Of a DNA stretch of 26,222 nucleotides, positions 1 to 26,222 are shown in pieces (the first letter of the stretch is position 1; each line of letters opens with the position of its first letter). The notes beneath the pieces were generated by a model, which worked only from the letters and a program-made list of their open reading frames with translations, was not told the DNA's origin and made no database searches. Source of the DNA: a virus; IMG/VR virus record IMGVR_UViG_3300027608_000131, positions 1 to 26,222 of that record; one strand, 5' to 3'. The position numbers were made by a program, and so were the translations under genes.

Positions 1-66
1 TTTAAACAGCCTTTGGCAGAAAGAGTATACAAAATAAAAGATAATATTTGCCTTGGCAAGTACTAA
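1..66 (+). CDS. Possible C-terminal end of an upstream gene (partial)
   Basis: Frame 1 is open from the window edge for 21 codons and ends at TAA (64-66), with charged residues near its end (ERVYKIKD, then CLGKY). The other two plus frames close sooner. This could be the tail of a gene that begins before the window, but it is too short to identify, and a 21-codon open stretch can occur by chance. Its end overlaps a potential RNA stem at 45-86. Confidence 0.25.
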   Translation, partial: FKQPLAERVYKIKDNICLGKY

Positions 67-86
67 AAGGTACTGTGTAGCAAATA
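45..86 (+). other. Potential RNA stem-loop with nested hairpin
   Basis: TATTTGC (45-51) is perfectly complementary to GCAAATA (80-86), a 7-bp stem. Inside it AGTAC (59-63) pairs with GTACT (70-74) around a 6-base loop. No U-tract follows, so it does not look like a simple intrinsic terminator. It is one of several such structures in the gene-poor left end. Only complementarity is seen; transcription is not shown. Confidence 0.35.
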
Positions 87-508
87 GTCTATATATATAC
101 TTAACCGGCCTCCGGCAGGTGGGGCGTACAGCTTTCAACTTCTTTGAGTGTGGATATGCCACGGTCATCTAGACCTACTAACCACCTATGTAACTATTAA
201 AACTAGATTATTATAACAAAGTCTCCAGCCTGTGTAACAATGTGACTTTGGTACTGATAATCAGGTAGTTATAAAATGAGATATGTGAGAAAAAGAGGAA
301 GAATGAGATTAACTAATAACCTATCTATGATTTTATAGGCAGTAATAGCTTACAGCTTTGGTCTTAAGCCCTCATATTATATAGTATATAGCTAAAATAG
401 ACTTAGTATATACATTAAGAATAGTATTATCTCTCTCTATCTCTTTCTATAGTTAGAGTAACATACTAACTTATTCCGGAATTAAATAATTTTGCCAAAT
501 AACAGGGC
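67..508 (+). other. Gene-poor region with several potential RNA structures
   Basis: No convincing protein gene is present here. The stretch contains a three-way-junction-like element (117-187), a 7-bp stem CAAAGTC/GACTTTG (217-223 with 244-250), a short hairpin CTGAT/ATCAG (254-264) and a TATATAG-rich stretch around 376-400. No tRNA with recognisable D- and T-arms and no group I or group II intron core was seen. It may be a structured non-coding RNA locus, a long leader, or a control region between gene blocks. Confidence 0.4.
117..187 (+). ncRNA. Candidate three-way-junction RNA element
   Basis: AGGTGG (117-122) pairs with CCACCT (182-187). Immediately inside, GGCGTA (123-128) pairs with TATGCC (155-160) with one G-U wobble, so the two helices could stack without a linker. 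TCAA/TTGA (135-138 with 144-147) forms an apical hairpin. GGTC/GACC (163-166 with 172-175) forms the third arm around a 5-base loop. The total is 71 nt, but the arms do not match a tRNA cloverleaf: there is no D-arm and no TTC loop. I do not recognise it as a known riboswitch class. The element is inferred from base pairing alone. Confidence 0.35.
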
Positions 509-523
509 TTGGTACTGTTACAT

Positions 524-709
524 ATGATTATAATGCAAAAACTTACAGTTATGATTTTTAAATTAATTGCAGAAATTATTAAAGATGCTTCTACAGCTTC
601 TAACAAAAGATTAGACAAGAATGCTTATGCTGATTTCTTAAATACTCTCTCTATAGATGACTTAATAGTCCTTAGAGATAGTTATAAGGCAGAAAAGATA
701 TTGTCATAG
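524..709 (+). CDS. Small hypothetical protein, about 61 aa
   Basis: The frame is open from a TTG at 509, but ATG at 524 is a likelier start; ATGs at 533 and 551 are also in frame. The product is short, helical-looking and charged, with a run of hydrophobic residues near the N-terminus (LTVMIFKLIAEII) followed by a polar C-terminal half (NAYADFLNTLSIDDLIVLRDSYKAEK). No family is recognised. A stable hairpin sits just after the stop (717-742). It stands alone between two structured non-coding stretches, and short length leaves some doubt that it is real. Confidence 0.5.
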   Translation: MIIMQKLTVMIFKLIAEIIKDASTASNKRLDKNAYADFLNTLSIDDLIVLRDSYKAEKILS

Positions 710-716
710 TACTTAT

Positions 717-742
717 TCCCGCAAGATTAATTTCTTGTGGGA
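717..742 (+). terminator. Hairpin, possible terminator after the 62-codon gene
   Basis: TCCCGCAAGA pairs with TCTTGTGGGA over 10 bp, with one G-U wobble, around the loop TTAATT. It begins 7 bases after the stop of the preceding gene. The following TTAATAAT is only weakly T-rich, so termination is uncertain; it could instead be part of the structured element downstream. Confidence 0.5.
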
Positions 743-777
743 TTAATAATGCACCATTTCTACTTCCCAAGGGTAGA

Positions 778-866
778 CAGTTGTAATAATGAGTGAAAAA
801 TCTTGCACCAACCTCTTCCAGGTATAATGCTAAGAACTCTATCAGTGGAATTCTGTATTACAACTG
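778..866 (+). ncRNA. Candidate structured RNA or leader element
   Basis: CAGTTGTAATA (778-788) and TATTACAACTG (856-866) form a perfect 11-bp closing stem. Inside it AGAACTC (833-839) and GAATTCT (848-854) can form a second helix with one mismatch, separated from the closing stem by a single base (855). The 44-base middle segment may fold weakly through GCACC/GGT..TGC. The element lies 50 bases upstream of the 104-aa gene and could be a leader structure or a small RNA. Only base pairing supports it. Confidence 0.4.
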
Positions 867-884
867 AGTGCAGAGGGATATTAA

Positions 885-915
885 TTAACTTAAACTAAAC
901 TTAAAAATTAAACTT
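885..915 (+). repeat. A/T-rich leader repeat, copy 1
   Basis: The leader of the 104-aa gene closely resembles that of the next gene (1231-1257). Both contain CTTAAACTAAA(A)CTTAAAA shortly before the ATG. The shared leader probably reflects local duplication or a common translation-initiation context. No Shine-Dalgarno GGAGG is present, as is usual for Bacteroidota and their phages. Confidence 0.55.
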
Positions 916-1230
916 ATGAATAGAAATTATCCTTTTGGTTATGGTGTGTTAGCCGGTCTACACACTGTTAAATTAAATGTTAACTTATTAGTTGCTGATG
1001 CAAGTAAATTAGTTGACAAAAATGAACACTTAGCAATTTACTCTACAGGTAGAGGTGACAGAATAAGAGTAGAAGGCTTTATAACAGGAGCAAATTTTCC
1101 AAATTTTCTTAAAGATTTGGAAATATATAAACTTGATTATAAAGTAAATAAACTAATAGAAAGAAAAGTTCTTATATTAGATACTTCTATATCTACTGCA
1201 ATAGCAGACTTTAATGATTTACCTTTTTAA
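916..1230 (+). CDS. Hypothetical protein, 104 aa, with SSB-like C-terminal tip
   Basis: The ATG at 916 follows an A/T-rich leader. No family is recognised with certainty. The middle is rich in beta-type stretches (LAIYSTGRGDRIRVEGFI). The C-terminus ends in DFNDLPF, which resembles the acidic tip with final Pro-Phe of bacterial single-stranded DNA-binding proteins (DDDIPF in E. coli SSB). In SSB that tip recruits partner enzymes. This protein could therefore be a small ssDNA-binding protein or a mimic of the SSB tail; both are inference. It heads a run of short genes that continues to 2100. Confidence 0.75.
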   Translation: MNRNYPFGYGVLAGLHTVKLNVNLLVADASKLVDKNEHLAIYSTGRGDRIRVEGFITGANFPNFLKDLEIYKLDYKVNKLIERKVLILDTSISTAIADFNDLPF

Positions 1231-1257
1231 TTTAAACTTAAACTAAAACTTAAAATT
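1231..1257 (+). repeat. A/T-rich leader repeat, copy 2
   Basis: This 27-base spacer between the 104-aa and 70-aa genes nearly repeats the leader at 885-915, ending directly at the ATG. It is seen directly in the sequence. It probably serves as a translation-initiation leader. Confidence 0.5.
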
Positions 1258-1470
1258 ATGCAAAACTCAAATGAACTAAAAGTATTAATTTACAACATAA
1301 TGTTAAAGGAAGTCTTTAATGTTATCAGTGAAGACTGTAGAAAAGAAATAGAGAGACTTATTGATGAAAGATTAGAATACTACAAAACTATTGCTATGTC
1401 TAACTCTATGGACATAGAAGAAATAAGAGCAAAATATAGTATTTACAATGACTTAAAAAACTTATTATGA
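1258..1470 (+). CDS. Small hypothetical protein, 70 aa
   Basis: The product is strongly charged and looks almost wholly alpha-helical (ECRKEIERLIDERLEYYK-like pattern in the middle), with no membrane segment or metal-binding motif. The start ATG follows the second leader repeat. The stop overlaps the next start (ATGA at 1467-1470), so it is translationally coupled to the membrane protein that follows. No family is recognised. Confidence 0.65.
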   Translation: MQNSNELKVLIYNIMLKEVFNVISEDCRKEIERLIDERLEYYKTIAMSNSMDIEEIRAKYSIYNDLKNLL

Positions 1471-1664
1471 TTATGGAAACTATGATTACAAAAATTAATA
1501 AAGTCTCTATGGCTTTATTAGTAGCAATTGGAATGCAATACTTTATGGTAGGAGCATTAACTATGCAGTTTATGGATTTTTCGGGATTTTCAGTAATTAA
1601 TTGGATATTAGAAATAATTTATCTATCTTTTACTATATCTCTTGCATTAAGAACTGATATATGA
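1467..1664 (+). CDS. Small membrane protein, 65 aa
   Basis: It starts in a 4-base ATGA overlap with the upstream gene; an alternative ATG lies two codons in. Two hydrophobic segments (about residues 14-34 and 43-61) predict two membrane spans with a short loop. The function is unknown. Two tiny membrane proteins and a lipoprotein in a row suggest a cassette aimed at the host cell envelope, for example modification of the inner membrane or exclusion of other phages, but this is inferred from position only. Confidence 0.65.
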   Translation: MIMETMITKINKVSMALLVAIGMQYFMVGALTMQFMDFSGFSVINWILEIIYLSFTISLALRTDI

Positions 1665-1855
1665 GAAATAAAAATGTTAGCTTAATCATTGCTAGTCTAG
1701 GATTAGCAATGATGGTTATCTGTATTTATGGATTATATACAGTTACAACAAATAATGATGCTATGTTAGCATTAATAGGATTTAATCTATCTGCAATACT
1801 TGCAGGTATAGCAATATGGGATTATGATTACTTAACTAAAAAAACAAAAATATGA
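1661..1855 (+). CDS. Small membrane protein, 64 aa
   Basis: It overlaps the previous gene by an ATGA and the next by another ATGA, so the three are translated as a coupled unit. A short basic N-terminus (MRNKN) is followed by two hydrophobic spans (about residues 7-27 and 34-53) and a polar tail ending in KKTKI. By the positive-inside rule both ends would be cytoplasmic. No family is recognised. Confidence 0.65.
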   Translation: MRNKNVSLIIASLGLAMMVICIYGLYTVTTNNDAMLALIGFNLSAILAGIAIWDYDYLTKKTKI

Positions 1856-2100
1856 AAACAATTAAAATTAATTTAATAGTAATTGCATACTTTGTAATTA
1901 TATCAATTGTAGCTATAATAGCTACATCTTGTGGATCATCACATACAACATGTGATGCTTATAGCAAAGTTAAATGGGAAAATTCAATAAACAACTCTGA
2001 AAATGAAGAGTTTGTAACAGAAGTTGCATTTAACCTTGGGATTGAAAACAATCAAGTAACACAAGCTCAATTTGATGAGCGGTATTCAGCAGGATACTAA
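1852..2100 (+). CDS. Putative lipoprotein, 82 aa
   Basis: The N-terminus has a basic start (MKTIK), a long hydrophobic stretch and a lipobox-like ATS-C with the lipidated cysteine at residue 27, followed by GSSHTTCDAY. This 'SCGSS' arrangement is typical of Bacteroidota lipoproteins. The mature part is about 56 residues, polar and acidic. Phage lipoproteins often act in superinfection exclusion by blocking DNA entry or receptors; that role is inferred. It is the last gene of the coupled membrane run and is followed directly by a terminator. Confidence 0.75.
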   Translation: MKTIKINLIVIAYFVIISIVAIIATSCGSSHTTCDAYSKVKWENSINNSENEEFVTEVAFNLGIENNQVTQAQFDERYSAGY

Positions 2101-2105
2101 TATAT

Positions 2106-2129
2106 GCCAGTGTAACAGCTGGCTTTTTT
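2106..2129 (+). terminator. Rho-independent terminator after the lipoprotein gene
   Basis: GCCAG (2106-2110) pairs with CTGGC (2119-2123) around an 8-base loop, followed at once by six T residues (2124-2129). It begins five bases after the lipoprotein stop and ends the left-hand run of small genes. Confidence 0.8.
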
Positions 2130-2148
2130 ATTAATTAAAAACTGTAAT

Positions 2149-2814
2149 ATGATATTTAGAAAATTAAGTAAATTATATGAACTTAGAACAAGATTATATA
2201 CACTTCTTGAAAGAGCTAAGAATTCAGGAGCTGATCCTGATGTAATAACAATAAGAGTTAATGATTTAGAATATGATATTGCTAAAGTAAATAGCAAAAT
2301 AGAATTTGAAAAAGTATTAAGACCCTTTATTTATATAATATGGATATTCTTAGGTATTGCTTTATTTATGTTATTTAGTTTTATGTATACTCCTAGAGTA
2401 ACAAAAATATATTATAAAACAAAAGTTTCATCTACAATAGCTGATGATTCATTATTTACTAAAGAAAAATTAATACTTTATGTTAACTCTTTAAACTTAA
2501 AATTTCCTCACATTATACTAGCACAAGCTCAATTAGAATCAGGTAATTTTACTTCACATATATTTAAAAGTAATAATAACTTTTTTGGTATGAAACAAGC
2601 TAGAAGTAGACCAACAACTTGTATTAGATTACAACACGGTCATGCTTACTATAATAATTGGAAAGATTGTGTAATTGATTATGCACTTTATCAAGCTGCA
2701 TATTTAAAAAATATAAAAACTGAAGAACAATATTATAACTATATTGGACGTAATTATGCAGAGAATGCAAATTATGCTAAAATAGTAAAGAAAATTGCAC
2801 AAAATTATAAATAG
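2149..2814 (+). CDS. Membrane-anchored glucosaminidase-type peptidoglycan hydrolase
   Basis: The C-terminal half (about residues 105-221) matches the N-acetylglucosaminidase (GH73/FlgJ-like) fold signature. It has AQAQLESGNF with the presumed catalytic Glu130, then SNNNFFGMK, then the aromatic WKDCVIDY..YQ segment. The N-terminus (1-55) is charged and coiled-coil-like, followed by one membrane span (about 59-80). The protein would thus be a type II membrane protein with the enzyme domain in the periplasm, where it would cleave peptidoglycan glycan strands. It could be the endolysin, held as a signal-anchor, or a wall-remodelling enzyme. It sits between two terminators as a single-gene unit. 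The family call is firm, the exact role is not. Confidence 0.82.
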   Translation: MIFRKLSKLYELRTRLYTLLERAKNSGADPDVITIRVNDLEYDIAKVNSKIEFEKVLRPFIYIIWIFLGIALFMLFSFMYTPRVTKIYYKTKVSSTIADDSLFTKEKLILYVNSLNLKFPHIILAQAQLESGNFTSHIFKSNNNFFGMKQARSRPTTCIRLQHGHAYYNNWKDCVIDYALYQAAYLKNIKTEEQYYNYIGRNYAENANYAKIVKKIAQNYK

Positions 2815-2815
2815 T

Positions 2816-2830
2816 ATATTCTGAGAATAT
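2816..2830 (+). other. Short hairpin after the hydrolase stop
   Basis: ATATTC (2816-2821) pairs with GAATAT (2825-2830) around a 3-base loop, and CTTTTCC follows shortly after. It lies just upstream of the much stronger terminator at 2847-2872 and may assist it or protect the transcript end. Confidence 0.35.
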
Positions 2831-2846
2831 GCTTTTCCAAAATAAC

Positions 2847-2872
2847 AGGGGAATATAATGTTCCCCTTTTAT
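2847..2872 (+). terminator. Rho-independent terminator after the hydrolase gene
   Basis: AGGGGAA (2847-2853) pairs perfectly with TTCCCCT (2861-2867) around a 7-base loop, followed by TTTATT. It separates the peptidoglycan hydrolase from the 88-aa gene. The next gene, 86 bases on, therefore probably has its own promoter, although I see no clear Bacteroidota TAnnTTTG box there. Confidence 0.82.
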
Positions 2873-2958
2873 TGTTTTAGCTATATACTGCAATATTTTA
2901 TTTTCTGCAAGCAATCATACATAAAATTATCACGTATTTTTACTACAGATATAAAAAC

Positions 2959-3225
2959 ATGCAATATCAGTTACCTAATGGAAAAGTAATTTATCTCTCT
3001 ATAGAGCAATTTCTAGAGATGACTGACCAAGATATACAGTTTTTAATGAGCATAGATCATGGAGTACATATTGTAGATCCATTTACAGGATCAGCAGTAG
3101 AAAATACCACATACAAAGAGTTTGATTTCTCATATTTACCTAATGATGAGAATGAAGAGAATGATACATTTGATGATATTTCATTAGATGATATTATTAA
3201 TTTAGAGGATCCCACAGATATATAG
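2959..3225 (+). CDS. Conserved-looking hypothetical protein, 88 aa, acidic tail
   Basis: The first two thirds look like a small folded domain (QLPNGKVIYLSIEQFLEMTD..DIQFLMSIDHG), and the last 30 residues are very acidic (NDENEENDTFDD..). I believe similar short proteins occur in crAss-like and other Bacteroidota phages, but cannot name a function. It stands as a single gene between terminator 2847-2872 and a hairpin at 3226-3247, which suggests independent expression. Confidence 0.7.
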   Translation: MQYQLPNGKVIYLSIEQFLEMTDQDIQFLMSIDHGVHIVDPFTGSAVENTTYKEFDFSYLPNDENEENDTFDDISLDDIINLEDPTDI

Positions 3226-3247
3226 TATTCTTATTGCAATAGGAATA
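3226..3247 (+). terminator. Perfect inverted repeat after the 88-aa gene, possible terminator
   Basis: TATTCTTATTG and CAATAGGAATA are complementary over 11 bp with one G-U wobble and no spacer, starting at the base after the stop codon. TTTATTACTTACT follows. The stem is A/T-rich and weak, so this may be a weak terminator or an operator-like palindrome for the downstream gene. Confidence 0.45.
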
Positions 3248-3330
3248 TTTATTACTTACTATTAGTTTGAGTAACTATAGTATAGTATTCCACTCACAAA
3301 TCAATTTATTTATTATTTAACAACCAAGTT

Positions 3331-3807
3331 ATGAACTCAAATGTAACAGTAGTAGCTGATGCTACAACAAATTCAGTAATTAATCAATCTACAAATAATC
3401 CAGAATATGGTTTTGTAAGATTACAACAAACAAGGACTCAAATTGATGAGAATGGATTTTTAAGAAGAAGGTCTTTTTCTTCTTTAATACATGGTCCTAT
3501 AACTTTATTACAAGCTTCAAATTTTTATGCTGGTCAAATTTTACCAGGTAATATAATTGTTAAAGAAGCAATGACTCCATTTAATAAAAAAACTCCTGAA
3601 AGAGATTTAAAAATTGCAGGTGAAACAGGAATTGTTTGCCGTGTAGGTGGAGAACCTATTTATAGGAAAACTTATTATTCAGCAAGTGCTAGTTCTGTTG
3701 ATATTACAATTGAACATGATAATGTTGAGGAGTTAAAAAATGCATATGATTTACAAGCAAGCAAAGGTTTTGCAGTTAAACCTAATTCAGACTTTGATAT
3801 TATTTAA
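3331..3807 (+). CDS. Conserved hypothetical protein, 158 aa, possibly nucleic-acid binding
   Basis: The protein has a disordered Asn/Thr-rich N-terminus (about 1-22). A compact region (about 25-135) follows, rich in beta-type stretches and basic residues (GFVRLQQTRTQIDENGFLRRR, then FYAGQILPGNIIVKE). It ends DFDII. It has its own transcription unit, with the palindrome at 3226 upstream and a strong terminator at 3829-3856 downstream. This is typical of a highly expressed single gene. A DNA-binding or SSB-like role is possible from composition but not shown. Confidence 0.7.
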   Translation: MNSNVTVVADATTNSVINQSTNNPEYGFVRLQQTRTQIDENGFLRRRSFSSLIHGPITLLQASNFYAGQILPGNIIVKEAMTPFNKKTPERDLKIAGETGIVCRVGGEPIYRKTYYSASASSVDITIEHDNVEELKNAYDLQASKGFAVKPNSDFDII

Positions 3808-3828
3808 TATTAATTAAAGATTGCACAA

Positions 3829-3856
3829 AAATAAGGGTCAGAAATGGCCCTTATTT
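3829..3856 (+). terminator. Rho-independent terminator
   Basis: AAATAAGGGTC (3829-3839) pairs over 11 bp, with one T-G wobble, with GGCCCTTATTT (3846-3856) around a 6-base loop. The A-tract before and T-rich tract after suit termination. It closes the single-gene unit of the 158-aa protein. Confidence 0.82.
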
Positions 3857-3875
3857 ATTATTTATTATTTTAAAA

Positions 3876-4367
3876 ATGTATATTATGGAAAAGTTAAAAC
3901 AAAATATAAAAGAATATCAGCTTAATGCAGATAAAAATCATATAAAATATGAGCAAGATGGATATAACCACTATCAAAATTATCTTTATAAAAGAGCTTT
4001 GTATGGTCTAAATTCATTAACAGAAGAAGAACTAGTTACTATGTGTAGTAAAAAGAAACAAAGAATAATAAATGTATACAAGAGAGCTCAAATTGTTTTA
4101 AATACTTTTAAACAAACAGCTACTATTAGTTATACTAATTTTCTATTTAAAACTTTGTTTCCAAATAGTCCAATTACTCAGTTTTTATTATCTGAGACTA
4201 AAACTGATGATAAATTTAAAAATATTCTAACTTTTAAAGATTTAAATATCTCTAAAGAGCAGATTATTAGTATCTTTATGATAGAAGGTATTCTTCCTAA
4301 AAACTTTTTAAGTTTAGAGATACCTCAAAACCAATTACCAAGACTAAAGAATGCAAACAAAGCTTAA
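3876..4367 (+). CDS. Hypothetical protein, 163 aa
   Basis: The ATG at 3876 is first; an ATG three codons later (3885, MEKLKQ) is equally plausible. The protein is basic and mostly helical, with a lysine-rich N-terminal half (YKRALYGLNSLTEEELVTMCSKKKQR). The C-terminal half may hold a helix-turn-helix-like stretch (LNISKEQIISIFMIEGILP). No family is recognised. It opens the run that includes an HNH nuclease, a zinc-finger protein and an SF2 helicase, and overlaps the HNH gene by 17 bases, so a DNA-metabolism role is plausible. Confidence 0.65.
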   Translation: MYIMEKLKQNIKEYQLNADKNHIKYEQDGYNHYQNYLYKRALYGLNSLTEEELVTMCSKKKQRIINVYKRAQIVLNTFKQTATISYTNFLFKTLFPNSPITQFLLSETKTDDKFKNILTFKDLNISKEQIISIFMIEGILPKNFLSLEIPQNQLPRLKNANKA

Positions 4368-4761
4368 AGAATGTGATGGTTGTCAGAAGATGACTGTTAT
4401 ATGGAAGAACCATGAGGGATTCAAGTATTGTAAATATTGTTGGAGTTGCCAAAATCCCAAGAATAAAGATAATATACAGAAACCAACTGATTATAAAATC
4501 CCTCTGGTTTCTTCTAAAAGAAAAAAGAAAGATGCTGAGTATCTTAAGTTAAGAGAAAGGTTTCTTTCTGATCACTCTATGTGTGAGCTTAATTATTCTT
4601 GTTGTAGTAATGGTGCATCAGATGTGCACCACACTTTTGCAGGAGCTAACAGAGATGCATTCTATTTAGTACAAAGTACATGGAAAGCAGCTTGTAGAGC
4701 ATGTCACAAACATTTGCACGAACACCCTGCAGAGGCAAGAGTGTTAGGACACTTAAAATAA
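4351..4761 (+). CDS. HNH-type endonuclease with N-terminal zinc ribbon
   Basis: Residues 8-30 hold a zinc ribbon (C8-x2-C11 and C27-x2-C30). A Lys/Arg-rich linker follows (SSKRKKK). The C-terminal part carries the HNH-like beta-beta-alpha metal site: Cys84/Cys85, the DVHH pair at 91-94, and CRACH with Cys115, Cys118, His119, then HLHEHP. Such proteins nick or cut DNA; related phage proteins include NinG-like nucleases. The 4351 start overlaps the preceding gene by 17 bases and is supported because it keeps the first zinc cysteines. It might act in recombination or as a free-standing homing nuclease. Confidence 0.8.
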   Translation: MQTKLKECDGCQKMTVIWKNHEGFKYCKYCWSCQNPKNKDNIQKPTDYKIPLVSSKRKKKDAEYLKLRERFLSDHSMCELNYSCCSNGASDVHHTFAGANRDAFYLVQSTWKAACRACHKHLHEHPAEARVLGHLK

Positions 4762-4766
4762 TATGT

Positions 4767-5141
4767 ATGAAACCAATTATCCATGCAATAGGAGTTTCTT
4801 GTAATCATTTACATGTTAAAGAAACTTTTGATTTAAGACAAGTTACTTGTAAAGCATGTAAACATTTTTTAATAACAGATAAGGAGATTGAAAAAAAGTT
4901 TTATGAAAATGAAGCTGCAGTAAAAAAAGAAACTGAACAAAAAATGGCAAATTTAACTAATAGTATTATTATTAGAAAAAAAACTCCAGATGAAATAGTT
5001 TTTATTACTCCTAACTGTTCAAAATGTTTAATACCTATGATTGTTAGAACTAATAAACACACTAATAGATTTTTCTATGGTTGTGTAAAGTTTCCGCAAT
5101 GTAAACAAACAGAAAAATTTATTAAAATAATAAGTAAATGA
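4767..5141 (+). CDS. Zinc-finger protein with topoisomerase-type C4 finger, 124 aa
   Basis: I place the start at ATG 4767, five bases after the HNH stop; the frame is open further upstream (4701) inside the HNH gene. The N-terminal part has a possible zinc site (Cys12, His14/His16, Cys28, Cys31). The C-terminal part matches the zf-C4 repeat found at the end of type IA topoisomerases: C84-x2-C87..PM..R, then FFYGC106..FPQC112K. That repeat binds single-stranded DNA. The stop overlaps the helicase start by ATGA, suggesting the two act together. No topoisomerase catalytic domain is present. Confidence 0.72.
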   Translation: MKPIIHAIGVSCNHLHVKETFDLRQVTCKACKHFLITDKEIEKKFYENEAAVKKETEQKMANLTNSIIIRKKTPDEIVFITPNCSKCLIPMIVRTNKHTNRFFYGCVKFPQCKQTEKFIKIISK

Positions 5142-6229
5142 ACAGAGAAGAAATACAAGCAGCAGCATTAAAAGCTACTGAAGGTAATCAAAAATGTTCT
5201 GTAGTATTAGGCACAGGGGTCGGTAAGACCCTTGTTGGCCTAAAACATATGGAACTTAATACTACACCTCTTATGAGGACATTAGTAGTTGCACCTAAAA
5301 AATCTATCTTCCAATCTTGGAAAGATGATGCAGAAACTTTTAACATGCAAGAACAATTAAGCAGGATTACATTTACAACTTATTTAAGTTTAAATAAACA
5401 TAACCCTGCTGACTTTGATGCTGTGTATTTAGATGAAGCTCATAGTTTATTAGATAGTCATAGAGGATTTTTGCAACTGTACAAAGGAAAGATACTTGGT
5501 CTTACTGGTACTCCACCAAAATATAAAGATTCTGAAAAAGGTAAACTAGTACAGGAGTTTTGTCCTGTAGTATATACTTTTAAAGCAGATGATGCTATAG
5601 AGAATGGAATACTTAATGATTACCAGATCATAGTACATGAATTAGAACTTAATACTGCAAAGAATTATGCTGTAGATATGAAAACTAAAAGTTTTATTAC
5701 CTCTGAGCAATTAAATTATAATTATTGGAGTAATAGAATTGATATAGGTTCAGGTCCTGCACATATTCTTAGAGTAATGAGAATGAAAGCCATGATGGAA
5801 TATACTAGCAAAGAAAAATATACTAAAATACTAATGAACAGTATTAATACTAAGTGTATTGTATTTGCTAATACTCAAGATCAAGCTGATAGATTGTGTA
5901 CTCACAGTTATCATAGTAATAATCCTAAATCTGAAGAAAATCTGGAAATGTTTAAAGAAGATACTATTGATAAACTTTCTACTGTTATGCAGTTAAATGA
6001 AGGAGTTAATATTGCTAATCTTAAACAAGGTATTATTATGCATGCATATGGTAATGAAAGAAAAGCTAGTCAGAGAATTGGAAGATTACTTAGATTAAAT
6101 CCAGATGATAAAGCTGTTGTACATATACTATGTTACATAGGGACAGTTGATGAGAAATGGTGTAAAGAAGCATTAGAAGGTTTTGATCAAAGTAAAATAC
6201 TTTGGAAAAACTATAATATTAGCTTATAA
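5138..6229 (+). CDS. Superfamily 2 DNA helicase
   Basis: The 363-aa protein has all main SF2 motifs: Walker A GTGVGKT (25-31), DEAH box (99-102), motif III GLTGTPP (near 123), and motif VI QRIGR (312-316). It is a compact helicase without large insertions and resembles the UvsW/SNF2-like helicases of crAss-like phages. It would use ATP to move on or remodel DNA, for example branch migration or replication restart. It is coupled by ATGA to the zinc-finger gene upstream, which may supply DNA binding. The start MNREEIQAAALKAT places a Q-motif-like segment just before Walker A. Confidence 0.88.
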   Translation: MNREEIQAAALKATEGNQKCSVVLGTGVGKTLVGLKHMELNTTPLMRTLVVAPKKSIFQSWKDDAETFNMQEQLSRITFTTYLSLNKHNPADFDAVYLDEAHSLLDSHRGFLQLYKGKILGLTGTPPKYKDSEKGKLVQEFCPVVYTFKADDAIENGILNDYQIIVHELELNTAKNYAVDMKTKSFITSEQLNYNYWSNRIDIGSGPAHILRVMRMKAMMEYTSKEKYTKILMNSINTKCIVFANTQDQADRLCTHSYHSNNPKSEENLEMFKEDTIDKLSTVMQLNEGVNIANLKQGIIMHAYGNERKASQRIGRLLRLNPDDKAVVHILCYIGTVDEKWCKEALEGFDQSKILWKNYNISL

Positions 6230-6245
6230 TTGATTATATTATATT

Positions 6246-6500
6246 ATGGAAATACCAGGACAATATAAAGTAGTTATGTATAATGATGATGTGCATGATT
6301 TCCCGTACATTATGGCTTGCTTAATGAGGTTTTGTACTTATGAACCTATACAAGCAGAACAATGTGCATTAATTGCACATACCAATGGTCAATGCAGTAT
6401 TAAGAGTGGGAATTGGGATGAAATGTTTGAATTAACACAAACTTTAATATCTTTGGACATTAAAGTAATGATAGAATCTTATGAAGGCAGTATGCATTGA
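6246..6500 (+). CDS. clpS: ClpS-like adaptor of the ClpAP protease
   Basis: The 84-aa protein spans the ClpS core. YKVVMYNDDVHDF (7-19) carries the NDD motif that binds the N-degron amino group. A helix with ACLMRFC follows. EQCALIAH at 38-45 supplies the equivalent of E. coli His66, and a G-x-C-x-x-x-xG stretch follows at 48-55. The pattern 'NDDV..F' and 'QAEQCALI.H..G.C..K.G' is close to the Bacteroidota ClpS type. The N-terminal extension that delivers substrate in E. coli ClpS is nearly absent (only about six residues). It would recognise proteins with bulky N-terminal residues and feed them to, or divert them from, the host ClpA/ClpP machine. ClpS in a phage is uncommon; transfer from a host is likely. 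Confidence 0.82.
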   Translation: MEIPGQYKVVMYNDDVHDFPYIMACLMRFCTYEPIQAEQCALIAHTNGQCSIKSGNWDEMFELTQTLISLDIKVMIESYEGSMH

Positions 6501-6756
6501 TAGTTCAAATAAACCAAAAAAAATACCAGATTCAGAATGGATAACTGAAGGCACTACATATACTATTACTAGAATAGTTAGAATGGGTCTTGAAAAAAAT
6601 AAGTATGGAGTTCTTCTTAAAGAAGTACAACTCTCATCTCAATCTTTTCCTTATGAATTATATGATGCTGCAAGATTCTTACCTTTAGATCTTTTAGCTA
6701 ATATGAAAGAAGAAGAAGAAGTCACAGTTAGAGAAGCTGACTTAGAATTAATTTAA
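6481..6756 (+). CDS. Conserved hypothetical protein, 91 aa, SH3/KOW-like
   Basis: It begins with AVCIDSSNKPKKIPDSEWITEGTTYTITRI, a pattern I recall from many short phage and prophage proteins of Bacteroidota, followed by a beta-rich body (YGVLLKEVQL, FPYELYDAARFLPL) and an acidic tail. The fold is probably a small beta barrel. The 20-base overlap with clpS implies coupled translation. The function is unknown; a role in nucleic-acid or protein binding is only a guess. Confidence 0.7.
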   Translation: MKAVCIDSSNKPKKIPDSEWITEGTTYTITRIVRMGLEKNKYGVLLKEVQLSSQSFPYELYDAARFLPLDLLANMKEEEEVTVREADLELI

Positions 6757-6768
6757 AAACTATAATGT

Positions 6769-7131
6769 ATGAGTAACTTGGAGTTAGTCCAAAAGTTCAT
6801 TGATAAATATGATCTAAAAGAAAAGTCTAGATATAGATATCAATTAGATAAGAGATACTTTTTATTTAATATACTTAAAAATGATGGTATGAGTGTTTCT
6901 TCAATAAGTAGAGTATTTGGATTAAAGCATACTACTGTAATGAATGGTATTAAAAATCATAAACTGTGGACTAATAATGGTGATTCTTTTTATTTAAATA
7001 ATATTAAAGAATTAAAAGAAGAATTTGTACATATAAATTTTTACAAAACACTAAAAGAAGTAGTTTTAGAATGTAGTTCATTAGAAGAGTTAGAAAAAAT
7101 TAAACAACAGATACTTTTAAAATATTATTAA
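6769..7131 (+). CDS. DnaA domain IV-like helix-turn-helix protein, 120 aa
   Basis: Residues about 25-66 (RYQLDKRYFLFNILKNDG, then SVSSISRVFGLKHTTVMNGI) match the DNA-binding domain IV of DnaA, including the hydrophobic helix, the turn and the H-T-T-V recognition stretch. There is no AAA+ ATPase domain. The C-terminal third is helical and charged. It could bind a phage origin or act as a transcription regulator, perhaps imitating DnaA-box recognition. It lies between replication-type genes and small accessory genes. Confidence 0.7.
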   Translation: MSNLELVQKFIDKYDLKEKSRYRYQLDKRYFLFNILKNDGMSVSSISRVFGLKHTTVMNGIKNHKLWTNNGDSFYLNNIKELKEEFVHINFYKTLKEVVLECSSLEELEKIKQQILLKYY

Positions 7132-7133
7132 TT

Positions 7134-7289
7134 ATGGGAAGAGTAAAAGAATTATATATGGAAATGTTAGAAAAAGATTTAGAATTTCTAACATTAGAAC
7201 AGTACATGTACCTTAAAGATCTAGCAGATCAACATGCAGAAGAACAGTTCTTAAAAGAACTAAAAGAAAAAGGTGATTCAGAAGAATAG
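7134..7289 (+). CDS. Small acidic helical protein, 51 aa
   Basis: ATG at 7134 begins two bases after the preceding stop, and the frame ends at TAG 7287-7289. The product starts MGRVKELYMEMLEKDLEFL and is rich in Glu, Lys and Leu, probably a single long helix pair. Short proteins of this style (starting MGRVKEL) are common in large phages. The function is unknown. Tight spacing and codon use like the neighbours support it as a gene. Confidence 0.6.
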   Translation: MGRVKELYMEMLEKDLEFLTLEQYMYLKDLADQHAEEQFLKELKEKGDSEE

Positions 7290-7322
7290 GCCTAAGTATA
7301 AACCAAATAAAAATTAAAAATT

Positions 7323-7775
7323 ATGAAAACTTTATTATTAGTAATAGGATTAGCACTAAGCTATACAGCAAGTGCACAATGGGTAAGCAAAACAATTAAT
7401 AATGGCTTTGATGCTCCATATAAGATTGCATATACTGATGTTGCTCAAAATCAATGGTTAAAGCTTGAGAATTATAATAATGAAATATCTTTCTATATTG
7501 GTGGTGTGTACATATGTGATGACAATGTTAGTGTAGACATGTCTTTTTTAGTTAACGGGACTTATGAAAAATATAATCTATTAGATTGCTATACTTCTGA
7601 AGATAATACAACAGTATTTTTTATAGATAACTTAGCAGCACATGAAATACTAACTAGCTTTAAAAGTGCTTCATCAATAAAAATAAGAATCAATGATACT
7701 ACATGTGATTCAGAAATATATGAATTTAAAATGTCTGGAAGCACATCTGCATACAACTATGTAGTTGCTCCTTGA
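7323..7775 (+). CDS. Secreted/periplasmic protein with signal peptide, 150 aa
   Basis: A classic signal peptide (MKTLLLVIGLALSYTASA) is followed by Q19, a Bacteroidota-style ASA-Q cleavage site. The mature domain is about 132 residues, mainly beta (KIAYTDVAQNQWLKLEN, then ISFYIGGVYICDD), with cysteines at Cys64, Cys88 and Cys127 in a setting where disulfides could form. I recall no named family. Export suggests it acts on the host envelope or outside the cell during infection. It is unusual among the surrounding cytoplasmic phage genes. A TTGA overlap joins it to the next small gene. Confidence 0.72.
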   Translation: MKTLLLVIGLALSYTASAQWVSKTINNGFDAPYKIAYTDVAQNQWLKLENYNNEISFYIGGVYICDDNVSVDMSFLVNGTYEKYNLLDCYTSEDNTTVFFIDNLAAHEILTSFKSASSIKIRINDTTCDSEIYEFKMSGSTSAYNYVVAP

Positions 7776-7969
7776 AACACTTTATAAAATATCTATTGGT
7801 ATGGGTAAGCCAAAACTTATCCATACCTTTTTGGATGGTTGGTCATATACATTTATCAATGAATGTATATGCTGATATTCATGAGATATTAATGTCCTTT
7901 GGTATGAATATCATTGTGGCAATAGGATTTATTATAGATTATAAAGAACAAAGAAAAAATAAAATGTGA
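7772..7969 (+). CDS. Small membrane-associated protein, 65 aa
   Basis: The reading starts at TTG 7772, which overlaps the stop of the secreted-protein gene as TTGA; the first in-frame ATG is at 7835. With the TTG start there are two hydrophobic stretches (about 4-24 and 40-56), a histidine-rich middle (GHIHL) and a basic C-terminus (KEQRKNKM). The coupled start argues for the longer form. The function is unknown. The stop codon lies inside the inverted-repeat region at 7965-8025. Confidence 0.5.
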   Translation: MKHFIKYLLVWVSQNLSIPFWMVGHIHLSMNVYADIHEILMSFGMNIIVAIGFIIDYKEQRKNKM

Positions 7970-8025
7970 CTAATATATTAGCTATTTATACCTTTTTGTC
8001 ACAATTCTAGCTAATATATGTGACA
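7965..8025 (+). promoter_or_regulatory. Nested inverted repeats with alternative pairings
   Basis: ATATATTAGCTA (7973-7984) is perfectly complementary to TAGCTAATATAT (8008-8019). TGTCACA (7997-8003) is complementary both to TGTGACA (8019-8025) and to TGTGAC (7965-7970), which overlaps the preceding stop. CTAATATATTAG (7970-7981) is itself a perfect palindrome. The pairings exclude one another, as in attenuators, or could be operator sites for a dimeric protein. It precedes the 88-aa membrane protein gene. Confidence 0.5.
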
Positions 8026-8036
8026 TTTTGATAAAG

Positions 8037-8063
8037 GATAAGTGGTAAAAATTACCCCATATC
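8037..8063 (+). other. Imperfect hairpin in the leader of the 88-aa membrane gene
   Basis: GATAAGTGGTAA and TTACCCCATATC pair at ten of twelve positions around an AAA loop. It directly follows the nested inverted repeats, and no T-tract follows, so it is more likely a leader structure than a terminator. Confidence 0.35.
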
Positions 8064-8080
8064 TTAAATAAAAATGATAA

Positions 8081-8122
8081 AACTGAGTGCAAATTAAGTA
8101 AAATGAGCGCAAAGTATGAAAA
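8081..8122 (+). repeat. Two imperfect tandem 20-base repeats
   Basis: AACTGAGTGCAAATTAAGTA and AAATGAGCGCAAAGTATGAA follow each other at a 20-base period and share A-x-TGAG-x-GCAAA. They lie upstream of the 88-aa membrane protein gene. Two helical turns of spacing would suit a repressor or activator binding on one DNA face. The repeat is seen; the role is a guess. Confidence 0.35.
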
Positions 8123-8157
8123 TTAAGTATTAATCACCACAATTAACTAAAAATAAC

Positions 8158-8424
8158 ATGAAAGAAGTAAAATGGTGGAAATTATTAATTGTATTTTTTT
8201 CCGCAATAGTTTTAGAAGCAAATAGTATTGCAGGTTTTAGATTTCTAATGGATGAGCACTGGATGGGTATGGTTATGATGGCAGGAATTAACCCTTTTTT
8301 ATGCTTACCAATGAACCACTATACTATTGAAGTTAAGACATTCAAGGGAAGAGCAATTATTGCATTAGCATTTAGCATTGGATTTATAGTAGGAATATTA
8401 ACAATTAGACCTTTTTTTATATGA
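8158..8424 (+). CDS. Small integral membrane protein, 88 aa
   Basis: Three hydrophobic spans are visible (about residues 8-30, 36-54 and 66-85). The N-terminus is MKEVKWWK, and a conserved-looking NHYTIEVKTFKGR stretch lies between spans two and three. The stop overlaps the next gene start by ATGA. No family is recognised. It is preceded by the long structured leader at 7965-8157, so its expression may be separately controlled. Confidence 0.65.
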   Translation: MKEVKWWKLLIVFFSAIVLEANSIAGFRFLMDEHWMGMVMMAGINPFLCLPMNHYTIEVKTFKGRAIIALAFSIGFIVGILTIRPFFI

Positions 8425-8600
8425 AAGAAACAGCAGTAGAATGGCTTGAAAAAATACGTCAAGGTCAGAAAGGACAACCATTTGATGATTATGAGTGGGA
8501 AATAGCATTTAATCATGCCAAAGAAATGGAGAAGGAGCAAATGCACGCAGAATATATGCAAGGGTGGAAGGATGGATTAACTAAACAACAAGAACAATGA
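8421..8600 (+). CDS. Small conserved protein, 59 aa
   Basis: The frame begins at the ATGA overlap and ends at TGA 8598-8600, overlapping the next start. The product reads MKETAVEWLEKIRQGQ, then AFNHAKEMEKEQMHAEYMQGWKDG. Short proteins starting 'M+xTAVEWL' and containing 'A+EMEKEQ' are widespread in Bacteroidota phages and prophages. The role is unknown; an alpha-helical dimer is likely. Confidence 0.65.
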   Translation: MKETAVEWLEKIRQGQKGQPFDDYEWEIAFNHAKEMEKEQMHAEYMQGWKDGLTKQQEQ

Positions 8601-8821
8601 GTGATATAACAGTATGTCCAGGCACAGATTGTCCTGTAAAAGAAAAGTGTTACAGATTTACAGCACCTAAGAATGAATTATGGCAAAGTTACTTTATGGA
8701 AATACCTGGTAAAATAGAAGATGACAAGTTTATTTGTGATATGTACTGGGGTGAAAAAGCAGAAGGTATATGGAATCAACTAAAAGATATAACAAATGGG
8801 GAAGATAATACTGGAGTTTAA
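8597..8821 (+). CDS. Cysteine-rich putative zinc-binding protein, 74 aa
   Basis: Five cysteines occur (7, 12, 18, 47 in the pattern C-x4-C-x5-C..C, plus a conserved-looking CYRFTAP). QSYFMEIPGK precedes the last, followed by CDMYWGE. Such 'C..DC..K..CYR..A...QSYF..P....C' proteins are recurrent in large phages, and a small zinc-binding or structural-cysteine domain is likely. Its function is unknown. It overlaps both neighbours (ATGA upstream, 26 bases downstream). Confidence 0.65.
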   Translation: MSDITVCPGTDCPVKEKCYRFTAPKNELWQSYFMEIPGKIEDDKFICDMYWGEKAEGIWNQLKDITNGEDNTGV

Positions 8822-9035
8822 CTCTGAAGAAGAAGGTAATGATGCTAGATTAGCATTAGATGGATATAAATGGAAGCTTGCTATGTGGGATCTTGACCAA
8901 AAGTTAAGGAGTGCTACAAAGTATGGTGTCATTGATAATACAAAAGCTACACCAGAAGAACAAGATATGGCTGATAAGGTTCGGGAATTTATAAGAGATA
9001 TTTTAAATGATTACAATTTAAACTTAGAAGAATGA
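8796..9035 (+). CDS. Conserved phage hypothetical protein, 79 aa
   Basis: It begins MGKIILEFNSEEEGNDARLAL, then GYKWKLAMWDLDQKLRSATKYG and ends NDYNLNLEE. This exact style (acidic helix, 'YKWK.AMWDLDQ.LR..TKYG', 'R....NDYNLN') is common to short proteins in many tailed phages and prophages, always without known function. It overlaps the upstream gene by 26 bases and the downstream by ATGA, so it is part of a coupled string. Confidence 0.7.
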   Translation: MGKIILEFNSEEEGNDARLALDGYKWKLAMWDLDQKLRSATKYGVIDNTKATPEEQDMADKVREFIRDILNDYNLNLEE

Positions 9036-9433
9036 CAAAAGAAATGAAAACTCTAACAAAAGAAATTGTAGAGGAGCATCATAGGATTACAGAAGTAGGA
9101 GATAGTAACTTAAACTATCTCTGGTGGATGTATCATGATGGTACAAAAAAAGGAGACTGGAAACCATTTATATATATGGCTGAATTGCAGTTAGTTAAAA
9201 GATTTGATTATATTAATGATTCTGAAATTCAAAATTTAGTTAGTATGATGGAATCTAAAGATGAAGATAACATGAATATAGTAACTTTAGCTATCATGAG
9301 TCTTAGACAATTAAGAATAACAGAGCATGGTATATATGATAAAGCTAAAAAAGAATATTTACAAATAGCTGAAACATATCCTTCAGAAATACTAAATCAT
9401 GAAGTATTTACACAAACTATGAAAGCTAGATGA
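9032..9433 (+). CDS. Hypothetical protein, 133 aa
   Basis: An alternative start lies at the fifth codon (MKTLTKEIVEEHH). The protein is helical and acidic, with tryptophans near residue 31 (LWWMYHDG) and KKGDWKPF. It looks like a soluble helical-repeat protein. No family is recognised. The start overlaps the previous gene by ATGA and the stop is one base before the next start. Confidence 0.6.
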   Translation: MTKEMKTLTKEIVEEHHRITEVGDSNLNYLWWMYHDGTKKGDWKPFIYMAELQLVKRFDYINDSEIQNLVSMMESKDEDNMNIVTLAIMSLRQLRITEHGIYDKAKKEYLQIAETYPSEILNHEVFTQTMKAR

Positions 9434-9434
9434 T

Positions 9435-9626
9435 ATGAGTAAAATTCAAAAAACTTTTATTACTAGTGTAATGGAACTTGAAATGGAGAAATATATTAAA
9501 TTATTTCCAGAAAGTGACTTTCCTAGATTACTAGCTCAGTACATTCAGAATAGATTTAAATGTACAAAGCATATTGCAAAAGAAATAACTAAAACTTTAA
9601 TTGATGACAGAACAAGACTTAATTGA
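9435..9626 (+). CDS. Small hypothetical protein, 63 aa
   Basis: The product starts MSKIQKTFITSVMELEMEKYIKLF and has two likely helices with a basic C-terminus (RFKCTKHIAKEITKTLIDDRTRLN). It ends inside the next gene. No motif identifies it. Tight packing with neighbours on the same strand supports it being a gene. Confidence 0.55.
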   Translation: MSKIQKTFITSVMELEMEKYIKLFPESDFPRLLAQYIQNRFKCTKHIAKEITKTLIDDRTRLN

Positions 9627-9864
9627 CCTTGGTTTTAATAAAATCACAGTCACAGATGAAGAAAGCAACAATGGATATGATTATTATTATTATTCTTTAG
9701 ATTTAATGGAAGGTTTAAATCTAGATTCTACAGATAGTGATCATAGTACTACTCATACTTGGGAAGTTCGTAATTATGAATGGCCAACAGTAAAAAGTAT
9801 AAATAAAGAAAGTATTATTCTGTTGAAGCAGATGGCTCAAGATCTTCAGAATCTAAATCCTTAA
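9604..9864 (+). CDS. Conserved-looking hypothetical protein, 86 aa
   Basis: I prefer ATG 9604 (MTEQDLIDLGFNKITVTDEES) to the TTG one codon earlier. The opening is typical of a family of short phage proteins (M-T-x-x-D-L-I-x-L-G-F), followed by a Tyr run (YDYYYYSLDL) and a beta-rich middle (TWEVRNYEWP). The function is unknown. It overlaps the upstream gene by 23 bases and runs tail-to-tail into the minus-strand gene at 9815, overlapping it by 50 bases. That makes the last gene of this plus-strand run. Confidence 0.62.
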   Translation: MTEQDLIDLGFNKITVTDEESNNGYDYYYYSLDLMEGLNLDSTDSDHSTTHTWEVRNYEWPTVKSINKESIILLKQMAQDLQNLNP

Positions 9865-10120
9865 CAGATAAGATTTTAGCTTTTTCTGCTAGAATACTAA
9901 ACATAATCATTGATGCAGCTGATTTCCAGCATTCATCAATAGCTGTAGATAATATATCATATGGAACAGATGTGGTTAATACCTCACCTGTTCTCATATG
10001 AATTTTAGATCCTGCATCAGGATTCATTCTATTTATAAATGATGTTCTAGTAATGTGAGTAACATTAAGTTGCTCATAATATGAACCATCTTTATCTTTA
10101 AATTCTACTGGTAGAAACAT
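9815..10120 (-). CDS. Hypothetical protein, 101 aa
   Basis: On the minus strand its ATG shares a base with the stop of the metallophosphoesterase gene (TAATG), so the two are coupled. The body includes EQLNVTHITRTSFINRMNPD and HMRTGEVLTTSVPYDIL, then a helix (IDECWKSAASMIMFSIL) and an acidic tail. The beta-type N-terminal half ('FKDKDGSYYEQLNVTHITR..') could be a small regulator or ligand-binding fold. No family is recognised. It converges with and overlaps the plus-strand gene ending at 9864. Confidence 0.65.
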   Translation of the reverse strand: MFLPVEFKDKDGSYYEQLNVTHITRTSFINRMNPDAGSKIHMRTGEVLTTSVPYDILSTAIDECWKSAASMIMFSILAEKAKILSVKDLDSEDLEPSASTE

Positions 10121-11160
10121 TATAATATAGTATTACCTTCTATTTTGTAATTAGTCACTGAAACTTTATCTTTAATTCTTTTCATTATAGCAAATCCATG
10201 GTTCCATTCATTGATTTCCATGTATTCAGGAGCAAGGTCACACATACATCCTAAACTATATCCTTTGATACTAGTTGGTTCTCCAGGACCATAAACTCTT
10301 TGTGAGCTTTCACTAGACTTATGGAAGTGATTTACTATGGAATTAGACTTAAGTCTCATTAGAAGTGTTCTAGCAGGTACTACACCACCAGCACCAGGTA
10401 TTTTATCACCATGTTCTATAGTGTAGTCACCAAATACTACTTTGCTTCTAAAAGGAATAAACTCTATTTTATATGCAGCTACTTGAAGAATAACATCTAG
10501 TTTGAACTCATCCATGTCTAATAGCTCTGATGCCTTAATTCTAAGGTATCTTTCAAATCTATTCTCATGGTTTCCTGTAATATAATAGATGGGAATATCA
10601 GGGAACCTATCCCTGATGTAAGCTAGGAATTCTTTTCCTGCCTCTATCTCATCTTTAAAATGTACTACTCTTGGATCTTTCTCATGGAATGATAGCTGAT
10701 AGAAGTCTAATAAGTCTCCATTAATAAATATAGAGTCTACATTTTCTTCTTCAAACTTAGTAAACATAGTTTCTAGGGCTGTATTATCATGAAATGGTAT
10801 ATGGACATCTCCAAACACACCTAATCTCATACATCCTGAAGGAAAAGTAAATTTATTTCTTGTTTTTGTATGTGATTCTGGTAAAGTAAGTTTATTATGC
10901 ATAACTTTAATCTTTAGTTCTTTTATGAATTTATTATTTGAGTTATTATTCATTGAATCTCTATGTCTTTTACCTAACTGTCCTCTGTAATATCTTATTC
11001 TAGAATATGGTATATCAAAAGAATCAAAGAATGCAGTATTTTCTGCATAAATTTTTCTAGCTAAGGTTTTAGATGGAGCATTTGGGAATTTTTCTAAGTA
11101 CTCAAACACAATTTCTGTGTTTTTTTTAAGAGCATTTTTTTTATCTATGGCTTTTGTCAT
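10120..11160 (-). CDS. Calcineurin-like metallophosphoesterase
   Basis: The di-metal phosphoesterase motifs are in order: GDVHIPFHD (D-x-H), GDLLDF (GD), GNHENR (GNHE), then a later EHGD and the histidine pair in NHFH. I choose the start MTKAIDKK at 11160; the frame is open to 11187, but that would abut the divergent gene at 11189. About 100 residues precede the catalytic domain, with a helix-turn-helix-like stretch (SKTLARKIYAEN) and a basic linker, perhaps for DNA binding. It may hydrolyse nucleotides or DNA ends (Mre11-like nuclease role is possible). It sits on the strand opposite to nearly all other genes. Confidence 0.85.
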   Translation of the reverse strand: MTKAIDKKNALKKNTEIVFEYLEKFPNAPSKTLARKIYAENTAFFDSFDIPYSRIRYYRGQLGKRHRDSMNNNSNNKFIKELKIKVMHNKLTLPESHTKTRNKFTFPSGCMRLGVFGDVHIPFHDNTALETMFTKFEEENVDSIFINGDLLDFYQLSFHEKDPRVVHFKDEIEAGKEFLAYIRDRFPDIPIYYITGNHENRFERYLRIKASELLDMDEFKLDVILQVAAYKIEFIPFRSKVVFGDYTIEHGDKIPGAGGVVPARTLLMRLKSNSIVNHFHKSSESSQRVYGPGEPTSIKGYSLGCMCDLAPEYMEINEWNHGFAIMKRIKDKVSVTNYKIEGNTIL

Positions 11161-11188
11161 ATACATTAATATACAAAAAATAATCAAT

Positions 11189-11563
11189 ATGTTTACAGTA
11201 AAATTAGTTAAACAGGGTGGAAAGTTAGTTTATCCTAATGATAAATCAAAATTAAATTATAAATTATTTCTAGATAAACTTCCAGAAGGTCAGGAAGTAG
11301 AGATGTTTATAGGGCTTACTTCTAGTGATAAAAGTGTAGCACAACTAGCAAAAATACATGCCTGCATTAGAGAATTGGCTCTTGAATCAGGATATACTTT
11401 TGATGAAATGAAAGTATTAGTTAAACAAAAATCTGGTTTAGCTTATGATGGTGGTGGAGCAATATTTTTTAAATCTTTTGCAGATTGTAGTAAAGATGAA
11501 CTATTACTAGCTATTCAAGCTTGTATAGCAATAGGAGAATTATATAATATTAATCTTGGGTAG
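11189..11563 (+). CDS. NinB/Orf-like recombination protein candidate, 124 aa
   Basis: The frame is open from 11117, but ATG 11189 (MFTVKLVKQGGKLVYPNDKS) clears the divergent minus-strand gene and fits the A/T-rich leader. The body has KIHACIRELALESGYTFDEMKVLVKQKSGLA, then FKSFADCSKDELLLAIQACIAIGELYNINLG. That layout resembles the lambda NinB/Orf family: a helix, 'eemK..l....g', then a 'S.s..sk.em...I.....' helix and short beta end. Members help recombinase load on ssDNA. The resemblance is by eye only. It lies alone between minus-strand genes. Confidence 0.6.
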   Translation: MFTVKLVKQGGKLVYPNDKSKLNYKLFLDKLPEGQEVEMFIGLTSSDKSVAQLAKIHACIRELALESGYTFDEMKVLVKQKSGLAYDGGGAIFFKSFADCSKDELLLAIQACIAIGELYNINLG

Positions 11564-11861
11564 AAGGTGTATAACCTTCATCTCCTTCTTGTAATATTAC
11601 TTTATCAGTATAAGAATTAGTTTCTTTTGCTTGTTTTTCAATTTCTGCAAGCAATAATGTTAAAGTATAAAAAGATCTTTGCCATTCATTAAGATCTTCA
11701 TATTTTTTTTCAGTAACTTCTTTTAATAAAAGTTCTTTATCACCTTCTGGAATATGATTAAATAAATAAAAAGCAGTTGCTTTAACCATAAAATAGTATG
11801 ATTTATTTACTTTTATTTCTAAAAGTGCATCATCCTTCATTTCTGTAACTGTAAGAGCCAT
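11550..11861 (-). CDS. Conserved-looking hypothetical protein, 103 aa
   Basis: The product starts MALTVTEMKDDALLEIKVNKS and continues with KATAFYLFNHIPEGDKELLLKEVTEKKYEDLNEWQRSFYTLTLLLAEIEKQAKE. It is mainly helical with an acidic C-terminus. I believe similar proteins occur in crAss-like phages without known function. Its 3' end overlaps the plus-strand gene ending at 11563 by 14 bases, and its start is only 23 bases from the divergent UDG start, leaving little room for a promoter outside coding sequence. Confidence 0.68.
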   Translation of the reverse strand: MALTVTEMKDDALLEIKVNKSYYFMVKATAFYLFNHIPEGDKELLLKEVTEKKYEDLNEWQRSFYTLTLLLAEIEKQAKETNSYTDKVILQEGDEGYTPSTQD

Positions 11862-11884
11862 AACATTTAAATTTTAACAAATAT

Positions 11885-12598
11885 ATGAAAGAAAAATTAA
11901 ACATAGAAGAAATTAAACAAAAAATGTTTGATAAACTTGAACCATCAGGTTGGGGACAAAAACTTAAACCATTTATATTTAGTGGAGAATTTGATAAAGT
12001 ACTTAATCAATTGTATGAATTATCTAGTCAAGATAAAAATTTTACTCCACCTTTAAAACAGGTATTTAGAGCATTTGAAGAATGCCCCTTAGATAAATTA
12101 AACATAGTAATAATAGGACAAGATCCTTATCCTCAATTAGGAGTAGCTGATGGAATATCATTTAGCTGTAGTAATACTAATGCTTTACAACCTAGTTTAA
12201 GATATGTTTTAGGAGAAGTAAACAGAACTGTTTATGGAGATAATCTTGTTTCCACTGATGTAGATCTAAAAAGATGGTCAAAACAAGGTATTTTAATGCT
12301 TAATACATCTCTAACAGTTGAAGTAGGTAAAATTGGTAGTCATTATGATATTTGGAAAGATTTTACAGCATATTTACTTGATTATTTAACACATAATAAA
12401 GAAAATATTGTGTATATTTACATGGGTAAAAAAGCTCAGGAATGGGCAGATCTTACCGGAGATAATAATCACAAACTTTTTGTAAGTCATCCTGCTAGTG
12501 CAGCATATACAAAACAAAAACATTGGGACTCTAATAATGTATTTTTAAAAACACAATTATTAGTAAAGCAATATCACAATATTGATATAATTTGGTAA
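11885..12598 (+). CDS. ung: Uracil-DNA glycosylase, family 1
   Basis: The 237-aa length and motifs fit UNG. GQDPYP (78-83) contains the water-activating Asp80 and the tyrosine that blocks thymine. LMLNTSLTVEVGKIGSH (137-153) is the Asn-bearing uracil-specificity strand. HPASAAY (202-208) is a variant of the HPSPLSx DNA-intercalation loop with catalytic His202. The enzyme removes uracil from DNA, opening base-excision repair. A phage-encoded UNG indicates that its genome is not uracil-containing. The gene opens the main replication block and its stop lies three bases before the next ATG. Confidence 0.93.
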   Translation: MKEKLNIEEIKQKMFDKLEPSGWGQKLKPFIFSGEFDKVLNQLYELSSQDKNFTPPLKQVFRAFEECPLDKLNIVIIGQDPYPQLGVADGISFSCSNTNALQPSLRYVLGEVNRTVYGDNLVSTDVDLKRWSKQGILMLNTSLTVEVGKIGSHYDIWKDFTAYLLDYLTHNKENIVYIYMGKKAQEWADLTGDNNHKLFVSHPASAAYTKQKHWDSNNVFLKTQLLVKQYHNIDIIW

Positions 12599-12600
12599 AC

Positions 12601-13188
12601 ATGGAAGAAATATTTAATAAACTTATAGAAAAAGAATTAACACCTAATAGTTTCTATGTTTTATATTGTATATATAATAATGTAAAACCAAATAAATATG
12701 TTAATAGTAGTTTAGAGGTAACAAAATTAAAACAAGAAGGTTGGTTGGAAGAAAATTTGCAATTAACAAGTAAAAGTATTATATTTACAGTTGAAATAGA
12801 TGGTTATTTTAAAAAAGCCAAAAAGAAAACAACTAAAGATTTACTGGGTGACAACTTTACTAACAACATAAAAACTTATGTTGAGATATTTCCTAATAGA
12901 AAATTATCTAGTGGAAAATATGCAAGAGTAAATCCTAAAAACCTAGAAAATTCTTTTAGATGGTTCTTTGAAAACTATGAATATGATTGGGATATGATTT
13001 TTAAAGCAACAAAAAAATATATATATGATTACAGCTTAAAGAACTATGAATACATGAGAACTTCTCAGTATTTCATAAGGAAACAAAATATTGATAAAAC
13101 ATGTGATTCTGAGTTAGCTGATTACTGTAATATGATTGATAATGTATTAGATGATGAAGTAGTATTTATTAAAGAGAGAAGGTTATGA
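12601..13188 (+). CDS. Putative replication/helicase-loader-like protein, 195 aa
   Basis: The start is ATG 12601; a TTG at 12592 would overlap the UDG gene. The N-terminal 70 residues look winged-helix-like (NSFYVLYCIYNNVK.., then LKQEGWLEE). The C-terminal part (about 115-180) has SFRWFFENYEYDWDMIFKAT, YEYMRTSQYFIRKQ and SELADYC, a helical pattern common in replication proteins of phages next to DnaB. It sits between UDG and the DnaB helicase, so helicase loading or origin recognition is a reasonable inference, not proven. Confidence 0.65.
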   Translation: MEEIFNKLIEKELTPNSFYVLYCIYNNVKPNKYVNSSLEVTKLKQEGWLEENLQLTSKSIIFTVEIDGYFKKAKKKTTKDLLGDNFTNNIKTYVEIFPNRKLSSGKYARVNPKNLENSFRWFFENYEYDWDMIFKATKKYIYDYSLKNYEYMRTSQYFIRKQNIDKTCDSELADYCNMIDNVLDDEVVFIKERRL

Positions 13189-13373
13189 ATTGGAAGTCAA
13201 GGGGGGTTTTACTACTCATTGCAGTTTTTAGTAGTTTGTTTGCATATGTGGTTATCCACAAATTTATATTCCCAATATCAGTTTGGGAATACTTAGTAAT
13301 TGAAGGTATGATCACCATACTTCATTTCCTATATAATATTTCAAAAGAAAAAACAATAGACATTTTTAATTAA
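13185..13373 (+). CDS. Small membrane protein, 62 aa
   Basis: It overlaps the preceding gene by ATGA. Two hydrophobic spans are predicted (about residues 8-25 and 33-50), with a basic N-terminus (MNWKSRG) and a lysine-containing tail. It is odd inside a replication operon. It might tether the replication complex to the membrane, but there is no direct evidence. No family is recognised. Confidence 0.6.
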   Translation: MNWKSRGVLLLIAVFSSLFAYVVIHKFIFPISVWEYLVIEGMITILHFLYNISKEKTIDIFN

Positions 13374-13378
13374 TTGTT

Positions 13379-14395
13379 ATGGAAAATCTGTATAATGGAG
13401 CTAGGGCATATAAGCCTGTTAGTGAAAGAGACTCTTTAAGAAAAGCTATTCTAAAAATCAAAGCTAGAAGACAAGGAGATTTAAAATCCTTAAAAACTTC
13501 TTGGACTAGATTTAATGATGCTTTTTGTGATGGTCTTGAATGGAAAACTATTACTGTAGTTGGAGCTAGACCAGGAGTTGGTAAAACTTTATTTATGGAG
13601 CAATTGGTTAATGATGTTATAACAGAAAACACAGACCAAACCTTCAGAGTATTAAAGTTTCAATTTGAAATGGTTGATGAAACCAATGGTATTAGAAAAC
13701 TATCTATGAATACAGGATCTGATTACAATACTTTAATGAGTAAAGGAAAATTAGTTGACAAAACTATTTTTCAAAAATGTGTAGAAGTATATGAAAAAAC
13801 AGAACATACAGATGTGATTGATGTAATATATGATCCCTGTACTGTAGATGAAATGTGTGCAACTATACATGCTTATATGGAACAACACAAAGTTCAAAAA
13901 GGTGTTGATCAAAATGATAATCCAACATATGATTACCTAAATACTTTAATTACTATAGATCACTCATCTTTATTTAGAGTTGCAAAACAAGAAAAAGATA
14001 AGTTTGAAATGCTTTATGCATTAGGAGAAGCTCTTACAAAGATGAAAAAGAAATATCCTATAGCTTTTATAGTTCTAAGTCAGCTCAATAGAAATATTGA
14101 TCATCCTGACAGAGCTAAAGATGGCCAGTATGGTAATTATGTTTTAGATTCTGATTTATTTGGTGCTGATGCTTTACTTCAACATGCAGATGTTGTAATA
14201 GGTATTAACAAACCATTTTCAAGAAAAATAAGATTTTATGGTCCTGAAAGATATATAGTAAATGATGAAGAGCTTTTAGCTTTTCACTTTCTTAAATCTA
14301 GAAATGGCTTAACAGGTTTATTCTTTTGTAAGCTTGATAGAACTACCATAAGAATAGTGGAGATAGATTTTCCACCACAAAGCATAAACAATTAA
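13379..14395 (+). CDS. dnaB: DnaB-like replicative helicase (SF4)
   Basis: The 338-aa protein has the RecA-fold motor of DnaB: FNDAFCDGLEWKTITVVG, then Walker A GARPGVGKT (62-70), Walker B ending LITIDH (Asp194), and FIVLSQLNRN, the DnaB H3 glutamine/arginine segment. Near the C-terminus are the arginine-rich KSRNGLTG and a phosphate-contact region. The DnaB N-terminal domain is missing; only about 45 residues precede the motor. It would form a hexamer and unwind DNA at the fork with the primase at 16474. Spacing to the next gene is nine bases. Confidence 0.9.
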   Translation: MENLYNGARAYKPVSERDSLRKAILKIKARRQGDLKSLKTSWTRFNDAFCDGLEWKTITVVGARPGVGKTLFMEQLVNDVITENTDQTFRVLKFQFEMVDETNGIRKLSMNTGSDYNTLMSKGKLVDKTIFQKCVEVYEKTEHTDVIDVIYDPCTVDEMCATIHAYMEQHKVQKGVDQNDNPTYDYLNTLITIDHSSLFRVAKQEKDKFEMLYALGEALTKMKKKYPIAFIVLSQLNRNIDHPDRAKDGQYGNYVLDSDLFGADALLQHADVVIGINKPFSRKIRFYGPERYIVNDEELLAFHFLKSRNGLTGLFFCKLDRTTIRIVEIDFPPQSINN

Positions 14396-14404
14396 TATAA
14401 ATAT

Positions 14405-14998
14405 ATGAACAGAAAAGAAAAAGAAAATGAATTTTATGCTTTCCATATGGAAAGGTTTAAACAACTAAAACTAGCAGATCCAGCATTTGTTATTAAAACA
14501 GCTTTCTTTCAAAAAGGAAAATTTGGTAAACAAGTACAACTTTTTGAAGGAGAATTAAATAAAGGTGTAGACATCTTTATTGAAATGATTGATATTGTAA
14601 GAGATAATGATAATAAGGAAATAGATATGGTTCCTGCTAATGCAGATAGACAACTATTTAAATATACTTATAATCCTTATTTTGCAGAAGAATATGAAAC
14701 TAAAGAAGGATTAGGTAAATCAGGAACAGGTTATGTTGCTTATATTATTCCAGCATCAGAATTAGTTGCAATTTTAAAAGATGGTTCTCAAATTACCTAT
14801 AATTTATGGGAAAAGAGAAAACTTGATGCAGAAATTACTGCAGAATTAGCACCTAAAGAACAAAATACCTTATCTATATTTCCTGATTTTGAAGATGTAT
14901 TCTTAAAGAAAGAAACTGAATTAACTTCAGAAACAGCTTCAGACATTCTTTTAAGAATAGCTGCAGATTTTCAAAAACTAGCACAAATACTTAAATAA
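14405..14998 (+). CDS. Conserved hypothetical protein of the replication block, 197 aa
   Basis: It lies nine bases after dnaB and one base before the Sak4-like gene, so it is clearly in their operon. The N-terminal half is beta-rich (FVIKTAFFQKGKFGKQVQLFEGELNKGVDIF), with ADRQLFKYTYNPYFAEEYE in the middle and YVAYIIPASELVAIL later. The C-terminus is helical. I recognise no family. The context suggests a replication accessory factor common to crAss-like phages. Confidence 0.7.
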   Translation: MNRKEKENEFYAFHMERFKQLKLADPAFVIKTAFFQKGKFGKQVQLFEGELNKGVDIFIEMIDIVRDNDNKEIDMVPANADRQLFKYTYNPYFAEEYETKEGLGKSGTGYVAYIIPASELVAILKDGSQITYNLWEKRKLDAEITAELAPKEQNTLSIFPDFEDVFLKKETELTSETASDILLRIAADFQKLAQILK

Positions 14999-14999
14999 G

Positions 15000-15722
15000 A
15001 TGGCTATAGTACTTCCAACAAAAAAGATCAAGGCTGATAGAGTTAATCCTAAAAGATTAATTATCTATTCAAAACCTAAAACTGGTAAAACTTCAGCATT
15101 TGCAGGACTAGAAAATAATCTTATTTTAGATTTAGAAAATGGTGCTGATTATGTAGATGCTTTAAAAGTAAAAATTAGTTCTTTACAAGAATTACTAGAT
15201 GCAGGTAAAGCTATCAAAGAAGCAGGTAAACCTTATACTTATGTTACTATAGATACAGTAACTGCATTAGAAGATATGGTTATGCCTTTGGCTATTAAGC
15301 TATACAAACAAACATCTATGGGTAAAAACTATGATGGAGATAATGTATTGTCTTTACCAAATGGTGCCGGATATTTATATTTAAGGCAAGCTTTCTTTCA
15401 GGTTTTAGATTTTATTGATACTTTAGCACCCCATATTATTTTATCAGGTCATATTAAAGACAAACAGGTAGATGATAAGGGTGAAATGGTAATGGCTGCT
15501 AATATAGATTTAACAGGTAAAATAAAGTCTTTGATTTGTGCAAATGCTGATGCAATAGGTTATATGTTTAGAAAAGGTAATCAAACTATTCTAAGTTTTA
15601 AGACTATTGGAGAAGTGACTTGTGGAGCAAGACCTGAACACTTAAGAAATGAAGAGATAGTAATTTCTGAAATGAATGATAAAGGTGAATTAATAATTCA
15701 TTGGGATAAAGTATATAAATAA
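15000..15722 (+). CDS. Sak4-like RecA-fold ATPase (single-strand annealing/recombination)
   Basis: The protein is a compact RecA-type NTPase (240 aa): Walker A KPKTGKT (25-31) after a short strand, LILDLENGADY, and Walker B YVTIDTVTALED with Asp85, followed by GAGYLYLRQAFFQV and ILSGHIKDKQ. It matches the AAA_24/phage nucleotide-binding (Sak4) family. Such proteins anneal or exchange ssDNA together with the phage SSB, which is the very next gene. A frequent alternative label is 'phage ATP-binding protein'. Confidence 0.82.
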   Translation: MAIVLPTKKIKADRVNPKRLIIYSKPKTGKTSAFAGLENNLILDLENGADYVDALKVKISSLQELLDAGKAIKEAGKPYTYVTIDTVTALEDMVMPLAIKLYKQTSMGKNYDGDNVLSLPNGAGYLYLRQAFFQVLDFIDTLAPHIILSGHIKDKQVDDKGEMVMAANIDLTGKIKSLICANADAIGYMFRKGNQTILSFKTIGEVTCGARPEHLRNEEIVISEMNDKGELIIHWDKVYK

Positions 15723-15745
15723 TAATAATTAAAAACAAAAACAAA

Positions 15746-16423
15746 ATGGGATTAAGTACAACAGATTTAGGAACTGGAACAGGTTCAGGGATGCCAAAAA
15801 CAATTGGCCCAGGAAATCACACATTAACTATTAACAGTATGCATTTGGAAGACTTTCAATTTATTGATGGTGCAAAGCATTTAATACTAAATGTAGAAAC
15901 AGAACCTATTGAAGGTTTTGAAGGATTTATGATTGATAAAGATGATGAAAGTAAAGGTCATCACAAAGGTCAAATTGGTAGAGTTAAGGCTAGCCAATAT
16001 GCTTTTGCAGATGGAGAAACTAAATCAGGTATTAAAATTCAAAGAGATAGATCTATTATGATTTTCTTAAGTAACATGTCTAAAAATTTAGAATTTTATG
16101 AATGGTTTGTAGAACAAGATAATAAGTTTAATACTATTGAAGATTTTGTAAAAAACTTTAATGATAAGGCTCCTTATAAAGGTATACCAATAGAATTCTG
16201 TATTGCAGGTAAAGAGTATATAAATAAGTCTGGTTATATAAATTATGATATGTGGTTACCAAAAGCAGAAAATAAAACATATGCTTATGGAGAAAATGTT
16301 ATGGTTTATAATGAAGCAAAACATCTTAAAAAGGTAGAAGTTAAGGAAGTAAAAAACTTTGGTGATGATGAAGATGATTTCACAACTCCAAGTAAAGGTT
16401 CTTCTGATTTTAGTTTAGATTAA
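15746..16423 (+). CDS. Single-stranded DNA-binding protein-like (OB-fold), 225 aa
   Basis: The body (about 20-190) is beta-rich (PGNHTLTINSMHLEDF, LILNVETEPIEGFEGF, IGRVKASQYAFADG, IKIQRDRSIMIFLSNMS), consistent with an OB-fold, and the C-terminus is acidic and flexible (FGDDEDDFTTPSKGSSDFSLD), the usual SSB layout. It directly follows the Sak4-like ATPase, a pairing well known for phage SSBs. The final residues lack the canonical Pro-Phe tip. A terminator follows at once. The assignment is by architecture and context, not by a sharp motif. Confidence 0.75.
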   Translation: MGLSTTDLGTGTGSGMPKTIGPGNHTLTINSMHLEDFQFIDGAKHLILNVETEPIEGFEGFMIDKDDESKGHHKGQIGRVKASQYAFADGETKSGIKIQRDRSIMIFLSNMSKNLEFYEWFVEQDNKFNTIEDFVKNFNDKAPYKGIPIEFCIAGKEYINKSGYINYDMWLPKAENKTYAYGENVMVYNEAKHLKKVEVKEVKNFGDDEDDFTTPSKGSSDFSLD

Positions 16424-16432
16424 CATTTCTTG

Positions 16433-16466
16433 TATAAGGGAGTTATTCTGACTCCCTTATATTTTT
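16433..16466 (+). terminator. Strong Rho-independent terminator after the SSB gene
   Basis: TATAAGGGAGT (16433-16443) pairs perfectly over 11 bp with ACTCCCTTATA (16451-16461) around a 7-base loop, followed by five T residues. It begins nine bases after the SSB stop and splits the replication block in two; the primase ATG is only seven bases further on. Confidence 0.9.
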
Positions 16467-16473
16467 AAATTAA

Positions 16474-17463
16474 ATGATTATGATTTCAACAAAGAATTTA
16501 ATTTATGATTTGGCAGATGTGCCAAGAGAATGGATATTTGAACACTATCTTAATTTAACAGAGAAACTTACAGGTCAAGACCTTAAAATAAAATCTGTGT
16601 TTAATTTACGTGAGAAAACTCCTTCTATGTGTATCTACATGGATAAAAATAATATCTATAAGTTTAAAGACTTTTCTTCCGGTAATGGAGGTGATACCTT
16701 AAGTCTTGTGCAAAATCTTTTTAATCTATCTACTAGGGGACATGCATATTTTAAGATAATAGAAGATTATAACCAATATGTTTTAAACAATGGTTTTAAT
16801 CCTATAAAATCTTATAAGCAACAAAGCAGATATAAAGTTACTGATTTTGAAATTAGACACTGGAACACTCTTGACCAAAAATATTGGATGGGATATAAGA
16901 TTGGTTCTAAATTATTAGAGAAATATAATGTTAGTCCATTAGAATATTATATTATGCAAAAGACAGATGATAATGAAGTTTTGTCTAGTATAACTATCAA
17001 AGGTAATTATATCTATGGTTACTTTAAAGAAGATGGTTCTCTTTATAAAATATATCAACCTAAAGTAAAGGACAGTAAGTTCATTAAAGTAAGAGATTAC
17101 ATTCAAGGTTCTGAACAGCTTACATATGATAAACCATTTCTTGTTATTACGTCATCTCTTAAAGATTTGATGGCTTATAATAAGTTAAAGTTTATTAATT
17201 CTGAAGCTATTGCACCAGACAGTGAGAATACTATGATTCCGGAAAATATTATGAATAGTTTATCTACTAAGTATCAAGATGTTTGTCTACTATTTGATAA
17301 TGATGAACCAGGAATTAAGTCAGCTGAAAGATATAAATCTAAATATGGTTTTAATTATGTAGTTTTAAACATGGAAAAGGATTTATCTGATTCTATTAAA
17401 GTTCATGGAATTGAAACTGTAAGAAAAGAATTACTACCTTTATTAAGAAATGTACTATTATGA
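16474..17463 (+). CDS. dnaG: DnaG-type DNA primase
   Basis: The 329-aa protein has a DnaG-like N-terminal domain (EKTPSMCIY, then YKFKDFSSGNGGDTLSLV) without the zinc-binding cysteines of CHC2. A middle RNA-polymerase domain (GYFKEDGSLYKIYQPK) follows. The Toprim core has VITSSLKD (224-231) and FDNDEPG (274-280) with its Asp-x-Asp metal site, then KDLSDSI. The usual Toprim glutamate in the first motif is replaced by Ser. No DnaB-interaction domain is visible. It would make RNA primers for PolB. It overlaps the GIY-YIG gene by ATGA. Confidence 0.87.
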   Translation: MIMISTKNLIYDLADVPREWIFEHYLNLTEKLTGQDLKIKSVFNLREKTPSMCIYMDKNNIYKFKDFSSGNGGDTLSLVQNLFNLSTRGHAYFKIIEDYNQYVLNNGFNPIKSYKQQSRYKVTDFEIRHWNTLDQKYWMGYKIGSKLLEKYNVSPLEYYIMQKTDDNEVLSSITIKGNYIYGYFKEDGSLYKIYQPKVKDSKFIKVRDYIQGSEQLTYDKPFLVITSSLKDLMAYNKLKFINSEAIAPDSENTMIPENIMNSLSTKYQDVCLLFDNDEPGIKSAERYKSKYGFNYVVLNMEKDLSDSIKVHGIETVRKELLPLLRNVLL

Positions 17464-17894
17464 GTTGGCTATATCATGGAGAAAAGTTTAATAATTCAAT
17501 GATACCTGAAAATGCAGAAGGGTTTGTATATGAAATGCAAGCTACTATTGATGGTAAACTTGTTAAGTATATTGGAAAGAAAAACTTTTACTCTACTGTA
17601 AAGAAAAGATTTGGTAAAAGAGCTTTAGCTCAAGTAACTGATAAAAGAACCAAAAAATATACTGTTGTCAAGAAAGAAAGCTATGAAAACTACTATAGCA
17701 GTAATAAAACTTTACAAGAAGCTCACAAAGCTGGAATTGAAATAAGAAGATATATGGTCCGCATATGCTTCTCTAAAACAGAACTTACTTATTTTGAAGT
17801 TAAGTTTCAGTTTACCAGAGAAGTATTAGAAAGGGATGATTTCTTAAATGGTAATATCTTGGGCCGTTTCTATGGTCCATTTAAAAAACAATAA
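17460..17894 (+). CDS. SegE-like GIY-YIG endonuclease
   Basis: The 144-aa protein carries GFVYEMQ (the GIY position) and YIGKKNF (the YIG position), then SYENYYSSNKTLQEA, an RRYMVRICFSK strand, the catalytic Glu in LTYFEVKFQF, and NGNILGRFYG near the end. This matches the phage SegE family. Free-standing members cut DNA and may promote homing; some are repair-type nucleases. It overlaps the primase gene by ATGA. A compact length and lack of a separate DNA-binding domain are usual for the family. Confidence 0.82.
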   Translation: MSWLYHGEKFNNSMIPENAEGFVYEMQATIDGKLVKYIGKKNFYSTVKKRFGKRALAQVTDKRTKKYTVVKKESYENYYSSNKTLQEAHKAGIEIRRYMVRICFSKTELTYFEVKFQFTREVLERDDFLNGNILGRFYGPFKKQ

Positions 17895-17896
17895 TT

Positions 17897-18301
17897 ATGA
17901 CAGAAAATGATATGACAGGCCTTCTATTACAGTTGGCTGACCTTGGTGTGACCGGAATTAAAATACTTTACTCAGGTGGAGGAGATTCAGGTGCAATTGA
18001 TGAAATTATATATACAACAGAAGAAGTAACAAGTCTTCAAGACTTAGATGATTTAGATCCTTATAGTGAAAATGTTCTTAATTTAAGAGATCTTAGCACA
18101 TCTTTCTATTCAGATATAGAAGACTTTGCTACTTCAAAACTCTTGGATGAAATAGAAGATTGGTGGAATAATGAAGGTGGTTATGGAACAGTACTTATTA
18201 GTATTCCTTCTGGTAACTATACAATTAATAATAATATTTATATTAGTAATACTGAAGAGTATACCCATAATGGTAATTTAATTAATCAAAGCTTAAACTA
18301 A
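17897..18301 (+). CDS. Conserved hypothetical protein, 134 aa (GGGDSG motif)
   Basis: The N-terminal region has LLLQLADLGVTGIKILYSGGGDSGAIDEI, a distinctive signature of a phage and plasmid protein family without known function (I think DUF6878). Near the end come DWWNNEGGYGTVLISI and TEEYTHNG, also typical of the family. The protein is acidic and soluble. It is directly joined (TAATG overlap) to a DUF6915-like gene, and the two families are likely functional partners. Confidence 0.72.
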   Translation: MTENDMTGLLLQLADLGVTGIKILYSGGGDSGAIDEIIYTTEEVTSLQDLDDLDPYSENVLNLRDLSTSFYSDIEDFATSKLLDEIEDWWNNEGGYGTVLISIPSGNYTINNNIYISNTEEYTHNGNLINQSLN

Positions 18302-18642
18302 TGGCACATCCAATGCAACATTGCAAATCATCAGTTAAAAAATGGGGTGGTCAGTTATCTGATTACCAACCTATTCATGATTGGTTTGATGAAACCAAAG
18401 CTTGGATAGGACACAGTAAGCATAGAATGTTTAGACACCATAGTGAAGGTATATTTGAATGTGAAAAAGTATTTGGTAACTCATTTATAAATTCAGATGG
18501 TAAAACAGTATATACAAGATATGTTGGAGAACAACATGTAAAGGAAGACTGCAATGGATATATTCCAAGTGCAAAAGAATGGGTGGATAATATAAATAAA
18601 CCTACAGAGTGGATGATAAAAACCTTAAAAATTGAAGACTAA
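18301..18642 (+). CDS. DUF6915-like conserved protein, 113 aa
   Basis: MAHPMQHCKSSVKKWGG at the start, then YQPIHDWFDETKAWIGHSKHRMFRHHSEGIFECEKVFG, GKTVYTRYVGEQHVKEDC and IPSAKEWVDNI are the full signature of the DUF6915 family: many His residues and a 'GEQHV.ED' segment that could bind a metal. Members occur in phages, plasmids and genomic islands; no function is established. It starts one base after, and sharing a base with, the upstream stop (TAATG) and ends in the same way against a 31-codon gene. Confidence 0.82.
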   Translation: MAHPMQHCKSSVKKWGGQLSDYQPIHDWFDETKAWIGHSKHRMFRHHSEGIFECEKVFGNSFINSDGKTVYTRYVGEQHVKEDCNGYIPSAKEWVDNINKPTEWMIKTLKIED

Positions 18643-18737
18643 TGGAAAAACAACTATTTGTTATTGATGGCTATAGAATATGGGCCAAAACATATGAAGA
18701 TGCATATGCAAATTATTTAGTAATATCAAAATTATGA
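18642..18737 (+). CDS. Tiny protein, 31 aa
   Basis: The frame starts in a TAATG overlap with the DUF6915-like gene and ends in an ATGA overlap with the next. The product reads MEKQLFVIDGYRIWAKTYED followed by AYANYLVISKL, an acid/aromatic pattern ('YRIWAKTYEDAY') seen in many short phage proteins. It is likely a real coupled gene because both ends are fitted exactly to its neighbours, leaving no spare base. Confidence 0.55.
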   Translation: MEKQLFVIDGYRIWAKTYEDAYANYLVISKL

Positions 18738-19132
18738 ATTTTAACAAAGAAGAAACAAGGAATATATTAAACATGTTACTCTCTAAAGATAAAGAAAATT
18801 CTATAATAGCTTTATCATGTCTTAATAACTTTAGTAAGAAAGAACATTTGGGTGAGCTATTGGTATTATATCAATTTGGTAGAACACCAGCAGAAGTATG
18901 GAAAGAAAATTGTAAAAAAGGTTTTAAATATATAAAAAATGTTTTACCTTTTAAAAGTTCAGACTATAGACTACCTTCCTCTAAAGTATTTAATGAGTTA
19001 GTAAACAATAAATGTAGTAAAGAATCAGTAGAACTATATCTAGAGTTATTTACTAATGATTTTTCTAATCATTTGTATGGAATGGGATATCCAACAGATA
19101 AACTTGATATACAAATTAAAATAAAAGAATAA
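18734..19132 (+). CDS. Hypothetical protein, 132 aa
   Basis: It is helical and leucine-rich, with NKEETRNILNMLLSKDKENSIIALSCLNNF, then LGELLVLYQFGRTPAEVWKENCKKGF and a C-terminal YGMGYPTDKLDIQIKIKE. The first part looks like an armadillo/HEAT-like helical repeat. It is coupled upstream by ATGA and shares its last base with the VWA metallopeptidase start, so it may be a partner of the MoxR/VWA pair. No family is recognised. Confidence 0.65.
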   Translation: MNFNKEETRNILNMLLSKDKENSIIALSCLNNFSKKEHLGELLVLYQFGRTPAEVWKENCKKGFKYIKNVLPFKSSDYRLPSSKVFNELVNNKCSKESVELYLELFTNDFSNHLYGMGYPTDKLDIQIKIKE

Positions 19133-20310
19133 TGGACAAAGCACTTAGTCTTAGTAAGATAGCAAAAGAATTAATGTTAATAGAGCCCTATTATGGGTTC
19201 TTTTTAATTATGTTGAACAAAACATGGAGAAAAGATTTACCCACAGCAGGAGTAAGTAAGAATGGTATTAATTACCAGTTAGCAATAAATGAAGAGTTTT
19301 GGACAAGTCTAAGTGAAGAACATCAACTTGGATTGTTAAAACATGAATTGTTGCATATAGCTTTTGGTCACCTAACAAGTTTTGGTTCATTTAGTGATAA
19401 AAAACTAGCTAATGTGGCTATGGATATGGAAATCAATCAATATATTGATACTGATTGGTTACCTAAAGGTGGTATCATGATAGAAGATTATGAAGATCTT
19501 GATCTTGATGAAAAAGCAGGTTGTAGATACTATTATAAGAAACTACAAGAGCTTAAACAAGAAAAGGATAAGAATGGTACTTGTGGTAATGAACCTATGG
19601 ATAAGTTACTAGATGATATAGAAAATGGGAATGTCCCTGATCATGGTACCTGGGAAGAGTTTGATGATCTTAGTGAAGCTGAGAAAAAGCTAATTGATAA
19701 ACAAATACAAAAAGTTCTATCAGATGCTAAAGAACAGACCATTAAGAAGAGAGGAAGAATCCCGGGAGAAATAGAAGGAGTAATTACTATTGAAGAAATA
19801 GTTGCACCTAAATTTGATTGGAGAGGATATATGAGAAGGTTTACTGGAATTAGTACAAAAGTATTTACTAAAAAGATAAGAAGAAAGGAGAATAGAAAGT
19901 TTCCTGAAAATCCTGGTCTTAAACTTAAGATGAAACAACATATGTTGTTAGGTGTAGATACTTCAGGTTCTGTAAGTGATTCTGAACTACAAGAGTTTAT
20001 GAGTGAAATAAATCATATTTATAAAGCAGGAGTAGATGTTACTATAATTCAATGTGATACTTCTATTAGATCTATTGAATCTTACAATGGTAAATTTGAA
20101 TTAAATGTATTAGGAAGAGGAGGAACAGAATTTGATCCTGTCTTAGAATATTATAATGAAAACCAAAAGAAATATACTAGTCTAGTATATTTTACTGATG
20201 GAGAGTGCTATACACGTGTAAAACCAAAAGGACATGTTCTTTGGGTTTTGTCAGAAAGATCAGAAATGAATGATGAGTTACCAGGAAAGGTAATTAAGTT
20301 AGAACTATAA
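19132..20310 (+). CDS. VWA domain-containing metallopeptidase-like protein
   Basis: The N-terminal part holds a zinc protease motif HELLH (71-75) with His80 nearby. The C-terminal part is a von Willebrand factor A domain with the MIDAS signature GVDTSGSVSD (Asp276, Ser278, Ser280) and a later RGGTEFDP. A basic linker (KKIRRKENRKF) joins them. This architecture is the predicted-metallopeptidase VWA family (DUF2201/COG3864). Together with the MoxR ATPase 12 bases downstream it should form a chaperone-like pair that remodels a protein target. Such pairs occur in crAss-like phages; the target is unknown. Confidence 0.87.
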   Translation: MDKALSLSKIAKELMLIEPYYGFFLIMLNKTWRKDLPTAGVSKNGINYQLAINEEFWTSLSEEHQLGLLKHELLHIAFGHLTSFGSFSDKKLANVAMDMEINQYIDTDWLPKGGIMIEDYEDLDLDEKAGCRYYYKKLQELKQEKDKNGTCGNEPMDKLLDDIENGNVPDHGTWEEFDDLSEAEKKLIDKQIQKVLSDAKEQTIKKRGRIPGEIEGVITIEEIVAPKFDWRGYMRRFTGISTKVFTKKIRRKENRKFPENPGLKLKMKQHMLLGVDTSGSVSDSELQEFMSEINHIYKAGVDVTIIQCDTSIRSIESYNGKFELNVLGRGGTEFDPVLEYYNENQKKYTSLVYFTDGECYTRVKPKGHVLWVLSERSEMNDELPGKVIKLEL

Positions 20311-20321
20311 AAATAAAAAGT

Positions 20322-21491
20322 ATGAATCAAGTACAATTAAATGTAGAAGAATTAAAAAGTTTTATAAAGCATATGGTTGGTAATAACCAACATATTCAAG
20401 CTGAAGGTAAAGTTCCTGTAGCAATTAATATTGAGGGTGATGCTGGTCTTGGTAAAACTTCTGCTATTATGCAGTTAGGAAAAGAAATGCATATGCAAGT
20501 TGTAAAGCTTAATTTATCTCAGTTAGAAGAATTAGGTGATCTAGTAGGTTTTCCTGTAAAAGAATTTGAAATAACTAATGCTGAAGGTAATTCTACATGG
20601 ATTAATGAATTTCAGATAGATGCAGCTATGAAGAAAGGATACAAAGTTGGAGCTAAGAGAATGTCTCATGCTGCACCTGAATGGATTCAAGGTAAAGGTG
20701 AGGGTGGATTCTTAGTATTAGATGACTACACTAGAGCTGATCACAGATTTATGCAAGCAACTATGGAGATCTTAGATAGACAAGAATATGTTTCTTGGAA
20801 ATTACCTAAGAACTGGCATGTTATCTTAACTACTAATCCAGATAATGGAGACTATAATGTTACTAGTTTGGATATTGCTCAGAAGACTAGATTTATCTCT
20901 GTTGAGTTAAAGTATGATGTTAATGTATGGTCTAAGTGGGCTGAGACTGCAAGGATAGATGGTAGATGTATTAACTTTATGTTGATGAATCCTGAACTTG
21001 TGACTCAAAAGGTTAATCCAAGAGCTATTACTACTTTCTTCAATGCTATTAGTTCCATAGAAAAGTTTGAGGCTGACCTGCCTCTAATTCAAATGATTGG
21101 TGAAGGATCTGTTGGAGCAGATTTTAGTTCTATGTTTACTATGTTTATTAATAATAAACTAGACAGAATAATTTCTCCGCAAGACATCTTAACTAAAGAT
21201 GAAGTATATGTAATGGGAGCTTTGACAAGTGCAGTTGGTAAAGATGATGACTTTAGAGCAGATATATCTAGCGTAATTGCAACAAGATTAATAAACTATT
21301 CATTGCTTCTTTCTGAAAGAGGACCAGTTCCAGCAGATATTACTGATAGATTAGCCAAGCTTACTACTGAATGTGATGCATTTACTAATGATCTTAGATA
21401 TTACATGATTAAAGAAATAGTAAATGGAAACAAAGTTAAATTTGCTAAACTAATGCAGAATACCAAGGTGGTGAAGATGGCTATCAGCTAA
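20322..21491 (+). CDS. MoxR-like AAA+ ATPase
   Basis: Walker A GDAGLGKT (39-46) is followed by Walker B FLVLDD (Asp134/Asp135), a D-R-x-M-Q segment with MEILDRQEY (the MoxR lid region), and the sensor 1 strand HVILTTNPDNGDY (Asn172). DIAQKTRFI gives the arginine finger-type stretch. The 389-aa length fits MoxR proteins. It would act with the upstream VWA protein, as in MoxR/CoxE-type systems. A terminator-like hairpin (21543-21574) ends this operon. Confidence 0.88.
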   Translation: MNQVQLNVEELKSFIKHMVGNNQHIQAEGKVPVAINIEGDAGLGKTSAIMQLGKEMHMQVVKLNLSQLEELGDLVGFPVKEFEITNAEGNSTWINEFQIDAAMKKGYKVGAKRMSHAAPEWIQGKGEGGFLVLDDYTRADHRFMQATMEILDRQEYVSWKLPKNWHVILTTNPDNGDYNVTSLDIAQKTRFISVELKYDVNVWSKWAETARIDGRCINFMLMNPELVTQKVNPRAITTFFNAISSIEKFEADLPLIQMIGEGSVGADFSSMFTMFINNKLDRIISPQDILTKDEVYVMGALTSAVGKDDDFRADISSVIATRLINYSLLLSERGPVPADITDRLAKLTTECDAFTNDLRYYMIKEIVNGNKVKFAKLMQNTKVVKMAIS

Positions 21492-21542
21492 AACAAGCAT
21501 AAAACAGTTACCCCTTTAAAAAACACTAAACTAATTAAAACT

Positions 21543-21574
21543 AAGGTAGGAGGACGTAATACTCCTTCTACCTT
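21543..21574 (+). terminator. Terminator after the MoxR gene
   Basis: AAGGTAGGAGGA (21543-21554) pairs over 12 bp, with one G-U wobble, with TCCTTCTACCTT (21563-21574) around an 8-base loop, then TATATTTC. The stem is strong but the T-tract is broken. It lies 51 bases after the MoxR stop and 14 before the next ATG. Confidence 0.75.
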
Positions 21575-21588
21575 TATATTTCAACATT

Positions 21589-22845
21589 ATGAAACAATTT
21601 ATAAATATAAAACTTGACAACTCTGCAGATGATACATCAATTAGTTCTTTTGAACTAGAACTTCTAGAAGGTGCAGATGATCTTAATACAATTGTAAATT
21701 CACAAGGATATGTTCCTGTAAAAGGAGACATGATATACTTATTACCTGGAGTTAATATTCCTAGAGTTAAGTTAAAAGATTTAGCATTAAGTTTAGGAAT
21801 TAGAGTAGTAAGAGATCCTGCTAAAGCAAATATAATTTTTGCAGGTAGAAACTCTATTGCAAAAATTACTAGTTCTAGATGGACATATAAAGTTAATTCT
21901 ACTTATGCATTAGAAAGAATTAAAGAATTATGTAATGATGACTTTTATATACAGAATTTAGAAACTGCTATTGCTAGCACGGGAGAAACTGATATTTTTG
22001 GTGATTATAATGACATATATAATATATTAGCTAAGGGTTCTAGAAATGATTATACTAGTTCTTATATCTATACTATAGACCCTGAGTATAGTGAAATGTA
22101 CAATACAGTTAAGGATAAAATTATTTACAGTGAAGCAGAATTATTAAATAACATTAATGGTGATGATTCTACAACAATAGATGAAGAAGTTTTCCAGCAA
22201 CTTAAAAGTATGTTTGACAGTTCAGACACTGATAATCATGTACTTGCTATGGAAATTATGGCAAACTCTAAGTATGAAGATAGTGTATTATATTTGTTAA
22301 TGTTAATATCTGAAAATGCATATAAGATAAACAATAGCAATACAAGGAATCATGTAAATTTTAAGTCTATGCTTAGTTATTTTAATTGGCAACCAAGAGA
22401 TGTCAGTCATATAAATACTGATGATATTGTTCAAATAATAGACAAGAAGAAAGGTTTATTAACTGTAGATATGATTAAGAGATTATATCAGGAATATAGT
22501 GATGATATTATTAGAAATATACATTATGATGAAGTATTTGAAGTTAAAGAAGTAACTATTAAGCAAGAGTATCTTGACAAATTAAACATAACATCTATTA
22601 ATTTAATAAATCCTGAAGAAGTTAGTGTTGCTGCACGACCGGATCCTGTAGAAGTTGAAGAGGAAGTTTTAGAAGATGAACTCATAGAAGCTGCATTACT
22701 TAGAATTGAGAGAAAAGAACTCAAGTCAGAGTTAATAGCTCTTGAAGAAGAAGAATTAGCTGAAAAAGATTTGGCCACTTATAACCAAGAAGAATCAAAT
22801 AACCATCAAACAACCACAAATGATACAGACATTGATTGGTTCTGA
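21589..22845 (+). CDS. Large acidic conserved protein, 418 aa, with DIDWF tip
   Basis: The N-terminal 100 residues contain VKGDMIYLLPGVNIPRVKLKDLALSLGIRVVRDP and ANIIFAGRNSIAKI, a mixed alpha/beta domain possibly Toprim- or BRCT-like in pattern. The middle is helical. The C-terminal 70 residues are very acidic and coiled-coil-like (EVEEEVLEDELIEAALLRIERKELKSEL, then EEEELAEKD). The last residues DTDIDWF look like an SSB-type acidic tip with aromatic end. I do not recognise the family; it resembles a conserved crAss-like phage protein between MoxR and the nuclease. It overlaps the next gene by 26 bases. Confidence 0.72.
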   Translation: MKQFINIKLDNSADDTSISSFELELLEGADDLNTIVNSQGYVPVKGDMIYLLPGVNIPRVKLKDLALSLGIRVVRDPAKANIIFAGRNSIAKITSSRWTYKVNSTYALERIKELCNDDFYIQNLETAIASTGETDIFGDYNDIYNILAKGSRNDYTSSYIYTIDPEYSEMYNTVKDKIIYSEAELLNNINGDDSTTIDEEVFQQLKSMFDSSDTDNHVLAMEIMANSKYEDSVLYLLMLISENAYKINNSNTRNHVNFKSMLSYFNWQPRDVSHINTDDIVQIIDKKKGLLTVDMIKRLYQEYSDDIIRNIHYDEVFEVKEVTIKQEYLDKLNITSINLINPEEVSVAARPDPVEVEEEVLEDELIEAALLRIERKELKSELIALEEEELAEKDLATYNQEESNNHQTTTNDTDIDWF

Positions 22846-23836
22846 AGAACTAAACCAATTTTACAAGAATAAATTTTACTTCAGCTATAGTAGCATTAAT
22901 AAGCTACTATTTTCACCTAGAAGTTTTTATTCACACTATGTTTTAAATCAGAGAGAAGACAGTATAGACCCTCACCTTGTAGGAGGTAGGGTCTTACACT
23001 GTTTACTTTTAGAGCCTGAGAACTTTGAAAAGGAATTTATATTAATGCCTGATAAGTTTCCTACAGATAGTAATAGAATATTAATTGATAATATTTTTAA
23101 AAATTACTTGTTAATTGAAAATAATACACTACTTTTGGAGGAATTCCAAAAGGAAATACTCACAGATCTCTTAAACAGCAACTTATACCAAACCTTAAAG
23201 ACTGATCAACAAAGACTTGATAAAATTCTTACTGATCAAAACAAAAATTATTTTGAGTTTCTCAAAACTAAACAGAATAAAGCCTTAGTTGATCCTATAA
23301 TTTATGCTAACTGTATAGAAACAGTAGCAATGCTTAAGAGCAATCCAGATGTAAGAGCTTTACTATATTTAGATAAAGAAATTTTAGATGACCACATTAC
23401 ATTGTTTAATGAGTTGCCACTTAAACATAATGTAAACAACTTACCATTTGGATATAAAGGAATCTTAGACAATGTAGTTATAGACACAGATTCAAAAACC
23501 ATATTTATTAATGACTTAAAAACAACAGGAAAAGGTTTATTAGACTTTCCAGAAACGGTTAAGTATTACAAGTATTGGATTCAAGCTTGCATGTATTACC
23601 ACTTAGTCTATGAAGAGTATGTTAAACCAATGAAAGATGCTGAAGATTGGAATATAGTGATAACATTTATTGTGGTTGATAAGTATAATCAGATTTACCC
23701 TTTCCAAGTATCACAAGAAAGTCTAGAAATATGGCTTAAAGACTTTGATAAAATAATAGATATTATTAAATATCATTATGAGAACAAAGACTTTACTCTA
23801 CCATATGAACTAGCAATTGGTAATGTAAAATTGTAG
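22820..23836 (+). CDS. PD-(D/E)XK nuclease, RecB/Cas4-like
   Basis: The 338-aa protein has the RecB-type exonuclease core. Near the N-terminus is FSYSSINKLLFSPRSFY and GGRVLHCLLLEPE, with His60. The catalytic site follows as ILDNVVID..IFINDLKTT, giving Asp217 and Asp232-x-Lys234, then a YWIQACMYYHL helix with the RecB-family Gln. The length and motif order match phage exonucleases (lambda-exonuclease/PDDEXK superfamily, DUF3799-like). It probably resects DNA for recombination with the Sak4/SSB pair. The start ATG 22820 lies inside the previous gene; no better start precedes the domain. Confidence 0.84.
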   Translation: MIQTLIGSEELNQFYKNKFYFSYSSINKLLFSPRSFYSHYVLNQREDSIDPHLVGGRVLHCLLLEPENFEKEFILMPDKFPTDSNRILIDNIFKNYLLIENNTLLLEEFQKEILTDLLNSNLYQTLKTDQQRLDKILTDQNKNYFEFLKTKQNKALVDPIIYANCIETVAMLKSNPDVRALLYLDKEILDDHITLFNELPLKHNVNNLPFGYKGILDNVVIDTDSKTIFINDLKTTGKGLLDFPETVKYYKYWIQACMYYHLVYEEYVKPMKDAEDWNIVITFIVVDKYNQIYPFQVSQESLEIWLKDFDKIIDIIKYHYENKDFTLPYELAIGNVKL

Positions 23837-23840
23837 AATT

Positions 23841-24406
23841 ATGGCAATAGTTAGCATTTATAGGAAATATTTCCAAAAGTCTAAGATATTCTTATACCCG
23901 CTCTTAGATATTAAAAGAGGTACTGTTATTATTCCTACTGACACTTATGTTAGTTGGAATACTGGATATAGTCCCGAGGATATGAAATTAATTTGCTTTA
24001 TCATAAAACAAATGATAATGAGTATTTAATTTTTGAAAAAAACATATTATTAAAGCATACAAGATTACATGATTATATTAAAGTAGATAATACAACTAGT
24101 GTTTATACTTTTGATTTTTCTGATTTAAAAAATGATTGGGAATATTTTATTAATGGACAATATAGTAAGATGAGTAGTGCAACTAAAAATAAAATTTTAA
24201 ATTATTTTGATAGAGTTAGTGCAAATTATGTCTATGTAGAAAGTTATTTATTTCCAAAACCTCACTTTAAAACTTATGCTAATTTATTAGATGTTTCTAT
24301 TGAATTAATAGAAAAGGTAGGTGAATTATGCAGTAAACCTGATTTAGAAAAAGAAAAATTAAGAATTACAGTGGAAAATTTAGAAAATATATCAGTTCTA
24401 GATTAA
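23841..24406 (+). pseudogene. Conserved phage gene split by an apparent frameshift (about 187 aa if joined)
   Basis: Two frames cover one gene. The first (23841-24029) reads MAIVSIYRKYFQKSKIFLYPLLDIKRG..TYVSWNTGYSPEDMKLIC, then runs into nonsense and stops. The second, one frame back, has continuous coding from about 23996 to 24406 (LYHKTNDNEYLIFEK, then TFDFSDLKNDWEYFINGQYSKMS, ANYVYVESYLFPKPHF and GELCSKPDLEKEKL). Joining at ATT TGC gives MKLICLYHKTND, as I would expect for this family of phage proteins. No ATG precedes the second frame (only TTG 23993). A one-base deletion, a sequencing or assembly error near 23994-24000, or frameshifting could explain it. The function is unknown. Confidence 0.72.
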
Positions 24407-24439
24407 TTTTATTAACTTTATAAAAAAAACCAATATAAT

Positions 24440-24835
24440 ATGAGCCAAAATTCAATGATTATTGTCCAGTCAACCTGGCAAGACAGCCAAACATTTAGAC
24501 TAATTCCAGTTACTCTTGAATGTCCTTATGTAGAATGTATTTTAGATCCTGCTACAAAAGTATTTGTAGTTATTTCTAAAATTAATAAAACATCTTTACA
24601 TATGATTCCAAGATTAGATGATAATGGAGATCCTCTTCTTGTAAAAGGTGCAAGACCTAATGGTAGAACTGTTAGAGAAGAAAGAAAAACAATAGATACT
24701 TTTCAAGAGTTTTATATTGAAGATAAAAAAGCTATGGAAGATATAATTAATCTTATGGCTATCAATGCAAAAACTTTTAAGTATAAAAAATTCTTAGAAG
24801 AAACTCCAACAGAGGTCACTGTAACAGGTATTTAA
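24440..24835 (+). CDS. Conserved-looking hypothetical protein, 131 aa
   Basis: It begins MSQNSMIIVQSTWQDSQTFRLIP, with a beta-rich body (CPYVECILDPATKVFVVISKIN, then SLHMIPRLDDNGDPLLVKG) and a helical C-terminus. The KGARPNGRTVREERKTIDTFQEFYI stretch is basic and may bind nucleic acid or protein. It stands just before polB, separated by a strong terminator. No family is recognised. Confidence 0.7.
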   Translation: MSQNSMIIVQSTWQDSQTFRLIPVTLECPYVECILDPATKVFVVISKINKTSLHMIPRLDDNGDPLLVKGARPNGRTVREERKTIDTFQEFYIEDKKAMEDIINLMAINAKTFKYKKFLEETPTEVTVTGI

Positions 24836-24840
24836 ATTAT

Positions 24841-24864
24841 AAGGGCCTTTAGGGGCCCTTTTTT
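24841..24864 (+). terminator. Strong Rho-independent terminator before polB
   Basis: AAGGGCC (24841-24847) pairs with GGCCCTT (24854-24860) around a 6-base loop; a tract of six T residues follows (24859-24864). It ends the transcript carrying the 131-aa gene. PolB starts 38 bases later, so its promoter may lie in or near this gap. Confidence 0.88.
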
Positions 24865-24902
24865 ATTAACTAATTGGGGGAACAGCTTAACTGAACTAAT
24901 CT

Positions 24903-26222
24903 ATGAAGACAAACTATGTCATGGATTATGAAACTCTTGCTAATTGTTTCATAGCCTGTTTTGAAGACACAAAATCTGAAGACCAAGAAGTATTTGTTGC
25001 ACATGAAAGTAAAAATGATATTCTAGAACTGGTAACTTTTCTAGAAAAGAATATTGCTTATGGTGAATGGCATGTAAGTTTTAATGGTTTAAGTTTTGAT
25101 AGCCAAATTACTGAACACATATTAAGAAATAAGGAACAACTCTTAGAGCAAGATGGTGATACTATTGCTAGATTCCTGTATAATAAAGCACAAGATATTA
25201 TTAATAGACAAAACCAAGGTGAATTCTCTGAGTTTTCTCCACGGGATTTACATATTAGACAACTAGATGTATTTAAATTAAACCATTGGGATAATCCAGC
25301 TAAGAGAAGTTCATTAAAATGGATTCAGTATACTATGGATTGGCATAACATAATGGATATGCCTATTCATCATACTACTGAAGTTACTGCAGATCAAATA
25401 CCAGAAATAATTAAATACTGTTGGAATGATGTTAAGTCTACTAAACAGATCATGATGCTTAGTAAAAGCAATATTGATTTGAGAAGAACACTTACAGAGG
25501 AATATGGTATAGATTTATATTCTGCTTCTGAGCCAAGGATTTCTAAAGAATTGTTTTTACATTTCTTATGTGAAAAAACAGGTATAAAGAAATATGATCT
25601 CAGACAGATGAGAACTAAAAGAGATAAGATTGTAGTTAAAAATATCATACTACCTTATATAGAATTTAAAACAGCTCCCTTTCAAAATCTTCTAAAGAAG
25701 TTTCAAGAAGTAGTAATCTTTACAGGAGAAACTAAAGGAGGTTTTAAGTATTCTGTAAGATATAAGGGTCTTCAAACTGATTATGGTCTAGGTGGTATCC
25801 ATGGAGCACGGGCTAGTAAAGTTTATACAGCTGAAGATGATATGGTTATTATGACCTCAGATGTTACAAGCTTCTATCCTAATCTTGCTATTAGAAATAA
25901 ATGGGCACCTGCTCATCTTCCACAGAAAGCATTTTATGATTTGTATGAATGGTTCTTTGAAGAAAGAAAGAAGATTCCTAAAGCAGACCCTAAGAACTAT
26001 GTATATAAGATTATACTAAACTCTACTTACGGTCTAAGTAATGATGCTAATAGCTTCTTATATGATCCAGAGTTTACTATGAAGATTACTATTAATGGTC
26101 AGCTAAGTCTTACTATGTTGTATGAGATGATTTGTGAAGAGATTCCAGGTTCTATTCCTTTAATGCAGAATACTGATGGTCTTGAAACTATTATTCCAAG
26201 AGAATATGTAGATAAGTATATG
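24903..26222 (+). CDS. polB: Family B DNA polymerase, 5' part (runs off the window)
   Basis: The open frame runs 440 codons from ATG 24903 to the window edge. The 3'-5' exonuclease comes first: Exo I MDYET (Asp8, Glu10), Exo II HVSFNGLSFDSQI (Asp66), Exo III YCWNDVKST (Tyr172, Asp176). The polymerase domain follows: motif A SDVTSFYPN (Asp320), motif B KIILNSTYG (Lys369, Asn373, Tyr376-Gly377), motif C MQNTDGLE (Asp425). Motif C is NTDG instead of the common DTDS, a form I recall in some phage PolB groups. It is the replicative polymerase with proofreading. The C-terminal thumb and the stop lie beyond the window. Confidence 0.93.
   Translation, partial: MKTNYVMDYETLANCFIACFEDTKSEDQEVFVAHESKNDILELVTFLEKNIAYGEWHVSFNGLSFDSQITEHILRNKEQLLEQDGDTIARFLYNKAQDIINRQNQGEFSEFSPRDLHIRQLDVFKLNHWDNPAKRSSLKWIQYTMDWHNIMDMPIHHTTEVTADQIPEIIKYCWNDVKSTKQIMMLSKSNIDLRRTLTEEYGIDLYSASEPRISKELFLHFLCEKTGIKKYDLRQMRTKRDKIVVKNIILPYIEFKTAPFQNLLKKFQEVVIFTGETKGGFKYSVRYKGLQTDYGLGGIHGARASKVYTAEDDMVIMTSDVTSFYPNLAIRNKWAPAHLPQKAFYDLYEWFFEERKKIPKADPKNYVYKIILNSTYGLSNDANSFLYDPEFTMKITINGQLSLTMLYEMICEEIPGSIPLMQNTDGLETIIPREYVDKYM

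Follow-up and report, generated by a model that had tools for sequence, protein, structure and literature searches.

Our analysis indicated that the window, an IMG/VR virus record of 26,222 bases, carries at positions 6246-6500 (+ strand, ATG start) a gene whose 84-residue product is, from its sequence and predicted fold, almost certainly ClpS, and that this protein belongs to a conserved phage clade that seems to keep the grip on N-terminal degrons without the N-terminal arm. Phage ClpS has already been reported from jumbo phages; what is new here is a conserved clade with an apparent grip and without the arm. The sequence-only reading had named the product ClpS, and this was borne out by Pfam, in which ClpS (PF02617) matched at 56.7 bits (cut-off, 23; E = 2e-15) and was the sole family listed at E ≤ 10. 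Eight NCBIfam ClpS models were also listed, at 13.4 to 25.2 bits (best E, 1.2e-5) with cut-offs of 86 to 158; membership of the ClpS family holds, but as these scores lie below all eight equivalog cut-offs, an equivalent role is not implied. The AlphaFold model, for which 43 phage and 30 genome sequences, part of those available, were aligned as input, had a mean pLDDT of 90.9, with the final residues weak. A structural check of this kind had been suggested for the gene, and the predicted model indeed has the ClpS fold: 36 of the 38 PDB chains matched in Foldseek at E ≤ 0.001 came from ClpS entries, and the other two (4o2x) are, by PDB name, a malarial protein with a ClpS part. The top matches were the ClpS proteins of E. 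coli, Caulobacter, and Mycolicibacterium (TM-score by query length, 0.75 to 0.85). A chance match to the NDD motif is ruled out by the Pfam, fold, and clade evidence. Designed TPR proteins that outranked ClpS were dropped, since they owed their rank to the summing of numerous repeats that each scored no more than about 3 bits, and TREX1 and other matches at E > 1 were likewise set aside. Scans for tRNAs and Rfam families gave no lead.

The near absence of an N-terminal extension, also noted in the sequence-only reading, proved correct. Only 12 residues precede the Asn of the pocket, and an in-frame TGA (6231-6233, +), four codons 5′ of the ATG, closes the frame, so that there is neither a hidden extension nor room for one. 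By alignment, the protein starts at about residue 22 of E. coli ClpS, in which a passage of PMC12493166 assigns residues 1-25 to the extension and 26-106 to the core. The disordered N-terminal extension that is a trait of delivering ClpS adaptors is thus lacking in the window protein. Among 153 phage clpS loci, a count that includes overlapping contigs and corresponds to 89 distinct stretches, the Asn was preceded, by nearest ATG, by 12 residues in 147 and by 11 in six. The frame was closed no more than 20 residues ahead of the Asn in 70 of the 153, and an in-frame ATG at least 20 residues ahead occurred in seven, lying 41 residues ahead in three of them. A misread start is ruled out by the upstream TGA together with the same start across the clade. 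Bacteroidota chromosomal ClpS differs from the phage clade in this respect, as an in-frame ATG lies at least 23 residues ahead of the Asn in 79 of 80 genome copies (the remaining one is without an ATG), and in E. coli ClpS 33 residues precede the Asn. According to a passage of PMC9663308, the pore loops of E. coli ClpA bind the ClpS extension, which enters the ClpA channel, and barring its entry inhibits ClpS-assisted degradation.

The pocket residues are largely retained. As the sequence-only reading had claimed, N13-D14-D15 (6282-6290, +) aligns with the alpha-amino pocket of E. coli ClpS (N34-D35-D36) and His45 (6378-6380, +) with H66, and the pocket Asn, Asp, and His are all three present in the window protein. 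Asn34 and Asp35 are conserved without exception, in all 84 phage copies and all 80 genome copies. The gate residue M40 of E. coli corresponds to F19 (6300-6302, +); the residue here is aromatic (F or Y) in all 80 genome copies and in all but three of the 84 phage copies. The phage clade shares with Bacteroidota chromosomal ClpS the Asn-Asp pocket, the gate of F or Y, a QAEQC motif, and the Cys pattern, and it resembles E. coli ClpS in its fold and pocket residues, whereas the E. coli gate is Met. The H66 place was His in all 80 genome copies but in only 70 of the 84 phage copies (Asp in 12 and Asn in two), with at least six steps of change on the tree. One such change separates the closely related ClpS proteins of L019 (7095-7346) and L020 (6195-6446), which differ at three of 84 residues, including Asp45 versus His45; over their first 74 codons, this His/Asp exchange is the one amino-acid change, alongside 11 synonymous changes.

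Two further regions distinguish phage from genome copies. In helix 1, P20, A24, and R28 (6303-6329, +) correspond to E. coli places 41, 45, and 49. Place 41 is acidic (D or E) in 77 of 80 genome copies, whereas 53 of 84 phage copies have L, P, or A there; at place 45, D or E (55 of 80 genome copies) gave way to Ala (82 of 84 phage copies), and at place 49, E or D (57 of 80) to R or K (79 of 84). In helix 3, E59 and F61 (6420-6428, +) occupy the places of E. coli E82 and K84, which are reported contacts with the ClpA N-domain; both residues bridge to ClpA according to a passage of PMC12493166. The window protein keeps the acidic residue and has Phe at the Lys84 place. Across the clade, the E82 place was E or D in 70 of 84 phage copies, and at the Lys84 place 70 of 84 carry F, L, or Y; of the 80 genome copies, 38 have Lys there. 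A conserved YE..MH at the C-terminus was rejected as a ClpS motif, since it overlaps the start of the next gene and its conservation is at least partly due to that gene starting there in another frame.

The position of the gene is also conserved. Directly upstream lies a superfamily 2 helicase (ResIII and Helicase_C; 5138-6229, +), and downstream a gene for a 91-residue protein, g91 (6481-6756, +). The run of overlapping genes described in the sequence-only reading holds on the downstream side, where clpS overlaps the start of g91 by 20 nt, and fails on the upstream side, where clpS begins 16 nt after the helicase stop. (In E. coli, the gene next to clpS is clpA.) The window helicase had 344 relatives in IMG/VR, of which 80 were kept; clpS was found in 76 of these 80 loci, with its ATG 2 to 29 bases past the helicase stop. 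The four helicase loci without clpS are L016, in which the contig ends inside the helicase, and L047, L048, and L081, in which clpS and g91 are both absent and two of which are nearly identical. Across 157 partly overlapping loci, helicase, clpS, and g91 occurred together in 149, the helicase alone in four, and one locus lacked g91 at a contig end, while three begin after the helicase; 73 of the loci were found by ClpS and are for this reason uninformative on clpS absence. Accordingly, g91 accompanied clpS in 152 of 153 clpS loci, the exception being the contig end. An ATG stood at the g91 start position in 138 of these 153, and the overlap was 20 nt by nearest ATG in 124 of the 144 loci measured.

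The g91 product gave no match in Pfam, PHROG, or NCBIfam, none in the phage collection at E ≤ 0.1, and weak SH3 matches in the fold search (best E, 0.35); its predicted model has a small beta fold with a C-terminal helix. Its tail ends in [DE]L[DE]L[IV] in most rows shown, which we take to resemble sliding-clamp binding peptides. For the suggestion in the sequence-only reading that clpS may be made early, a promoter scan gave no lead, with 20 sites found where shuffled sequence averaged 25.8.

To place the phage copies among host ClpS, as had been suggested for this gene, a tree was built from 168 rows and 74 columns, comprising 84 phage copies, 80 Bacteroidota-type genome copies, two huge-phage copies, and two outgroup rows; MT835505 (25% identity) served as an outgroup row only. 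The 84 distinct phage copies formed one clade apart from the 80 genome copies, with branch support of 99/99, and all 200 bootstrap trees recovered it. Both huge-phage copies fell outside this clade, one of them among the genome copies, and the tree, a short one, gave no nearest host for phage ClpS. The genome set was collected by scanning with a pattern derived from the aligned phage copies (80 of 181 confirmed copies kept), and it can therefore find Bacteroidota-type ClpS only. One of the 80 is labelled Alphaproteobacteria (L086); its ClpS is almost identical to that of the Bacteroidales L085, and it is probably a mislabelled bin. The sequence-only reading had proposed capture from a host of Bacteroidota type. 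The type was upheld, while a recent capture is ruled out by the single clade and the constant place behind the helicase. The best explanation of the sequence data is that the phage gene carries a ClpS core of Bacteroidota type, acquired long ago and since retained in nearly every member of a crAss-related clade of phages. In 21 hand-picked, partly overlapping pairs, dN/dS was between 0.016 and 0.427 throughout, showing purifying selection on phage ClpS in the pairs tested. ClpS and helicase distances were modestly correlated (Mantel r = 0.34; 0 of 999 permutations).

We provisionally call the phage clade crAss-related, from the matches of the window helicase and from those of a relative, G005 (116,688 bases), in which terminase, portal, and capsid genes could be read, the window itself being without such genes. 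The terminase, portal, and major head protein of G005 match PHROG head and packaging families. Its terminase matched 125 phage records, and the best 20 of these 125, at 24 to 27% identity, were mostly crAss-like and included cr1_1, placed in Crassvirales by its record. Its capsid matched nine records, namely Leptolyngbya phage Lbo-JY46 (27.9% identity over 99%), seven Cellulophaga phage records, and one faecal contig. The window helicase matched 77 phage records, including 29 Flavobacterium and 29 Bacteroides phages. These relatives, like the type of ClpS, point to a probable host among the Bacteroidota. Thirteen long relatives (89 to 123 kb) each had one ClpS match, which is no evidence for the prevalence of the gene because they were picked from clpS-bearing loci. 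In the viral structure library (BFVD), the gut crAss phages cr1_1, cr10_1, cr50_1, and cr126_1 have proteins that gave weak ClpS/bL12-like fold matches (E, 0.012 to 0.22; identity, 7 to 14%).

The sequence-only reading had assumed ClpAP as the partner, which is doubtful in such a host. Clp_N matches occurred in all 10 ClpS-bearing Bacteroidota-type genomes searched, and the listed frames were 844 to 889 residues long, with one of 449; none is near the 758 residues of E. coli ClpA. The six best Clp_N loci were read and all begin in a manner that we take to be like ClpC, and four of the six adjoin what is presumably a gyrase-like gene. The McsA model gave mid-chain matches in three partial Clp_N fragments (two at E < 0.002 and the third at 0.013), which we assume to fit the middle domain of ClpC. 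The host partner is thus probably ClpC-like. L/F-transferase was found in six of the 10 ClpS-bearing genomes. The 13 long relatives, which may be incomplete, gave no match to L/F-transferase, Clp_N, or ClpP, so that any effect on proteolysis would act via host enzymes.

Most of the other phage ClpS proteins that were read keep a longer stretch before the Asn. According to a passage of a 2021 survey (PMC7824862), ClpS is encoded by several jumbo phages and probably recruits targets to the ClpAP of the host. A search with E. coli ClpS matched 22 records of the phage collection, including PA5oct, MIJ3, GAP32, Atu_ph07, Kaldavass, Phosso, and Vibrio phage 2.275, of which seven, plus MT835505, were examined. 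MD-2021a was set aside as it looks like a bacterial chromosome (clpS beside clpA, argC, and ynfA). The ClpS proteins of PA5oct, Phosso, Atu_ph07, GAP32, and Kaldavass are also phage-borne but have at least 25 residues before the motif, and the neighbours of jumbo-phage clpS differ from those in the window (for example IF-3, S21, and a small heat shock protein). With five of six jumbo-phage ClpS proteins keeping at least 25 residues, phage ClpS does not in general lack the arm. The sixth, from Vibrio jumbo phage 2.275 (L257, 1492-1848), has 12 residues before the Asn and, by eye, Asp at the His66 place, a possible case of parallel trimming. Searches with the window and relative ClpS gave three good-scoring matches in uncultured huge phages of 630 to 640 kb (LR756502, LR756504, and LR745206; 34 to 40% identity to the window or a relative ClpS), two of which have 26 to 29 residues before the Asn and lie outside the present clade; Haloarcula and S-CAM1 matches were set aside at E values of 1 and 9, and these searches showed no close relative of the ClpS in the phage collection. 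BFVD held seven matches at E ≤ 0.001, some annotated as ClpS. The best structural matches, compared by length and fold, were two proteins of uncultured phages annotated as ClpS, A0A8D9CC24 (96 residues; 34% identity) and A0A6J5MDP1 (90 residues; 24% identity), longer than the window ClpS by 12 and 6 residues, respectively; a short-armed member may be among them. The main text of a 2020 huge-phage paper (PMC7162821) nowhere uses protease, proteolysis, or a word that starts with Clp, and among the open-access papers listed in literature searches none concerned the present clade.

Taken with the predicted model, the sequence comparisons lead us to suggest tentatively, at somewhat short of an even chance, that phage ClpS is a degron-gripping, non-delivering antagonist of host ClpS. 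The phage protein would still bind N-terminal degrons during infection, possibly together with the N-domain of host ClpC, and would hand over no substrates, being without the extension on which the unfoldase pulls. If the Bacteroidota pathway needs the ClpS extension, competition with host ClpS could leave the host N-degron pathway stalled or diverted. The sequence-only reading had raised both steering and blocking of the host protease, and the loss of the extension favours blocking. Some observations count against an antagonist. The extension of E. coli ClpS reportedly (Hou 2008 and Torres-Delgado 2020) also matters for inhibiting ssrA substrates, so the core alone might inhibit an unfoldase poorly, and the hydrophobic residue that replaces Lys84 in 70 of 84 copies means that ClpC may not be bound at all. 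The variable His66 place (14 of 84 phage copies) and the upstream in-frame ATGs (at least 20 residues before the Asn in seven of 153 loci) also speak against it, as does the longer stretch kept by most of the jumbo-phage copies. A natural dominant-negative ClpS, in which an armless sink for N-degrons shuts off the host pathway or shields proteins, is possible and rather doubtful; His-to-Asp swaps such as that between L019 and L020 would then tune which N-termini are held.

The kept pocket and the surface at places 41, 45, and 49, altered in most of the clade, are what would be expected of an adaptor with new specificity, which would pass chosen host or phage proteins to host ClpCP without a long extension. 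Such delivery was proposed for jumbo-phage ClpS and host ClpAP in PMC7824862, the sole literature passage found on the role of phage ClpS, and it is presumed there. Nevertheless, by nearest ATG all 153 loci start 11 to 12 residues ahead of the Asn, and this, with the changed Lys84 place, makes a delivering adaptor unlikely here. The changed Clp contact also fits a peptide-binding domain that has been repurposed, with no Clp link, to act with g91 or the helicase in a replication module, as does the joint behaviour of clpS and g91, which both lie behind a helicase, accompany each other in 152 of 153 clpS loci, and are jointly absent from three. Their pairing is explicable by shared position alone, however, and without binding of an N-terminus the invariant Asn-Asp and aromatic gate would have no ready explanation, so that we regard repurposing as unlikely. 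That the gene is a stray or decaying host gene without function, as its shortness and its absence from three of 80 helicase loci might suggest, is very improbable given its presence in 76 of 80 loci, the low dN/dS in all 21 pairs, and its single old clade. A clade with the grip and without the arm would be nature's version of E. coli ClpS stripped of its extension; it opens to test the idea that phages inhibit the N-degron pathway of bacteria instead of using it, and it gives a handle on the ClpS-ClpC pathway in Bacteroidota.

Further genes of the window and its relatives are recorded here as observations. Positions 6769-7131 of the window encode a small protein with a weak match to the DnaA C-terminal HTH (E = 2e-4, below the Pfam cut-off), and the gene at the same place in L001 looks different by eye. 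In L047, a relative without clpS and g91, positions 8030-8896 encode a CxxxCxxC protein that is radical-SAM-like by eye. At 19132-21491 of the window, again by eye, a metallopeptidase/VWA-like protein containing HELLH and DTSGS precedes a MoxR-like AAA protein.
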